DNA of 64,000 nucleotides from Corynebacterium freiburgense (GTDB lineage Bacteria > Actinomycetota > Actinomycetes > Mycobacteriales > Mycobacteriaceae): positions 930,001-994,000 of the forward strand of contig NZ_CP047355.1 of NCBI RefSeq assembly GCF_030408815.1, in the 5' to 3' direction. The notes under the pieces are model-generated. The model was not told where the DNA came from. It did not search any database and saw only the letters and a program-made list of their open reading frames with translations. Each line of letters starts with the position of its first letter. Position 1 is the first letter of the stretch. A program made the translations under genes and the position numbers. Below, one piece after another: positions 1 to 64,000 of this stretch.

Positions 1-1
1 T

Positions 2-1021
2 ATTCATGTGCGTGCGGGGGAAGCATTGTATGCTAGCGCGGCAACGATCGTTGACGAGCAGGGCGTCGTACTGCCATTACCCGCGGAATCCGCGCGATCA
101 TTACATCCCCGCAAGGTATTTTTCGGTCTTGATTGGGAGCCCGTAATGCTTAGGGAATTTTCGCTTGCTGTGGGGAATCCTCATTATCAGTTGCCGGAAG
201 CGCTGGCGGGCTTGTGTGCTGCTCCTGCCGCGCCGCCGCCAATGCCCACCGCACTAGAGGCTCGTCGAGTGGCTGAGGTTCTATTCGAAAATACTGCCGA
301 TCAGACACCGCTTGAAGGGTTTGCGGAACGCTTGGGTGTAAGCTCGCGGACAATCCAGCGCCAGTTTATTTCTGGTACTGGTTTATCGTTTAGTGAATGG
401 CGGGCCGGTGTGCGCGTTGCTGCCGCAGCAGAATTACTAAGCATGGATTTTTCCGTTGCGGTGGCAGCCAACCTTGTTGGTTTTTCTGCAACCAGTAGCC
501 TTACCCGCGCATTTCGGCGCCATACTGGGCATCCTCCTTCGGCGTTTACCGCTGGTGCGGTGGGCATGGGCGAAGTGGGGCCGCCGCCGCGCTGCGAATC
601 CTATACGGTTTTCGCGAGTGATTGCGATACCGTATGGTGGGTGCAGCAAGGTGCAGCGACCCTGGTAGATGGCGATTTCTGCCGTTTTATGGCGGCTGGG
701 GATACCGCCACGCTTACTGCCAGCAGCAGGACGCGTATCGACGTCGCGTCCGGTTCGGTGATCTACCCACTGCCGGGCCGATTAATGTTCCGGGATTCCC
801 CTTCACTGTCCGATATTGCTGCCGAATATCGTGCTGATCGTAACCTTGGCACTTCAGAAGTATTAGCGAAAAAGATGGAACGGGCACGCGAACTCCTCCG
901 TAATGGGCAGCGCCCAAAGGATGTTGGAATTGCGGTAGGTTATGGCACTCATAGCGCTTTTAGCAGGGCTTTTAAGTGTGTTCAGGGGGTGACTCCACGA
1001 GAGTACCAAAAGGGAATATAG
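2..1021 (+). CDS. AraC-family transcriptional regulator with two AraC-like regions, 5'-truncated by the window edge
   Basis: The reading frame is open to the left edge (codons Ile-His-Val-Arg-Ala-Gly before the first possible GTG at 8). It enters in a cupin-like sensor segment, so the true start lies outside the window. Visible residues about 88-182 form a standard AraC DNA-binding domain with two helix-turn-helix units (LGVSSRTIQRQF and VGFSATSSLTRAFRRHTGHPPSAF). A spacer of about 80 residues follows, then residues about 265-335 form a second, shortened AraC-like region ending VGYGTHSAFSRAFK...GVTPREY. Single-domain AraC proteins normally end after the first copy. The target genes are unknown. 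The next gene, a Bax inhibitor-like protein, is on the same strand 87 bp downstream. Family assignment is firm; the double domain is read directly from the translation. Confidence 0.85.
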   Translation: MHVRAGEALYASAATIVDEQGVVLPLPAESARSLHPRKVFFGLDWEPVMLREFSLAVGNPHYQLPEALAGLCAAPAAPPPMPTALEARRVAEVLFENTADQTPLEGFAERLGVSSRTIQRQFISGTGLSFSEWRAGVRVAAAAELLSMDFSVAVAANLVGFSATSSLTRAFRRHTGHPPSAFTAGAVGMGEVGPPPRCESYTVFASDCDTVWWVQQGAATLVDGDFCRFMAAGDTATLTASSRTRIDVASGSVIYPLPGRLMFRDSPSLSDIAAEYRADRNLGTSEVLAKKMERARELLRNGQRPKDVGIAVGYGTHSAFSRAFKCVQGVTPREYQKGI

Positions 1022-1108
1022 GGTTGCTGGGAACTAAATCACGCGAATGTGCGTTGATTGGGTTGTAAGCATTTTCCCCATGACCCAAGAAAGGAACAGG
1101 GACTTCAA

Positions 1109-1930
1109 GTGCGTAGTAGTAACCCTGTATTCAGTTCCCTGGCGGGCACTAAGCAACGGGCCGTCCAGAACCAATTCCAGGGCTACCCAGCGGACCCTTA
1201 CTCCCAGTACCCTTCCGCGGGAGCCGTTACTTCAGAGCGCCCCATGACCGTTGATGACGTTATCTCAAAAACTGGCATTACGCTGGGCGTCATTATTGTT
1301 ATGGCGGTTATTAACTTTGGTATTGCCATGTTTATCAGCCCAGTCCTGGCAATGGTTTTGACGATTGTTGGCGCCATTGGCGGTTTGGTTACTGTTCTAA
1401 TCGGCACATTTGGTAAAAAATACGGCTCTGCAGCAATCACCCTTATCTATGCCTTTTTCGAAGGTTTATTTGTAGGCGGTATTTCGCTGCTTTTCTCCGG
1501 ATTCTTGGTTGGTAAGGGCGCAGATGCTGGCACCATGATTGGGCAAGCAGTGCTTGGTACCGTCGGTGTATTCCTGGGTATGCTCTATGTGTATAAGACA
1601 GGTGCTGTCAAGGTAACACCTAAATTCCAGCGCATTATGACCGCCTGCCTTATGGGCGTTCTTGTTCTCGCGTTGGGCAATATGGCGCTGTTTTTCTTTA
1701 CTGGTATGAACCCACTGACCAATGGTGGCCCGTTAGCCATTATTTTCTCCCTAGTATGTATTGGTCTTGCAGCGTTTAGTTTCCTGCAGGATTTCGACGC
1801 CGCTGATCAACTTGTTCGCGCTGGTGCGCCAGCTCGTATGGCGTGGGGAGTTGCTCTTGGTTTGGCTGTGACCTTGGTCTGGCTTTATACCGAAATTCTT
1901 CGCCTGCTGAGTTATTTCCGGGGCAACTAA
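1109..1930 (+). CDS. Bax inhibitor-1 / YccA family membrane protein
   Basis: The protein has 273 residues. A proline- and glutamine-rich N-terminal tail (residues 1-45, opening MRSSNPVFSSL, typical of actinobacterial YccA-like proteins) precedes seven hydrophobic helices and the C-terminal acidic/aromatic helix LQDFDAADQLVRAGAPARMAW seen in BI-1/YccA proteins. The GTG at 1109 is preferred over the earlier in-frame start at 1058 because AGGAAC lies about 10 bases upstream and the family begins at this motif. The family consists of inner-membrane proteins linked to Ca2+ leak or membrane protease modulation; the physiological role in actinobacteria is not established. A strong hairpin terminator follows at 1955. 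Confidence 0.85.
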   Translation: MRSSNPVFSSLAGTKQRAVQNQFQGYPADPYSQYPSAGAVTSERPMTVDDVISKTGITLGVIIVMAVINFGIAMFISPVLAMVLTIVGAIGGLVTVLIGTFGKKYGSAAITLIYAFFEGLFVGGISLLFSGFLVGKGADAGTMIGQAVLGTVGVFLGMLYVYKTGAVKVTPKFQRIMTACLMGVLVLALGNMALFFFTGMNPLTNGGPLAIIFSLVCIGLAAFSFLQDFDAADQLVRAGAPARMAWGVALGLAVTLVWLYTEILRLLSYFRGN

Positions 1931-1954
1931 CCAAACGCCTGAAAGGGCATACCA

Positions 1955-1997
1955 ATGGCCCCGCACCCAGAAGCAAAAACCTTGGGTGCGGGGCCAT
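1955..1997. terminator. bidirectional hairpin terminator
   Basis: A perfect 15-bp stem (ATGGCCCCGCACCCA at 1955-1969 with its complement at 1983-1997) surrounds a 13-nt A-rich loop. It lies between the convergent Bax inhibitor-like gene and the lipoprotein gene, so it can end transcription from both sides. Confidence 0.85.
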
Positions 1998-2020
1998 ATT
2001 GTGTTTATATCGCGAAAAAG

Positions 2021-2605
2021 CTACAGCACAATACTTGCACCATTGACCGTGATTAATGTGAAGGCAGGTCCTTGTGATGTCATTGTGGGGGCGGAAAGTT
2101 CAACTTTGACTTCTGTTTCCGTGGTTTGCCCCTTCGCGTCTTTGTCTTTGCACACCTTGCCTCCGCAGACGCGAGTTTCCCGAATAGCGGTTCCTTTGGC
2201 GCCGGTTTCATTCCAGGTTTCCCAGGTTATGTTTTTTAATTTGTCACCGGTGTGTGAGCAAGAAAGGGAAAGTGTTTCGGGCCGTTTGGTAGGGCTTCCA
2301 ACGCAATCGATTACTCCAGGAATGCCTCGTGAGGCATGCACCATCATGCTGGTAGTTCCGCTGGTTACACCAGATGTGGTGGCTGGGATCGTTGTGGAGG
2401 TGGCTGGTGTACTTGTATTGATCGGGCTGCTTGCACCAGTTTTTGAGGCTGTGCTTGTTCCAGTTTTCTTGGTTGTAGTGGGAGCGGCTACATCGTGTGC
2501 GGTGTCTATTCGACGGTCTGAATCAATTTCACCTGGCGGGTTTGCGCAAGCGCATAGCAATGTGACACATAGAGCGGTAATGGTTGCGGTGGCATATAAG
2601 CGCAT
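2021..2605 (-). CDS. secreted lipoprotein of unknown function
   Basis: The protein has 194 residues. A short positively charged start and hydrophobic stretch lead to the lipobox LCAC at residues about 17-20, so the protein is predicted to be a cell-surface lipoprotein. A Thr/Ser/Pro-rich low-complexity linker (about residues 40-85) precedes a small C-terminal domain with three conserved-looking Cys pairs (DCVGS, SCSHTG, RVCGGKVCKD). The start at 2605 is chosen over upstream ATGs because AAGGAAC sits about 10 bases before it and the signal peptide begins there. I do not recognise the C-terminal domain. The gene lies downstream of greA on the same strand, separated by a terminator. Confidence 0.7.
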   Translation of the reverse strand: MRLYATATITALCVTLLCACANPPGEIDSDRRIDTAHDVAAPTTTKKTGTSTASKTGASSPINTSTPATSTTIPATTSGVTSGTTSMMVHASRGIPGVIDCVGSPTKRPETLSLSCSHTGDKLKNITWETWNETGAKGTAIRETRVCGGKVCKDKDAKGQTTETEVKVELSAPTMTSQGPAFTLITVNGASIVL

Positions 2606-2660
2606 GGATGTATAAGTTCCTTGGGAATTGGGCAGGGACAGGGGTAGGCACACAAAGAAT

Positions 2661-2686
2661 GCCGCCCACACTTTTTGGTGGACGGC
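2661..2686 (-). terminator. hairpin terminator after greA
   Basis: A nine-bp stem with one mismatch (GCCGCCCAC / GTGGACGGC) encloses an 8-nt loop. On the minus strand ATTCTTTG follows. It lies 25 bases past the greA stop codon. Confidence 0.6.
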
Positions 2687-2710
2687 AGACACTTCGAGCT
2701 GTGGTAAAGC

Positions 2711-3232
2711 TTAGCTTGAGCGAAGAGTTGCTGCCTTATCAGAATTGTAAGGCTCAGCGGACACTACAGTCACGGAAATCACGGTGCCATTTGGTGCGGT
2801 GTATTCGCGGGTTTCACCTTCACGGGCACCGAGGATAGCGGCGCCAAGCGGAGCGTGCTCCGAATAGGTTTCTAGATCCTTATTATCGGAGGCGGCGGCA
2901 CGAGTACCAATAAGGAATGTTTCTTTCTGATTGCTATCGCCGTTGTAGTACACATGCACTACGGAACCGACATGAGCGACACCCTCCTCAAGCCCAGCAC
3001 GTTCGGTGGTGGAGTTCGCCAGAATTTCCGAGATTTGCTTAATGCGGGCTTCTTCCTGGTCCTGCATTTCGCGGGCGGCGTCATAGCCAGCGTTTTCTTT
3101 GAGGTCGCCTTCTTCACGGCGCTCATTGATTTCAGCGGCAACGACCGGACGGTGGGCGATAAGTGCGTTAAGCTCTTCCTCCAGCTTTTTCTTGGTTTCC
3201 GGCGTAATGTATTGCTTCTGGATCTCAGCCAT
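2711..3232 (-). CDS. greA: transcription elongation factor GreA
   Basis: The protein has 173 residues, the usual length. GreA inserts into the RNA polymerase secondary channel and stimulates cleavage of backtracked transcripts. The N-terminal coiled-coil domain contains the acidic tip region (ERREEGDLKENAGYDAAREMQ, about residues 38-58, carrying the conserved Asp/Glu pair). The C-terminal FKBP-like domain ends in HAPLGAAILGAREGETREY. The ATG at 3232 starts the canonical MAEIQKQYITPE; an upstream in-frame ATG would add an unrelated 27-residue tail. The greA-DUF4307 pair opposite mca matches M. tuberculosis Rv1080c-Rv1081c next to Rv1082. Confidence 0.96.
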   Translation of the reverse strand: MAEIQKQYITPETKKKLEEELNALIAHRPVVAAEINERREEGDLKENAGYDAAREMQDQEEARIKQISEILANSTTERAGLEEGVAHVGSVVHVYYNGDSNQKETFLIGTRAAASDNKDLETYSEHAPLGAAILGAREGETREYTAPNGTVISVTVVSAEPYNSDKAATLRSS

Positions 3233-3296
3233 GGTGTGTGTAAAACCTCTTCGTCTAGCGACCGTTATGTCAGACCGTTGGTGGTCACAGTGCAAC

Positions 3297-3341
3297 GCCC
3301 CGCGAAAGCACACCTAGAATGTGTACAGAATCTTGCGGGGC
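3297..3341 (-). terminator. hairpin between DUF4307 gene and greA
   Basis: Arms GCCCCGC (3297-3303) and GCGGGGC (3335-3341) pair, with a smaller inner CACAC/GTGTG pairing. There is no clear U-tract on the minus strand, so it may be an attenuator rather than a true terminator. Confidence 0.45.
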
Positions 3342-3376
3342 AGTCTTCTTCGCGCAAAGCTTAGCACAATGCTTGC

Positions 3377-3805
3377 TTAAGAGCCCTCTGTGAGATACGA
3401 GGGCACGTTTGTATGACAACCATATACCGTTCCAGCAACCGGTAAGTCCCGTGTTGGAATATTTACTTGGAAACGCTCAGTTTGGTTTCCACCTGGTTCA
3501 ATACGGAATTCGCGGCGTCCAACTTCAGCCTTGTCATAGTTTAAAGCTGTAACAATGCAATAGCTGGGTTCATCTATATTTTTGCGCGTAACATCTACGG
3601 AAATCTTGAGCGTGCGGTCGTCGATACGCTCGAATCCAGCCTGGGAAGCAGTGACCGTTGCGCCATTAATTTTTTGAAAATACTGTACTATGACCACCAC
3701 GGCCACAACCGCGAAAATAACCGCACCAATAGCAATGATCTTGCCACTTAGGGTGCCTTTTTTAGGGTCGGTTGCGTACCGGTTGGCACGAAGGCTTTCG
3801 GACAT
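3377..3805 (-). CDS. DUF4307 family membrane-anchored protein
   Basis: The protein has 142 residues. A cytoplasmic N-terminus of about 20 residues is followed by one transmembrane helix (about 21-42, IIAIGAVIFAVVAVVVIVQYF) and an extracytoplasmic domain of about 100 residues with two Cys (SYCIV and YGCHT) and a beta-rich pattern. This matches the DUF4307 family found next to greA and mca in mycolata (Rv1081c position). The function is unknown. The ATG at 3805 is chosen because the upstream extension in the same frame runs through the mca promoter region and is not family-like. Confidence 0.85.
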   Translation of the reverse strand: MSESLRANRYATDPKKGTLSGKIIAIGAVIFAVVAVVVIVQYFQKINGATVTASQAGFERIDDRTLKISVDVTRKNIDEPSYCIVTALNYDKAEVGRREFRIEPGGNQTERFQVNIPTRDLPVAGTVYGCHTNVPSYLTEGS

Positions 3806-3913
3806 GTGTTTTCCTTTGCATATGCGCTCCAGCTGGATGGTTCTATAGTAACGCCCACAAGTGACATAGGATATTGAGGGAGCTTTACCAAACCCACAAA
3901 GGAGCGTGTTTTT

Positions 3914-4795
3914 GTGAGCACTCTGCGCCTCATGGCAATTCATGCCCACCCTGACGACGAAGCAAGCAAAGGGGCAGCAACCACCGCCCGCTACGTGGCC
4001 GAAGGGCATGAGGCAATGATTGTTACCTGTACTGGAGGAGAGCGTGGCGATATCCTCAATCCCGCCATGGACAGCCCCGGAAATGCTGAACGGATTCCCG
4101 AAATCAGGCGAGAGGAAATGGCGCGCGCAATTGCCGCACTTGGCGCTCAGCACCACTGGTTAGGCTATATAGACTCTGGATTGCCGCAAGGCGATCCGCT
4201 CCCGCCGCTTCCACCCGGCTGCTTTGCCCTGGAAGACGATGACACAGTGGTCCGTGATCTTGTAAAGGTCATTCGCAAATTCCGCCCCCACGTTATTGTC
4301 ACCTACGATGAAAACGGCGGTTATCCGCATCCCGACCATTTGAAAGTCCATGCGACTTCAATGAAAGCTTGGGACGAGGCTGGCAACCCCGACTATGCGC
4401 CCGAAATCGGGAAGCCCTGGACACCGCTGAAGCTTTACTACACCCACGGTTTTATTCGCCAACGCATGCAACTTTTCCACGATGTTTTGCTCCGTGAGGG
4501 AAAACCGAGCCCATATGGCCCTCTCTTAGAGCGCTGGCAGGCACACCGAGCAGATATTATGGCCCGGGTAACCACTCAAGTTCCATGCGCCGATTATTTC
4601 GAACAGCGTGACGACGCCCTGCGCGCCCATGCCACCCAGATAGACCCGGCGGGTGCCTTCTTTGGGACACCGGTAGAGGTGCAGCGTAAGCTATGGCCAA
4701 CAGAAGAGTTCGAACTGGCTGCAACAAGGGTCTCGACCTCGTATCCAGAAAACGATCTATTTGCCGGAATCTCAGTGGAGAACACTGAGTCATAA
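3914..4795 (+). CDS. mca: mycothiol S-conjugate amidase
   Basis: The protein has 293 residues. It is a zinc-dependent amidase of the PIG-L/LmbE fold that cleaves mycothiol conjugates to a mercapturic acid plus GlcN-Ins, detoxifying electrophiles and drugs. The metal motif AHPDDE lies at residues 11-16 and the second ligand motif HPDH at 139-142. The conserved TCTGGERGDILNP loop (39-50) is that of Mca/MshB. Length and C-terminal part fit Mca rather than MshB. The GTG at 3914 has AAAGGAG-type ribosome binding about 10 bases upstream. It starts a plus-strand operon with the next three genes. Its presence implies a mycothiol-producing actinobacterium. Confidence 0.94.
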   Translation: MSTLRLMAIHAHPDDEASKGAATTARYVAEGHEAMIVTCTGGERGDILNPAMDSPGNAERIPEIRREEMARAIAALGAQHHWLGYIDSGLPQGDPLPPLPPGCFALEDDDTVVRDLVKVIRKFRPHVIVTYDENGGYPHPDHLKVHATSMKAWDEAGNPDYAPEIGKPWTPLKLYYTHGFIRQRMQLFHDVLLREGKPSPYGPLLERWQAHRADIMARVTTQVPCADYFEQRDDALRAHATQIDPAGAFFGTPVEVQRKLWPTEEFELAATRVSTSYPENDLFAGISVENTES

Positions 4796-4810
4796 AAGGA
4801 GACTGCGTAC

Positions 4811-5080
4811 ATGGTGGAGTTCATTTTGGCGCAAGCAGAGCGCGGTGGCCCCCTCGGCCCAGAATTCGGTAAAGCCTCACCAGTAGGCCTGTTAATTATC
4901 GTGTTACTTTTAGCGGCTGTCCTGTTTATTGGCTGGGCGCTTACTCGCCGAATCAAACGTATGGCCCGCCGCCGCGAATTCGCCGAAGCTCACGGCATTG
5001 ACGTCTTTGATCAAGAAGCGATCGATAACGCCATGAAGGCCGAAGGCATGGTCGTGGACAATCGCAAACAATGGTTCTAA
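4811..5080 (+). CDS. small membrane protein in the mca operon
   Basis: The protein has 89 residues with one central transmembrane helix (about 27-46), a following basic stretch (RRIKRMARRREFAEAHG) and an acidic C-terminus. It sits 15 bp after mca, with AAAGGAG nine bases before the ATG. It occupies the position of Rv1083 in M. tuberculosis and resembles that conserved small protein. The function is unknown; genetic linkage to mca suggests co-expression only. Confidence 0.8.
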   Translation: MVEFILAQAERGGPLGPEFGKASPVGLLIIVLLLAAVLFIGWALTRRIKRMARRREFAEAHGIDVFDQEAIDNAMKAEGMVVDNRKQWF

Positions 5081-5146
5081 CAGCACCCCCATTACCCGCC
5101 CAATACCGCGCGTGCACGTCGCGCGGTGCGCACATACACTAGTACC

Positions 5147-5917
5147 GTGAATTATCTGCCGAAGCTGCTGTACCCCGTGTACGAGAAACTTCTCCGCCGC
5201 GAGCTTGCGGGGGCCAAGCATCCGAAGCATGTTGCCATTATGTGTGACGGAAATCGACGCTGGGCGCGCGAAGCCGGGTTTGCAGATGTTAGCCATGGAC
5301 ACCGCGTTGGCGCCAAAAAAATCGGCGAAATGGTCCGCTGGTGTGCCGAAACCGATATCGAATTGGTTACAATTTACCTACTTTCTACCGAAAATCTAGG
5401 TAGAAATAGCGAAGAATTAGAACTCCTCTTTGACATTATTGGTGATGTTGTAGTGGAGCTTGCGGACCCCATTACTAATTGCCAAGTTCGCTTAGTGGGC
5501 CACCTTGACCTGCTGCCCAAACGCATCTCCGAACGTCTCCGCACTGCAGCCGAAACCACCAAAAACCACACCGGGATTACCGTAAATGTTGCTGTAGGCT
5601 ACGGCGGACGCCAAGAAATTGTCGACGCCGTGAAAGAACTGATCCACGACCTAGGCGCTCAAGGGCACAATGCCGAAACAATCAGCGAAGAAATCTCGGT
5701 GGAGTCTATTTCTTCCCACCTGTATACTTCTGGGCAGCCAGACCCAGACCTGGTAATCCGGACCTCAGGGGAACAACGCCTCTCCGGATTCTTACTCTGG
5801 CAAGCAGCATACTCAGAAATATGGTTTACTGACACATACTGGCCGGCATTCCGCCGAATCGACTTTTTACGCGCACTGCGTGATTACTCTTCACGACACC
5901 GCCGTTTTGGAAAATGA
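5147..5917 (+). CDS. uppS: short-chain Z-isoprenyl diphosphate synthase (Rv1086-like)
   Basis: This is a cis-prenyltransferase. Conserved landmarks are the active-site Asp in MCDGNRRWAR (about residue 34), the YLLSTENL segment, VGYGGR, and the C-terminal TSGEQRLSGFLLWQ...Y.E.WF signature that binds diphosphate. Similarity to M. tuberculosis Rv1086 is near the level expected of an orthologue, so the likely product is omega,E,Z-farnesyl diphosphate, the precursor for decaprenyl phosphate. The GTG at 5147 gives a family-like N-terminus (NYLPKLLYP); GTG 5126 in the same frame is an alternative. The gene overlaps the flavodoxin gene by 4 bp (ATGA), so the two are translationally coupled. No other cis-prenyltransferase lies in the window. 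Confidence 0.9.
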   Translation: MNYLPKLLYPVYEKLLRRELAGAKHPKHVAIMCDGNRRWAREAGFADVSHGHRVGAKKIGEMVRWCAETDIELVTIYLLSTENLGRNSEELELLFDIIGDVVVELADPITNCQVRLVGHLDLLPKRISERLRTAAETTKNHTGITVNVAVGYGGRQEIVDAVKELIHDLGAQGHNAETISEEISVESISSHLYTSGQPDPDLVIRTSGEQRLSGFLLWQAAYSEIWFTDTYWPAFRRIDFLRALRDYSSRHRRFGK

Positions 5918-6462
5918 TCTCACCACACATACTCGTAGAATCTGTTTACGGATCCACCCAACAATACGCCGATGAACTGGCTAAACGCACCGGCGGAAGA
6001 ATACGAGCTCTTGAAAACACCGAAACTCTGGAAACCGAACTCGCTTCCGCACCAGCGCCCCTAATAATTTGTTCACCAAACTACGGGCCTGTAAATAAAG
6101 GCGTCTCCTGGGTAAAAGAAAATCCCCAACTAGTACGCGCGTACGCAAGTGCCCTTGTGGTTGTAGGGATGTCCCTGCCCGACTACGCAAAAACCCGAGA
6201 CGCCGCCGGCACAGCACTAGGCAACCTAGCAGCCGACGTCCCTCGCTTTTACCTCCCCGGAAGACTCACACACTCCCAACTAAGCACCAAACACCGAAGC
6301 GTCTTATGGTCAGTCAACCAAATGATCAAACGCAAACCCAGCCCCAACGAAAACGATCGCAATATGATCGCCGAATACGGCAAAGACATTGACCACGTAA
6401 ACTTCACCCACCTCGAACCAGTAGTCAACTGGTGGCGCTCACTCACACTTGAGCGTGTATAA
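5914..6462 (+). CDS. flavodoxin-domain protein
   Basis: The protein has 182 residues. The N-terminal phosphate-binding loop ESVYGSTQQYADELAK (residues 9-24) is the FMN-binding turn of flavodoxins. CSPNYGPVNKGVSWVKE matches the second loop of HemG/flavodoxin_5-type proteins. The tail after residue 120 is specific to this subgroup. It starts in a 4-bp ATGA overlap with the prenyl synthase gene. A role as small electron carrier or NAD(P)H-linked oxidoreductase partner is inferred from fold only; the substrate is unknown. Confidence 0.75.
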   Translation: MISPHILVESVYGSTQQYADELAKRTGGRIRALENTETLETELASAPAPLIICSPNYGPVNKGVSWVKENPQLVRAYASALVVVGMSLPDYAKTRDAAGTALGNLAADVPRFYLPGRLTHSQLSTKHRSVLWSVNQMIKRKPSPNENDRNMIAEYGKDIDHVNFTHLEPVVNWWRSLTLERV

Positions 6463-6471
6463 CCAAATTAC

Positions 6472-6507
6472 AAGCCACGCGAACCGCTAACTAAGTGCTA
6501 GTGGCTT
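6472..6507 (+). terminator. possible terminator of the mca operon
   Basis: Arms AAGCCAC (6472-6478) and GTGGCTT (6501-6507) can pair across a 22-nt loop just after the flavodoxin stop codon. There is no U-tract. Confidence 0.35.
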
Positions 6508-6629
6508 CGCGGCGGGGCAGGGATGGGAAAATAGAGGAAATGTCCCATTGAAAGTTCTGGCACAGGCTTGGGTTGGGGCGGGGTAGGCACTGGGTTAGGG
6601 ACGGGGTTAGGCCTAGAGAGGCCTGAAGC

Positions 6630-6715
6630 AGGCAGATTTGTGTTGTGGGCTTCTGGTCTTGGGGTGTGAGCTGGGGAAACGTGGTGATGGGTTGTGGGTG
6701 ATGTGAAATCTGCCT
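6630..6715 (+). repeat. 86-bp element with inverted terminal repeats, copy 1
   Basis: It starts AGGCAGATTT and ends AAATCTGCCT, a perfect 10-bp inverted repeat. The interior is G/T-rich on the plus strand. Other copies lie at 19392-19477 and, more divergent, at 30308-30392. Confidence 0.8.
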
Positions 6716-6867
6716 TGTTGGGGGTGGGTCGGCAGAAAATCCAGGGCTTCCCGGGAGGGGGTGAGTTGGTTTCCTGGGTGAGTTGGTTGGTTTCCCAAGC
6801 CTTCGAGCCGCTTTCCCGGGCGTTTAATAGGATCAACCTATTGAACTGGTGATGTTTTTATCCCCAC

Positions 6868-6913
6868 TGTCGCAGATTCCATAAAATCGCCTGAAAAAAT
6901 GGAATTTGTGACA
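6868..6913. repeat. 46-bp hairpin element, block 1 unit 1
   Basis: Arms TGTCGCAGATTCCAT and ATGGAATTTGTGACA flank a 16-nt A-rich centre. The two differences from the consensus are G-U tolerant. A conserved linker ending TTGACCTGGGGT separates it from unit 2. Confidence 0.85.
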
Positions 6914-6949
6914 GCAGCCAACATTGCGCACAATCGTTGACCTGGGGTG

Positions 6950-6996
6950 TGTCGCAGATTCCATAAAAACAGCCGAAAAAGATGGAATCTGTGACA
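6950..6996. repeat. 47-bp hairpin element, block 1 unit 2
   Basis: It has the same arms as unit 1, with a centre of AAAACAGCCGAAAAAG. The linker GGTTCCCTACCTATCG follows and leads to unit 3. Confidence 0.85.
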
Positions 6997-7012
6997 GGTT
7001 CCCTACCTATCG

Positions 7013-7058
7013 TGTCACAGATTCCATAAAATCGGCCGAAAAAATGGAATCTGTGACA
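7013..7058. repeat. 46-bp hairpin element, block 1 unit 3
   Basis: The 15-bp arms are fully complementary (TGTCACAGATTCCAT / ATGGAATCTGTGACA), with centre AAAATCGGCCGAAAAA that can itself pair through CGGCCG. Confidence 0.88.
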
Positions 7059-7256
7059 ACGCGCCCAACCAGCGCCCAACTAGCACCCGAAAGGACCAGC
7101 TCACCAGGCTGGAACAGCGGAATCCGCGCTACCACAACCCCACGAGCCCCAAAAGTCACACTAGACACACCGGCCACGTCAATCCCAAGAATCCACTAAC
7201 CTAGCCCCCCTCAGCGCGCAGGTAAAAACTGCTTAACTGCTGCGGTAACAGCCGCG

Positions 7257-8183
7257 TTAAATATTTCGCATTCGTACTCGTTCTACCTGGTGGTTTGCAT
7301 CTTTGAAAAGAACCAAGGAGGCTCGCACGCGGGTAGGCAGAATGTTTTCCACCAGGTTTGGCAGGTTGACGGATTGCCAGATCTCGCGTGCAAGGGCGCG
7401 TGCCTGGGCGTCGTCAAGCTGGGCGTAGTGGGAGAAGTGCGCGTCGGGGGCGGAGAATGCGGTGCTGCGGAGTTGGAGGAATCGCTCGATATACCAGCGT
7501 TCTATATCATCAGTGCGTGCGTCAACATAGACAGAGAAGTCGAATAAATCGCTGACCATGAGTGTTGGCCCGGTTTGTAGTACGTTGAGCCCTTCGAGGA
7601 TCAAAATGTCGGGCTGCCGCACGGTGATGTATTCTCCGGGTACTCGGTCGTAGAGTGTGTGTGAGTATACGGGCGCGGTGCAGGAGGGGCGTCCGGCTTT
7701 TACCTCGGTAACAAAGCGTAAGAGTGCGCGTTGGTCGTAGCTTTCGGGGTATCCTTTGCGGTTCATGATTTTCCGCTTATGAAGTTCGGCGGCAGGGTAG
7801 AGGAAACCATCGGTGGTTACCAGGTCTACTCTTGGGTGGGTGTCCCAGCGTTGGAGTAGTACTTGGAGGACTCGGGCGGTGGTGGATTTCCCTACGGCGA
7901 CGGAGCCAGCGATTCCAATGATGAATGGCACATCAGGGGTGCGCGAACCGAGAAAGGTTTCGGTGGCTTTCATTAATTCTTGGCGGGCGTTGATTTGTAG
8001 GTGGATCAGGCGGCTAAGCGGAAGGTAAACTTCGGCGACTTCATCAAGGTCGATGTTTTCGCCGATGCCTCGGAGTTTGTCGAGTTCGGCTTCGGTAAGG
8101 ACCTGCGGCATGGATTGTCGCAGGCGACGCCATTGGGCGCGGTTGAAGTCTAGGTAGGGGCTGACCACATTGGGGCGGACCAT
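7257..8183 (-). CDS. coaA: type I pantothenate kinase
   Basis: The protein has 308 residues, close to the family norm of about 312. It phosphorylates pantothenate with ATP, the first and controlling step of coenzyme A synthesis. The P-loop GSVAVGKST lies at residues 93-101, followed by conserved segments [18 protein letters not shown] and the pantothenate-binding region around [10 protein letters not shown]. The C-terminal [13 protein letters not shown] and [15 protein letters not shown] match CoaA. It is divergent from glyA, as coaA-glyA are in M. tuberculosis (Rv1092c-Rv1093). The ATG at 8183 is the first start in frame and gives a family-like N-terminus. Confidence 0.96.
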
Positions 8184-8274
8184 ATTTTCTATTGTGCCAA
8201 TGTCCGCTCATGCTGACGAATTTGGGGTTGGCCTGCCCATTTCCCGGTCAGTATGTACGCAAAGAATTTCTAGC

Positions 8275-8280
8275 TACAAT
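8275..8280 (+). promoter_or_regulatory. candidate -10 box of glyA
   Basis: TACAAT lies 75 bases upstream of the glyA ATG in the coaA-glyA divergent region. No good -35 box is seen. This is judged by eye only. Confidence 0.3.
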
Positions 8281-8355
8281 AGGCAGGCATTCTTTACTGT
8301 CGATTCCGCGAGGTCTTGTGGATCGACTGACTTTGAAAGGTTCTACGGTACTACC

Positions 8356-9654
8356 ATGACCGATGCCACAAACGATATCCGTTATCAGTCTTTGACGCAG
8401 TTGGATCCGGAGGTGGCTCAGGCCATGGCCGGCGAGCTGTCTCGTCAGCGCAATACGTTGGAAATGATCGCATCAGAGAATTTTGTGCCTCGTGCGGTAT
8501 TGCAAGCGCAGGGTTCGGTGCTTACAAATAAGTATGCTGAGGGCTACCCAGGCCGTCGTTATTACGGTGGCTGCGAAGACGTTGACATTGTGGAAAATCT
8601 TGCCATTGCGCGCGCAAAGGACCTATTTGGTGCAGAAGCCGCCAATGTCCAGCCTCATGCTGGTGCGCAAGCAAATGCGGCAGTCCTTATGGCATTAGCA
8701 AACCCTGGCGAAAAAATTATGGGTTTGTCGTTGGCTCATGGTGGTCACCTTACGCACGGAATGAAACTCAATTTCTCCGGCAAGCTTTACGACGTCGCGG
8801 CATACGGCGTTGATTCGGAAAGCATGCGCGTGGACATGGACCAAGTCCGCGAACAGGCATTGGTGGAAAAGCCTGATGTGATTATTGCTGGCTGGTCTGC
8901 GTATCCACGTCATTTAGATTTTGCTGCGTTTCGCGAGATCGCCGATGAAGTTGGCGCAAAACTCTGGGTGGATATGGCCCACTTTGCTGGCTTGGTTGCG
9001 GCTGGCTTACATCCTTCCCCGGTGCCTTATGCGGATGTGGTTTCCACAACAGTACATAAGACGCTTGGTGGCCCGCGTTCTGGACTTATTCTTTCTACCG
9101 AGGCGTGGGCAAAGAAGATTAATTCTGCTGTTTTCCCTGGCCAGCAGGGTGGTCCTTTAATGCATGCTATTGCTGCGAAGGCGGTTGCATTAAAGATTGC
9201 TGGTACTGAAGAGTTCCGGTTGCGTCAAGAGCGCACTTTGGAGGGGGCTCGTATTCTTGCAGAGCGTTTAATGGCGCAAGATTGCCAGGCGGCAGGTATC
9301 GATGTGCTTACTGGTGGCACTGATGTGCATTTAGTGCTTGCGGATCTACGAAATTCTGAAATGAATGGCCAAGAAGCCGAGGATCTTTTACATGCGGTTG
9401 GTATTACGGTGAACCGGAATGCTGTGCCGAATGATCCTCGCCCACCAATGGTGACTTCAGGTTTGCGTATTGGTACGCCTGCTCTTGCCACTCGTGGTTT
9501 TGATACCGCGGCGTTTACTGAGGTCGCAGATATTATTGGTACCGCATTGGCGGCGGGTAAAGGCGCGGATGTTTCGGCACTGCGTGCTCGGGTTTCTGCA
9601 TTGGCTGAGCAGTTCCCGCTGTATGACGGTTTAGAAGATTGGAAACTGATGTAG
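8356..9654 (+). CDS. glyA: serine hydroxymethyltransferase
   Basis: The protein has 432 residues. A PLP enzyme, it converts serine plus tetrahydrofolate to glycine plus methylene-THF, feeding one-carbon metabolism. The PLP lysine is in [16 protein letters not shown] (Lys about 235). The folate/PLP signature [16 protein letters not shown] (about 62-77) and the [12 protein letters not shown] segment are intact. The ATG at 8356 has AAAGG upstream and begins the homologous part; earlier in-frame starts would run into the coaA promoter region. It is followed by a clear terminator. Confidence 0.97.
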
Positions 9655-9679
9655 ATTCAGCAACTTCTGGCAACACCAT

Positions 9680-9713
9680 AAGCCCCGGCTTGGAGAAATC
9701 CTTGTCGGGGCTT
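9680..9713 (+). terminator. glyA terminator
   Basis: Arms AAGCCCCG (9680-9687) and CGGGGCTT (9706-9713) are followed by GAATTTTC, 25 bases after the glyA stop codon. Confidence 0.8.
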
Positions 9714-9897
9714 GAATTTTCTGTGTCGGGCATAGTGTATTTCTGGATGAGTTGCTAAAATTTTCTCAGCGAAAAAGTATGATGTGTTGTGCAATACGAG
9801 GTTTTTAGTATGACCAAATGTCTGTAAATGTCTTGACAAATGTGCTTTACTACACCGTATAAACCATTTCAAATGGAATGCGCGGAGGGAGTCAAAT

Positions 9898-10824
9898 ATG
9901 TCCATGCGACGCTTGGCGCAATTAGCAGCACTAGCGTTTCTTGGTATTGTTTTTATTTCTACGTGGCTATTGGTTTTGGGAGTCCCCATCTATTGGGTGT
10001 TATTTATACAACTCAATGCAGCATTGGTTGTTGGGGGAATTGTTTGGTGGTATACGGAGCGAACACCCGAGCAGTGTGAAAATAACGACGATATTGCTCC
10101 AAAAGAGGCGGATTCAACGCCAATACCAGAGCCTCGGCATGTTTCGGTGGAGGAAGCACCAACCGTTCCTATGCCCACCCCGAAGGCCTTACCGCAAAAA
10201 GTTCCTACTGCATTACAAACACTGGATATTGGGCAAGCAAAAGATCAATTGCGTTCCGCATTAGGAACGCAGATTGGCGACGCCCCGACCGCAGCGAAAA
10301 TGTCGCAAGCAAAAATGCTGCCTGGCGCTCGGGCCGCTATGGAGCGTTTTGGCCTTTCGGAAGAACAATTACGTAGTGCAATTGCAGGTTGCAGACCTCG
10401 GCCTGCAGAGCAGGGGCGTTATCAATTTGTAGTAGCAGATCATTCGGTCATTGTTTCTGAAGATGGCACCTGCATTTTAGGGGTGTTTCCATACGGGGGT
10501 CCAGAGTCGGATTTAGTTGAAGCGGCTCGTGATAAAGCAAAAGCTGCGGTGCGGAAACCTTCGCCAATGGATATGCCGCGTAAACGCGTGGCGCCAAAAG
10601 TGGATCGGCGAATTGCTGCACCAACAACTGCTAAGGAGATGAAGGAGTTATTGGAACAGCGTGGATTTGAGGTGGAATTGCGGGGTAAACATTACAACGT
10701 GACTCACCCGGACCATCCTGGCGTGCGTTCGACAATGGCAGCATCACCTTCGGATTTTCGGTGGAATCTGAATTTGATTTCACAAATTCGGGGAGCATTC
10801 GGCGTTGACCTTCGACTCGCCTAG
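9898..10824 (+). CDS. membrane-anchored protein with DUF4258-like and HicA-like soluble regions
   Basis: The protein has 308 residues and no recognised full-length family. Two transmembrane helices lie at about 7-28 and 31-52, then a Pro/Glu-rich linker to about residue 100. Residues about 135-200 (ARAAMERFGLSEEQLRSAI...GRYQFVVADHSVIVSEDGTCILGVF) have the helix-then-beta pattern of DUF4258-type domains. Residues about 243-305 (KEMKELLEQRGFEVELRGKHYNVTHPDHPG) resemble the small HicA double-stranded-RNA-binding fold, with His in GKH at the HicA catalytic position. Both similarities are by eye and unproven. GGAGGGAG precedes the ATG by six bases. The gene stands alone between terminators and a divergent pair. 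Confidence 0.6.
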   Translation: MSMRRLAQLAALAFLGIVFISTWLLVLGVPIYWVLFIQLNAALVVGGIVWWYTERTPEQCENNDDIAPKEADSTPIPEPRHVSVEEAPTVPMPTPKALPQKVPTALQTLDIGQAKDQLRSALGTQIGDAPTAAKMSQAKMLPGARAAMERFGLSEEQLRSAIAGCRPRPAEQGRYQFVVADHSVIVSEDGTCILGVFPYGGPESDLVEAARDKAKAAVRKPSPMDMPRKRVAPKVDRRIAAPTTAKEMKELLEQRGFEVELRGKHYNVTHPDHPGVRSTMAASPSDFRWNLNLISQIRGAFGVDLRLA

Positions 10825-10962
10825 ATTTAGATGGCGCACAATATTAATCTTTACATTTCATTGCCGAATCAACAAGTGTGGATTTTCTAGAGTATTTCCA
10901 ATAGTTCCTAGGTGTTCATTTATAAGGCGAATGTTCGCACGCTGGCGCCGATACAATACTAA

Positions 10963-11289
10963 TTACTGAGATTTGTTTTGGCGTTCTTCAGCTAATTGGG
11001 TTCGAGCTGCGCGAAGCCAATCTGGTTGATCGGCCAATAGGGCCTTGATCTCCGTAGTGGTGAGCGGTTTATCCATATCATTGCGCTTGAGTGCGGCAAT
11101 AGTAATACCAAGTTTTTGAGCAACCACAGGGCGTGGGTGTGGTCCGGTGCGGCGGAGTTCTGCTAACCACTCGGGTGGATTGGATTGAAGTTCTACAAAT
11201 TCGGTATGGCTGAGTGGTGTGTTTTGAAAAGACTCCGGAGTCGCGGGTAGATAGATACCAAGTTTTTTGGCCGCGGTCTGGGGTTTCAT
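10963..11289 (-). CDS. DUF5997 family protein
   Basis: The protein has 108 residues and is soluble. The opening MKPQTAAKKLGIYLPATPESFQ and the repeated helical motifs (LQSNPPEWLAELRRTGPHPR; LLADQPDWLRAARTQL) are typical of the actinobacterial DUF5997 family, usually found beside a LysR effector-domain protein, as here. It begins 45 bp from the divergent neighbour and so shares its promoter region. VAQKLGITIAALKRN could be a helix-turn-helix, which would make it a DNA-binding protein; that is inference. Confidence 0.75.
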   Translation of the reverse strand: MKPQTAAKKLGIYLPATPESFQNTPLSHTEFVELQSNPPEWLAELRRTGPHPRPVVAQKLGITIAALKRNDMDKPLTTTEIKALLADQPDWLRAARTQLAEERQNKSQ

Positions 11290-11334
11290 TGCGTTCGATG
11301 CTTTGGTCACAGGTATAACGGTAACATTCTTTCC

Positions 11335-11970
11335 ATGAGCCTGACCATTGCATACATTCATGGCACAGCGCCGGATAAGTGGTTTCGTCGATTTGCTGAG
11401 CAAACCAACCACCAAATCGATCGTGTCTTCGGTTGTGATGATTCAATCGAAGCTTTGTTCGCGGGTGAGGCGGATATTGCTTTGGTGCGGCTTCCGGATC
11501 CGCGGATTACCGATCAATACCATGTGGTGCGGCTTTATCAAGAGCAGCCAGGGATTGGAGTACCTAAGGATAGTGAATTAACGCTATTAGAGGAGATTTC
11601 GTACGAGGATATAGTGGGGGAGAACTGCCTATATCAGCCTGATAAAACGGTTGATGTGGCTAAGGTGCGGGAGGCAGTGCAAGTTGTTGCGGCAAATGTT
11701 GGTGTAGTTCTTGCCCCGCAGCCATTATTGCGCAGTATGAATCATAAAATGATTGCGCATCGGCCATATCAGTCTGGGGTGCCTACTGAAATTGGAGTGG
11801 TGTGGCCAAAGGAAAAGGATCGAGACGAAATCCAAGATTTTGTGGGGATTACCCGTGGGCGGACGCCGCGCTCTTCCCGGCAGTCCGCTCCAAAGCGGAG
11901 TGCAAGGGAGAAAGCTAAGGCCAAGCAGCAGCGGCGGAATGGAAAGGGTGGGGTATCGCGGCGTCGTTAA
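11335..11970 (+). CDS. LysR-type substrate-binding domain protein lacking a helix-turn-helix
   Basis: The protein has 211 residues. From its first residues it reads as a LysR effector domain (LTIAYIHGTAPDKWFRRFAEQ, then the ligand-loop pattern LFAGEADIALVRLP, and late VVAANVGVVLAPQPL). No wing HTH precedes it; the ATG at 11335 is only 45 bp from the divergent gene. The last 40 residues are strongly basic (SRQSAPKRSAREKAKAK...RR), possibly nucleic-acid binding. The family occurs next to DUF5997 in other mycolata, so the two probably act together. The stop overlaps the convergent pxpC stop by 4 bp. Confidence 0.75.
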   Translation: MSLTIAYIHGTAPDKWFRRFAEQTNHQIDRVFGCDDSIEALFAGEADIALVRLPDPRITDQYHVVRLYQEQPGIGVPKDSELTLLEEISYEDIVGENCLYQPDKTVDVAKVREAVQVVAANVGVVLAPQPLLRSMNHKMIAHRPYQSGVPTEIGVVWPKEKDRDEIQDFVGITRGRTPRSSRQSAPKRSAREKAKAKQQRRNGKGGVSRRR

Positions 11971-12845
11971 GCAAGTCGAAAGCGCACTGTATCGCCAGCG
12001 CCGAGTTGTGCTGCGCGGTCACAGGAACGCGAGGTGAGTACCGCAATAACAGGGTATCCGCCGGTGACGGGATGGTCGGGACCAAATACCACGGGGTCGC
12101 CGCTGGGGGGAACCTGAATCGAACCGCGGACCATGCCTTCGCTAAGCAACTCGTCTTTTCGGGATCGCTCCAATGGTCGAGAAGCCTTTAGGCGCAAACC
12201 GATTCGATTCGATTCGGGGGATACCTGAAAATCCTGGGCAAGGAAATCGAGGACTGTGGCAGCATAAAACCAGTCCGAACGCGGGCCCAAAATAACAGTG
12301 AGTTCCTCGTGGCGCTTTGGCCGCCATAGTGGAGGTAATTGCCGGATTTTTGGCCACCAATGCTCGCCAACAGCAAAATTACTGGTTCGAATGAGATCCC
12401 CAGCTTTTATGGGGGCAGGTCCAAGATTACTTAGCACGTCGGTAGATGCACTGCCAAGAGTCAGGGGAACGTCAAAACCTCCGCGGAGTGCGAAATATGC
12501 ACGCAAACCATAGGAAGAATAGCCCAATGACACAATGTCGCCGGCATGTAAATCCAGCAGGGTATTGGTATAGCTCTCGTGCCGCTTCCCCTGTGATGTA
12601 GTAATTGTGATTGGTGCGGCCGTACCGGTAAAAATGCCGGTCGTATCCGCAAGAACCTTCGCTTGAAATCCGCCGATCAAAATTTCTATTACTGGGGCTT
12701 CTGGGGCATTACCCACGGCATGATTGGCGCGCGCAGCGCTTAACCTGTCAAAGCAACCTGAAGGGCTTACCCCGGTATTGGCAAAACCTGGGCGACCCCG
12801 ATCCTGGAATAGTGCCAGTGGCCCCGGTGCCACAATCTCAAGCAT
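11967..12845 (-). CDS. pxpC: 5-oxoprolinase subunit C
   Basis: The protein has 292 residues of the biotin-dependent carboxyltransferase-like (KipA/AHS2) family. With PxpA and PxpB it forms the ATP-dependent prokaryotic 5-oxoprolinase that opens 5-oxoproline to glutamate. Typical motifs are the start PGPLALFQDRGRPGFANTGV, FALRGGF, ESNRIGLRL and GSIQVPPSGDPVVFGPDHPVTGGYPVIA. The ATG at 12845 lies inside the end of pxpB (8-bp overlap), showing coupling. It is last gene of the cassette. Confidence 0.92.
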   Translation of the reverse strand: MLEIVAPGPLALFQDRGRPGFANTGVSPSGCFDRLSAARANHAVGNAPEAPVIEILIGGFQAKVLADTTGIFTGTAAPITITTSQGKRHESYTNTLLDLHAGDIVSLGYSSYGLRAYFALRGGFDVPLTLGSASTDVLSNLGPAPIKAGDLIRTSNFAVGEHWWPKIRQLPPLWRPKRHEELTVILGPRSDWFYAATVLDFLAQDFQVSPESNRIGLRLKASRPLERSRKDELLSEGMVRGSIQVPPSGDPVVFGPDHPVTGGYPVIAVLTSRSCDRAAQLGAGDTVRFRLA

Positions 12846-13500
12846 GTTGCTCCTTAAAAATAACCGTGTCACCAGGTGCGATATAGGATGGCTGGGCGCG
12901 GGAAGTATCCCACATTTGCAATGGTGTAATGCCGAGTAACTGCCAGCCACCCGGAGAAGCTTGCGGGTACACTCCGGAAAACTCACCAGCTAGACCAACG
13001 GCACCAACGGGGATTTGTGGGCGTGGCTGGCTGCGGCGCGGAATATTCCATAGGGGTTGCTGTGGTACCAAATACATAAATCCCGGGGCGAAACCACCAA
13101 ATGCCGCAAGCCATGGCATTTCAGAGTGTTGCTGAATAACGTCGCGCACACGCAAACCAGTTGCATCTGCAACTACTTCCAAATCGGGCCCCTGATACAC
13201 CACCGGAATCACTACTTCACGTCCGGATTCCAGGGTTCCGGCGGAGATCGTTACATCTTGAAGGTATTGGGTGGCTTGTTTTGGAGTGCATAGCGCGGTG
13301 TCCAGGGAAACCACAACCGTTGCGCCTGCCGGAACAATATCTACCACTCCAGGGATATTCATATCTCGGATCTGTTGGTGCACGTTCATAACACCGGCCA
13401 AAATGGAGATGCCAGCGTCCGCAACATCGGAGTTTTGAATATCCAATAGGAGTGCTGCATCTCCACAAGGTTTAATGTCCACTGGAAACCCCAACCCCAC
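12838..13500 (-). CDS. pxpB: 5-oxoprolinase subunit B
   Basis: The protein has 220 residues of the KipI/AHS1 family. Conserved parts are CGDAALLL near the N-terminus, VPAGATVVVSLD in the middle, and the AFGGFAPGFMYL...PRR...P.GAVGLAG....YP..SPGGW signature. It partners PxpC; both are needed for 5-oxoproline hydrolysis. Its GTG start lies 29 bp inside pxpA; a second GTG at residue 7 is possible. It is a middle member of a compact minus-strand operon. Confidence 0.92.
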   Translation of the reverse strand: MGLGFPVDIKPCGDAALLLDIQNSDVADAGISILAGVMNVHQQIRDMNIPGVVDIVPAGATVVVSLDTALCTPKQATQYLQDVTISAGTLESGREVVIPVVYQGPDLEVVADATGLRVRDVIQQHSEMPWLAAFGGFAPGFMYLVPQQPLWNIPRRSQPRPQIPVGAVGLAGEFSGVYPQASPGGWQLLGITPLQMWDTSRAQPSYIAPGDTVIFKEQHA

Positions 13501-14218
13501 TATGTTCTAAGCCAGCAATAATTTGGCGAACAACATCCAAGGCATGTGGATTATCACCATGTACACAAATCGAAGACGCTTGAATAATAATCTCATCGCC
13601 CGTGGCCGTTGTGACCGGCTTGCCTGAGGCGATACGGACGGCTTGATCAACTGATTGTTCGGCATCCAGTACAGAACCAACTTGAGACCTTGGTGAAAGT
13701 GAACCATCTGGCATATAGAGTCGATCTGCGAAGGCCTCGGCGATAGTGCGAAGCCCGGATTCTTCAGCCCATTGCAAAATAGGTGACCCGGCCAGGCCCA
13801 TAAGTGGTAGGCGGAATGGCAAAATGCCTTCAATTACCGCCATTGCTTGGGTCTTATCGCGAGCGATGCGGTTATACAGTGCACCATGTGGTTTTACATA
13901 TTCAACCACTGCGCCAACGGAATGTGCGGCGGCCTGAAGCGCGCCAACCTGGTAGATGGTTTCGGCGGTAAGGGTCGCGGCGTCGTAATCCATATTGCGC
14001 CGGCCAAACCCAGCAACATCACGGTAGCCGGGGTGAGCACCGATCCGAACTCCGTGCGCTCGCGCCTTGGCGCATGTACGGCGCATTACTAGAGGATCGC
14101 CAGCATGAAAACCACAAGCGACATTTGCGCTGCTTACTAAAGCAAGCAGTTGGGAATCACTTCCCATTGTCCATGAGCCGAAGCTTTCACCGAGATCGGA
14201 ATTCAAATCAATGTGCAT
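13472..14218 (-). CDS. pxpA: 5-oxoprolinase subunit A
   Basis: The protein has 248 residues of the LamB/YcsF family. It opens MHIDLNSDLGESFG and has NVACGFHAGDP and IGAHPGYRD, which carry conserved metal/active-site residues, then VKPHGALYN and FADRLYMPDGSLSPR. It is the amidohydrolase-like subunit of 5-oxoprolinase. AGGAG precedes the ATG by about 7 bases. It lies 29 bp after the permease gene, in the order permease-pxpA-pxpB-pxpC. Confidence 0.94.
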   Translation of the reverse strand: MHIDLNSDLGESFGSWTMGSDSQLLALVSSANVACGFHAGDPLVMRRTCAKARAHGVRIGAHPGYRDVAGFGRRNMDYDAATLTAETIYQVGALQAAAHSVGAVVEYVKPHGALYNRIARDKTQAMAVIEGILPFRLPLMGLAGSPILQWAEESGLRTIAEAFADRLYMPDGSLSPRSQVGSVLDAEQSVDQAVRIASGKPVTTATGDEIIIQASSICVHGDNPHALDVVRQIIAGLEHSGVGVSSGH

Positions 14219-14247
14219 TATTCACTCCTAGCGTTCTTATCGGTGGG

Positions 14248-15477
14248 TTAAGCGGCACTAAGCAGGCTAAATACGCCTGAGAAAGCCGTCCATGCCAGCC
14301 ACCATGCAACTAATGTTGCCAGCCAGCCAATAATCAATAACCAAGCAGGGTACTTATAGCCATGCAAAAGATCCTTTTGGCGGAACGTTGCAATGTACAT
14401 CATTAAGGTAAACCCTATGGGAAGAACCAACCCATTGAAAGCACCAGCGAATACTAAGAGCTGTTTAGGAGCGGTTCCCATAATTACGAACAAAAATGCG
14501 GAAATACAGATGAAGCCTATGGTCACCCAATTTTGGAGCGCACGTTTATCTGATGAGTTAGAAACCAAAAATGTAGCCGAAGTATAGCTCGCACCAATAA
14601 TCGAACTTAAGGCTGCTGCCCAAAGCACAATGCCAAAGAACCGCAAACCGATTTCACCAGCTGCAGCCTGGAAAGCTTCACCAGCAGGATTTTCTCCAGC
14701 CAACGAAACGCCACCAGCAACCACACCAAGTACCGCTAGGAAAAGCACCACGCGCATTACGCCGGTAAGTAAAATGCCCGTAACGGAAGAAACCGCTACA
14801 TTGCGAACATATTCAACACCCACACGTCCAGAATCCAACATGCGGTGCGCACCAGCATAGGTGATATAACCGCCCACAGTACCGCCAACCAAGGTGGTAA
14901 TGGTGACCCAGTCAATAGTTTCTGGCAAGACTGTGTTTTTCAGAGCATCACCAACGGGTGGTTGAGACACAATGGCAACATATAGGGTCAGCAGCATCAT
15001 GACCATGCCAAGGACTACCAGCAGCTTATCCAGGGCTCCACCAAGCCGCTTAAATAAGAAAATGGCAATTGCCAATAAGGCGGTAATTACGCCTCCAGCC
15101 TGGACGTTTGCGCCTAAAAATGCGTTTGTGCCTAGTCCGGCGCCTGCGATATTGCCAATATTAAATACCACACCGCCTACGGCAATACAGATGGCCAGCA
15201 CCCAGCCTAGACCTGGAAGTACTTGATTGCTGAGCTCCTGGGCACGCATCCCAGAAATACCAATAACGCGCCAAACATTGAGCTGAATGGCGATATCCAA
15301 AATAATGGAAGCCAGAATTGCAAACGCGAATGCTGCCCCAAGTTTGTTTGTAAACGTTGCTGTTTGGGTAAGAAACCCTGGGCCAATGGCGCTGGTAGCC
15401 ATAAGAAATATAGCGCCTAAAAGCGCACTCCGCGTGGTTGCTGAAGCCGCTGCTTGCCCCAAAGTTTTTTCGGCCAT
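14248..15477 (-). CDS. NRAMP-like permease of the 5-oxoproline cassette
   Basis: The protein has 409 residues and about 11 hydrophobic helices. The first helix carries ATSAIGPGFLTQT, equivalent to the NRAMP helix-1 metal site region but without the DPGN metal motif, so the substrate is probably not a divalent metal. The same NRAMP-related gene (YcsG type) accompanies pxpABC homologues in Bacillus, so uptake of 5-oxoproline or a related compound is inferred. The ATG at 15477 is preferred over 15507 because AAAGGAC sits seven bases before it. It is first gene of the operon, divergent from a GntR regulator. Confidence 0.85.
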   Translation of the reverse strand: MAEKTLGQAAASATTRSALLGAIFLMATSAIGPGFLTQTATFTNKLGAAFAFAILASIILDIAIQLNVWRVIGISGMRAQELSNQVLPGLGWVLAICIAVGGVVFNIGNIAGAGLGTNAFLGANVQAGGVITALLAIAIFLFKRLGGALDKLLVVLGMVMMLLTLYVAIVSQPPVGDALKNTVLPETIDWVTITTLVGGTVGGYITYAGAHRMLDSGRVGVEYVRNVAVSSVTGILLTGVMRVVLFLAVLGVVAGGVSLAGENPAGEAFQAAAGEIGLRFFGIVLWAAALSSIIGASYTSATFLVSNSSDKRALQNWVTIGFICISAFLFVIMGTAPKQLLVFAGAFNGLVLPIGFTLMMYIATFRQKDLLHGYKYPAWLLIIGWLATLVAWWLAWTAFSGVFSLLSAA

Positions 15478-15586
15478 GGTTGTCCTTTGTATATCGACGT
15501 TCGTCATTGAAATGATTGGAATAGCTGCCTGAATCGATCAGGGCAGCGTGTATGAAGTTGTTGAACAATGCTTTCAAGTATAATTT

Positions 15587-15613
15587 TTGTGTGTCTAGCA
15601 GCACAATACACAA
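15587..15613. promoter_or_regulatory. possible operator between permease and gntR genes
   Basis: An imperfect inverted repeat, TTGTGT...ACACAA (27 bp outer span), lies in the 182-bp divergent region. Position and size fit a GntR/FadR-type site but no binding is shown. Confidence 0.3.
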
Positions 15614-15659
15614 GTAATGTTTAGCAGATCACTGTTTTGAGCGATTAATCTACATAACT

Positions 15660-16295
15660 ATGGGAAAAGCAACGGTTGAACAATTAGTGCGACTACTTTC
15701 AAACCGCATCCACATGGGTGAATTACGCCCCGGCACACAGCTTGCTGAGATCGCCTTAGCCAGCCAAATGGGGGTATCTCGTAATACTTTGCGTGAGGCA
15801 TTCCGCCTCCTCGCACGCGATGGGCTTGTAGAGCACCTGCCGAATCGGGGTGTATTTGTTCGCACTATTACAGAAGACTGCGACGATATCTATGCTTTTC
15901 GACGATTCGTGGAGCTTGGGGCTCTCGACCATGTTCACCGCGATCCACACATTACGGCCCAATGCTTATATTCAATGAAAAACGCTTGCGATGAGGCTGA
16001 ACGCGCCGGTGCGCGCGGAGACTGGGCTAAAGCGGGTGCCGCTAATACGGATTTCCATCAAGCAATTGTCGACCTTGTTGGGTGCGAACGTCTAAGCGAA
16101 CAGACGAGGATTGTTTTAACCCAAGCCCGGTTACTTTTCCTTTCCCAAGCCGACTGGAAAGCTGTGCATAAACCGTTTATTGAAGGCAATCGAAGCATCC
16201 TCGCGGCCCTCCAACGCGACGATGTAGAACACGCAAGACTTTTGCTCTCTGACTACCTATTTCGCTCGAAACAGCTTGTAGGGGAATGCAGATAA
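15660..16295 (+). CDS. GntR-family (FCD/FadR-type) regulator
   Basis: The protein has 211 residues. The N-terminal winged helix (residues about 5-65; LRPGTQLAEIALASQMGVSRNTLREAFRLLARDGLVEH.PNRGVFV) is followed by an all-helical FCD ligand domain (DIYAFRRFVELGAL..., DFHQAIVDLVG). It is divergently transcribed from the pxp cassette and likely controls it in response to 5-oxoproline or a product; this is inferred from position. No Shine-Dalgarno is seen before the ATG. A strong terminator follows. Confidence 0.88.
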   Translation: MGKATVEQLVRLLSNRIHMGELRPGTQLAEIALASQMGVSRNTLREAFRLLARDGLVEHLPNRGVFVRTITEDCDDIYAFRRFVELGALDHVHRDPHITAQCLYSMKNACDEAERAGARGDWAKAGAANTDFHQAIVDLVGCERLSEQTRIVLTQARLLFLSQADWKAVHKPFIEGNRSILAALQRDDVEHARLLLSDYLFRSKQLVGECR

Positions 16296-16308
16296 CCCCC
16301 AAACAACA

Positions 16309-16353
16309 AAATACCCCCAGATGCGCCTAAAGTGGCTGTATCTGGGGGTATTT
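16309..16353. terminator. bidirectional terminator between gntR and fumC
   Basis: A perfect 14-bp stem (AAATACCCCCAGAT at 16309-16322, complement at 16340-16353) with a 17-nt loop lies between the convergent gntR and fumC genes. TTTGTT follows on plus and A-rich-to-T-rich sequence on minus. Confidence 0.9.
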
Positions 16354-16358
16354 GTTAC

Positions 16359-17762
16359 TTACTTATCGCGGTCTGTATTGCACATGGCCAGTACATCGAG
16401 GCGCTTATCAAGTTCTTCCTCGGTGAGAGTCTTGCCGTCCACAAAGCCCATATCAATTACGGTCTGGCGGATGGTCTTGCCTTCCTTTAGCGCCGTCTTT
16501 GCTACCTTTGCTGCATTCTCATAACCAATTGCGGAGTTTAGTGGGGTCACAATAGATGGGGAAGACTCAGCGAGAGTCTTCATACGCTCAACATTTGGCT
16601 CAATGCCGTCAACCAGTTTCTCCGCGAATACCCGTGAAGTATTTGCAAGCAATTTCGCGGATTCAAGAACATTGCGCGCCATTACTGGGATAAATACATT
16701 GAGTTCGAAGGCGCCCTGTGCGCCGCCAAAAACCACAGCAGCGTCATTGCCTACAACCTGTGCAGCAACCTGGGTGGCGGTTTCACAGAGCACAGGATTC
16801 ACTTTGCCGGGCATAATCGATGAGCCTGGCTGCAGGTCTGGAAGGTGGATTTCCGCAAGACCAGTCAGTGGCCCGGAGCCCATCCAGCGGATATCATTGG
16901 CAATCTTATTAAGCGAAACAGCGATTGTTCGCATAGCGCCAGAGAATTCTACGAGCCCATCACGGTTTGCTTGAGCTTCAAAGTGGTTCTCACATTCGCG
17001 AAGCTCTTTCACATCCGTAAGTTTTACGAGTTCCGCAACAACTTTCGGGCCAAAGTCTGCTGGAGTATTTAGACCCGTACCTACGGCGGTGCCACCGATT
17101 GGAAGTTCACCAAGACGTGGCAGGGTAGCTTCAACGCGTTCGATACCAGCTTCGATTTGGCGGGCGTAGCCAGCGAATTCCTGGCCGAGCGTTACCGGTA
17201 CGGCATCCATAAGGTGGGTGCGGCCCGACTTTACAACACTGCTCCATTCCTTAGCCTTAGCAAGCAGGGAAGTGTGCAGTACCTTCAATCCTGGAATGAG
17301 ATCCTTTACAGCGGCTTCCGTAGCAGCAACATGTGTTGCGGTAGGGAAGGTGTCATTTGAAGACTGCCCCATATTGACATCATCGTTTGGATGAACCTCA
17401 ACACCATTGGCCTTAGCGATAGAAGCAATAACCTCATTGGTGTTCATGTTCGAAGAGGTGCCGGAGCCGGTCTGGAACACGTCAATGGGGAATTCACCGT
17501 TGTGCTTGCCATCTGCAATTTCTTTAGCGGCGGCAATAATGGCGTCTGCCTTTTCTGCTGGCAGTAAACCACGATCCTTATTCACCTGAGCGCAGGCAGC
17601 CTTGAGCAAGCCCATAGCGCGGATCTGCGCGGTTTCCAGTCCACGGCCAGAAATTGGGAAATTCTCGACGGCGCGCTGCGTTTGGGCGCGCCACAGAGCA
17701 TTGACCGGAACTTTTACTTCACCCATGGTGTCGTGCTCAATGCGGAATTCCTGCTCGGTCAT
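16359..17762 (-). CDS. fumC: class II fumarate hydratase
   Basis: The protein has 467 residues. It interconverts fumarate and malate in the TCA cycle. The superfamily signature [11 protein letters not shown] is present, with [15 protein letters not shown] and [17 protein letters not shown] forming the active site. The ATG at 17762 (AGAAGG nine bases upstream) is chosen; a GTG nine bases earlier is possible. It lies downstream of glpX on the same strand but is separated from it by a terminator. Synteny matches fum-glpX (Rv1098c-Rv1099c). Confidence 0.97.
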
Positions 17763-17840
17763 ATAGTCCACCTTCTATGTTGCAAGTTCAAGGAAAACGC
17801 CGCGGGTACCACGGCACTGCAACTAGTATGCCTAAAAAGA

Positions 17841-17866
17841 AACGGCACCGTGTGGTCGGTGCCGTT
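17841..17866 (-). terminator. glpX terminator
   Basis: A perfect 10-bp stem (AACGGCACCG / CGGTGCCGTT) with loop TGTGGT is followed on the minus strand by TTTCTTTTTAGG. It stands between glpX and fumC. Confidence 0.88.
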
Positions 17867-17903
17867 CTACCCACTTACTAGTGAGCTAGATCATACATGG
17901 GGG

Positions 17904-18908
17904 TTATTTGCGGGTGTAATCCACAATCGAATATTCCTGCAATTTTGCCAATTTATGGACCGACTCGATATAGCGCACGGTTCCCGACTTCGAACGCATG
18001 ACCAAGGAGCGTGTGGTTGCCCCGTTCTTTCGATAACTAACGCCTCGTAGCATGTCACCATTTGTCACACCAGTGGCAACAAAATAGCAATTATTCGAAG
18101 ACACGAGGTCATCTGTGGTCAACACGCGATCAAGTTCATGTCCAGCATCAAGCGCTTTTTGGATCTCCGCATCATTACGAGGGTACAACTTTCCTTGAAT
18201 TTCTCCACCCATACACTTCATTGCGCATGCCGTAATAATGCCCTCAGGGGTGCCGCCAATGCCCATCATAATATCCACTGAGTTTGTGTCCTGAGCGGCG
18301 GCAACGGCACCCGCGACGTCACCATCGCGAATCAAACGGACCTTTGCGCCAGCGCGACGAATATCAGTAATTAATCCCTCGTGCCGAGGGCGATCAAGTA
18401 CCACAACCGTAACATCAGAAGCGCCAATGCCTTTTGCCTTAGCCACTGCGTTAATATTATGAGCAACTGGCGCCTCAATATCGATGCTACCTGCTGCTTC
18501 AGGGCCTACAGCAATCTTATTCATATAAAACACAGCCGATGGATCATACATGGATCCACGTTCGGCGGCGGCCAAAACAGAAATAGCGTTTGGGCGACCC
18601 TCCGCCATCAATGTAGTGCCATCAACCGGGTCAACAGCAATATCAACCTCGGCGCCCTCACCGGTGCCAACTTCCTCACCGTTATAAAGCATTGGTGCTT
18701 CATCTTTTTCGCCTTCGCCAATAACCACAACACCATGCATATTTACTGAATTGATCAATTTGCGCATAGCGTCAACGGCAGCACCATCACCTTCATTCTT
18801 CATGCCTCGACCAACCCAACGGCCACATGCAAGTGCAGCAGCTTCTGTCACGCGGACCAGTTCCATAGCAAGGTTACGGTCTGGGGCCTCGGGGTGTGGT
18901 GTATTCAT
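17904..18908 (-). CDS. glpX: fructose-1,6-bisphosphatase class II
   Basis: The protein has 334 residues. It hydrolyses fructose-1,6-bisphosphate in gluconeogenesis and is the main FBPase of mycolata. The metal-binding motifs [11 protein letters not shown] and DPVDGTT are intact, as is the substrate segment [14 protein letters not shown] lies nine bases before the ATG at 18908. The neighbours fumC and DUF4245 keep the mycobacterial order. Confidence 0.96.
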
Positions 18909-19390
18909 AACTGGCAGCCTCCTGAAAAGGGCGGGTTCATTTATTCATATTGCGGTATACCCGAACATGCGTCCGGCATAAGCCTGCGTGTTCCATTGTT
19001 GCATTAGTCCCCACCAAAATGCCCCGCTTTTTCCACCCAAATTGGGGCGCCTTTAAACATTTCCCCCAGACAAACCCAAATTCAGGGTGTTCCTCGCGCT
19101 ACAAACGGCACATTCAAAATCAATGAACGGGCTACTAGGGGCTAATTGGGGGCAATAGGGGCGCGATACTGTTTATCTGAGGCAAATGAGCTTATTGCTC
19201 ATGGGGCCAGTTGTGCACCCCGACTCCTTACTCTGATAGGTGCGCCAGTAGGCGTTAGCTTTTTTGAGTGTGGGAGGGTTATTGATTATTTTTTGCGTTT
19301 GGTGCGTGGGGTAGGGATTGGGGCGTGTGTGGACATGTGGGCGCGGAAGGGGCCTGGGCAAGGTCTCGGAAAGTCTGAAGTAGGTCTAAA
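18909..19390. other. intergenic region upstream of glpX
   Basis: The sequence contains no gene that I can support. Near glpX it must hold its promoter. Toward 19300 it becomes G-rich on the plus strand (GGGGTAGGGATTGGGG at 19307-19323), similar in character to the left part of repeat block 1. Confidence 0.5.
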
Positions 19391-19391
19391 C

Positions 19392-19477
19392 AGGCAGATT
19401 TGTGTTGTAGGCTTCTGGTCTTGGGGTGTGAGCTGGGGAAATGCGGTGGTGGGTTGTGGGTGATGTGAAATCTGCCT
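19392..19477 (+). repeat. 86-bp element with inverted terminal repeats, copy 2
   Basis: It is identical in length to copy 1, with the same ends AGGCAGATTT and AAATCTGCCT and only a few internal differences. Confidence 0.82.
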
Positions 19478-19606
19478 GATTTTCGGGTTAGTAGGCTGCT
19501 TTTCCCGAGTTTTTGGAGTGGGGCGGCTGATTTCCAGGGTCTTCGAGTTGATTTCCAGGGGTTTGATAGGCGCACCCTATTGAACTAGTGATGTTTTCAT
19601 ACCTAC

Positions 19607-19652
19607 TGTCACAGATTCCATAAAATCGCCTGAAAAAATGGAATTTGTGACA
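19607..19652. repeat. 46-bp hairpin element, block 2 unit 1
   Basis: TGTCACAGATTCCAT ... ATGGAATTTGTGACA. The centre AAAATCGCCTGAAAAA is the same as block 1 unit 1. Confidence 0.85.
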
Positions 19653-19688
19653 GCAACCAACATTGCGCACAATCGTTGACCTGGGGTT

Positions 19689-19734
19689 TGTCGCAGATTC
19701 CATAAAAACAGCGAAAAAAATGGAATCTGTGACA
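19689..19734. repeat. 46-bp hairpin element, block 2 unit 2
   Basis: TGTCGCAGATTCCAT ... ATGGAATCTGTGACA. The same flanking linkers as block 1 unit 2. Confidence 0.85.
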
Positions 19735-19750
19735 GGTTCCCTACCTATCG

Positions 19751-19796
19751 TGTCGCAGATTCCATAAAATCCGCCGAAAAAATGGAATCTGTGACA
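19751..19796. repeat. 46-bp hairpin element, block 2 unit 3
   Basis: TGTCGCAGATTCCAT ... ATGGAATCTGTGACA. It is preceded by the linker CCCTACCTATCG shared with blocks 1 and 3. Confidence 0.85.
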
Positions 19797-20057
19797 ACAC
19801 GCCCAAACAGCACCCGAAAGGACCAGGTCACCAGGCGCACACAACCAAACCCAAGTCACAAACCCAAGCCAAAACAAGCCCCTCGCCAAGCCGGCCCAGC
19901 GGAATCCGCGCTACCACAACCCCAAAAACCGCAAAAGTCGTACCAGTAACAACAGTTCCCTAAAGTCGGCACCATAAGTCAGCCAAAAAGTACAGTTCCT
20001 CTGTGTTTTCCGTTTTGGGTCATAACCGCTAGTTCGGGTGGATGTTGTGTTCTGTCA

Positions 20058-20063
20058 TACTAT
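20058..20063 (+). promoter_or_regulatory. -10 box giving a probable leaderless mRNA
   Basis: TACTAT ends four bases before the GTG at 20068, so transcription should start at or next to the start codon. No Shine-Dalgarno is present. Confidence 0.5.
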
Positions 20064-20067
20064 TCGG

Positions 20068-20637
20068 GTGGCTGAGAATAAACCTCGTATTTTTCAGGAC
20101 TGGAAAGACATTTCGATGACCTTGATGGTCATGCTGGTGCTGATGTTGCTGTCTGTGGGCTTCACTGGTTTGTGTTCGTTTAATCCGGGGGCTCCGGAGA
20201 ATGGCCCTGTTCGTGCTGTCGACGCGAAACAAGTTTTGAGTCTTGAGGCTCGGGCCATGAATTTTCCAGTTCGAATGCCTGAGGTTCCGGAGGGTTGGGT
20301 TTCTAATTCGGCACGTCGAACGAGTGTGGATCAGAAGCCTGCTCCGGTGGTTGGTTGGGTTACTGCTAGTGGGGCGTATTTGCAGTTGACTCAGACTGGT
20401 GAGCCGGTGGATAGTGCTTTGAAAGTAATGAAGGAAGAGACTATTGAGGTGGATCCGGTGATGGTGGAGGGCTTGTCATTCCGCCATTTTGAACCAGCAG
20501 ATGGTTCTGGCGATGCTATCTGGGTAGCTGATAATGGTGACGCGCGTTTTATTATTGCAGGCACTGCCGGTGACCAGGAGTTTCAGGAACTAGCAAAGGC
20601 GACTATCGCCGCTCAGCCAATTGCTACGACTAGTTAG
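20068..20637 (+). CDS. DUF4245 domain protein, membrane-anchored
   Basis: The protein has 189 residues. It opens AENKPRIFQDWKDISMT, then one transmembrane helix (about 16-38), then an extracytoplasmic domain with FPVRMPEVPEGWVSNSAR and later ATIAAQP, as in the DUF4245 family. It sits beside glpX, as Rv1100 does in M. tuberculosis. The GTG at 20068 fits the family start better than the GTG at 20038 and follows a -10 box by four bases. The function is unknown. Confidence 0.85.
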   Translation: MAENKPRIFQDWKDISMTLMVMLVLMLLSVGFTGLCSFNPGAPENGPVRAVDAKQVLSLEARAMNFPVRMPEVPEGWVSNSARRTSVDQKPAPVVGWVTASGAYLQLTQTGEPVDSALKVMKEETIEVDPVMVEGLSFRHFEPADGSGDAIWVADNGDARFIIAGTAGDQEFQELAKATIAAQPIATTS

Positions 20638-20727
20638 TTTCTGGCTCATCTCTTGCTGGTTTCCGGCCCACCCGGCAACTAAACCCGGCCCACCGCTCCC
20701 AAAACACTCACCCCCAAAACACCCGAC

Positions 20728-20973
20728 CTACTGTTCCTGAGTTTCTGCGCGTCCGATCGCTTCTTCGACTCGGGCGCGGGCTCCGGCGAGGTGTTCTTCA
20801 CAGCGTTTTGCAAGGGCTTCTCCGCGTTCCCAGTAGGCGAGTGATTCATCTAGACTCATTTGCCCAAGCTCCAGGATTTTTACTGTTTCAATGAGTTCGT
20901 CTCGCGCAGCTTCGTAGGAAAGTTGTGCAACGGGTGTGAATTCTTGGGGAGTTCCTGATCCGATTGTGTTCAT
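20728..20973 (-). CDS. xseB: exodeoxyribonuclease VII small subunit
   Basis: The protein has 81 residues and is all-helical. [20 protein letters not shown]...[23 protein letters not shown] is the XseB signature. It binds XseA in the exonuclease VII complex that degrades single-stranded DNA. AAAGGAAC precedes the ATG, 11 bp after the xseA stop codon. Confidence 0.95.
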
Positions 20974-20984
20974 GTGTGTTCCTT

Positions 20985-22238
20985 TTAGTTTGATTGTTGG
21001 GTGCCCATAGTTGCGGCGGTGATTGAGCCGTCGCTAATGCGGATTCTTAGTTGGCTGCCGGGTGGGGTTTGTGTAATTGTGGTGACTACTTCTCCGGGGG
21101 TTCCTACTTGCACGATTGCATACCCCCTTGCGAGGGTAGCTGAGGGACCTAGGGTGGATACCCTGGCTCGTAGTGCTGTGATTTCCGTGTCTGCGTGACG
21201 GAGGAGTTGTGTGATGTCTCGGCGCATGAGCCGAATAGCGTGGTCGATTTCTTCTTGGCGGCGGTGAATCGGGGTGTAGGGGTCGGCGAGTACTGGTCGG
21301 CTGCGTATGTTTGCTAATCCTTGCATTTCTCGCTGGACCCATCCACGAAGGGCAGCTGCGGAACGTCCGCGGAGTTCTTGGATAAGGGCACGCTCCATAA
21401 CGACGTCTGGCACCACCCGTTTTGCAGCGTCGGTCGGTGTTGCTGCCCGTAGATCGGCCACATTATCGAGTACGGGATTATCGGGCTCATGTCCGATTGC
21501 AGAGACTACGGGGGTGGTTGCGGCGGATACGGCTCGTTGGAGTGCTTCTTCGGAGAAGGGGAGTAGGTCTTCTACGGAGCCGCCGCCGCGGGCAATAATT
21601 ATAACGTCTACCTCGGGGTTTGCATCGAGTTGTTGGAGTGCGGCTATAACTTCTGGTACGGTTCCTGCGCCTTGTACTGCGGTGTTTATTACTTCAAAGC
21701 GAACTTCCGGCCATCGATCGTGGGCAACACTAAGGACGTCGCGTTCGGCGGCGGATCCTCTGCCGGTAATCAGGCCAATGCATCGCGGTAGGTAGGGGAG
21801 TGGTCGTTTGCGCGCGGCGTCGAAAAGCCCTTCGGCGGCGAGTTTTTTGCGCAATTGTTCTATTCGAGCGAGCAGCTCACCGATTCCTACTGGGCGAATC
21901 TCCGTAGCCCACAGCGAAAACGATCCACGCCCCACGTAAAAAGCAGGTTTGGCGTACACCACTACGCGGTCACCATCGCGTAACGACGTCTCGCGCAGCA
22001 GGGTTGTTGGGCAAGTTACCTGCACACTTGCTTCGGCCTGAGTATCGCGGAGCGTTAAATACGATAACTTCCACGACGGTTTCATATTGACCTGGGTGAG
22101 TTGCCCTTCAACCCAAATATGCCCGAGTCGTTCAATCCACGACTTGACTTTAGAATTCACTTCGCGGACTGGCCACGGGTGCTCAGCAGTATTAGCCACC
22201 TTGAAAAACTCACTTTCTTCATGGGTGAACGCAACCAT
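20985..22238 (-). CDS. xseA: exodeoxyribonuclease VII large subunit
   Basis: The protein has 417 residues. The N-terminal OB-fold ([20 protein letters not shown]) is followed by the catalytic domain with [34 protein letters not shown] and [27 protein letters not shown], then a coiled-coil C-terminus. It processively degrades ssDNA with XseB. It is divergent from ispH with only 29 bp between start codons, so the two promoters overlap into the opposing genes. Confidence 0.96.
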
Positions 22239-22254
22239 TGTAGGCGGAGTTCGT

Positions 22255-22260
22255 TACTCT
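22255..22260 (+). promoter_or_regulatory. -10 box of ispH, probable leaderless start
   Basis: TACTCT ends seven bases before the ispH ATG and no Shine-Dalgarno is present. Confidence 0.4.
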
Positions 22261-22267
22261 GTATCGC

Positions 22268-23224
22268 ATGACCGCACCTAAGAAAATTTTGTTAGCCGCA
22301 CCCCGTGGCTATTGCGCCGGCGTGGATCGCGCCGTTGAAACTGTGGAACGCGCACTCGAAAAATATGGTGCGCCTGTGTATGTGCGGAAGGAAATCGTTC
22401 ATAACCGCTATGTGGTTGACACCCTTGCGGAGCGTGGCGCCATCTTTGTTGATGAAACCACTGAAGTACCTGAAGGTTCCCATCTTGTCTTCTCTGCGCA
22501 TGGCGTCAGCCCCGCCGTCCATGAAGAAGCTCGGTCCCTTTCCTTGAAAACGCTTGATGCTACCTGTCCGCTTGTTACCAAGGTTCATAATGAGGTGAAG
22601 CGCTTTGCGCGAGATGGCTATCAAATCCTCCTAATTGGACATGAGGGTCATGAAGAGGTTGAGGGCACGGCTGGGGAAGCCCCGGATGTAGTGCATCTTG
22701 TTGATGGTGTGGAATCCGTGGAAACCCTCGAATTCCCCGATAATGAAAAACTTGTTTGGTTATCGCAAACCACATTGTCGGTGGATGAAACCATGGAGAT
22801 TGTGCGCCTGCTAAAGGCGAAATTCCCACACCTGATTGACCCCCCAAGCGACGATATTTGCTACGCCACCCAAAACCGGCAGGTAGCCGTGAAAGCAATT
22901 GCAGAGCGGTGCGAGCTAGTGATTGTTGTGGGTTCGCAAAATTCCTCCAATTCCAAGCGTCTTGTTGAAGTTGCTCTCCAGGGCGGCGCAAACGCGAGTT
23001 ATTTGGTGGATTATGCCTCTCAGGTTGATCCTGCCTGGCTTGAAGGTGTGTCCACTATTGGCATTACTTCGGGTGCTTCGGTGCCGGAAATTTTGGTGCA
23101 AGATGTGCTGAAAATGCTGGCTGAATACGGCTATACCGATGTTGAGGAAGTGACTACCGCAGCGGAGAAACTGGTGTTCTCTCTACCACGCGCTTTGCGG
23201 CCAGCAGATCGTGCGAAACGCTAA
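22268..23224 (+). CDS. ispH: 4-hydroxy-3-methylbut-2-enyl diphosphate reductase
   Basis: The protein has 318 residues. It is a [4Fe-4S] enzyme making IPP and DMAPP, the last step of the MEP isoprenoid route. The three cluster cysteines are in [10 protein letters not shown] (Cys16), [11 protein letters not shown] and [11 protein letters not shown]. The catalytic Glu region [10 protein letters not shown] and [11 protein letters not shown] are present. It supplies the substrate for the prenyl synthase at 5.1 kb. It corresponds to lytB2 in M. tuberculosis by position. Confidence 0.97.
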
Positions 23225-23232
23225 TTGACGCC

Positions 23233-23251
23233 CCCACCTCGCCAGGGTGGG
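23233..23251. terminator. short hairpin between ispH and DUF6542 gene
   Basis: CCCACC / GGTGGG with a 7-nt loop stands between convergent genes. There is no U-tract. Confidence 0.4.
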
Positions 23252-23259
23252 TGTCCAGG

Positions 23260-23889
23260 TTAGCGGTAGAGATCGTCGTGACGGGAATTTGCGCGACGTT
23301 GCTGCATAAGTTCTTGGACAGTGACCTGTGAGGCGCGTGCTCCTCGGGCGCGATGTGTCCGTACTGCGGAGCGTGCCCGTGTTGCTTGTGCAGCGTTTTG
23401 CTGGTTGACTCGTCGCACTTGTTGTTGTTTCACTGCTGTAGTGCGTATCGCGCGGCTTCGGGCTGCGCGAGCTATGAGCCATCGTAAAAAGGCCAGGGCT
23501 ACACAAATGAGTGTGACGGACATTAAAAAGGGGAAGTGTTCCATCAAGGGGTAAACCGCGGTAATAATCTCAGCGCTTGAAACCGCATTATCAGCGCCAG
23601 GTAAAGTTCGGCCGACTGCCCAGGCTGTAAGTGGCATGGCGATGCCAAAGGCCAGTGGAAGCTGCGCTGCGGTAAGAAACAGCCCACGCGGTTCCACTAA
23701 GAGAACCGCAGCAATACTGCCTGCAGCAAAGCACCATAAGAATGCGGCACCCATTTCTTTAAAATTCAGGCTCAACAATGCGCCAGTGACTAGTGAGGCG
23801 AACACAATCGAGGCTGCTGACCAAACGGGAACCCCGAAGCGGGCGGCGGCGGGGAGGCGAGCAGCGGAAGATCGATTACGTTGAGTCAC
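23260..23889 (-). CDS. DUF6542 family membrane protein
   Basis: The protein has 209 residues. Four hydrophobic helices lie between residues about 22 and 140. The C-terminal 60 residues are basic and Arg/Gln-rich (RTTAVKQQQVRRVNQQN...RARG), probably cytoplasmic and possibly nucleic-acid or membrane-surface binding. It is in the position of Rv1111c next to ispH, which belongs to DUF6542. The GTG start at 23889 follows a TAGAAT -10-like box by eight bases, so the mRNA may be leaderless. The function is unknown. Confidence 0.8.
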   Translation of the reverse strand: MTQRNRSSAARLPAAARFGVPVWSAASIVFASLVTGALLSLNFKEMGAAFLWCFAAGSIAAVLLVEPRGLFLTAAQLPLAFGIAMPLTAWAVGRTLPGADNAVSSAEIITAVYPLMEHFPFLMSVTLICVALAFLRWLIARAARSRAIRTTAVKQQQVRRVNQQNAAQATRARSAVRTHRARGARASQVTVQELMQQRRANSRHDDLYR

Positions 23890-23909
23890 GGGGCGTTATT
23901 CTACCGTTA

Positions 23910-25205
23910 TCACGAACGAAATACATGTAGGATGTCTTGAAGCCTGGATAAGCTGGGGGTGAGCGAGCCTTCTCGGCGAGCCGCGCGCATTTTCCGGCCT
24001 GCTTCTTCACCCTCTTGGGCGGTTAATGATCCAACCAATGTGGCGAATTCGATTTCCGCAGCAGTTTTTTCTCCAGAGCGCAGTGCAACGAGGTCACTAA
24101 GGTAGCGCAGTAGAACAGCGAGCATTGCTGCTGTAGGTACCGCAAGGAATGCGCCTACAATGCCGAATAAGCTTCCGCCGAGAGTGACGGAAAGCAGAAT
24201 CACAACGGGGTGGAGGTTCATGGCGCGTGACTGCACCACTGGTTGCAGGATATTTCCTTCAAGCTGTTGCACCAGGATCACTAAACCGAATACTAGGAAC
24301 GCGGTTGTTGGCCCGTGGGATACAAAGGCAATCATTACGGCCAAAGCGCCCGCAACAACGGCGCCGACAATCGGAATAAAGCCAGCAATAAATGTAAGGG
24401 TGCCAAGCGCTAAGGCCATGGGAACGCCGAGCAGTACCAACCCAATGCCGATGCACACGGCGTCGACAAATGAAACAACTGCCTGGGCCCGAATAAAACC
24501 AGCTAACGTAATCCAAGCTCGGGTAAATAATTCGGTGAGATGCCAGCCAACTCGACGTCCAGTCACCGAACGCAACCACGGCATAAACCGGGGGCCGTCC
24601 TTAAGGAAAAAGAATGTAAGCACCAGCATAATGCCCAGGGTGACCAGTACTGACGATGCCACACTAATACCGGCGAAGAGCTCTCCAGCAATAGTGCCAG
24701 ATTGTTGTTGAAGCCAGGTTGCGGCGTCGGAAAACCATCCATTGAGGTCATCACTATTGATATTAAGCGGTGGTCCCTGCAACCATAATTGGAGGCGCTG
24801 CACTCCCTCGAATGCTTGATAAAACAATGTTTGAGATTGATTCACAATACTCGGTGCAATCAAGCCAATAAGGCCGCCGAAAAATGCCAGCGCCCCAAGC
24901 ATTGTAATAATTGCGGAAAGTGCTGGCGGAACACCTCGGCGTTGCATCCAACCTGTAGGCCCCCACAGCACGGACGTCAAAATAAGGGCGAGAAAAATTG
25001 GGAGTAGGCCCCGCCAGAATTTACTCATGACGTACCAAGTCACCCACGATGCCGCCGCAATGACCAGCAGCCGTAGGCACCACCAAGCGAAGGTTTTAAT
25101 GCCATCGGCTATGACCTCAAAACGGTCGATTGCATCATGACCTTCTAGTTCTTGAAACGTCTGGGTGGCCTCACCTCGGAAGTCATTTTCGTTCACAATT
25201 CCCAT
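23910..25205 (-). CDS. AI-2E family transporter
   Basis: The protein has about 432 residues and eight hydrophobic helices. The family pattern is clear: an early pair of helices, IIAPSIVNQSQ-type periplasmic segment, a long amphipathic region, then GTLTFIAGFIPIVGAVVAGALAV and EGNILQPVVQSRAMNLHPVVILLSVTLGGSLFGIVGAFLAVP. Members export small molecules or Na+; the substrate here is unknown. The start is uncertain: ATG 25205, GTG 25196 and an upstream ATG 25253 share a frame. The last overlaps the metS terminator, so a start after the hairpin is favoured. Rv1101c is the positional homologue. Confidence 0.85.
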   Translation of the reverse strand: MGIVNENDFRGEATQTFQELEGHDAIDRFEVIADGIKTFAWWCLRLLVIAAASWVTWYVMSKFWRGLLPIFLALILTSVLWGPTGWMQRRGVPPALSAIITMLGALAFFGGLIGLIAPSIVNQSQTLFYQAFEGVQRLQLWLQGPPLNINSDDLNGWFSDAATWLQQQSGTIAGELFAGISVASSVLVTLGIMLVLTFFFLKDGPRFMPWLRSVTGRRVGWHLTELFTRAWITLAGFIRAQAVVSFVDAVCIGIGLVLLGVPMALALGTLTFIAGFIPIVGAVVAGALAVMIAFVSHGPTTAFLVFGLVILVQQLEGNILQPVVQSRAMNLHPVVILLSVTLGGSLFGIVGAFLAVPTAAMLAVLLRYLSDLVALRSGEKTAAEIEFATLVGSLTAQEGEEAGRKMRAARREGSLTPSLSRLQDILHVFRS

Positions 25206-25223
25206 CTTGCCATTAACATAAGA

Positions 25224-25243
25224 AAGCCTCCCGGAGGAGGCTT
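25224..25243 (-). terminator. metPS terminator
   Basis: A perfect 8-bp stem (AAGCCTCC / GGAGGCTT) with a 4-nt loop is followed on the minus strand by TCTTATG. It lies 20 bases after the metS stop codon and contains a GGAGG in its 3' arm. Confidence 0.65.
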
Positions 25244-25262
25244 CAAAGTTCATTAGGTGTGT

Positions 25263-25433
25263 CTAGTGGTGTTCTTCGTGGGAGATCAGAACATCATCAG
25301 TTGCATATTCGGAATTCCCAAGCACACCTGACATTTCATCTGGGTTACGGCGCAAGGCCAGGATGCTTACCAGCAAACCACCCCAGATAATGACCATAAA
25401 CAGGACCATCATCATAATTGCGACACCAGTCAT
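25263..25433 (-). CDS. metS: MetS small subunit of the methionine/alanine importer
   Basis: The protein has 56 residues. One N-terminal transmembrane helix (VAIMMMVLFMVIIWGGLLVSI) is followed by LRRNPDEMSG and an acidic His-rich tail ending EEHH. The helix plus RRNPDE/MSG pattern is that of the NSS-transporter small subunit that works with MetP in Corynebacterium glutamicum. AAGGAAAT lies about six bases before the ATG. It follows metP by 29 bp, so the two form an operon. Confidence 0.85.
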   Translation of the reverse strand: MTGVAIMMMVLFMVIIWGGLLVSILALRRNPDEMSGVLGNSEYATDDVLISHEEHH

Positions 25434-25462
25434 TGCATTTCCTTTCTTATGGTCGATGTGCG

Positions 25463-27088
25463 TTAACTCAGGCCATTTGTATCTTTGTACTGCTCTGCGG
25501 CGAAACCAGCAGCACGTTGAGGTGAGTACTTCCGGGGTTGACCAATGCTGCGAGAAGCATCGGGATCCACACCGAAGTCCGATCCGGGTGGTCCAACCAA
25601 TGAAAGGTTACCTTGCCACGGAATAATGGACATCAATAACGAGGCAAGCACAATGGCAAAGAGTACGCCCCAGCCATACCAGCCAAGTTGCGCTGCGCTA
25701 TAGCCTTCATATGGCTCATTAATCAAGGTAATAAGCTCTTGGATCAATGTATAGCCCAAAACAATTGTGGTGATATTTACTACGCAAATACGCCAAATAT
25801 TTCCAACTTTAAACGAAGAAACTGCATTTAAGTGGAGTGCAAATTCTTCAACTCGGCGGAGTACCCAGTCCACTACCACAACAGTAATCAGCGCAATTGC
25901 TACAATGCCGATCTGGTTGGTGAACTTATCCATAATGTCCAGTGTGACCAAGCTGGAGGTAGTAGAAAACAGTGCCAATGAAATCAGAGCCATAATCACG
26001 CCAACGCCAACGGCAGTATTTTTGCGTGGCTTGCCAAATTTATCCTTAGCAGCAGAAACTACTACTTCAAACAAGGAGAAGAGCGAAGTAAAACCAGCAA
26101 TGGTCAAACTACCAAAGAATAATGTGCCAAATACTGGCCCAAGTGGCATTTCATTAATAATCGCAGGGAATGCAATAAAGGCAAGACCGATACCGGAGCT
26201 GGCAACCTCATTAACTGCAACGCCTTGCTGGGTAGCCATAAAGCCCAATGCTGCAAACACACCGATACCCGCCAAAACTTCAAACGAGGAGTTTGCAAAT
26301 GCGGTCACCAGGCCAGTGCCAGTGAGGTTCGTGCGTGGCTTTAGGTAGGAAGAATAGGTCAGCATAATGCCAAAGCCCACAGAAAGTGAGAAGAAAATTT
26401 GGCCATATGCCGCTACCCATACACTCGGGTTGCTGAGCGTGCTCCATTCTGGAGTGAAAAATGCATTCAGGCCGGTTGCGGCGCCAGGCAGGAATAGTGC
26501 TTGAACTACGACGATAATAAACAGTACGGTTAGGATCGGCATAAAGATTTTGGAAACTTTGCCAATACCTTCATCAACACCCATGGCCAGCACCACAATC
26601 GCAAGGACCCAGACAAGCCCCAATGCAATAGCAATTTGGCCGACAATGCTAAAGGAAAATGTGGTTTCTGCATCAACCTGTAGAAAGTCGGCAAAGAAGT
26701 ATTCTTCTGGTTTTTCGCCCCAGGCGAGGTTGAATGATTTAACTGTATAGAGAGCCGCCCACGCAATCACCGCCGCATAGTAGATAGTAATAAAAAATGC
26801 GATACCCACTTGAACCCAGCCGATTGGCTCGGCCCAGGACTTAATGCGCCGGAATACCAGTGGTGCGGAACCGCGATAGCGGTGCCCAAGGGTGTAATCC
26901 AGAAATAGTAGCGGAATGCCTGCGGTGAGGAGCGCAACCATATAAGGGACAAGGAACGCGCCGCCGCCATTGTCATAGGCGACGTACGGGAAGCGCCAAA
27001 TATTTCCAAGGCCAACCGCTGAGCCAATCGCGGCTAGCAGGAATGCTATGCGGGTTGAAAATACTTCGCGGCGGGGTGATTCAGCCAT
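25463..27088 (-). CDS. metP: methionine/alanine importer, NSS family
   Basis: The protein has 541 residues and about 12 helices. It is a sodium-dependent symporter. The LeuT-fold signature FLLAAIGSAVGLGNIWRFP (helix 1, Na+ and substrate site) is intact, followed by FLVPYMVALLTAGIPLLFLDYTLG. With MetS it imports methionine and alanine in C. glutamicum. GGAAAGG precedes the ATG. No SAM riboswitch is seen in the leader. Confidence 0.9.
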   Translation of the reverse strand: MAESPRREVFSTRIAFLLAAIGSAVGLGNIWRFPYVAYDNGGGAFLVPYMVALLTAGIPLLFLDYTLGHRYRGSAPLVFRRIKSWAEPIGWVQVGIAFFITIYYAAVIAWAALYTVKSFNLAWGEKPEEYFFADFLQVDAETTFSFSIVGQIAIALGLVWVLAIVVLAMGVDEGIGKVSKIFMPILTVLFIIVVVQALFLPGAATGLNAFFTPEWSTLSNPSVWVAAYGQIFFSLSVGFGIMLTYSSYLKPRTNLTGTGLVTAFANSSFEVLAGIGVFAALGFMATQQGVAVNEVASSGIGLAFIAFPAIINEMPLGPVFGTLFFGSLTIAGFTSLFSLFEVVVSAAKDKFGKPRKNTAVGVGVIMALISLALFSTTSSLVTLDIMDKFTNQIGIVAIALITVVVVDWVLRRVEEFALHLNAVSSFKVGNIWRICVVNITTIVLGYTLIQELITLINEPYEGYSAAQLGWYGWGVLFAIVLASLLMSIIPWQGNLSLVGPPGSDFGVDPDASRSIGQPRKYSPQRAAGFAAEQYKDTNGLS

Positions 27089-27249
27089 GGCCGGCCTTTC
27101 CGTCGAGAGTGAAGGTCTTTCGATATTAGATGCGGGCAGGTGGCTTACAGAATGTCACTTTATTTGCTCAGCAAATTCTGAAGAACCGTCCCACTGTGTG
27201 GGCAAATATTAGCACAATGTTCCACATATTGGAATGTGGTCTGGGGATG

Positions 27250-29049
27250 CTACCGTCCTGATTCTTGTTTTCGCTGTTCATGTACCCAATCTGCATAGCC
27301 CTGCACTCCCGCCGGCAGGGTGGGAAATATTCGATGTACACCTATTTTTTCTGCAAAACCCGCGTCTAAAAACTGGCGATATGTTTCGCTTTTTACTCGT
27401 GCCATCGCAAATATGATCCCCCGGGACTCCAATTGCTTACGAAACTCATCTAAAGCATCAATCGCGGTTAAATCAATCTCTACATTCGCCTCAGCATTAA
27501 GCAAAAACCACCGCACCCGCGTTTGCGCGGCGTCGATAGCCGATGATGCGCGCGTAATAAAATCGTCAGCGTTTGCGAAAAACAGCGGCGAATCATAACG
27601 GTAAACAAGCAGCCCAGGTACTTGCTTTGTGACGTCGTAGTCCTCAACGTTATGCATGCCAGCTACACCCTCCACATACCCCAGGACCCCATCATTTGGT
27701 TTAGTAAGCCGACGCAGCAAATCAATAATGCTCAATGCAACCGCAATCGCAATGCCCTCCAAAACACCAAGCGAAACTACCGCAACTGTGGTTGAAGCGG
27801 CAAGAATCAGTTCACTTGTTCTAAAACGTGCGATTCGGAGCCATTCACTTGGCTGAATGAGCTTTACCGCCGCCACAATAACAATTGCCCCTAGCGTGGC
27901 CGCAGGAAAATGCGATAACGCTGGCGCTAATACAAATAGCGTCAAAAGCACCGTAAGTGCTGCAACCAGTGAATACACTTGCGTTTTTGCGTGCATTACC
28001 CGTGCAAGTACTGTACGACTACCACTCGAACTAACCGGGAAACCACCGGTAACGCCCGCGCCAAGATTGATCACCCCAAGCGCCAGACATTCTTGATTCG
28101 CATTAATACGCGGTTCATGGCGCTGCCGAAATGCCCGTGCGGTCAGCATATTATCCGAATACGCCACCACAGTAATACCAATCGCAGCATTAAATAGCGC
28201 CACAAATTGAATATCACCCAAGGGTGGAAAACCCAATCCAGGCAATCCCCGAGGCAAATCCCCAATTACCTTCACGCCCTGTTCATCCAAACCTGTGAGC
28301 CACACAATCAAAGTAGAACAAACAATCACAATTAACGGTGCAGGCCAGTATGGGAAAAACCGGAAAATTACAATCAATGCGACGATGCACCCAAGTGCCA
28401 ACCAGAAAGTAGGAGCATGAATCTCATCGAGGCGGTGCACTAAATCCCATGTTGCGGCAAGATCGTTACTACCTGATGCAGAAATCTTGGTAATGGTATC
28501 CAGCTGACTCAAAATCATGAGTACTGCGACTCCGGCCAGATAGCCAATTAATACCGGCTTAGAAAGAAATTCCGAAATAAATCCGAGCCGCGCGAGGAAC
28601 CCCACTAAAGACACAACCCCCACAGAAACTGCCAATAGTGCTGCTAATTGCGCAGTAAGCTCAGGGGAAGCATTAGGTCCAGCCAATGCCGCAATGCCAG
28701 CGGCAGTCATGAGTGAGGTTGTGGACTCAGGGCCCACAGAAATAGTTCGGGACGAACCGAAAATTGAATAAAGAATCAGCGGAACTATCGCCGCCCAAAG
28801 TCCAATTACCGGCGGCAATCCAGCAATCGTGGCGTACGCCATGACCTGCGGTACTAAGTAGGCAGCAACCGTAATTCCTGCCAAAACATCAAAACGCAAC
28901 CAGCCCCGCTGATACTTTCGCAATACTTGCATACCCGGAAATATTGACGAACGCTGCACATCAACCTGTGGGTTGGGCTCCCCACCATTCAATGAAGAAA
29001 TCAGGTCCTGAATTGGCCCAGGTGGACCCGAAGGCACACGGCTATTCAT
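27250..29049 (-). CDS. SulP family anion transporter with STAS domain
   Basis: The protein has 599 residues. The N-terminal part (residues about 50-430) has the SulP core with DVLAGITVAAYLVPQVMAYA, GPESTTSLMTAA, and NAAIGITVVAYSDNMLTARAF. The C-terminal STAS domain (about 465-585) contains VRWFLLNAEANVEIDLTAIDALDEF. SulP proteins carry sulfate, bicarbonate or other anions; the substrate cannot be told. It is divergent from ychF, with 47 bp between start codons and no clear Shine-Dalgarno. Confidence 0.9.
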   Translation of the reverse strand: MNSRVPSGPPGPIQDLISSLNGGEPNPQVDVQRSSIFPGMQVLRKYQRGWLRFDVLAGITVAAYLVPQVMAYATIAGLPPVIGLWAAIVPLILYSIFGSSRTISVGPESTTSLMTAAGIAALAGPNASPELTAQLAALLAVSVGVVSLVGFLARLGFISEFLSKPVLIGYLAGVAVLMILSQLDTITKISASGSNDLAATWDLVHRLDEIHAPTFWLALGCIVALIVIFRFFPYWPAPLIVIVCSTLIVWLTGLDEQGVKVIGDLPRGLPGLGFPPLGDIQFVALFNAAIGITVVAYSDNMLTARAFRQRHEPRINANQECLALGVINLGAGVTGGFPVSSSGSRTVLARVMHAKTQVYSLVAALTVLLTLFVLAPALSHFPAATLGAIVIVAAVKLIQPSEWLRIARFRTSELILAASTTVAVVSLGVLEGIAIAVALSIIDLLRRLTKPNDGVLGYVEGVAGMHNVEDYDVTKQVPGLLVYRYDSPLFFANADDFITRASSAIDAAQTRVRWFLLNAEANVEIDLTAIDALDEFRKQLESRGIIFAMARVKSETYRQFLDAGFAEKIGVHRIFPTLPAGVQGYADWVHEQRKQESGR

Positions 29050-29096
29050 AACTTGAGCTTAGTTGGAAAAAGGACTGGTTGATAGGATCAAATATC

Positions 29097-30182
29097 GTGA
29101 GCCTTACTCTTGGAATCGTAGGACTGCCCAATGTTGGCAAATCCACTCTATTTAATGCCCTAACCCGCAATGATGTTCTTGCCGCAAATTATCCCTTTGC
29201 GACGATCGAACCAAACGTTGGAATCGTAGAACTCCCAGACGAACGACTCAAGAAGCTCGCTGAAATATTCGGATCCGAACGAATCCTTCCGGCGACCGTT
29301 ACATTTGTGGATATTGCAGGCATAGTCAAAGGCGCTTCTGAAGGAAAAGGCCGAGGAAACGCATTCCTCTCCAATATTCGAGATGCTGACGCTATCTGCC
29401 AAGTAGTCCGCGCATTTGCAGACGAAAACATTATCCACGAACATGGCGAAGTAAACCCCAGTTCCGACATTGAAGTGATCAATACTGAATTAATCTTGGC
29501 TGATCTGCAAACCGTAGAAAAAGCACTTCCACGGTTGGAAAAGGAAGCGAAAAAAGACAAAGAACTTGTTGAAGTGGTTGCTGCCACCAAACAGGCTCTC
29601 GCCATCTTAGAGGACGGACGAACTCTGTACACCGCGGCACGAAACGGTGAAATAGACCTCGCACTCGTGCGCGAACTACACCTAATGACCGCAAAACCGT
29701 TCCTCTACGTTTTTAATTCTGATGAGGAAGTTTTGCTTGACGAAGACCGCAAGGCTGAACTCCGCAGCTTGGTGGCACCGGCTGACTGTGTCTTCCTTGA
29801 TGCCAAAACCGAAACCGAGTTGCTAGAACTCGACGAAGAAGAGGCTGCCGAACTCCTGGAATCAGTAGGTCAAACAGAACCCGGACTCCACTCCCTAGCT
29901 CACGCAGGTTTTGCAACACTCGGACTGCAGACTTACTTAACCGCAGGCCCGAAAGAAGCCCGCGCCTGGACTATCCACAAAGGTGATACTGCCCCCAAAG
30001 CTGCCGGAGTCATCCACACTGACTTTGAGCGAGGATTTATTAAAGCCGAGGTTGTTTCCTTTGACGACTTGGTCGCAGCCGGATCCATGGCTGAAGCCAA
30101 AGCCGCCGGAAAAGTCCGCCAAGAAGGCAAAGACTATGTAATGGCGGATGGGGATGTGGTGGAATTCAAGTTCAACGTATAA
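29097..30182 (+). CDS. ychF: redox-regulated ATPase/GTPase YchF
   Basis: The protein has 361 residues. It is an Obg-family nucleotidase that binds ribosomes and prefers ATP. G1 GLPNVGKSTLFNALT, G3 DIAGIVKGASEGKGRGN, the NQxE-type G4 and the C-terminal TGS domain (VIHTDFERGFIKAEVVSFDDL) are present. The GTG at 29097 is chosen as giving the family start SLTLGIVG. It is the last gene that follows the mycobacterial backbone order (Rv1112). Confidence 0.96.
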   Translation: MSLTLGIVGLPNVGKSTLFNALTRNDVLAANYPFATIEPNVGIVELPDERLKKLAEIFGSERILPATVTFVDIAGIVKGASEGKGRGNAFLSNIRDADAICQVVRAFADENIIHEHGEVNPSSDIEVINTELILADLQTVEKALPRLEKEAKKDKELVEVVAATKQALAILEDGRTLYTAARNGEIDLALVRELHLMTAKPFLYVFNSDEEVLLDEDRKAELRSLVAPADCVFLDAKTETELLELDEEEAAELLESVGQTEPGLHSLAHAGFATLGLQTYLTAGPKEARAWTIHKGDTAPKAAGVIHTDFERGFIKAEVVSFDDLVAAGSMAEAKAAGKVRQEGKDYVMADGDVVEFKFNV

Positions 30183-30209
30183 AAGTCCAAATAATTGCTA
30201 TGAGGTTGT

Positions 30210-30243
30210 GGGGCTATTCTCCGCGGGGATGGAGGATAGCCCC
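30210..30243 (+). terminator. ychF terminator
   Basis: A 13-bp stem with one G-U pair (GGGGCTATTCTCC / GGAGGATAGCCCC) and an 8-nt loop lies 28 bases after the stop codon. Confidence 0.7.
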
Positions 30244-30613
30244 ATTAAGTTGCGGCGTGTTTAAAGCGAATGCGTGTGCCGCTTAGCGGCCGTGTGAAAT
30301 CTGCCTGAGGCAGATTTGCATTGAGCGCTATCTTTCCCGCCTATGAACTGCGGAAACCTTCGAGCATATTGTGGGCAATGTCAGATCTGCCTTTTACAGC
30401 CCTGTAAGAGCAACATCTGCCTGTCCAATGGGCAAGCGGCCAGAAGAAAAACTCTTGTCCGATCCAAACTAATCCCTGAGATATTATCTACACAGTCTTC
30501 AAATATGTTTTCCCTCGTAGGTAGTTGGTTGTTCGTGGTCAATATCATGATCTAGGGTTAGCGGCTTCTTATTTAGGTGAGAATTATTTTGCCCCTATGT
30601 GCAAGGAGAAAAG
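30244..30613 (+). repeat. intergenic region with third copy of the inverted-end element
   Basis: AAATCTGCCT (30297-30306) is followed after one base by its complement AGGCAGATTT (30308-30317), a back-to-back junction of two element ends. The right element then runs 85 bp to AGATCTGCCT at 30383-30392. It shares length, ends and the GGGCAATGT.AGATCTGCC tail with the copies at 6630 and 19392. No gene is supported here. This is where the conserved backbone order ends. Confidence 0.65.
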
Positions 30614-32233
30614 ATGCCTCGGCGCCTTGTGTTGGCTTTGGTTGTAGCTCTTGGACTACAAGGCTGTTCGATACTTAATGGTCCAACCAGTGAACGGGTA
30701 TCGAGTTCAGATGCAGCGGTGTCTCAGCCGGAGATGTCGCCTATACCAGATGGGCCGAAAGCACCTGAGAATAGACCTCTTGCGGATCTGCATTCGGTAG
30801 ATAATGCGGCCGGAACCGCAAGGATTATCGAGGTAGATTTCGGAAATGTTTCAGCAGGCGAATTTCGTGCTCCACTGCGCGGACTTGTGATTACTCCTAC
30901 GCAAGCAAATGCGCCAACGCCGTTTGTGGTTGTTAGCCATTTGCGTGCCCCTAATTGTATGGATGATAGTTTTTCCTATCCTTGCGCGCCGGGTGTAAGC
31001 GAACTCCGATTTGATCGTGGAATGTCCTACTTGGGGGAACATTTGGCCGAACGAGGGTTTACGGTGGTAATTCCAGACCTAGGGGGTGTATTTATTGGCT
31101 CTGGAATTCAGGATCCTTACGATCAGAACACAATGTGGAAAAACGTTGTGGGGAGGTTTATTGAAGCACTAAAGGAGGATTCCGAGCATTCCGGGGTGAA
31201 AAACTTTGGGTTTGAGTTTCCGCAACCTGTAGATTTTGGGTCTGTAGGGTTGGTGTTGCATTCGCGTTCGGGGATGATGGTGCAACCGGCGATTGAATTA
31301 TTTGGTCAGGAAAGTATCAAATCTGTGTTTGCGTATGGTCCTTCATATGACACTTTTGAGCTAGATACTGTCACTGCTGCCCCCGCAGACATTCCATATT
31401 TGGCTGTGGTTGGGGAAGATGATCATGATGTAGGACCTTCGGCAAATTTGTGGATTGGGCACTATTTGTCGCAACCTCGTGCGACTTCGGCAGCTGTGGT
31501 TTCGCTTCCTGGTTTAGGGCACATGTTTGTGAATCGCGCGGCATCAGAGGCTGGAAAAGATGATCGAATTGGGTGTGAAGAGCGGGGCTGTTTGGATGCT
31601 GCCGAACATGAGCGGGTCATGTCGTCGCTGGCGTCTGATTGGCTTCAAGCAACTATGACCGGTGCAGATTCCGAATTGCCGGTGAGCTCGAATCAGCCGC
31701 TGCCCACTGAAGTTGCAGGTATTCCGGCCCGGTGGTTGGCGCATACGCAGAAAGCTGTAGCTCAAGTAACGGCGGAGGATTTTTATGGCGTGACGGAAGG
31801 GGCGTCGAAAATCTGTATTAACCCTGATCCAATGAACCCTACGCCAATCGAAAATGCGTGCGCTATGCCAGAGTTGGGGGTTGTTCAGATTCTTACTCCG
31901 GTGAATTACCTTATCGACGCCGCGGCCGATATTAATGTGTCCGGTGCTCGGGGAATGGCGGTGCATATGTCGCCTTCGGGGAGCTATAAAAGCCCAGGAA
32001 CAGCTGTAACGGTGGCATTGCAGTTGCAGGATGGTCGCGAGTTTAGCCATGAAATATCTGATCGGGATCCTGTTCTAATTAATCGGAATACGGTAGATGA
32101 AAATGGAACATATGTTTTGGGTACTGTGCGGGTGCCGTTGCCGGAGTGGGTAGGCGAGGGCGTGATAAGCAATCTGCGGATTACATCTGCTGGTGATCCG
32201 GTGGAATTGCGCGGTGTGGATTTCTGGGGTTAA
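30614..32233 (+). CDS. alpha/beta-hydrolase-like lipoprotein, copy 1
   Basis: The protein has 539 residues. The signal peptide ends in LQGC (Cys 18), so it is a lipoprotein. The middle is an alpha/beta-hydrolase fold: VVVSHLRAPNC, FTVVIPDLGGVF, the nucleophile elbow LHSRSG (Ser about 217), an acid candidate in VVGEDDHDVG and a His in LPGLGHMF. The C-terminal 150 residues (from INPDPMNP, ending RGVDFW) look beta-rich and are unassigned. AAGGAG precedes the ATG at 30614. It is paralogous to the protein at 43559-45187 through its whole length. The substrate is unknown; a surface esterase or lipase-like role is inferred. Confidence 0.75.
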   Translation: MPRRLVLALVVALGLQGCSILNGPTSERVSSSDAAVSQPEMSPIPDGPKAPENRPLADLHSVDNAAGTARIIEVDFGNVSAGEFRAPLRGLVITPTQANAPTPFVVVSHLRAPNCMDDSFSYPCAPGVSELRFDRGMSYLGEHLAERGFTVVIPDLGGVFIGSGIQDPYDQNTMWKNVVGRFIEALKEDSEHSGVKNFGFEFPQPVDFGSVGLVLHSRSGMMVQPAIELFGQESIKSVFAYGPSYDTFELDTVTAAPADIPYLAVVGEDDHDVGPSANLWIGHYLSQPRATSAAVVSLPGLGHMFVNRAASEAGKDDRIGCEERGCLDAAEHERVMSSLASDWLQATMTGADSELPVSSNQPLPTEVAGIPARWLAHTQKAVAQVTAEDFYGVTEGASKICINPDPMNPTPIENACAMPELGVVQILTPVNYLIDAAADINVSGARGMAVHMSPSGSYKSPGTAVTVALQLQDGREFSHEISDRDPVLINRNTVDENGTYVLGTVRVPLPEWVGEGVISNLRITSAGDPVELRGVDFWG

Positions 32234-32263
32234 TGCGAAATTATTTTCGAAATTGTAAGGAGA

Positions 32264-33227
32264 TTAGAGTTCGGAAGCGAGTTTTTGTAGGGTCGGCCAA
32301 AGCGAATCATGGCGGTGTTGTGATTCAGGTAGTACTGCGTCTTCGTAGAAGTACCACCAGAAATAGCCGCCACAAAAACGAGACCCTACTCGATGGTTGA
32401 GCTCATTATGCATGCCGTAATAGTAGGAAGCGACGCGTTGCTTTGCGGAAAGAGTGTTTTGGGTACGGATTCCGTCGCTGGAATTTTGGATGCCGATTTC
32501 TCCTATGCCGAGGAGCGCGTGAGGAAAAATCGACGCTAATACATGGAATGTATCGGCTAATTGGGCAGCAGTAGGTTGTTGTGGGGGATCACATGCAGTT
32601 TCATAGATTGAAAGAAAAACATAATCTGCGTGTGTAAGTTCTTCTGGGAGATTTTCGGCATAGGGGATGGTGGATTCCCAATCGTATTCGTAGCAATCGT
32701 GTGTTGACCAATAGTTCAATGTAAGTGCCGTGGGTTTTCCCGCGTTATGGATGATTCGATATGCTGCCACGGCTTGTTTATTTATGTGTTGAGGCGAGGT
32801 GCCGACCCACGAGCCATTAAGCTCATTACCTATTTCCCAGAGCGAAACCTTATCTCCAAAAGACTCCAGCATCGTTTGGGTTCTGTGTTGAATATCCGCC
32901 ACACTTAAGGTTGCCATTTCTTCGGAATCGGCGATTTGGACCATAATAAACGCGTATGGGGCAATCCGTTCGGCTGCGTCTTTATAGCTATCCAGATCAT
33001 TCTCAGCGTCTATCACCATCCGTACTGTGAGTTTTTTCGGGGCTGGCTTGTAAAAGCGAAATGGTCGTATCTAAATGCTCAATCGAAGTTAAAGTAATGC
33101 CGCGAATGGGGGGTTGAAGCGACGGTTTGTCTGGTGTGCTGGATAGGAAGTAGAACATTCCCACACCGGCTATACCTGCAAAAAGCACTATTACGCCGAT
33201 AAGTGCTAGAGCAAACTGCTTTCTCAC
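32264..33227 (-). pseudogene. glycoside-hydrolase-like membrane-anchored protein, frameshifted copy
   Basis: The N-terminal frame (33227 to about 33031) has a transmembrane anchor and PIRGITLTSIEHLDTT. The remainder continues in another frame from about 33030 to 32264. Compared with the intact paralogue at 34777-35730, one extra base lies beside a run of six A at 33031-33040. The distal part keeps the clan GH-A-like acids (WEIGNELNG and GIGEIGIQ). A single-base indel indicates a recent pseudogene; transcript slippage at the A-run could in principle restore it. Confidence 0.75.
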
Positions 33228-33304
33228 GGGCTAATTTTCCTTAATGTGTAGTGCTTTGGGTAGGGCATGGGTAATTTGGGGTTCGGATCAAAGAGAAAAA
33301 GAAT

Positions 33305-33703
33305 ATGATCGGGAATATGACCCTAAATAATGAACTTGTCCAGGTTGTGCAGCAACTCATTGACGCAGGTAGTAATTATCGGACCGAGGAATTATCCAAA
33401 CTTTACGCACCTGATCTGCAAAATATAATGGTGCAACCGGACCGCAAAACGATTGAGTTTGACTACGAACAGAGCCTAGAATTTTTCCGGGAGCGTAAAG
33501 CGTCTGGGACGGCACCAATTCTTGATGAGGCGGAGTTTTTAGTATCGCAGCAACAAGGCGATTTGGGGTTCGTTATTGTGGCACGTGCGCCAAAAAAACG
33601 TGCGAAATATCAGGTGATTGTCACACTAATGCTGCGGAAAACTGAGCAGGGTTTTTGGCAGATATTCCGGGAGCATTCTGTAATCACGGTAAAGCCAAAG
33701 TAA
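33305..33703 (+). CDS. NTF2-like / SnoaL-like small protein
   Basis: The protein has 132 residues (128 if the ATG at 33317 is used). A helical N-terminus (ELVQVVQQLIDAGSNYRTEELSKLYAPDL) leads to a beta-sheet part ending VTLMLRKTEQGFWQIFREHSVITV, the pattern of NTF2-like folds such as DUF4440. No catalytic residues can be named. It lies between a broken gene and the HAD gene; it has no equivalent beside the second hydrolase/HAD copy. Confidence 0.6.
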   Translation: MIGNMTLNNELVQVVQQLIDAGSNYRTEELSKLYAPDLQNIMVQPDRKTIEFDYEQSLEFFRERKASGTAPILDEAEFLVSQQQGDLGFVIVARAPKKRAKYQVIVTLMLRKTEQGFWQIFREHSVITVKPK

Positions 33704-33705
33704 TT

Positions 33706-34335
33706 TTATCCCAGTAAGGGAAGTAAATCCCTAAGGCTAGCGATGACCAATGCGCCCGGGGCGTCGTCAGGCAATGTTACAGAGGTGCCTGGTCGGACCA
33801 GCAATGCCGCGGCCATGCCGGCGGCGCGGGCTGCTTGGACGTCGATGGGACGGTCACCTACGCACAGTACTTCCGCAGGGTTAAGGCTGTGGCGCTCTAC
33901 AAGCAGTAAATTCATAGCTGGTGCGGGCTTACGTTCGACGCCGTCGGGGGCGCACACCATATCGTCAACTTCAAGCTCATGCGCACGAAGCAGATCTGTA
34001 GCACTTGTGCGGTCACGGTGAGTTGCTATGAAATTACATCCGCCGAGTTGTTGCACGCGCGCCATTACTTCGCGTGCTCCATCGGTGACCGGTGCTGGTT
34101 GATAGCGCCAGCGTTCCTTGAGTTTTGCGTAAGCATCTTCGAAAACAGAAGGATCAATATTTTGTTCGGAAGACAAGGTAGCAATCGCATGGCCAATTGA
34201 GCGCCGCGTCAATGAAGCGACATAGCGTAAATGCTCGGTAGAGGTATCGCCAAAGGCCGTTGTTGATAACACACCATCCACCTCAGGATAAGTGTTGAAA
34301 AGAGTACCGCCCATATCCCAAATAATGTGCTTCAT
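33706..34335 (-). CDS. HAD-family phosphatase, copy 1
   Basis: The protein has 209 residues. HAD motif I is IWDMGGTLFN (a Gly-Gly variant of DxDGT), motif II is in FIATHRDRTS, motif III Lys in VERKPAPAMN and motif IV CVGDRPIDVQAARAAG. The cap is helical, so the protein resembles phosphoglycolate phosphatase-type enzymes. It is strongly similar in full length to 45230-45859. Motif I reads D-M-G-G with Asp as nucleophile but lacks the usual second Asp. Its start abuts a half hairpin repeat. Confidence 0.8.
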   Translation of the reverse strand: MKHIIWDMGGTLFNTYPEVDGVLSTTAFGDTSTEHLRYVASLTRRSIGHAIATLSSEQNIDPSVFEDAYAKLKERWRYQPAPVTDGAREVMARVQQLGGCNFIATHRDRTSATDLLRAHELEVDDMVCAPDGVERKPAPAMNLLLVERHSLNPAEVLCVGDRPIDVQAARAAGMAAALLVRPGTSVTLPDDAPGALVIASLRDLLPLLG

Positions 34336-34351
34336 ACAACCATTGTGGCAG

Positions 34352-34521
34352 AAAAAAAATGGAATTTTGTGACACGATAGGTAGGGATCCTGTCACAGAT
34401 TCCACCAGAACAGGCCTGTTTTATGGAATCTGCGACAGATGCCTGGTGAATCATTGTGCATGATTTAATTTCTTGTCACAAAATCCATAAAAAACGCGGT
34501 ATCTTCGTGGAATCTGTGACA
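34352..34521 (-). repeat. hairpin repeat block, copy 3 (reverse orientation)
   Basis: A half hairpin (ATGGAATTTTGTGACA, ending 34374) lies next to the HAD start. It is followed by complete hairpins at 34391-34437 and 34474-34521. The linkers are the reverse complements of those in blocks 1 and 2 (ACGATAGGTAGGGATCC) and of block 4 (GATGCCTGGTGAATCATTGTGCA). The first arm of the outer hairpin is missing. Confidence 0.82.
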
Positions 34522-34551
34522 AACGCGGAAGCAGCGAGATGGTTCGCAGCT

Positions 34552-34617
34552 GGTAATAGCCAACAAGTGCGGAATCTGAGGAGGCAACTGGGAGGCCAGC
34601 GGGAAACACAAGGTGCT
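34552..34617 (-). pseudogene. LacI-gene fragment
   Basis: Forty consecutive bases (34552-34591) are identical to 36415-36454 inside the lacI-type gene, and similarity continues to 34617. It encodes FPAGLPVASSDSALVGYY in frame, with no surrounding LacI sequence. It is a leftover of duplication or recombination. Confidence 0.8.
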
Positions 34618-34621
34618 GCCT

Positions 34622-34776
34622 AGGGAGGTTGGAGGTGTTCCAGCCCACCGGTTTGTGCATACACATGGTCCTGTTGTTCAGATAAAGGAGCATCAAGAAA
34701 TCCGCATTCATTCTGCAGAATTGATGGGTGCGAATTTCTGGTGGAGCGCGAAATTATTTTTGAACTTAGGGGAAAA
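34622..34776 (-). other. intergenic vestige of a hydrolase-gene 3' end
   Basis: Sequence around 34723-34776 (TTTCTGG...GCGAAATTATTTTTGAA) resembles the last codons and downstream of the copy-1 hydrolase gene (32213-32263). It holds no open gene. Confidence 0.45.
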
Positions 34777-35730
34777 CTAGAGTTCAGAAGTAAGTTTTTG
34801 TAGTGTCGGCCAAAGTGACTCACGGCGGTGTTGCGACTCTGGTAGCACTGCGTCTTCGTAGAAGTACCACCAGAAATAGCCGCCACAAAAGCGAGGCCCC
34901 ACTCGATGCTTGAGTTCATTGTGCATCCCGTAATAGTGCGAGGCGACGTTTTGTTTTGCAACAAGAGTGTTTTGGGTGTTGATTCCATCGCTGGAGTTTT
35001 GGATGCCAATTTCTCCTATACCGAGAAGCGCATGAGGAAAAATCGATGCTAATGAGTGGAGCATTTCGGCTAATTGTTGAGCGGAGGGGTGTTGCGGTGG
35101 ATTACATGCAGTTTCATAGACCGAGAGGAAAACATAATCGGTGTGTTTGAGCTCTTCGGGAAGATGTTCCGCATAGGAAATTGTGGATTCCCAGTCGTAT
35201 TCGTAACAATCGGGTGTTGACCAATAGTTCAATGTAAGAGCAGTGGGCTTCCCGGCGTCATGGATGATTCGATAAGCGGCCACGGCTTTTTCGTTTATCT
35301 GATGAGGTGAGGTTCCGACCCATGATCCATTGAGTTCATTGCCTATCTCCCAAAGCGAAACGTTGTCTCCGAAAGTCTCTAATGCAGTTTGGGTTCTGTG
35401 TTGTATGTCTGCCACGTTTGATGTTGGCATTTCCTCGGAATCGGCGATTTGAACCATAATAGACGCGTAGGGGGCAAGCTGTTCGACCGCGTTTTTATAA
35501 TGTTCTAGGTCATTCTCGGCGTCTAATACCAGACGTACTGTGAGTTTTTTGGTGCTCATTCGTAAAAGCGAAAGCGTTGTATCAAAATGCTCGATCGAAT
35601 CTAAAGTAATGCCACGAATGGGTGCGCTGGGTGACGGTTCGTTTGGTGTGCGGAATAGAAAATAGAACGCTCCTGCACTGACAACCAGGACGATTGCACT
35701 GATGAGTGCCAGAGCGGAACGTTTCCTCAC
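34777..35730 (-). CDS. glycoside-hydrolase-like membrane-anchored protein, intact copy
   Basis: The protein has 317 residues. An N-terminal anchor (residues about 5-26) is followed by an extracytoplasmic domain with APIRGITLDSIEHFDTT at the first strand. WEIGNELNG (acid/base Glu after Asn) and later GIGEIGIQ (nucleophile Glu) are in the spacing of clan GH-A TIM barrels. Aromatic FCGGYFWWYFYEDAV near the C-terminus could line the sugar site. It has a frameshifted paralogue at 32264. It lies on the same strand as and 130 bp downstream of the LacI-type gene, so it may belong to the sugar locus. Substrate and family number are unknown. Confidence 0.6.
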   Translation of the reverse strand: MRKRSALALISAIVLVVSAGAFYFLFRTPNEPSPSAPIRGITLDSIEHFDTTLSLLRMSTKKLTVRLVLDAENDLEHYKNAVEQLAPYASIMVQIADSEEMPTSNVADIQHRTQTALETFGDNVSLWEIGNELNGSWVGTSPHQINEKAVAAYRIIHDAGKPTALTLNYWSTPDCYEYDWESTISYAEHLPEELKHTDYVFLSVYETACNPPQHPSAQQLAEMLHSLASIFPHALLGIGEIGIQNSSDGINTQNTLVAKQNVASHYYGMHNELKHRVGPRFCGGYFWWYFYEDAVLPESQHRRESLWPTLQKLTSEL

Positions 35731-35860
35731 ACTGTTATTCTCCTTGATTTACGGTGCTTGTGGCGGGATATCGGTTTGTGGTGCTGCTTTGCCCCTTTTG
35801 CACAATAGGAAGTTAGCCCGACCAGATATGCCTACAAGGTTGGTAGTAATGGCTGCAAAA

Positions 35861-36898
35861 TTAATTGGTTGCGTTAGCCACTTGGGGTGGTGCAGTACTC
35901 TCACGGATGACAAGTTCGGTGGGGATGACGATGTGTCGGCTGCCATCGCGAGGACCTCCGCCGAGTTGCTCTGCAATGAGATCGATCATGGCGCTGCCGG
36001 TACGACGAAAATCTTGTCGAACGGTAGTAAGGGGTGGGAATGAGTATTCGCCGAGGGGTATGCCATCGAATCCAATCACGGAAACATCATCTGGAACCTT
36101 GCGGCCTTGTTCGTGCATGGCTCGGATGAATCCAAGTGCAACCTCGTCGTTCGCGCAGAATACGGCGGTTACTTCGGGGTTGTTGGCGAGTTCAAGACCT
36201 GCGCGGTAGCCATCGATGGGATCCCAGCCGCCAGGGATTGGATCAGGCGGTCGAATGCCGGATTCTTCCAGTTTGCGGCGCCAAGCGGCGAGACGGATCG
36301 CAGCTGATTGTGAATCTGCCGGGCCAGCAATGTGGTGAACTGTTCGATGGCCAAGTTTCAGGAGATGGGCAACCGCTTCCCGGACACCTTGAATTTGATC
36401 TGCGGAAGCGGAGGGGTAATAGCCAACAAGTGCGGAATCTGAGGAGGCAACTGGAAGTCCAGCGGGAAGCCCGAGGTGCTCATACGTTGCCTTGCCTGAT
36501 TGGACGATGACCAGGGCGTCGATAGGTTGTTGGGAAAGTTGCATGAGTGCGTCGTGAACTTCATCAGCTTCCGGGTGTTTGACCTGGGAAACGATGACGG
36601 CATAGCCGAGTTTGGCGGCGGCTTCAAGCACGCCACTCGTTGTATGTGATTCGCCAGTGCGTTCGACTTGTTGCGTGAGGACGCCGATCAGCTTCAGGGA
36701 ACCGCTGCGGAGTGCGCGCGCTGCATGGTTGGGGGAATAGCCCAATTGTTTCATGGCTTCAAGCACTTTGGCTTTCGTTTCCGCACGTACTTTCTCAGAA
36801 CCCCGTGAGACACGCGAAACCGTTTGCGGTGATACGCCTGCGAGCCGCGCGACGTCGGCAATGGATGCCGCTTTGGTTCGGCTCGTTACTTTGCCCAT
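35861..36898 (-). CDS. LacI-family transcriptional regulator
   Basis: The protein has 345 residues. The N-terminal HTH (ASIADVARLAGVSPQTVSRVSRG, about residues 11-33) and hinge helix (YSPNHAARALRSGS) are followed by a periplasmic-binding-protein-like sensor with FCANDEVALGFIRAMHEQG and VIGFDGIPLGEYSFPPLTTV. It is divergent from the beta-galactosidase gene with a 273-bp gap and is the obvious candidate repressor of lacZ and the symporter, responding to a galactoside. Confidence 0.9.
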   Translation of the reverse strand: MGKVTSRTKAASIADVARLAGVSPQTVSRVSRGSEKVRAETKAKVLEAMKQLGYSPNHAARALRSGSLKLIGVLTQQVERTGESHTTSGVLEAAAKLGYAVIVSQVKHPEADEVHDALMQLSQQPIDALVIVQSGKATYEHLGLPAGLPVASSDSALVGYYPSASADQIQGVREAVAHLLKLGHRTVHHIAGPADSQSAAIRLAAWRRKLEESGIRPPDPIPGGWDPIDGYRAGLELANNPEVTAVFCANDEVALGFIRAMHEQGRKVPDDVSVIGFDGIPLGEYSFPPLTTVRQDFRRTGSAMIDLIAEQLGGGPRDGSRHIVIPTELVIRESTAPPQVANATN

Positions 36899-36992
36899 GC
36901 CACGACGATACCAAAGGTGCGGGGGTGTTCGGGTGTGGCGAGGTGCCTCTAATCCTGCCGCGGTGACACATTTGGGGGTGACTGCGAAATCA

Positions 36993-37106
36993 TAACGTCG
37001 CCATCATTCTGGTTGTTTGCGATGATTCGAAGGAAAATGCAGGAAAATATCAAATCAGGTCTTCCATGGCGGTTTAGTTTGGGGTTAAAATGTTAACGTC
37101 GCCATC
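36993..37106. promoter_or_regulatory. paired direct repeats in the lac intergenic region
   Basis: TAACGTCGCCATC occurs at 36993-37005 and again at 37094-37106, 101 bp apart. Both lie between the regulator and lacZ starts. They are candidate operator half-sites; no binding is shown. Confidence 0.4.
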
Positions 37107-37171
37107 GCGTAGGTGCGGCTCATAACTGCATAATCGCCAACCCTTTTCGGTTCGTTCGTTTCGAGATTGGA

Positions 37172-40100
37172 ATGACTTCGATGTTTGTACCCCGTCATTA
37201 CGAGAATCTGTCAGTCCTCCATGAAAACACGCTGCCGCCGCGGGCTTACTACATCCCGAGTTCCGGACATGCATTCGATCCGATGGACCGGGAAGGGTCG
37301 GATCGTTTCCAGTCACTGAACGGAACCTGGAGCTTCCGCTACTACTCGTCCGTCTATGACGTTCCGCCGTTCTGGGACTGGGAGGGCGTGTCTGAGTTCG
37401 GTCAGATTGAAGTACCGGGAACGTGGCAGTTTCAGGGATACGACGCGCATCAATATACAAATGTTCGGTACCCGATTCCATTGGATCCGCCGTATGTGCC
37501 GCACGATAATCCGGCCGGAGCGTACGTTACAGAATTCGAATATGAAACCGATTCGAATGCGCCAGTGTGCAGCCTCGTATTCGAAGGTATCGATTCTTGT
37601 TTCTATGTGTGGATCAACGGGTCCTATATTGGTTACAGCCAGGTATCCCATGCATCCGCAGAGTTCGATATCACATCGTCACTGGTCGATGGTACGAACC
37701 GACTTGCGGTATTAGTGCTGAAATGGTGCGATGGGACGTATCTGGAAGACCAGGATAAATTCCGCACCACCGGCATTTTTAGGGACGTGTATCTGTTGCA
37801 ACGCCCCGCCGAGGTGTTGTTTGACTATTTTATTACTACTACGTTGCGTAATGACGAGGCATTCGTTGAGGTGCGGGGTCTGTTCAATAAAGCACCCGTA
37901 CATACGCTGCTAGAAATAACGGATCAATGTGGGAATGTTATTTCGAATGCGGTGCTAGATGAATCCACGAATGATCCTAACTTTTCGCACACAGCAACGC
38001 TTACTATCCGGCAACCCCATCTGTGGAACGCTGAGGATCCTTACCTCTATAACCTCACGATCACGTGTCCGCACGAGACAATCCACGAGCGAATTGGTGT
38101 TCGTGAAGTTTTTGTCGACGGCGCAGTCCTGAAGGTGAACGGCAAACCTGTGACGTTGCGCGGCGTCAATAGGCATGATTCTGATCCGGTCACTGGACCC
38201 AGCGTTGATATCGAACATATGCGGCGTGACTTGCGGATGATGCGCAAAGCGAACATCAATGCGATTCGAACGGCGCACTATCCCAGTGATCCTCGGTTTT
38301 ACCAAATGTGCGATGAGTACGGTTTTTACGTGATGTCCGAGGCAGACAATGAAAGCCACGGGACGCAAACTCAATTTCTCAAGGATGATTCGTGGCCAAA
38401 CGTGGTTGAGCATTGGAATGAGCGAATCGCAAACAATCCCGAGTGGATACAACCAACAATGGACAGGGTTGAGCTCTGCGTACAGCGAGAAAAGAATCGC
38501 CCAAGTGTGATTTCCTGGTCGGCTGGAAACGAATGTGCATTCGGTACGACATTTGAACTCGCGTTGGCGTGGATAAAGCAATTTGATCCGACGCGAGTAA
38601 CCCACTACGAGTCTGCGTACTACCGGTCACGAGATCGCCGCTACGATTACTCCAATATCGATCTGTACTCGCGGATGTATCCGTCACTCAATGAGATCCA
38701 CGATTACTTGAACGACTGCCCGGACAAGCCGTTCATACTGGTGGAGTATTGCCATGCGATGGGCAATGGGCCTGGTGATTTAGAGGAATATTGGGATCTG
38801 ATTCTGGCGGATCCGCGAATGTGTGGCGGATTCGTGTGGGAATGGTGCGATCATGCCATCACCGATGGTCGTGATGCGGAAGGCAATCCCCGATATTTGT
38901 ATGGCGGAGACCATGGTGAAACGGTACACGATGGGAACTTCTGTGTGGACGGTCTGGTGAATCCTGATCGTGTCCCACATCAAGGTTTACGAGAACTTTG
39001 GAATGTTCAGCGACCAGCACGTGTGGTTGCATTCGACCAAAAATCGAACACAATTACGCTGCGCAACCAGCTTGATTTCCTTGAGTTCACCACGTACGCC
39101 GACATTGAATTCGAACTCACTCTTGATGGTGAGCTTGTGGATTCAGGAAACCTTGTTCTACCGCATCCATTGAGCGCACATAAGACGATACGGGTTGAAT
39201 TACCCGAATCTGTGCGCAACATCGCAAAGCGGCAAGGGCGCTGTTTTTTGACGCTCACATACCACCGCAAACGTGGCGAAGCGCTAGTTTCTGCAGGTGA
39301 TGAGCTCGGCTTTGATGAGATTGAGATCCCAATGGCAGACCGTTGCAACACCTATGTCAAACGTTTGTTGGAAAACACTACTGTCGATGAGCGTATCGAC
39401 GTCGCTGAGCTTCCGGGGCGCATTATCGTGAACGGAGCCAATTTCAATTACGAGTTTGATACGCGAACAGGTCTTCTGACGCGGGTGTGCGTTGACAACA
39501 AGGAAGTATTCACACGCCCTTCCGAGATTAATATTTGGCGCGCGCCGACAGACAATGATCGTCACGCTGAGGTGCAATGGCGCCGCGCCCGTTACCACCA
39601 AGCAACAACTCGTGCGTATAGCTGTTCGGTTTCAACGATCGGGAATAGGACGATTGTTCATGCGCAAGTGGCGTTAGTAGCGCCGACAATTCAACCGATC
39701 ATGCGGCTTCATGTGACATGGACTATTCATAACGACGGTGCGGTCGACCTCGATATCTCTGGTCAACGTGATCTTGAATTTCCCTACTTGCCCCGGTTTG
39801 GCATGCGTTTCTTCTTGGCGGAAGAGGACCATGCAGTGCGGTACTTCGGACTCGGCCCGTTTGAAAATTACATCGATAAGCGACGTTCCTGCAGGCGCGG
39901 CTGGTATTCATCAAACGTGAGTTCCCTTTCCGAAACGTATACACGCCCGCAGGAAAGTGGTTCGCGCAGCGATTGCGACGTCGTTACGTTACGAGGAAAT
40001 CAGCTGTCATTCACTGCTGCCAGCACCTCACCGTTTTCCTTCAATGTTTCCGCGTACACGCAGGAAGAACTCACCAAACAACACCACGATTTTGAGCTGG

Positions 40101-40255
40101 AACCGAGCGGTTCAACCGTTGTCTGTGTCGATGCCGCAATGTCAGGCATCGGGTCGAACAGTTGTGGTCCCGAACTGTTGGAACGCTACCGAGTGAACGA
40201 TCCCAAACTCGCAATGCGTCTGCGACTGCTGATCGAGAGCGTCGACGCAATATAA
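37172..40255 (+). CDS. lacZ: beta-galactosidase, GH2 family
   Basis: The protein has 1027 residues, the size of the E. coli enzyme. It hydrolyses lactose and other beta-galactosides. The order is jelly-roll (GTWSFRYY, VPGTWQFQGYDAHQYTN), TIM barrel with LRGVNRHDSDP, acid/base Glu in WSAGNECAFG (about 454), nucleophile Glu in LVEYCHAMGNGPG (about 524), then the C-terminal Bgal small-chain domain (WRAPTDNDR, FGLGPFENYIDKR). No signal peptide: cytoplasmic. Start codons at 37172 and 37181 are both possible. A sugar symporter gene follows by 55 bp. No other gene in the window has this size. Confidence 0.95.
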   Translation: MTSMFVPRHYENLSVLHENTLPPRAYYIPSSGHAFDPMDREGSDRFQSLNGTWSFRYYSSVYDVPPFWDWEGVSEFGQIEVPGTWQFQGYDAHQYTNVRYPIPLDPPYVPHDNPAGAYVTEFEYETDSNAPVCSLVFEGIDSCFYVWINGSYIGYSQVSHASAEFDITSSLVDGTNRLAVLVLKWCDGTYLEDQDKFRTTGIFRDVYLLQRPAEVLFDYFITTTLRNDEAFVEVRGLFNKAPVHTLLEITDQCGNVISNAVLDESTNDPNFSHTATLTIRQPHLWNAEDPYLYNLTITCPHETIHERIGVREVFVDGAVLKVNGKPVTLRGVNRHDSDPVTGPSVDIEHMRRDLRMMRKANINAIRTAHYPSDPRFYQMCDEYGFYVMSEADNESHGTQTQFLKDDSWPNVVEHWNERIANNPEWIQPTMDRVELCVQREKNRPSVISWSAGNECAFGTTFELALAWIKQFDPTRVTHYESAYYRSRDRRYDYSNIDLYSRMYPSLNEIHDYLNDCPDKPFILVEYCHAMGNGPGDLEEYWDLILADPRMCGGFVWEWCDHAITDGRDAEGNPRYLYGGDHGETVHDGNFCVDGLVNPDRVPHQGLRELWNVQRPARVVAFDQKSNTITLRNQLDFLEFTTYADIEFELTLDGELVDSGNLVLPHPLSAHKTIRVELPESVRNIAKRQGRCFLTLTYHRKRGEALVSAGDELGFDEIEIPMADRCNTYVKRLLENTTVDERIDVAELPGRIIVNGANFNYEFDTRTGLLTRVCVDNKEVFTRPSEINIWRAPTDNDRHAEVQWRRARYHQATTRAYSCSVSTIGNRTIVHAQVALVAPTIQPIMRLHVTWTIHNDGAVDLDISGQRDLEFPYLPRFGMRFFLAEEDHAVRYFGLGPFENYIDKRRSCRRGWYSSNVSSLSETYTRPQESGSRSDCDVVTLRGNQLSFTAASTSPFSFNVSAYTQEELTKQHHDFELEPSGSTVVCVDAAMSGIGSNSCGPELLERYRVNDPKLAMRLRLLIESVDAI

Positions 40256-40310
40256 CCCTCATTTCAACCCTTCAATCCACCACGCCTTTCTCACAGAGAG
40301 GAGACCAACA

Positions 40311-41729
40311 ATGAGTACAGAAGCCACCGAAAGGAAGTACCTGAAGTGGTACAACAAAGTGGGCTACGGTAGCGGCGACATAGCAGGAAATGTTGTCTAT
40401 GCCTTCCTTTCGGCCTTCGTCATGATTTACCTCACCGACACCATGGGGATGCAGGCTGGCGTCGTTGCCACGCTCATGATGTTGTCACGCTTCTTTGATG
40501 GATTTTCCGACTTTATATTCGGATTCCTTCTTGATAAAACGCAGACCAGAATGGGCAAGGCACGCCCATGGATGTTTGGGGCATTTTTCGGTTGTGCGGC
40601 GATGATCGTCGCTGTTTTCGCAATCCCACCAAGTCTTGGAATGACCGCAAAATATGTGTGGTTCTTTATTGCATATACCCTGCTGAATTCAGTGTTTTAC
40701 ACTGCGAACAATATTGCGTATTCCGCGTTAACAGCGTTGATTACCAAGAACACCAACGAGCGTGTGCAGATGGGTTCGATCCGTTTTGTATTCGCGTTCG
40801 GTACGAGCCTGGCAATTCAAGCGGTGACAGTGCAAGCAGTCCAGTTCATGGGAGGCGGTGCAGAAGGCTGGCGAACAGTCGCAATTATTTACGCCTTAAT
40901 AGGTCTCATCTCAAACTCTCTTTCGGCGTATTCCGTGCGTGAACTCTCCCCGGAGGAACTTGCCGAGGGGAAGAAGAAAGACGAAGACAAATTACCCATT
41001 TCACAGGCATTGCGGCTAGTGCTCAAAAACAAATATTTCATGATTGTGGTGCTGATGTTTATCACCATGCAGCTATATGGCGCGCTCACCGGCATGGGTA
41101 TTTACTTCATGACGTACGTCCTTGGGAACCCGGACCTTCTCGGGCCGTTCGCATCTGCGATCAATATTCCGCAAATGATTGCGTTGATTGTGTTGCCGTT
41201 TATCGTCGCTCGCGTTGGCAACATGTATAACGTGAACTTGGTCGGCTACATTGTTGCGATCATTGCCCGTATCGGCGTTATTGTTGCAGGTTATATGGCT
41301 AACGTTCCACTCATGTTGGTGTTTACAGCAATCGCTGCACTCAGTATTGCACCACTGCAAGGAACACTCACTGCACTTATCGCAGAAGCAAGTGAACATA
41401 CATTCTTGAAATCGGGCAAGCGTATTGATGGCCTCATGTTCTCCTGCACATCGTTGGGAACCAAACTTGGCGGTGGTTTAGGCACCGCAATGACCGGATG
41501 GCTGCTCGACGCCTCAGGGTACATCAGTTCTACTACCGGAGGCGGTGAGACCGTGGCACAACCCGATTCGGTCATTGCGATGCTTCACGTCACGTATCTC
41601 TGGTTACCGGCGATCGCCTGTGTGATTATTGGGTTCCTGGCGTTCAAGCTGGACGTCGAAAAGCAGAACGATATCCTGCGTGCAGCTACGACAACACCAA
41701 CGGAGGAGGGGACAGTGCCAGCTCAATAA
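40311..41729 (+). CDS. GPH-family sugar:cation symporter
   Basis: The protein has 472 residues and 12 helices of the MFS. YNKVGYGSGDIAGNVVYAF at the start and LMMLSRFFDGFSDFIFGFLLDKTQTRMGKARPWM in loop 2-3 are the glycoside-pentoside-hexuronide signature (MelB/LacS type). It probably imports lactose or a related galactoside for the adjacent lacZ. GAGAGGAG lies about seven bases before the ATG. There is no IIA-like C-terminal domain, unlike LacS of streptococci. Confidence 0.92.
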   Translation: MSTEATERKYLKWYNKVGYGSGDIAGNVVYAFLSAFVMIYLTDTMGMQAGVVATLMMLSRFFDGFSDFIFGFLLDKTQTRMGKARPWMFGAFFGCAAMIVAVFAIPPSLGMTAKYVWFFIAYTLLNSVFYTANNIAYSALTALITKNTNERVQMGSIRFVFAFGTSLAIQAVTVQAVQFMGGGAEGWRTVAIIYALIGLISNSLSAYSVRELSPEELAEGKKKDEDKLPISQALRLVLKNKYFMIVVLMFITMQLYGALTGMGIYFMTYVLGNPDLLGPFASAINIPQMIALIVLPFIVARVGNMYNVNLVGYIVAIIARIGVIVAGYMANVPLMLVFTAIAALSIAPLQGTLTALIAEASEHTFLKSGKRIDGLMFSCTSLGTKLGGGLGTAMTGWLLDASGYISSTTGGGETVAQPDSVIAMLHVTYLWLPAIACVIIGFLAFKLDVEKQNDILRAATTTPTEEGTVPAQ

Positions 41730-41752
41730 GCTGTTCGGTGAAACAATTCGAG

Positions 41753-41794
41753 GCGCACGCTTGGTCGATGTAACGGTTGCTTCCGGGCGTGCGC
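41753..41794 (+). terminator. terminator after the lactose operon
   Basis: GCGCACGC (41753-41760) pairs with GCGTGCGC (41787-41794). TTCTTGC follows. The loop is 26 nt. Confidence 0.5.
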
Positions 41795-41840
41795 TTCTTG
41801 CACGGTAGATCGATCACGCAGCGCATCGCGTTGAGGTATG

Positions 41841-41846
41841 TATAAT
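41841..41846 (+). promoter_or_regulatory. -10 box with leaderless start
   Basis: A perfect TATAAT ends six bases before the ATG at 41853, so the transcript should begin at the start codon. Confidence 0.55.
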
Positions 41847-41852
41847 TGATGT

Positions 41853-42308
41853 ATGCGTATTCCTCCGGTGGCGGTGGTGCTGATGGCAGCGTGCTCGCAA
41901 CGATTGTTACCTGCATCGAAAAATAAGATTTCTTATTCGAATAGATTTGCGGCAGTTGCGGTAGCGGGTGTTTCCATAGGCTTGATTGGCGCTGCTGTAC
42001 GTAGTTTTCTGGTTGCGGGAACAACGTTGGACCCGGTGTGCCCGGAACGAAGTGATTCGCTTGTAAATTCTGGCGTGCTTCGGTTGACTCGAAACCCAAT
42101 GTACCTTGGATTAGCCGGGTTGCTCACCGCACACGCATTCTGCCGACAATCCTTGTTGGCCGTGATTCCAGTTGGATGGTTTCTCGCGATAATGGACCGC
42201 TATCAGATTCCAACAGAAGAACGGGCATTAAAAAACACGTTCGGCCAAGAGTATGTCGATTACACGCTACGAGTCCCGCGATGGATCGGGTTCCCGAGAC
42301 AAGGGTGA
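41853..42308 (+). CDS. isoprenylcysteine carboxyl methyltransferase-like membrane protein
   Basis: The protein has 151 residues and three to four helices. NSGVLRLTRNPMYLGLAGLL and PTEERALKNTFGQEYVDYTLRVPRWI match the SAM-binding C-terminal part of the ICMT/PEMT family. Many bacterial members are of unknown substrate. It stands alone between the lac operon and the Abi-like gene and uses a leaderless-type start. Confidence 0.8.
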   Translation: MRIPPVAVVLMAACSQRLLPASKNKISYSNRFAAVAVAGVSIGLIGAAVRSFLVAGTTLDPVCPERSDSLVNSGVLRLTRNPMYLGLAGLLTAHAFCRQSLLAVIPVGWFLAIMDRYQIPTEERALKNTFGQEYVDYTLRVPRWIGFPRQG

Positions 42309-42402
42309 GGGTATCGACGTCGCTGTGGTTGATGGTAGGCCTGTAGGTTAGATGTGCGCACGCATTCAAGAGAAAAACAAGACCGGTGCCTATCGAAGAT
42401 GG

Positions 42403-43386
42403 TTATTGAAGATACGGCTGCCAAAGTTCATAGCTCTCCCAATCCTGCGGAACTCCCAGTGATTCCACTGACACGAATTGTGAATTGGGAAAGCCTCGCA
42501 ATAGTGCGCATGTTCGTGACGCCCATTCGTTGTTCGGGTCGATAAGCGGCAACATGTATGCGATTACCGCGAGGACATTGTATGTACCGAAATTACTTTT
42601 TGCGGTGTGTAGTTTGCGCAGGTGATCTAGCGGCGGAACTTGTCCGAGTTTCGGACGTGCGGGTGCGTTCTGCAGTTTGCGATTGAACAGGCGTGCGTGG
42701 TGGGCGGTGAGGTTTCGCGCGTAATTGAGGCTGGCGAGCCAACTGGCCATCAGATACTTCGTTGGCACTCCGAAAGAGTTGGCGATTTCATCTGCAAGTT
42801 CTTGGGTGAGATTCCGATACAGGTTTGAAAGCTGGCCTAATTCCAAAATCTCGCACAGAACCCAAATGGGAATTCGATTATCACCGTTGTCTTCGAATTG
42901 TTTGACGAGACGTTCGTCTGCGTCTTCTTTCCGCTTATTGACGCCCTGGAGCCACATCACGTGCTTGCTTGGGGCTGGCCACCGCGTATCTGTGTGCTGT
43001 GTTGTGAATTTCTCAATGAAATTCACGTCGCGTTCGTGTGCATACGGATCGTTGCAACCTAGGATGTATCCAATTCGCATGCGGGCGGCTATTTCGATTC
43101 GCTCAATGCCTTCCAGAATGTGCATGCGTAACTGCCGATCGAAATCGATAATATCTTCGGCGTGTTGGAGTGTGGTGCCGGGTTGATACTGGTTCAGTAT
43201 TCGCAGCTGAGTGTGTCCTTCGGCATCTTGATATTGCTCTGATTGGAGAAAAGGGTAGAGGTATCCTGTGAGCCGGTAGTATCCAATTGCTTTAAGAACG
43301 GTAGCGGCACGTTGTTCATCATCAATGGAAACTCCGCGGTCCATCAGCAGTTGAATTTGTTCACCCACCGTGAGCCAAGACTTCAT
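42403..43386 (-). CDS. Abi_2 family (AbiD/F-like) protein with HEPN-type motif
   Basis: The protein has 327 residues. The start LTVGEQIQLLMDRGVSI, IGYYRLTGYLYPFL and DFDRQLRMHILEGIERIEIAARMRIGY are typical of the Abi_2 abortive-infection family. RNLTAHHARLFNR (Arg224, His229) has the R-X4-H pattern of HEPN RNases. An abortive-infection or toxin RNase role is inferred from family. It has no partner antitoxin gene next to it. It is the first of several defence-type genes to 52.8 kb. Confidence 0.85.
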   Translation of the reverse strand: MKSWLTVGEQIQLLMDRGVSIDDEQRAATVLKAIGYYRLTGYLYPFLQSEQYQDAEGHTQLRILNQYQPGTTLQHAEDIIDFDRQLRMHILEGIERIEIAARMRIGYILGCNDPYAHERDVNFIEKFTTQHTDTRWPAPSKHVMWLQGVNKRKEDADERLVKQFEDNGDNRIPIWVLCEILELGQLSNLYRNLTQELADEIANSFGVPTKYLMASWLASLNYARNLTAHHARLFNRKLQNAPARPKLGQVPPLDHLRKLHTAKSNFGTYNVLAVIAYMLPLIDPNNEWASRTCALLRGFPNSQFVSVESLGVPQDWESYELWQPYLQ

Positions 43387-43558
43387 CTAATCAGTCATTG
43401 GCCTCCTTAGAAAGAAAATCAACCCGCGCAATTGAGAGCTACGGGCTGATCATGATGGCTTTAAATTAACATAGTCTGCGAGGAGTTTGCAACGGATTTG
43501 CGTGGCAAACAACATCCTAAATAAACAATTGGTGCCCCGGCGTATACAAGGAGTGCGA

Positions 43559-45187
43559 ATGTCAGTAAATCAAACAGGGTATCGAAAATCTTTAGCTTCG
43601 ATACTGGCTGTCGTTTCCTTGGTAGTTGCCGCATGCGGAGGTCAGCAAGACGCGCAAACTCCGGAGTCTCAATTGACGTCAAGTGCCTCTGACGCTCTAG
43701 TTGCCGATGGTCCCCATGCGTCAAACGATCGAAAACTCGCCGAGCGAATGGTGACTGAGAATGATGCAAAAACCGCAACTATTATCGACGTCGATTTCGG
43801 CAATGTGAGCAGCGGAGACTATAGCGCTCCATTGCGCGGTGTTGTGGTGACACCGAAGAATGCGCAGGCACCGACTCTACTTGTCGTGGTCAGTCATTTA
43901 CGGGCGCCAAATTGTGATGATGCTTCATTCGCATACCCGTGCCCGGATGGAGCCAGTGAATATCGGTTCGATCGGGGGATGACGTATTTCGGAGAGGAGC
44001 TCGCCGAACAAGGCTATACAGTAGTCATTCCGGATTTGGGCGGAGTGTTTGTAGGCACCGATGTGAACGATCCATACGACCAAAATGCCATGTGGAAAGA
44101 GGTGATCGGCAAGTTTGTTGAGGTGTTGCGCTCAGATTCCACCGATGGGACGAATACGCTGGGAGCGCAGTTCGCGCAACCGGTTGACCTCAATAATGTT
44201 GGGCTGGTCGTGCACTCCCGGTCGGGGACGGTGACAACGCCAGCCATTGAATTGTTCGGTTCTGACAAGGTCAAATCAGTGTTCGCTTATGGTCCGGCGT
44301 ATGACACTGTTGATTTGGAGCACATCACCCCCGCTGGAGACGATGTGCCGTACTTAGCGCTCGTTGGCGAAGCGGATGCTGACGTCGGGGCGTCGGCGAA
44401 CCTTTGGATTGGGCATTATCTCTCTGAGCATCGGCAGCATGCAGCTTCAGTGGTTTCGGTGCCTGGGCTTGGGCATATGTATATCAATCGCGCGGCGTCG
44501 GAAGCTAAAACTGATGATCGAATCGGTTGCGATGAGCGAGACTGCCCCGATGCTGCGGAACACGAACGTATTTTCAGTACGCTCGCAATCGATTGGCTCA
44601 ATGCAACTCTTCGTGGCATGGACACTGACCTGCCACTGACTTCCGATAAGCCACTTCCAGCAATGGTGGCTGATGTTCCCGCTCGTTGGTTAGCACACAC
44701 GCCCGGTGAAACGACGAGTTTGGGTGCGGAACAATTTACGGCAGAAGGTCAGAAGAGCCAAGGATTATGCGTGAATCCAGACCCAATGAGTCCAGTTGAA
44801 ATTGATAATTCTTGCCCGATGCCTGAGGAAGGTTATGTACAAATTGTCACTCCGGTGAATTACTTCACTGATGCACATGTTGATGTTGATATTGCAGGTA
44901 CTCACGGCATGGCTGTCCAGGTGTCGCCATCGGGTACATATCCGGGTGAAGGTACTCCGGTGACTATCACCTTGCGATTGATCGGTGGTCAAGAATTCGT
45001 GCACGAAATCCCTGCAACAGATCCTGCGCTGATCAATCGGTCGAGTGAAATAGACAATGGAATATATCAGCTCGGCACTGTGCGAATTCCACTTCCGGAT
45101 TGGGTTGCGGATGGCGTCATTGAGCACATTCGGATTACATCGGGTGAGCATCCAATTGAACTGCGGAGCATCGATTTTTGGCGCTAG
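43559..45187 (+). CDS. alpha/beta-hydrolase-like lipoprotein, copy 2
   Basis: The protein has 542 residues. The signal peptide ends VVAAC, giving a lipoprotein. It matches copy 1 (30614) along its length: VVVSHLRAPNCDDASF, TVVIPDLGGVFVG, VVHSRSG with the probable nucleophile Ser, LVGEADADVG, LPGLGH-like VPGLGHMYINRAASEA, and the same beta-rich C-terminus ending RSIDFWR. AAGGAG lies eight bases before the ATG. As in copy 1 a convergent HAD gene follows, here 42 bp away. Confidence 0.75.
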   Translation: MSVNQTGYRKSLASILAVVSLVVAACGGQQDAQTPESQLTSSASDALVADGPHASNDRKLAERMVTENDAKTATIIDVDFGNVSSGDYSAPLRGVVVTPKNAQAPTLLVVVSHLRAPNCDDASFAYPCPDGASEYRFDRGMTYFGEELAEQGYTVVIPDLGGVFVGTDVNDPYDQNAMWKEVIGKFVEVLRSDSTDGTNTLGAQFAQPVDLNNVGLVVHSRSGTVTTPAIELFGSDKVKSVFAYGPAYDTVDLEHITPAGDDVPYLALVGEADADVGASANLWIGHYLSEHRQHAASVVSVPGLGHMYINRAASEAKTDDRIGCDERDCPDAAEHERIFSTLAIDWLNATLRGMDTDLPLTSDKPLPAMVADVPARWLAHTPGETTSLGAEQFTAEGQKSQGLCVNPDPMSPVEIDNSCPMPEEGYVQIVTPVNYFTDAHVDVDIAGTHGMAVQVSPSGTYPGEGTPVTITLRLIGGQEFVHEIPATDPALINRSSEIDNGIYQLGTVRIPLPDWVADGVIEHIRITSGEHPIELRSIDFWR

Positions 45188-45229
45188 CTACGACCTTCAC
45201 ACGAGATGGGCCCGCAGTGGTGACGTGTG

Positions 45230-45859
45230 TTACCCCAACAGCGGGAGTAGATCACGGAGACTAGCGACGACGAGCGCGCCCGGGGCGTCGTTAGGCAACG
45301 TCACCGATGTGCCCGGCCGAATGAGCAGTGCTGGAGCCATATCGGCGGCGCGTGCGGCCATGACATCAATGGGTCGATCGCCGATACACAAAACCTCGTG
45401 TGGGTTGAGATTATGCCGCTTGACCAGTAGCAAGTGCATGGCTGGGCTGGGTTTACGGTCGAGACCATCGGGTGCGCACACCATGTCATCCACATGGAGT
45501 CCACGTGCTTCCAGTAGATGTGTGGCACTTGTTCGATCGCGGTGGGTTACCACGAGGTTGAGGCCGCCACGTTCGGTTACCCGTGCCATAACTTCTTTGG
45601 CGCCATCGGTGAGTGGTGCGGGGTCGTGCTGCCATTTGTTTTTCAGATTGGCGTACGCGTGTTCAAGAACGGCTGGGTCTATGTGCTGTTCCCGGGCGAG
45701 TGTTTCGATTGCATGACCGATAGACCGCCGGGTCAATGAAGCCACATAGCGCAGGTGTTTGGTTGAAGTATCGCCAAATGATGCCGCGCACAAAACTCCG
45801 TCTACCTCTGGATAGGTATCGAAGAGTGTGCCTCCCATGTCCCAAATAATGTGCTTCAT
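45230..45859 (-). CDS. HAD-family phosphatase, copy 2
   Basis: The protein has 209 residues, the same length as copy 1, with IWDMGGTLFDTYPEVDGVL at the N-terminus, VVTHRDRTSATHLL (motif II), DRKPSPAMHLLL (motif III) and CIGDRPIDVMAARAADM (motif IV). Unlike copy 1, it keeps Asp (LFD) after motif I. The substrate is unknown. Pairing with the lipoprotein hydrolase in both places suggests the two are inherited as a unit. Confidence 0.82.
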   Translation of the reverse strand: MKHIIWDMGGTLFDTYPEVDGVLCAASFGDTSTKHLRYVASLTRRSIGHAIETLAREQHIDPAVLEHAYANLKNKWQHDPAPLTDGAKEVMARVTERGGLNLVVTHRDRTSATHLLEARGLHVDDMVCAPDGLDRKPSPAMHLLLVKRHNLNPHEVLCIGDRPIDVMAARAADMAPALLIRPGTSVTLPNDAPGALVVASLRDLLPLLG

Positions 45860-46045
45860 ACGATCATTGTTGCAAAAAAGTGTGCTGTTTATCGTTACAT
45901 TCGCTTGTGAAGTGGGGGCAGCCGCGGTAAACGTGGGTGGCTAATGGAAATAAAACTCGGTAACAGAAATATAAAACGCGCACAAATGTTTTATCAGCGT
46001 AATACTATGGTCGAAGTAACTAATTGAAGGAAAACCTTGTAATTT

Positions 46046-47272
46046 GTGAAGAATGGCGAGAATGCACTGATGAATCAGCCCATGCTACATAAGCCAGCAG
46101 TGGATCTTGCTGGGGCTTCGATTCGTCCAGACGATACGGGAGGATTTTTAAAGAATGGGTATAGCGCAGGAAATAAACCCATCAAGATTGAGGGCAATGA
46201 TGCGTTATTTTTAGGGGCGGACAAAGATACAACTACTGTTGTGGCAATAAAAATGGAGCTAGCAGATTCGGGTGATAGTGGTACGGCATTCTTGGAGGCG
46301 TACGATACGTCAACCTTGGAGCAGAAATACAGCCACGAAGTATTTGTTTGTAGTGACGCTTCAGCTAATGATTTGGTGTATTGCTCATTTCGGCAGGAAC
46401 CGGGGATTTTCGCGTTGGATGTGAAAACTGGGGAGCGAGTTGCCGAGTACCCTCGTGAAATCGTTGAAGGAATCACCCAATACTATGGCACGGTTGATGG
46501 AAACGACATTGTCCTGATGCCTAAGGTAAGGGGCGCGTTAATTGTCTTATCGCTGGCGGCGGTGAACGATGGCCAAATTTTCTGGGAAAAGGAATACGAT
46601 ATATTCCCTGAGTGTGCGTATATCTCGAGCAGGTCGAAAGTATTTTGTGAAGAAGTTTTGGAAGAAAATAGTGACTTCAACCCGAAAGCAAGAATCGATA
46701 TTCTCGATGCAAAGACCGGGCAAGTAACGCATAGTCACGAGACGAACAACCATACTATTCCGCTGGAAGATGGTTGGGCGGAGGAGCAGCCTACAAACGA
46801 AGAACAGCAGGCATTCCGGGAGCAACAGAAGCTTACGGATATGTTGGGGCCGAACAATGAAGGCCAGGGGATGTATCAAGGATTTCAGTTACGAAATGTT
46901 GATTTGAGCAGATATTTTCTGAATGTAAAGAACACTGATAAGTACTTCTATATGGCACCGAATGAAACGATTGTGTCAGTGTCAGAGGACGGAAGGCTCG
47001 TGTTGTTCGAAGATCTTGATACCGGAAAACACTGGATTTACGATTCCGAAAAAGGCACGACAATTATGACGACTGAAGGCGGGAAGACTCATGCTGGCGT
47101 GCCGTACGGTATGAACGGAGGTGTGAATCGTCGGACGACTATGCACAATCCTTTGATTGATTCACCAACAGTGATCAATGGTATTTTTGCGGTCCGGGCA
47201 GCGCAACCATCAGATGGGAAAGCTAGTCACGTGAGAACAGCATTGACTATTTATGTGCCCGAACGATTGTAG
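46046..47272 (+). CDS. PQQ-like beta-propeller protein without signal peptide
   Basis: The protein has 408 residues. Repeated blades such as EAYDTSTLEQKYSHEVFV, FALDVKTGERVAEYP, DILDAKTGQVTHSHE and FEDLDTGKHWIYDSE fit a PQQ/WD-like propeller. The start (MKNGENALMNQP) has no signal or membrane segment, although such propellers in this genus are usually secreted. It may therefore be N-terminally truncated or cytoplasmic. It uses a GTG at 46046 (ATG 46070 is an alternative). It is followed by the cyclase gene after 84 bp. The function is unknown. Confidence 0.6.
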   Translation: MKNGENALMNQPMLHKPAVDLAGASIRPDDTGGFLKNGYSAGNKPIKIEGNDALFLGADKDTTTVVAIKMELADSGDSGTAFLEAYDTSTLEQKYSHEVFVCSDASANDLVYCSFRQEPGIFALDVKTGERVAEYPREIVEGITQYYGTVDGNDIVLMPKVRGALIVLSLAAVNDGQIFWEKEYDIFPECAYISSRSKVFCEEVLEENSDFNPKARIDILDAKTGQVTHSHETNNHTIPLEDGWAEEQPTNEEQQAFREQQKLTDMLGPNNEGQGMYQGFQLRNVDLSRYFLNVKNTDKYFYMAPNETIVSVSEDGRLVLFEDLDTGKHWIYDSEKGTTIMTTEGGKTHAGVPYGMNGGVNRRTTMHNPLIDSPTVINGIFAVRAAQPSDGKASHVRTALTIYVPERL

Positions 47273-47356
47273 GCGAGCACGTCGATCTGCTTGGTGCTCC
47301 AGGGGTGGGCGTACATTGGGGGTGGAGCAGTCTTGAAATGGCAAGGGGTACGTCAC

Positions 47357-48082
47357 GTGGAACCAGAGTTTAAAGCACACAATTTTATTCATGGCGCGGA
47401 GCGGATGCGCATGATATTGGATCAGACTGAATTAGAGTTTCCGGAACTTGATACGTTGCCGACACCGAATTGTTTGACCTTTTATAAGGGTGTCGCTGCT
47501 CGTGCCGTTGTGGTGTTTGCGGATATTCGGAATTCCCAAGATTTGCCTCTAGTCATGGATCGGACATCACTAGCAAAACTCTATAGTGCCTTTGTGGGCG
47601 AAGTGATGGCCGTGTTTTCCGGGGAGCATCATTGCCAAGACGTGAATGTAGTGGGAGATAATATTTGGGCGGTGTTTCGTGCCCCACTGCGGGAGGATAT
47701 TGACCGGGTATTTCGCTGCGTGAAAGTTGCGCATTCAATGGTGATTATTTTGAATAGGGAATTGCAATACCGGGAGCTTTCTCCAATCGAAGTTGGTTTT
47801 GGTATTGCATGGGGTGACATTATTATGAACCGTCCAGCGACGTTATGTAGAGAGCGCAATAACGTGGTGTATAGCGGGGAGGTCATTAATCGTTCCGCGG
47901 CGCTTGCAGCACAGGCGTCGGCAACGCACGCTGACCACCCATTAATGCTCGATGCCACGATCTATGAAAACCTCAATAGCGAGCATCAACAATGGTTAAC
48001 CTGGAACGAGCGCACAGAGTGTTGGCACGGAAATGTGGTTGATGACTATATCAATGCGTGGACCTTGGTAAATTACGATTAA
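47357..48082 (+). CDS. class III nucleotide cyclase, Pycsar PycC-like
   Basis: The protein has 241 residues and consists of one cyclase domain. The first metal Asp is in VVFADIRNS (Asp56) and the second in VVGDNIWAVF (Asp101). GIAWGDIIM and VVYSGEVINRSAALAAQA complete the domain. The order TPNCLTFYKG - ADIRNS - LAKLYSAFVGEVMAV - GDNIWAVF - IEVGFGIAWG - YSGEVINRSA - ATIYENL is that of PycC uridylate/cytidylate cyclases from Pycsar anti-phage systems. The GTG at 47357 has AAGGGG eight bases upstream. The usual PycTIR or PycTM effector is not beside it; a permease-like gene follows by 11 bp. Confidence 0.7.
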   Translation: MEPEFKAHNFIHGAERMRMILDQTELEFPELDTLPTPNCLTFYKGVAARAVVVFADIRNSQDLPLVMDRTSLAKLYSAFVGEVMAVFSGEHHCQDVNVVGDNIWAVFRAPLREDIDRVFRCVKVAHSMVIILNRELQYRELSPIEVGFGIAWGDIIMNRPATLCRERNNVVYSGEVINRSAALAAQASATHADHPLMLDATIYENLNSEHQQWLTWNERTECWHGNVVDDYINAWTLVNYD

Positions 48083-48093
48083 TTACACGATCG

Positions 48094-49089
48094 ATGGTGA
48101 AGCGGATTGTTGAATGGTGTGACCACTACCAGGTGCCCTTGTATCTTGGTGCGATGTTCAGCGGCGCTGTCGCTGGATTATGGTTCCCTGGTGCATGGTT
48201 CGATTATGGTGTTCAACCTTCATTGATGATGTTGCTGTATGCAACGTTTATGGCAGTGCCATTTCGCAGAATATTGGAATCGTTCACTGATATCCGATTT
48301 CTTGCAAGTTTGTTATTCCTGAACTTTGTTGTGGTTCCGTGTGTTGTGTACGTACTCACCCGGCACATTGCTGACGACGCCGCGCTGCTCATTGGTGTGC
48401 TATTTGTGTTGCTGACTCCATGCGTAGATTACGTCATGGTATTTACGCGATTAGCAGGTGGCCATTGGCAAAAGATTCTTGCGGCAACACCATTGTTATT
48501 GTTGCTGCAATTCCTTTTCTTGCCTGTGTATCTGGCGTTGATGGGCGCGGCTTCGGTAATGAATGTGGTGGAATGGCGACCGTTTGCGTACGCCTTAGTA
48601 GCCCTGATTGTCATTCCGTTAGGGCTATCGATGTTGACGCAACGTGTTAGTCATACTAAGGCAGCAATGTCTCTTCAAAGGGTGACTGAACAACTGATGG
48701 TCCCGTTCATGATGCTGACGTTGTTTTTTGTTGTCGCATCTCACGCCGAGGTGGTGGCTTCGCAATTGGCGTCGATTATGCGCGTAATACCGAGTTATTG
48801 CGCGTTTCTCGTGGTAATGCCAGCGGCGGCATTAGTCGTCAGTAGATTAGGTTCATTTGGTGCGGGCGAGCGTAGGGCGTTGGCGTTTTCCTGTTCTACA
48901 AGGAATTCACTGGTTGTATTGCCATTGGTGCTGGCCTTGCCAGCCACGTTGAACCTTGCTGTTGCAGTGGTGGTGACTCAAACGCTCGTCGAACTCGTGG
49001 GCATGATTGTGTTCGTTCGTCTGTTTCCGAAGCTCATTGTGGATCCGGTGGCGGATAGCCGCGCCGGAGGTTCATGCCGGAAATGGTAA
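48094..49089 (+). CDS. ACR3/BASS-type membrane permease
   Basis: The protein has 331 residues with ten hydrophobic helices. IGVLFVLLTPCVDYVMVFTRLAGG contains the helix-4 TPC(T/V)D motif of the ACR3 arsenite and bile acid:Na+ symporter group, and STRNSLVVLPLVLALP resembles the helix-9 crossover. Arsenite export or small-anion transport is possible. No arsR or arsC lies near. The ATG at 48094 follows the cyclase stop by 11 bp, so the two are probably co-transcribed; a role as effector of the cyclase is speculative. Confidence 0.7.
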   Translation: MVKRIVEWCDHYQVPLYLGAMFSGAVAGLWFPGAWFDYGVQPSLMMLLYATFMAVPFRRILESFTDIRFLASLLFLNFVVVPCVVYVLTRHIADDAALLIGVLFVLLTPCVDYVMVFTRLAGGHWQKILAATPLLLLLQFLFLPVYLALMGAASVMNVVEWRPFAYALVALIVIPLGLSMLTQRVSHTKAAMSLQRVTEQLMVPFMMLTLFFVVASHAEVVASQLASIMRVIPSYCAFLVVMPAAALVVSRLGSFGAGERRALAFSCSTRNSLVVLPLVLALPATLNLAVAVVVTQTLVELVGMIVFVRLFPKLIVDPVADSRAGGSCRKW

Positions 49090-49105
49090 TTGCAATTTCG
49101 AACAT

Positions 49106-49124
49106 CGATATTTAGTTCGATATT
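49106..49124 (+). promoter_or_regulatory. direct repeat before the ZIP gene
   Basis: CGATATT occurs at 49106-49112 and 49118-49124, a 12-bp period, just upstream of the ATG at 49136. It may be a metalloregulator site. Confidence 0.3.
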
Positions 49125-49135
49125 AAAATGGGGTC

Positions 49136-49903
49136 ATGGCTCCTGGTTTTTGGTTCGCTTTTTCGCTCACGTTGTTGGCGGGATTATCCACCGGAATCGG
49201 CGGCTTGTTGAGCGTGCTGTGGCGTACGCCGGGGAATCGGTTTCTCGCTGGATCGCTCGGATTTTCGGCAGGCGTGATGCTCTATGTTTCGTTAGTTGAG
49301 TTACTCCCCGAGGGGATGAACTCAGCGGGGGCGGCAACTGCGGTGGCGGCATTTTTCGGCGGTATTGCAGTAATTGCGATTATTGATCGTCTCGTTCCAG
49401 AGCGGGTGAACCCTCACGAACCGGTGGTACTCGGCGCGCCACCATCGAAGCGCCACCTGATGCGTATGAGCATTATGACTGCGATCGCAATTGCGTTGCA
49501 TAATTTTCCTGAAGGATTCGCCACGTTTATCACCGCTCTCGAAGACCCAACTATTGCGGTCCCGATCGCGGTGGCCATTGCGATTCATAATATTCCGGAA
49601 GGGGTGGCTGTGGCTGTTCCTCTGCGCGAGGCAACGGGTTCGCGGCGAAAAGCGCTGTTGTGGTCGTTTCTTTCTGGACTCGCGGAACCAGCGGGTGCTC
49701 TAGTGGGATTCGCGCTGCTCATGGCACTTGTTGGGCCAGTATCCATGGGGATTGCACTTGCAGGAGTTGCTGGCGTGATGGTGTTTGTTTCATTGGATGA
49801 GTTATTGCCAACTGCGCAAGCTACCGGGGAGCATCACGTCGCTGTATATGGTTTGGTATTGGGTATGGCGGTGATGGCAACGAGTTTGTTGCTCCTGGCT
49901 TAA
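49136..49903 (+). CDS. zupT: ZIP-family metal transporter
   Basis: The protein has 255 residues and eight helices. The metal sites HNFPEG (helix 4) and HNIPEG (helix 5) are intact, and LSTGIGGLLSV and FSAGVMLYVSLVELLPEG match ZupT. It imports zinc and perhaps other divalent metals. It overlaps the convergent lipoprotein gene stop by 4 bp. The ATG at 49136 is the first in frame. Confidence 0.93.
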   Translation: MAPGFWFAFSLTLLAGLSTGIGGLLSVLWRTPGNRFLAGSLGFSAGVMLYVSLVELLPEGMNSAGAATAVAAFFGGIAVIAIIDRLVPERVNPHEPVVLGAPPSKRHLMRMSIMTAIAIALHNFPEGFATFITALEDPTIAVPIAVAIAIHNIPEGVAVAVPLREATGSRRKALLWSFLSGLAEPAGALVGFALLMALVGPVSMGIALAGVAGVMVFVSLDELLPTAQATGEHHVAVYGLVLGMAVMATSLLLLA

Positions 49904-50445
49904 GGGAGACCTCCTTCGATATTGACCGTATGTTCTGGTCCTTGGATGCTGATGGTGCCCCCAGGTCCGCTGCAAATCAATTTTTCCGGACTCATCATTG
50001 AGCAGCGAATACCGCCGATCTCGGTAAATTCGCCCGGTTGTAGCATTACCGGCTGCGCGCTTGTTTCGAGTCGATCGCCAATGAAATGTTGCAGTCCCTC
50101 TGGGCTGACTTGCACCTGGTTTGCCGCACGATCAATTTCTTCGGGCGCGTGTTCGTTTGGGGTGCCGGAGCAAAGGAATGTATCGGCTAGAACTTGGCAG
50201 TATCCGTTCTCTGGCCCGCCGGAATTAAATTCGAATATATGGGTGCCATCGAGGATAAAGTTTTCATTCGGCACCATCCGAAACTCATGTTCGGGTTCTG
50301 GGGCGGGTGGAATGTGCGCCTGGGTGATGGTCCCTTGGCTTTTCACTGAGGTAGTTACCATTGGAACTGTCGTTCGTTCTGTATCTGAGGTTCCGCAGGC
50401 AACGAGGGCGCATGCGGCCACGGGGATACAGAGCAGGGTACGCAT
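49900..50445 (-). CDS. lipoprotein of unknown function
   Basis: The protein has 181 residues. Signal MRTLLCIPVAACALVAC gives lipobox LVAC. A Pro/Thr linker follows and then a domain with Cys in GYCQVL, FLCSG, RCSMM and LICSG, suggesting two disulfides. I do not recognise the family. It starts 52 bp after the primase-helicase stop on the same strand and has AAGGAG upstream. Confidence 0.65.
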   Translation of the reverse strand: MRTLLCIPVAACALVACGTSDTERTTVPMVTTSVKSQGTITQAHIPPAPEPEHEFRMVPNENFILDGTHIFEFNSGGPENGYCQVLADTFLCSGTPNEHAPEEIDRAANQVQVSPEGLQHFIGDRLETSAQPVMLQPGEFTEIGGIRCSMMSPEKLICSGPGGTISIQGPEHTVNIEGGLP

Positions 50446-50497
50446 AGTTCTCCTTGAAAATCACGGTTTCGACGCCGCGTTCGTGGCGCCAGCGTTA

Positions 50498-52759
50498 CTA
50501 CTTTAGCGTGTCATGGCGCGGTGTAAAGCCTTCCTTAGCAATGATGCGTCGTCGACGTTGCGCCATTCGGTGTAGCCATGGAACTTGTTCATCCACATAG
50601 TCGTATACGAGTGCAGGATGGTCACTTCGAGTTACCCGACCAATTTGCTGAATGATTCTTCCTTTAAACGACACTGGAATAGTGAGAAATAGTGTGTTTA
50701 ATTGTGGCAGATCAAAACCTTCACCAGCCACTTTATCAATAGCGAGGAGGATAAACGGTCCTTCGAGTTTACGGAGAGTTTCTAACGTGGAACTTCGTTC
50801 TTGTGGTGGTAATTGGCCGTGCAATAAGAATATGGGTGTGGTTACTTGTTGTTGCAGAAGCTCTTGTAACAGGTGTAGATGTTCAATTCGATTACTGAGC
50901 ACCAGCGACGTTCTTCCTTCAGTTGCCGCTGAACAAATATCAGCAATGATGAGTGCATTACGGTCAGTATCAGTGGTGAGTTCACTGTAAATAGCGTTCA
51001 TGGAGGCGCCATCGGTGGCGGGTTCTTCGGTAATGAAGTTCGTGGTGCGGAGTACTATTTCGCGTTGGGCGACGCGTTCATGTATTGCTTGATGTCGGAT
51101 GGGGCCCAGTTGCATGGTGATGAGTTCATCCATGTGATCTGCGCGAAACGGCGTGGCGGTCAGGCCGAGCCAATATGGTGCCCGTGCGTCGGTGATGGCT
51201 GCTTCAGTGGCGGGAGAGGCGATCGAATGGCATTCATCCACGACGATATGATCATAATCATCAAGGACGCTAGTGTTTGCATCACGATGAGAAATGCTTT
51301 GCATCATAATGATGTCGATTTCTCCGGTCAGTTTGCGTTTTCCAGCTCCTAATTGGCCGGGTGTACAGCCGAGAAATTCACTAAGGCTGGTGCGCCATTG
51401 ATCAACCAATTCTTTCCGATTCACCAATACCGCCGTTGGCACGTTACGGTGGGCGATCATTGAGCATCCAAGTACAGTTTTCCCAAAACCTGGGGGTGCC
51501 ACAATGACACCAGTTCGATGTGGCGTTGTGTCTCGGAGTGCTCGTTGCTGGGGTGGTCGCAGTTTACCTGTAAATTCAAGTTGCAGCCGCTGCCGGGCGC
51601 GCTGCCGTTTAGTGTGCACCGTGGCACCTGCGGTTTCCAGTAGTTCAATGACTTCGTCGGTCAATCCGCGGGGCAGTTGTAATATGTTGTTTTCCTGGTG
51701 AAATCTGATGATGAGTCGGGGGATTCGGAACGTGCTAAATCGCTGCGCTTGTCTGCGATAAAATTCCGGGTTTGATAAGCAGGCGAGATGCTTCAGGCTG
51801 GCGATGATCGATGCGGGCAAACCATCCAAGGGGACACGAAGGTGCGAATCGACGCTGATATCAACGGTCGCGGTGGTGTGTAGTTCCGATTTGCGTGGTT
51901 TTGGAACGGTGAGTTCGCTTGCTGGGCCGATAATCGGTTCATCAAAAACTACCGACTGGATATCGAGTGGCTTGACGGCAGATAATGCTGAAAATTGATC
52001 GTCATACGGCTGCCAGGTATTCGGATCTACAAACACCGTCGTGCCTTGGCGGCGGTGCGTACCTTGGAGTGGGAGCGCGATAAGGTTTCCTAGCCGACCA
52101 CGTCCTTTTGAACGTATCGGAAGTGTGTCTTGAGCTGGGAAGAAGCGGTCATAGCTTGTGAAGTCCATATTGGGTTCTTGCGCCATAGCCTCCCGCAATA
52201 ATTGAAATCCCAGCGCGCGTGCTTGACGGGCAGGAACTGGTTCCTCGAAGAAAATCCACACGTGCGCGCCAGCTCCGGAGGAAGAAATCTCAACGAGATT
52301 ATCGACGCCCCGTGCGGCGCAGGCGTCAGCGTATGCTCGGGCGTTTTGGCGCCACAGTGCGTCGTCGAAATCGCAGGCTAAAAAATGGGTTGAGTCATCC
52401 GGCAACATCGGATACACACCGATGAATTGATTTCCACGCAAATGTTGGTCGATCACGTTGTCGGTGAGGGGAAGGTATTCCTCGGAGCCGCGGAATGGGG
52501 TGGCAGGACTCCAACCTTTCCGCTCGCTATGTTGCCATTTGTAGGCATAGACGTCAGTTCGACCACGGAATCGAGAGGTAAATAGGGAAATTTTGGCTGC
52601 TAGTGGTGCCTTTGCGTGAACATCGGTAGGCGGCGGCGCCTCGGGTGTGTGTCGCGGCGTCGATACGCCCTGCGCCTGTTCAAGTTGCTGTACCTGCGCG
52701 CGCAGTTCTCCGAGCTGGCGTTCGATTGAATCCAGGAGTCGATGTATATCGGAGAACAT
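50498..52759 (-). CDS. TOTE-type archaeo-eukaryotic primase fused to SF2 helicase
   Basis: The protein has 753 residues. A short coiled coil (about 8-30) precedes a primase domain: GRTDVYAYKW, metal motif ACDFDD (Asp130/Asp132), SSSGAGAHVWIFF with the catalytic His166, YDRFFPAQD, LGNLIALPLQG. The C-terminal helicase has Walker A APPGFGKT (421-428), DECH (508-511), GLTATPFR, and motif VI QQIGRVTRS. The fusion is that of TOTE conflict systems, thought to act in defence against invaders or in DNA processing. No separate nuclease domain is seen. The ATG at 52759 follows a -10-like TATGAT by eight bases. No dedicated partner gene is visible. Confidence 0.85.
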   Translation of the reverse strand: MFSDIHRLLDSIERQLGELRAQVQQLEQAQGVSTPRHTPEAPPPTDVHAKAPLAAKISLFTSRFRGRTDVYAYKWQHSERKGWSPATPFRGSEEYLPLTDNVIDQHLRGNQFIGVYPMLPDDSTHFLACDFDDALWRQNARAYADACAARGVDNLVEISSSGAGAHVWIFFEEPVPARQARALGFQLLREAMAQEPNMDFTSYDRFFPAQDTLPIRSKGRGRLGNLIALPLQGTHRRQGTTVFVDPNTWQPYDDQFSALSAVKPLDIQSVVFDEPIIGPASELTVPKPRKSELHTTATVDISVDSHLRVPLDGLPASIIASLKHLACLSNPEFYRRQAQRFSTFRIPRLIIRFHQENNILQLPRGLTDEVIELLETAGATVHTKRQRARQRLQLEFTGKLRPPQQRALRDTTPHRTGVIVAPPGFGKTVLGCSMIAHRNVPTAVLVNRKELVDQWRTSLSEFLGCTPGQLGAGKRKLTGEIDIIMMQSISHRDANTSVLDDYDHIVVDECHSIASPATEAAITDARAPYWLGLTATPFRADHMDELITMQLGPIRHQAIHERVAQREIVLRTTNFITEEPATDGASMNAIYSELTTDTDRNALIIADICSAATEGRTSLVLSNRIEHLHLLQELLQQQVTTPIFLLHGQLPPQERSSTLETLRKLEGPFILLAIDKVAGEGFDLPQLNTLFLTIPVSFKGRIIQQIGRVTRSDHPALVYDYVDEQVPWLHRMAQRRRRIIAKEGFTPRHDTLK

Positions 52760-52767
52760 GCCATTCG

Positions 52768-52773
52768 ATCATA
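52768..52773 (-). promoter_or_regulatory. -10 box of the primase-helicase gene
   Basis: On the minus strand TATGAT ends eight bases before the ATG, with no Shine-Dalgarno. The box overlaps the end of the phosphate transporter gene. Confidence 0.4.
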
Positions 52774-52774
52774 C

Positions 52775-54385
52775 TTACCCGAATATAGCTCGTAGTACGA
52801 TCACGCCAATCGCGCCGATACCTGCAGCTGCCGGAATGGTAATCACCCAAGCTAGTGCAATCGGACGCATCAAACTCCAGTTCGCTGAGCGAGTCACCAT
52901 GCCGACGCCAAGCACGGCCCCGATAAGAATGTGTGTTGAAGAAACCGGAAGGCCCACCACAGATGCCCCCATGACCACTGTGGCGGCGGCGAGTTCTGCG
53001 GCGAAACCGCTGGCAGGGTGGATTCGTGTGAGTCCAGTACCAACGGTGGTGATGACTTTTCGGCCGATGAACCACAATCCGGACACAAGTGCGATTCCGC
53101 AACAGATGAGGAGGGGAGTGGGGACGGCTGCTTTTGCATTGATTGTGCCGGTGTGAAGGACGTCGAGAATCGCAGCAATCGGCCCTACTGCATTCGCAAT
53201 ATCGTTCGATCCATGGGAGAACGCAAATGCCGCAGCGGTAAATACCTGCATCCAACTGAACATGAGAAATGTTGCGCGTCCGAGTTCCAGATTCCTAATG
53301 GTGCGCGCGAATACTCGTACCGCCATCCAAACACCTGCGCCAATCATGCCGATAATCATGATATTGCCAACATTATCGATATTGAGGTGTAGGTTTTTCA
53401 GCCCTTTGAACAGCATCATTGCCGTGATCATCATGGCGCCAATGGCGGCCAAGAGCGGAACCCAAAGCTGCAGTGCGCGATACGCATTGATGTTTTGTTC
53501 GCGTGCGTCGAGCTCGTATAACTCGCGGAAGTAATCGCTTTCTAGTTCGGCGCGATCAAAGCCTTGGCGTCGTGAAACTTCTGCGTCGCGCACCATGGCC
53601 GTGGTGTACGCAAGCTGCTGCATTTCGCTGAGTCGTTCGAATGATGCTTTATGGCGTTTTTTGTGTTCGAGCCGTTCTTTGCGGATGAGTTGAAGTTGCT
53701 CATCTGCACGTTCGTTATATACAAGAATTCCGCGTTGAATTGCGAGGAACAGGAAATAGGCAACAATTCCGCCTAATAGCGGCGAGAGTATCCATGACAA
53801 TGCGATTTCGCCGATTTGGTCCCATTGAACAATCGACCAACCGCCAGTGCCAGTGCGTAAACCAATGGTGACCGCAGCACCAACGATTCCGCCAATAATC
53901 GAATGTGTTGTTGATACTGGCCAGCCCATCTGCGTGGCAATAAGGAGCCACAATGCAGCGCCGAGTAGGGCCGCCATCATGATAAACACAAAATCCATGG
54001 GTTGGAGGTCAACACCATCAAGGTCAACAATGCCTTTGCGCACTGTTTCCGTGACCTCGCCTCCGGCAAGGACCGCACCACCAACCTCGAAAATAGCTGC
54101 AATGACTAAGGCCTGTTTCATGGTCAGTGTTTTTGCGCCAACACTGGTGCCAAATGAATTCGCGACGTCGTTACCGCCAATATTAAAGGCCATAAACAGG
54201 CCAAATACGATGGTGACGCCGAGCACCCAATAATGTGTGCTTTGCTCAATTGATCCGTAGGCCCACAATCCGAAGGTAATAAACGCTATTGCTAATAGCG
54301 CACCGAATGTTGCGTGCCACCAAAAATCCGAGCCGCTTTTGTTTTCCGAGACTGTACTCGGTGAACTCAGCGTATCTTGCGTCAT
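52775..54385 (-). CDS. pit: inorganic phosphate transporter, PiT family
   Basis: The protein has 536 residues and about 10-11 helices. The two PiT signatures are present: [24 protein letters not shown] near the N-terminus and [17 protein letters not shown] near the C-terminus, with [12 protein letters not shown] and [12 protein letters not shown]. It carries a charged cytoplasmic loop of about 80 residues (residues about 225-305). It imports metal phosphate with protons. It is followed after 15 bp by the primase-helicase gene, which probably has its own promoter. Confidence 0.95.
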
Positions 54386-54469
54386 CGTGCTGCGGTCCTT
54401 AGTCGGGGTGAGTTTGGGAAAGCATCGAATACGAGTCTAATGCATGAGAAGTGCACAGTAGGTCTCGGA

Positions 54470-55381
54470 TTAATGACGCTTTACCGCATGAAGTAAGCCA
54501 GCAATAACGCTGCCTACAATTGCCCCAGCTATCAGGGAAAAGAAGGTATTAACAACCCAGGTGGCAAATCCCCCCAAATGCTCCACATACCCCTCCATAT
54601 GGTGAACAAAATCGTATGGTGCATGCCAGCCGAGTTCGGCCACACCTACGAGGAGAATATGCCCACCAACCCACAACATGGCGAAGGTGCCGATAATGGC
54701 GATAATCGTAAGTAGTTTCGGCATGGCCGCAACCAGGCCGCGTCCAAGTTTTTGGGATCCGGCCGAAGGGCGGGCGGCAAGCTTGAGCCCAACATCATCC
54801 ATCTTCACCAAGAGTGCGACAGCACCATAGACCAAGGCTGTAATGCCAAACGCAACGGTCACCAACACCGCTGCGCGCATCGCCAGTGACTCGGCTGCGA
54901 TTTCATTGAGGGAAATCACCATGATTTCAGCGCTCAGGATCAAATCGGTGGTAATAGCACCCTTGACCAGTTTGTTTTCTGCATCTGGACCGGCTTCAAT
55001 GGCGGTTTCTTCTTTTTCTTCGTGGCCGAAGAATTTTTCAATGACCTTTTCCGCACCCTCAAAACACAAATAGGCGCCGCCAATCATCAGTATGGGTGTG
55101 AGTAGCCAGGGGGCGAGCGAGCTTAGCAGTAGTGCTATCGGTAAAATAATGATGAGTTTATTAAATAACGAGCCTTTGGCAATCCTCCAAATGATTGGAA
55201 GTTCACGGGCCGGGGTGACGCCTTGCACATACTGTGGTGTTACTGCTGCATCATCGACGACGACGCCCGCGGCCTTGACGCTGGTGCGACCCGCAGCGGC
55301 CGCGACGTCGTCAACGCTAGCGGCTGCAGCTTTCGCGATGAGAGCGACGTCGTCTAGTAGTGCTGCAAGTCCGCCAGGCAT
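54470..55381 (-). CDS. DUF808 family membrane protein
   Basis: The protein has 303 residues. The N-terminus GGLAALLDDVALIAKAAAASVDDVAAAAGR and IIWRIAKGSLFNKLIIILPIALLLS, then GGAYLCFEGAEKV and TDLILSAEIMVISLNEIA are the DUF808 (YedI) pattern. There are about six helices. The function is unknown; it is widely found in proteobacteria and actinobacteria. It sits between the phosphate transporter and the P-type pump, all on the minus strand. Confidence 0.9.
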   Translation of the reverse strand: MPGGLAALLDDVALIAKAAAASVDDVAAAAGRTSVKAAGVVVDDAAVTPQYVQGVTPARELPIIWRIAKGSLFNKLIIILPIALLLSSLAPWLLTPILMIGGAYLCFEGAEKVIEKFFGHEEKEETAIEAGPDAENKLVKGAITTDLILSAEIMVISLNEIAAESLAMRAAVLVTVAFGITALVYGAVALLVKMDDVGLKLAARPSAGSQKLGRGLVAAMPKLLTIIAIIGTFAMLWVGGHILLVGVAELGWHAPYDFVHHMEGYVEHLGGFATWVVNTFFSLIAGAIVGSVIAGLLHAVKRH

Positions 55382-55430
55382 CAGGAAACTCCAAGGGGTT
55401 GGGAATAATAGCTGTTAAAAGTGTACAAGC

Positions 55431-58181
55431 TCAGTGCTGGTGATGGTACTGAGCTGGTTGATGATTCCCGGTGCTCCTGCGAATAATTTTTACGAGTTCT
55501 TCAGCCCATAGGACGGTTGATGCCATTGCGAAGGCAACGATCCAATGCTGCGGCGTCAGTGGAGTGGTACCAAAGGCCGTTTGTAGGAATGGGATATGAA
55601 CAACAGCGAATTGCAGCAGAACTCCCAATACAATTGACGCCCAGAGCCAACGGTTATTGAATGCGTGGTGAAACGCCGACCGGTACGTCGAACGAGCATT
55701 CAAAGCATTGAAAAGCTGTGCGAATACCAAGGTGGTGAACCCGGCGGTGCGGGCAGTATCGAGGGAATCGGTACCTTCAATGAGGCCGCCGGGGAGAAAA
55801 ATATCGATCGTAAGCAGTGTTGCGGCTCCCATGATTGTGCCGATAAACAACACTCGTTTCCACATATCCGAATCGATGATCGGTTTCTTGGGGTCCCGGG
55901 GTGGACGTTTCATAATGTCTTCGTCTGTTGGGTCAACGCCCATGGCCAGCGCTGGACCCGAATCGGTGACGAGGTTGATCCAAAGAATTTGCGTGGCAAG
56001 GAGCGGCAGTGCGATTTCAGAATGTTCGGGGTGATTTAGCCCGATCCAACTGGTTAAAACGACGCCGAAGAAGACGGTGGTTACTTCGCCCATATTGGAA
56101 CTGAGCAGGTAGCGAAGGAATTTCGTGATGTTATCGAAAATCCCGCGACCTTGACGGACAGCGGTGACGATGGTGGCGTAGTTATCGTCTGCCAGGATCA
56201 TGGTGGCAGCTTCTTTAGTGACCTCGGTGCCGGTGATCCCCATCGCTACGCCAATGTCCGCGCTTTTCAGGGCAGGTGCGTCATTGACACCGTCTCCAGT
56301 CATCGCGACTACTGCGCCATGCTCTTGCAGAGTATCGACGATGCGAAGCTTGTGGGCCGGGGTAACGCGCGCATATACATCAATTTCTTGAACTGCTTGA
56401 TCGAATCCTTTTTCGTTCAGTTGGTCGAGTTGCTGGCCGGAGAGTGCACGTCCAGTAGTAGTAAGACCAAGTTCTGTGGCGATCGTGTGTGCGGTCGCGG
56501 GGTGGTCGCCGGTGATCATCAAGGTGCGGATCCCCGCATCATGTGCTTGTTGAAGTGCAGGTTTCGCCTGTTCTCTCGGTGGGTCGATAATCGCTACGAC
56601 GCCAAGAAATACGAGGTTTTCTTCGACGATGGTGTTATTGATTGATTCGCCGATAGCCACACCGAGCGTGCGGTACCCTTGCGCGGATAGTTGTTCGACT
56701 GTTTGTGCCCATGCTTGACGGCGTGTTTGGTCGAGCATGGCTGGGCCGGTAATCGTGAGCACGCGGGTGCAGCGTTCGATCAACACATCGGGAGCTCCTT
56801 TGGCGAATACCCGTTTGCCTGCCATGACGGACATCATTTTTCGATCTGAGGAAAACGGGATTTCCGCGGTTCGTTGTTCCGCCTCTGGCTTGCGGTTGTC
56901 CGCGAGTTTTGGCCATGCGACCAAGAATGCGGCTTCGGTGGGGTCTCCGATAATGCCATCCGGATCAAGCTGCGCATTGTTTGCCACTGCGCCTGCATAT
57001 ACGACGTCGCGCGCGAGTTGCAGCGCTGATTCGTCTCCCTTTTCGACGCCGCCAGCGCGCGGATCGTAACCAATGCCAGACAGGGTTACCTCGCCGGCGT
57101 CCGTCAAGACTCGTTGAATGGTCATTTCATTTCGAGTCAACGTTCCCGTTTTATCCGAACATATGACACTAGCTGCGCCAAGTGTTTCCACCGAGTGCAG
57201 ATTTTTCATAATTGCGTTATTCCGCGCAAGGTGTTGCACACCAATAGCAAGAACTAGCGAGAGAATCGCTGGTAATCCTTCAGGCACCGCGGCCACCGCC
57301 AGTGATACACCTAGCAGGAGGATATTCACCAAATCTTCGGCGCTATGCACCCCATTGATCAGCGCCAATGTTGCCATCACGATGAGGGCGATAATGACAA
57401 CAAGAACTCCAAGGAGTTTGGAAACCCGAGTAATTTCTCGCTCTAGCGGGCTTTCATCCTGTTCGGCACGGTCGAGCATATCGGCGATTAATCCCATTTC
57501 AGTTTGCATGCCAGTGCTGGTGACAATTGCACTACCCACGCCTTGGACAACTGCGGTCCCTTTAAACACCATGTTCGAACGGTCACCAAGCGGCACGGTC
57601 CCATCGAGTGTTGCGGGGTCTTTGACACTCGCCTCGGACTCGCCGGTGAGGGAAGCCTCCTGCACTGTGAGCCCAGTAGCAGTGACGAGCCGGGCGTCGG
57701 CACCCACAGCATCACCTTCCGCTAATAACAGCACGTCACCTGGCACAAGTTCGGAGGATGGTATTTGTGCTTGCCGGCCGTCGCGCAGCACCGTGGAGGT
57801 AGCTGCCGTCATCGCCGCCAATGCGGCAACAGCCGATTCTGCTTTCGATTCCTGGCTGAATCCCAACGCGGCATTCGCAACTACAATCGCACCGATCACA
57901 ATTGTGTCCACCGGCAATCCCGAGGCTCCTTCGGCCCACCAAGCGGCGACCGCGATGCCCATCGCCACAAACAGCAGGTACACCAAAGGATCTTGGAATT
58001 GTTTGAGTATTTTCCGCCACAATGGCACTTGCTTCTTTGCGCGCAACTCGTTGGGGCCATATTCCGATAACCGGGTTGTTGCGGACGCAGCGGAAAGTCC
58101 CACTTTTGGATCTACATTGAATTGCTGTGAAATAACTGGAATATCCACAAGGTACGGTTGTGTGGGAGACATAAATTTCAT
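55431..58181 (-). CDS. P-type II cation-transporting ATPase (PacL/SERCA-like)
   Basis: The protein has 916 residues. DKTGTLT is the phosphorylation site, TGES the actuator motif, KGAPD and MTGDGVNDAPAL the ATP/Mg motifs. The helix-4 PEGLP and AVAAVPEGLPA region matches type IIA/IIB Ca2+ or Na+/K+ pumps. EYGPNEL and the cation-ATPase N-terminal domain open the protein. The ATG at 58181 is one of three nearby in frame (58172, 58208); no Shine-Dalgarno decides. It is divergent from the panE-like gene. Calcium export is inferred. Confidence 0.88.
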   Translation of the reverse strand: MKFMSPTQPYLVDIPVISQQFNVDPKVGLSAASATTRLSEYGPNELRAKKQVPLWRKILKQFQDPLVYLLFVAMGIAVAAWWAEGASGLPVDTIVIGAIVVANAALGFSQESKAESAVAALAAMTAATSTVLRDGRQAQIPSSELVPGDVLLLAEGDAVGADARLVTATGLTVQEASLTGESEASVKDPATLDGTVPLGDRSNMVFKGTAVVQGVGSAIVTSTGMQTEMGLIADMLDRAEQDESPLEREITRVSKLLGVLVVIIALIVMATLALINGVHSAEDLVNILLLGVSLAVAAVPEGLPAILSLVLAIGVQHLARNNAIMKNLHSVETLGAASVICSDKTGTLTRNEMTIQRVLTDAGEVTLSGIGYDPRAGGVEKGDESALQLARDVVYAGAVANNAQLDPDGIIGDPTEAAFLVAWPKLADNRKPEAEQRTAEIPFSSDRKMMSVMAGKRVFAKGAPDVLIERCTRVLTITGPAMLDQTRRQAWAQTVEQLSAQGYRTLGVAIGESINNTIVEENLVFLGVVAIIDPPREQAKPALQQAHDAGIRTLMITGDHPATAHTIATELGLTTTGRALSGQQLDQLNEKGFDQAVQEIDVYARVTPAHKLRIVDTLQEHGAVVAMTGDGVNDAPALKSADIGVAMGITGTEVTKEAATMILADDNYATIVTAVRQGRGIFDNITKFLRYLLSSNMGEVTTVFFGVVLTSWIGLNHPEHSEIALPLLATQILWINLVTDSGPALAMGVDPTDEDIMKRPPRDPKKPIIDSDMWKRVLFIGTIMGAATLLTIDIFLPGGLIEGTDSLDTARTAGFTTLVFAQLFNALNARSTYRSAFHHAFNNRWLWASIVLGVLLQFAVVHIPFLQTAFGTTPLTPQHWIVAFAMASTVLWAEELVKIIRRSTGNHQPAQYHHQH

Positions 58182-58249
58182 GCTAGGCGCATATATCAAC
58201 AATTTCATTCATGCATATGTTCGCTTCATGTGGGAAATGTGGTGGCGGT

Positions 58250-58255
58250 TACACT
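58250..58255 (+). promoter_or_regulatory. -10 box of panE-like gene
   Basis: TACACT ends six bases before the ATG at 58262. It is probably a leaderless transcript. Confidence 0.4.
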
Positions 58256-58261
58256 GATGCT

Positions 58262-59170
58262 ATGAGAATTGTGATTATTGGTGCAGGTGCGGTCGGCGGC
58301 TACTTTGCGGGTGCGTTGGCGCAGGCAGGGGCCGATGTTGCGGTGGTAGCACGCGGCGAAACGTTGCGCGTAATTCAACAATCTGGTGTAACGCTTATCG
58401 ACGTCCCGGGGGACACGCGCCGCATTCCAGTGCCAGCGTTTCGCCACTTGGCGGACGTAGGTAGTTGCGACGTTATTTTGGTGGCAACGAAAGCATTGGA
58501 TGGCACTAATGCATTCGAATCTTTAGCTGGTGTCTCGGAACATGCGATCGTTGTACCGTTGCAAAATTCAGTCGAGGCGCCAGAAATCGCGGCGAAGATT
58601 GTGGGCGATAGGCGTCGAGTGTGGCCGGGTGTTGTACGTGGATTTCTGCACCATGCTGGGCCTGGCGTGGTGGAATTTCATGGCGGCCCATTATCGCTGA
58701 CATTTGGGTCATGGTCCGGGGACAAGGACGATCGGCTGACCGAATTGGCATCATGGCTGGAAGTTACCGGTATCGCGGCACATGTGCATTCGAATATCTG
58801 GTTGGATGTGTGGTCGAAAGCGATGTTTGTTTCTTCGTTGAGTGCGTTGGGGGCGTTGACTGCTGAACCGCTGGGAACCTTGCTTGCTGATGAGGTCCTG
58901 GCACGAGAGTTTCGCTCATTCGTGGAAGAAATTGCACTTGTTGCACAAGCTGGCGGGGTAGAAATGCCGAACGACATTGTTGATCGAACGATGGAATTTG
59001 CAGCGGCAATGCCACCTGAATCTACATCATCATTACAGCGAGATTTGCTTGCCGGTAATCATGCTGAGCTGGATGCGCAAATTGGTGCGATTAGTCGGTT
59101 GGCTGATCAGCGCGGTGTTGTGGCACCACGGTTTGCATTGAGTTATGCGGTGCTGCGTCACCGATTGTAA
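58262..59170 (+). CDS. panE: ketopantoate reductase (2-dehydropantoate 2-reductase)-like
   Basis: The protein has 302 residues. The Rossmann opening MRIVIIGAGAVGGYFAGALAQAG binds NADP. ATKALD and VPLQNSVE follow, then the C-terminal ApbA_C domain with NIWLDVWSKAMFVSSLSALGALT (catalytic Lys) and STSSLQRDLLAGNHAELD (substrate loop). It reduces ketopantoate to pantoate in pantothenate synthesis. Several paralogues of unclear substrate exist in actinobacteria, so the symbol is provisional. Start chosen by the Rossmann motif; the upstream extension is not homologous. Confidence 0.85.
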   Translation: MRIVIIGAGAVGGYFAGALAQAGADVAVVARGETLRVIQQSGVTLIDVPGDTRRIPVPAFRHLADVGSCDVILVATKALDGTNAFESLAGVSEHAIVVPLQNSVEAPEIAAKIVGDRRRVWPGVVRGFLHHAGPGVVEFHGGPLSLTFGSWSGDKDDRLTELASWLEVTGIAAHVHSNIWLDVWSKAMFVSSLSALGALTAEPLGTLLADEVLAREFRSFVEEIALVAQAGGVEMPNDIVDRTMEFAAAMPPESTSSLQRDLLAGNHAELDAQIGAISRLADQRGVVAPRFALSYAVLRHRL

Positions 59171-59289
59171 GACGTGGCACCAGTGCTGGTGGCACCGAAA
59201 ATAACTATTGAAAAAAGTTTGCAATAAGTCTCCAGGTTCTGTAGGTTCGCACTAAAGCTGTACATGTGATCTATAGGAGGGATGCTGCT

Positions 59290-59787
59290 TTGGTTCGATC
59301 GAGAACGTTTATTTCAGATGCAATTGCTATTGGCGTAGGGGCGACTGTGGTCATGGATGTCACCGCAGAACTGGTCAAACGTAAGTATGGATTGCAACCG
59401 TTAAACCTTGACCTTGTTGGCCGCTGGATCGGGCATATGCCGAGAGGAGTAATCAAACATCCGTCAATCATGCAAGCAGAACCAATTCCGAATGAACGTC
59501 TTTTAGGTTGGGCGGCGCATTACGGTATTGGAATCGGCTTTGCCGGAATGCTGATTGCAACGAAACCTCAATGGGTTGATAATCCAACGTTCAGTACCGC
59601 GTTTACCGCGGGGTTAATGACTACTGCCGCGCCATGGTTATTGATGCAACCAGCATTTGGGATTGGTGTTGCCGCAAACAAGCTGCCGAATCCAGATTCG
59701 GCACGTATTGGCAGTCTTCGTGCCCACGCCAGTTATGGCGTGGGCTTGTATGCGGCCGCAAAACTCTGGAAACTATTGAAACGATGA
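59290..59787 (+). CDS. DUF2938 family membrane protein
   Basis: The protein has 165 residues. Helices lie near residues 15, 85 and 120, with GATVVMDVTAELVKRKYG, LVGRWIGHMPRG and ERLLGWAAHYGIGIGFA typical of DUF2938. A TTG at 59290 has AGGAGGG eight bases before it and is preferred over the GTG at 59266, which overlaps that ribosome-binding site. Its stop lies 2 bp from the convergent ABC gene. The function is unknown. Confidence 0.8.
   Translation: MVRSRTFISDAIAIGVGATVVMDVTAELVKRKYGLQPLNLDLVGRWIGHMPRGVIKHPSIMQAEPIPNERLLGWAAHYGIGIGFAGMLIATKPQWVDNPTFSTAFTAGLMTTAAPWLLMQPAFGIGVAANKLPNPDSARIGSLRAHASYGVGLYAAAKLWKLLKR
59722..59745 (-). terminator. hairpin inside the DUF2938 gene end, possible terminator of the ABC operon
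   Basis: A perfect 9-bp stem GCCCACGCC / GGCGTGGGC with loop AGTTAT lies in the last codons of the plus gene. On the minus strand it lies 45 bases after the ABC stop codon. Confidence 0.35.
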
Positions 59788-59789
59788 AC

Positions 59790-61523
59790 CTAAAGCTGCC
59801 ACTTCCTGGCTTTGGACAAGCGTTCCCACAAGTGCGTGTAAACACCTCGCTGTGCCAATAATTCCGTGTGAGTTCCCACTTCCGCCACCGAGCCATGATC
59901 CATCACCAAGATTTGATTTGCCGCAGTGATAGTGGCGAGTTGGTGCGCCACTACAATGACGGTTCGACCAGTCAGAAGCGCGGAAAGTCCCTTGTTAATG
60001 GCGAGTTCGGCGCCGGGATCCACGGCGGAGGTTGCTTCATCAAGAAGCACGATTGGCGCGTCTTTGAGAAGCGCCCTGGCAATAGACAGCCGTTGTCGTT
60101 GCCCGCCAGATAGTCCAGCTCCGTCTTCGCCGATAATTGTTTCGTAGCCGCGTGGAAGCTCCTGAATAAACTCATGTGCGTATGCCGCTTTGGCTGCAGC
60201 AATGATCTCCTCAATAGTGGCAGAAGGTTTTGCGATCGCAATATTTTCCGCGACGGTACCAGGAAACAAGTGCACTTCCTGAAAAACAACACTGATGAGA
60301 TCAAACAATTGTTCTTGTGGAATTTCGCGGATATCAACGCCGCCAATGCGGATAGTGCCATCCGTGGCGTCGTTGAGTCTGCTGATAAGGTGGAGCACCG
60401 TACTTTTGCCAGCGCCCGAAAGCCCGACGATGGCAAGCATATCGCCTGATTGAACGGTAAACGAAATATCTTTTAATGCCTGAGTGCCATCCGGGTACGT
60501 ATAGCAAACATTATCTAATTGAATTGAGTAGTCTTGGATTTTCCGTGCATTTGTTTGTGACTGCGGCTGCGTTGAAATTTGTAATACTTTATCGATGCGG
60601 CGCAACGAAGCCTCGCAAAGCCGCCAACTTTCTGCAGTTCCGATCACACCAATGAGGGGTTGATAGACGTTGAGGACAAGTAGCAGAATTACTGCGGAGA
60701 GTACAAATTCTTGATTTGGTAATGAACGCCAACCGACAACCCCTAATACAAAGGGAACCCCGAGGAATACAACAAGTGATGTTGTGACCGAAGGGATGAC
60801 AATTCGATGCACCATCACAATACTGATGCGCCGGAATTTTTCCACAGCCTGTTCAAAATAATGTCGAACTGCTTCCTTCGTGGAGAGCACCCGAAGAACG
60901 GGCATTCCAGTGAAGGTATCAATCATTTGCGACGTCGCGGTGGCTTGTGTTTGTTGCCGTTCGTCACTGAGTTCGCCAATGCGTTTACCCGACCATGAAG
61001 CAACAGGAATTGCGGCGATAATGCTTGCCGCAATGGAAAAACCAAGCACTGGATCTTGGAATCCGATACTGATGGAAACTGCCAGTGGCAGACCTATTGC
61101 TTGCCCTAAACGCGGAAAACTCTCACTTAGAAAATCCTCAACGGCTTGAAGATCAATCGTGAGGAGATTTGCTAAGTCACCGCGGCGCGTTTTACTAATA
61201 TCCGCGATTGGGACGTTACGAATATGATCTAGCAGTGCTAACCGCATTTCAGCGACAGCTTGATATGCGCCGAGCCACGAGCATCGTGAAGCAAAGTAAC
61301 CACAGGTGAGTTGCCCCACAAGCGACATAACGCACAAGATGCAAATTGCACGGACATCAGCAGAAGTGATTTCTTCATACGAAACGAGCCGAATCACCAC
61401 AATCAGTGCGGCACTATAAGCAAGACCAAGGAACAAAGACTGCAGGAGACGAAGTATCACGCCTCCAAATGTTGTGTTTCGGGCGGAGCCAGAAAGCCTC
61501 CATAGTAATTGCCAGGTAGTCAT
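59790..61523 (-). CDS. ABC transporter, fused membrane and ATPase domains, subunit 2
   Basis: The protein has 577 residues. Six helices (residues about 1-310) carry the exporter-type fold, then the nucleotide-binding domain with Walker A GLSGAGKST, signature LSGGQRQRLSIARAL, and Walker B IVLLDEATSA with its catalytic Glu. It starts 2 bp after the partner gene, forming a heterodimer. Exporter-fold heterodimers of this size include siderophore importers of the IrtAB/YbtPQ type and drug pumps; no iron-box is seen, so the substrate is open. Confidence 0.85.
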   Translation of the reverse strand: MTTWQLLWRLSGSARNTTFGGVILRLLQSLFLGLAYSAALIVVIRLVSYEEITSADVRAICILCVMSLVGQLTCGYFASRCSWLGAYQAVAEMRLALLDHIRNVPIADISKTRRGDLANLLTIDLQAVEDFLSESFPRLGQAIGLPLAVSISIGFQDPVLGFSIAASIIAAIPVASWSGKRIGELSDERQQTQATATSQMIDTFTGMPVLRVLSTKEAVRHYFEQAVEKFRRISIVMVHRIVIPSVTTSLVVFLGVPFVLGVVGWRSLPNQEFVLSAVILLLVLNVYQPLIGVIGTAESWRLCEASLRRIDKVLQISTQPQSQTNARKIQDYSIQLDNVCYTYPDGTQALKDISFTVQSGDMLAIVGLSGAGKSTVLHLISRLNDATDGTIRIGGVDIREIPQEQLFDLISVVFQEVHLFPGTVAENIAIAKPSATIEEIIAAAKAAYAHEFIQELPRGYETIIGEDGAGLSGGQRQRLSIARALLKDAPIVLLDEATSAVDPGAELAINKGLSALLTGRTVIVVAHQLATITAANQILVMDHGSVAEVGTHTELLAQRGVYTHLWERLSKARKWQL

Positions 61524-61525
61524 TA

Positions 61526-63313
61526 CTATTCCCCTGTTCCGCGTAGTGCAATTTCACCGGCAGAGATGTGATCTGACCACATTCGGGCGTATATTCCTTC
61601 AGCAGCTAGAAGTTCATTGTGAGTACCGCGCTCGGCAATTCGCCCTCGATCAAGCACAAGAATCTGGTCCGCGTGAATAATCGTGCGTAATCGGTGGGCG
61701 ATAATTAGATTGGTTTTGCCGCGTAATAATTCAGTCATACTTTGCTGCAGAAGCACTTCAGTATCGGCATCTGTTGCTGCGGTGGGTTCATCCAGGATGA
61801 TTACTGGTCGATCCGCCAGGAAGGCACGCGCAATAGCCAGGCGTTGTTTTTGCCCACCAGAGAGACCATCGCCACCCTGTCCAAGTTGTGTATCGAGTCC
61901 TTGCTCTAATGCAGCGATAACATCAGTCAATGCCGCAGCCTCCAATGCCTCCGCACATTCTTGCGTGGTTGCTTCAGGGCGTGCCAACGTAAGATTTTCT
62001 CGAATGGTGCCAGCATGAAGTAACGGGCGCTGAAATACGGTCGCAATATTTTGGTACATATCGACGTCGCTCAATGTTGCGATATCGCGGCCGTCTATGT
62101 GAATGCTTCCCTCTGTAGGGGTATGAAAACGCATGAGCAATTCTGCCAACGTAGATTTTCCAGAACCAGACGGTCCAACGAGTGCAGTGGTGGTACCATG
62201 CGGCATTGTAAACGAAATATCGTCTAATACTTTCTGGCCCGGTTCGTATTCGAATGAAACACTGATGAATTCGATGTCTGGATTGGTGCTTTGAAAAGGC
62301 TCACGATTATTATTCTGCGGTGTTGATTCTGAAAGAATTGCGGCTATTTGTTGAGCGCCGTTGGCAAGAATTGGCAACACCACGAGCCGATAAAACACTT
62401 TCACTAGTGGCAGTGTATAAAAAGGCCCAACAATAAAAAACAGCACTAAGTCAACGGCAGATACATTGCCTGACTGATACAACAAGACGCCGACAGGGAC
62501 AATGACTGTCAAGCCTGAAACAATGAATGTGGAAAACGGGGATCCCCATGTAACAAATGCTCGCCCCCAATTACTTTGTAGCTCTGCGTTGTTTCGTATT
62601 GCTTGGGCAGTTCGTTCATGGGAGTCGCCAACGCGATTAAACGTTCGTACAACGGGGAGAGCGGTAAGGAAATCAATAATTGCAGCGTTCATGGCTGTAT
62701 TCGCACTTACCCAATCGCCCATGCGATGACTATTTGAACGCATTGCGTGGAGCATCGTAAGGAAAGCGATTGGTACCAGTGAAATAGTGGCGAGCGTAAG
62801 CCAAGGATTTATCACACACAACCACACAGTAACCATGAGCCACACGCCAATAGATGCCACAGATTCAGGAACCGCGTGGGCAATGAAAATCTCCAAGCGT
62901 TCACAATGATCAATAGCTGTGGTTTTTGCAGTTGCTGAATGTTTGCTGGAGAGTTTTCCCACGGGTGTGGAAATCCACACCTTGCCAAGATGTTTACGAA
63001 TAGCAGCAATCACATCAAATGCCACCAAATGCGATACGGCAGTTGAAAGCCCAAAAAATACTTGCTGAAAAATGATTAGTACAAGTGAGAGTATTGTGCA
63101 AATAAACACTATTTGACCAATCTCAACGGTAATAATTGCATCACGTTGCAGAACCGTTGATAACACGTGCCAAATGATGGAAGCTATTAAGACTTCGCAG
63201 ATCGCACTACAAAAAGCCAGAATTGCAGCAAGGGTAAGACGAAACCAATGACCATCCATATGGTCTCGTATTAAGCGAAGGGCGGAACGATAGTCTGGTC
63301 CTTTGTTATCCAT
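61526..63313 (-). CDS. ABC transporter, fused membrane and ATPase domains, subunit 1
   Basis: The protein has 595 residues. Six transmembrane helices (residues about 20-320) are followed by an ATPase with Walker A GPSGSGKST, signature LSGGQKQRLAIARAF and Walker B VIILDEPTAATD. Both sites of the heterodimer therefore look active. The ATG at 63313 is preferred (GAGG nine bases upstream); two earlier ATGs (63319, 63328) are in frame. It is the first gene of a two-gene operon. Confidence 0.85.
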   Translation of the reverse strand: MDNKGPDYRSALRLIRDHMDGHWFRLTLAAILAFCSAICEVLIASIIWHVLSTVLQRDAIITVEIGQIVFICTILSLVLIIFQQVFFGLSTAVSHLVAFDVIAAIRKHLGKVWISTPVGKLSSKHSATAKTTAIDHCERLEIFIAHAVPESVASIGVWLMVTVWLCVINPWLTLATISLVPIAFLTMLHAMRSNSHRMGDWVSANTAMNAAIIDFLTALPVVRTFNRVGDSHERTAQAIRNNAELQSNWGRAFVTWGSPFSTFIVSGLTVIVPVGVLLYQSGNVSAVDLVLFFIVGPFYTLPLVKVFYRLVVLPILANGAQQIAAILSESTPQNNNREPFQSTNPDIEFISVSFEYEPGQKVLDDISFTMPHGTTTALVGPSGSGKSTLAELLMRFHTPTEGSIHIDGRDIATLSDVDMYQNIATVFQRPLLHAGTIRENLTLARPEATTQECAEALEAAALTDVIAALEQGLDTQLGQGGDGLSGGQKQRLAIARAFLADRPVIILDEPTAATDADTEVLLQQSMTELLRGKTNLIIAHRLRTIIHADQILVLDRGRIAERGTHNELLAAEGIYARMWSDHISAGEIALRGTGE

Positions 63314-63561
63314 TGACATGTACCTCATCTAAAGAATCAGATGACATCACAGTAGTGAACTCATTCTTCGAACAGTGTGAGTAGCTATTTGATCGAAAGT
63401 ACGTGGTTGCGGATCCCAGGCGGGCTGACAAGCTAAAAGAGCCATGCCCATAGGTTTGCTGACAAAATAACATCTTTAAGGAAGCCTAGTTCGGGATTTT
63501 CGAAGTCCATTATGCTAAAAAGGCTGGCGACGTCATAGAAATTGGGTAGGTTGCGCACACT

Positions 63562-63605
63562 TGTCACAAATTCCATAAAATCCGCTAAAACAAGATTTTG
63601 CGACA
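63562..63605. repeat. hairpin element, block 4 unit 1
   Basis: TGTCACAAATTCCAT ... with a degraded right arm AGATTTTGCGACA. Confidence 0.7.
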
Positions 63606-63641
63606 AAAAATAATATAGTGCGCAACCATTCACCAGGCATC

Positions 63642-63698
63642 TGTCACAGATTCCATAAAATCGCCCGAAAATCGCCCGAAAAAATGGAATTTGTGACA
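63642..63698. repeat. hairpin element, block 4 unit 2
   Basis: TGTCACAGATTCCAT ... ATGGAATTTGTGACA. The centre is longer because ATCGCCCGAA is tandemly duplicated. Confidence 0.82.
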
Positions 63699-64000
63699 TT
63701 GACAGGCTAGGGTGCGCTCCACCCTTAGCCCTTAAAATTATTTTGTGATGTATCTTACCCAATTAGTGTTTTACAGCCCTATTGAAAGAGTCTAAACCCG
63801 TTAGATTTCCCACTGAGTATGCCAGGTATGTGGATGGTCAAGGTTTATATGTAAAGGTGTGCGCCGGGGTGTCAATGCGCTCGACCTAACCGCTAATTGC
63901 GTTGCATGTGATGGGCAAGCTTGGAACATTATGTAATCCTTCCTTATGTATTGCGGGCCAATTTCCCTATGGTTAGCGTCAAGCTTATTGGAAATATGTT

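Follow-up and report, generated by a model that had tools for sequence, protein, structure and literature searches.

The window, a 64,000-nucleotide stretch of the Corynebacterium freiburgense genome (contig NZ_CP047355.1), carries on its forward strand a nucleotide cyclase gene followed closely by the genes for a permease and a metal transporter. The features relevant here are:

46046..47272, + strand: upstream gene, 408 aa, without a Pfam family over the cut-off in the profile search
47312..47317, + strand: TACATT block, candidate -10 element of the cyclase–permease unit, suggested by the three-lineage upstream alignment
47343..47348, + strand: Shine-Dalgarno sequence AAGGGG of the cyclase, from the three-lineage alignment
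47357..48082, + strand: PycC-family class III nucleotide cyclase, 241 aa, GTG start, stop at 48082
47522..47524 and 47657..47659, + strand: metal aspartates D56 and D101 of the cyclase, from the alignment
47888..47890 and 47900..47902, + strand: cyclase residues N178 and A182 (His in 120/120 relatives), from the alignment
48094..49089, + strand: BASS/SBF-family permease (ACR3-like subfamily), 331 aa, ASBT fold, ATG at 48094
49136..49903, + strand: zupT-like ZIP metal transporter (NCBIfam PRK04201.1, E 1.1e-99)

We surveyed 242 Corynebacterium genomes with the PADLOC PycC model PDLC02368, taking E 2e-59 or better as a strong match. Eight genomes had such a match, four of them of the window type: the window genome itself (G000), G190, whose cyclase is identical and which we take to be the same species, G025 (76% cyclase identity to the window) and G196 (72–73%). 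These four genomes probably represent three species, and the three lineages carrying the pair probably descend from one event.

The spacing of 11 nt given for the cyclase and permease by an initial annotation of this DNA was borne out (48082 to 48094); that annotation passed over the zupT-like gene, which starts 46 nt past the permease, as well as the loss of a basic active-site residue considered below. The cyclase GTG at 47357 is supported as the start by the two relatives, which have an ATG at the same codon behind similar Shine-Dalgarno sequences (AAGGGG in the window; GAGGGG and AAGGGG in the relatives). Approximately 40 nt upstream of this start, the TACATT of the window is matched by TAGATT in both relatives, and from the alignment this block could plausibly serve the two genes as their -10 element; a generic promoter scan listed no site at 47312..47317. 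A terminator scan likewise listed nothing between the two genes in the window, and we infer that they are probably transcribed from one promoter. As a TATTA block precedes the zupT ATG in all three lineages, zupT is possibly on a transcript of its own.

The region immediately upstream of the cyclase in the window differs from that of G025 and G196, both of which have a DUF218 gene ahead of the cyclase, with an ABM-domain gene in G025. Nothing in the G025 and G196 stretches matches the 46046..47272 gene, which is therefore not a constant partner of the cyclase; we rejected it as a candidate effector on the same ground. Even in the near-identical G190 the corresponding gene codes for 477 aa (L036:10196-11629) as against 408 aa in the window, with a differing internal segment. 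Further afield, the window features an Abi_2/AbiD-type abortive infection gene (42403-43386, - strand; Pfam 2.4e-47, PADLOC 1.1e-57), unmatched in the G025 and G196 stretches compared, and a TOTE-type primase and helicase gene (50498-52759, - strand) between a small gene and pit. The latter is present in G025 (66%) and unmatched in the G196 stretch, so that this spot takes in conflict-type genes.

PycC ancestry and the missing PycTM

The cyclase is genuinely related to PycC, the cyclase of Pycsar systems. It matches PDLC02368 with an E-value of 1.6e-68 and four further PycC models with E-values of 4e-15 to 8e-10, and its nearest fold is the uridylate cyclase BcPycC (PDB 7r65). In the phylogenetic tree the three linked cyclases join 27 other rows of the subfamily with support of 98/99, and seven of these 27 have an adjoining PycTM (L032, L035, L102, L103, L104, L106, L107). 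Seven rows of housekeeping cyclases and 1wc0 form one separate group (100/99); with midpoint rooting, the long branches of 7r65, 8jsz, L039 and the second L035 cyclase attach to the housekeeping side of the tree, which thus does not show a single PycC clade. From this tree we rejected an identity as a housekeeping adenylate cyclase. The residues agree: housekeeping class III cyclases have Lys at the fourth residue ahead of the second metal Asp and Arg at the fourth past the catalytic Asn, as do seven Corynebacterium housekeeping cyclases and 1wc0, whereas the window cyclase has N97 and A182. The initial annotation, which had singled out a 241-aa cyclase with both metal aspartates and proposed comparisons with PycC and housekeeping enzymes, is upheld in each of these respects. 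The protein shares with the PDLC02368 subfamily, further members of which come from actinobacteria, Corynebacterium among them, its cyclase family, length, fold, metal site, F54 and W104. Among the PycC hallmarks, the profile match, the PycC grouping and both metal aspartates are present, and the basic residue at position 182 is absent. We also considered a phage-borne cassette and rejected it: no close relative of the cyclase was found in viral_contigs, and the one distant phage match has a PycTM of its own.

PMC11224242 names PycTM and PycTIR as Pycsar effectors, and such effectors are also treated in PMC9117128; PycTM is listed with PycC in a Paenarthrobacter (PMC11719660), and Pycsar is listed as a low-prevalence predicted system in Corynebacterium (PMC12542688). 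Of 18 subfamily loci other than the trio, an HMM search found a PycTM adjoining the cyclase in 17, five of the 17 matching by construction as the HMM was built from them (L032, L102, L103, L104, L106). It lies within 76 nt of the cyclase or overlaps it in 16 loci and at 1.9 kb in L102, with none in L105. Four of the 18 loci are the remaining strong Corynebacterium matches, six came from searches of the order and the phylum, seven belong to a set of 30 plasmid records and one is the phage record; some loci are mutually close relatives, the L116 match is weak (2e-8) and the L035 PycTM has a stop. The other 23 plasmid records, including the near-duplicates H4, H6 and H7, and the G133 locus, a weak match of a different class that also has a PycTM, lie outside this count.

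Several Pycsar loci feature two cyclase genes side by side (L035:9208-10728, L034:381-1913, and, resting on annotation, L106:3863-5681 and L107:2458-4729). In G001 and G154 the paired cyclases are convergent, the second of G001 belonging to another PycC group.

The window type departs from this pattern in having a permease downstream and no PycTM found. The Pfam PycTM model scored over its cut-off in all five other PycC-bearing Corynebacterium genomes searched (G163, G186, G154, G001, G133) versus none of the four pair-bearing genomes, of which G190 is only 88% complete. A PycTM recognizable in the window or elsewhere in the genome was rejected, as the PycTM searches returned none. CNBD, in turn, scored over the cut-off twice in each pair-bearing genome (4/4), in open frames of 228–232 and 633–678 aa. 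The PycTM or PycTIR effector by which we recognize a Pycsar system is hence missing here in searches that covered PycTM and CNBD. That the locus is half of an ordinary Pycsar system, with its PycTM or PycTIR encoded elsewhere in the genome, would fit the PycC profile match, and such a PycTM may be too divergent for the Pfam model. We nevertheless consider this very improbable, given the zero-of-four versus five-of-five contrast and the two putative CNBD proteins per genome.

A remodelled cyclase beside an ordinary permease

We compared the linked proteins column by column with their relatives, which for both the cyclase and the permease were the best-listed matches and thus a non-random sample. 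D56 and D101 are invariant across the 123 aligned cyclases, and F54, R58, S60, K74, Y76, N97, G100, W104 and N178 are likewise kept. Position 97 is Asn in the trio, as in 106/120 relatives (Ser in 14/120), versus Lys in 1wc0 and the genus's own cyclases. At the same time, the linked cyclases all differ from the 120 relatives at 55 of the 118 columns with at least 90% conservation. Changed in all three are H182, C102, S61, R77, R154, K159, A160, G161, G164 and I167, and DGNY at residues 2-5 is lost; K159, A160, G161 and G164 are present in 117 to 120 of the 120 relatives.

One of these changes is at position 182, four past the catalytic Asn, which is His in 120/120 relatives, Lys in 7r65, 8jsz and 6yii, and Arg in 1wc0, whereas the three linked cyclases have Ala, Thr and Thr. 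In two relatives from Bacillota plasmids, the residue at this place is Asn (L108) or Lys (L105). We take the residue at this position to stabilize the transition state and counted it as PycC-defining. In the comparison with BcPycC, a clade B cyclase, Ala thus stands in the window cyclase in place of Lys, and Asn at position 102 in place of R97; position 104 corresponds by offset to F109 of AnPycC. Base recognition is the role given to BcPycC R97 (UTP) and AnPycC F109 in PMC11224242.

The permease, by contrast, is unexceptional for its family. Pfam SBF matches it above the cut-off (E 2.5e-13), AlphaFold2 models it (pLDDT 91.9) with the ASBT (BASS) fold, and Foldseek aligns the model to ASBT_NM (PDB 3zux) with an E-value of 2.5e-7 and a TM-score of 0.76, so that both profile and fold, which it has in common with ASBT_NM, place it in BASS/SBF. 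Of the BASS/ACR3-type label it had been given, the BASS part is sound; an ACR3 arsenite exporter proper was rejected, as the protein scores 35.8 bits, far below the equivalog cut-off of 282.8. Neither an added sensing domain nor a new motif was found in the Pfam profiles, the conserved columns or the model. The three linked permeases all differ from the 72 other rows, one of which is the linked-type P0010, at only 2 of 105 columns with at least 90% conservation. Set against 55/118 for the cyclase, this indicates that the cyclase was remodelled and the permease left ordinary.

Loss of residues found in all 120 relatives, position 182 among them, puts the activity of the cyclase in doubt, and the protein is perhaps weakly catalytic or non-catalytic, as far as its residues can tell. 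This bears on the reading proposed with the initial annotation, in which an active pyrimidine cyclase makes cCMP or cUMP that opens the permease or is exported by it, the permease replacing PycTM as the effector of a variant Pycsar system. Its PycC grouping and gene linkage stand, and the PycC ancestry, the retained metal aspartates, F54 and W104, the Asn at position 97 unlike the Lys of 1wc0 and the genus's cyclases, the constancy of the permease as neighbour in three lineages and the other defence-type genes nearby all speak for it. Gating or export by a cyclic pyrimidine, however, needs an enzyme activity that the loss of the basic residue 182 and of K159, A160, G161 and G164 makes doubtful, and the permease shows no new domain or motif; we regard this model as unlikely.

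Linkage, synteny and selection

The permease adjoins the cyclase, and zupT follows in the same order, in all four genomes with this cyclase, the zupT of G190 being in two pieces; neither of the two outcomes that the initial annotation named as refuting, a housekeeping grouping of the cyclase and a permease unlinked in other genomes, was observed. With a PycC match of 1.6e-68 and adjacency kept in three lineages with cyclases 72–87% identical, the pair goes beyond chance. We found no comparable Pycsar cyclase–permease pair described among the titles and abstract starts listed in the literature search, with most subscription papers outside that search. In the window 11 nt separate the cyclase and the permease; the spacing is wider in the relatives, at 52 nt in G025 and about 55 nt in G196, the last assuming a start homologous to that of the window.

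Of the 242 Corynebacterium genomes, 65 have a member of the permease family (at 1e-20). At none of the 26 other permease loci examined do the flanks compared, of 1.5 kb or less, contain the cyclase or zupT. Conversely, neither the cyclase nor the permease lies within 1.5 kb at 27 other zupT loci (30 zupT loci examined out of 150 genomes with a match). Thus, both genes reached zupT in the ancestor of the clade, most simply together. The order of the downstream zupT, pit, DUF808 and P-type ATPase genes is also conserved, which makes the adjacency alone weak evidence of shared function.

At 8 of the 26 other corynebacterial permease loci (L048, L049, L051, L055, L057, L058, L061, L066), a gene for an MntP-type manganese exporter, assigned by similarity and confirmed by Pfam in five of the eight, lies directly beside the permease relative. 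The permease family hence keeps company with metal transporters, MntP-type elsewhere and zupT here.

The G025 permease (L037:10050-11021) runs out of frame near its end beside an intact cyclase. This form, P0010, represents five member sequences and may therefore be a real allele; P0006, an in-frame permease of the G025 type, represents twelve. In a quick tree of 61 rows, P0010 falls among the three linked permeases in a group with SH-aLRT support of 97. As it is a G025-type protein with an out-of-frame end, the four-row group consists of linked-type copies only, and we rejected non-monophyly of the linked permeases.

Nei–Gojobori (NG86) dN/dS values for the cyclase were 0.078/1.62 (G025–G196) and 0.193/2.18 (window–G196), much like the 0.095/1.97 of zupT (G025–G196); the computable permease pair gave 0.145/1.77. 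For G025 the in-frame part of the permease was used, and dS was saturated, giving no value, for three of the six pairwise comparisons made over these two genes. Where computable, these values indicate purifying selection on both genes, and on this measure the cyclase gene seems not to be in decay.

It is conceivable that the two are neighbours only, with an orphan PycC descendant acting alone, on a cytosolic target or a CNBD protein, and the permease unrelated. The absence of this cyclase from all 26 other permease loci, the syntenic downstream genes, the two CNBD matches in each of the four genomes and the out-of-frame G025 permease beside an intact cyclase favour this account. It fits less well with the arrival of both genes, most simply together, at a zupT locus type that has neither in 27 other instances, and with the 11-nt gap in the window without a listed terminator. 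We view it as somewhat unlikely.

A putative regulator of transport

The best explanation, which we advance tentatively and at somewhat less than even confidence, is a repurposed PycC that regulates the neighbouring permease, the two genes being kept together. Under this proposal, a Pycsar cyclase lacking its PycTM would have entered the zupT locus in a single Corynebacterium lineage, beside a BASS/ACR3-like permease, and the two would since have been kept side by side, probably under one promoter. The permease would most likely do the job of its family, moving a small anion or metabolite. No longer a trigger of cell death, the cyclase would most likely be a cytosolic nucleotide-binding regulator of transport, acting either by direct contact or by a cyclase activity that is slow or altered.

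For the former mode, SbtA–SbtB offers a works-like analogy, in which a transporter is under the control of a nucleotide-binding protein that touches it from the cytosol: SbtB is described as a small nucleotide-binding regulator that locks the SbtA bicarbonate transporter in this way (PMC10710835). The likeness might extend to mode of action, but SbtB is PII-like whereas the window protein is a cyclase, and SbtA is a weak fold match to the permease (E 0.04–0.09). Against the proposal of a repurposed PycC we count that only 4 genomes have this cyclase alongside a permease family found in 65 of 242, together with the wider gaps in G025 and G196, the frame break of the G025 permease, the syntenic downstream genes, the saturation of dS and the restriction of the pair to three lineages that probably trace to one event.

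In its broadest form, the pair may be a Pycsar enzyme domesticated from antiviral defence, its death effector dropped and a BASS transporter taken on as its output, whether as a nucleotide-regulated permease or as a cyclic-pyrimidine exporter or channel; we hold this possible but doubtful. If true, cCMP/cUMP signalling, or nucleotide sensing by PycC, would be part of ordinary transport physiology. A PycC under purifying selection, with its effector gone and a transporter alongside, would show a phage-defence signalling enzyme turned to another job, and the two-gene unit would make a small testable case for control of transport by cyclic pyrimidines or by a non-cyclizing PycC fold. Thus, the pair in this one small group of Corynebacterium suggests that a part of a defence system has been reused for another job.
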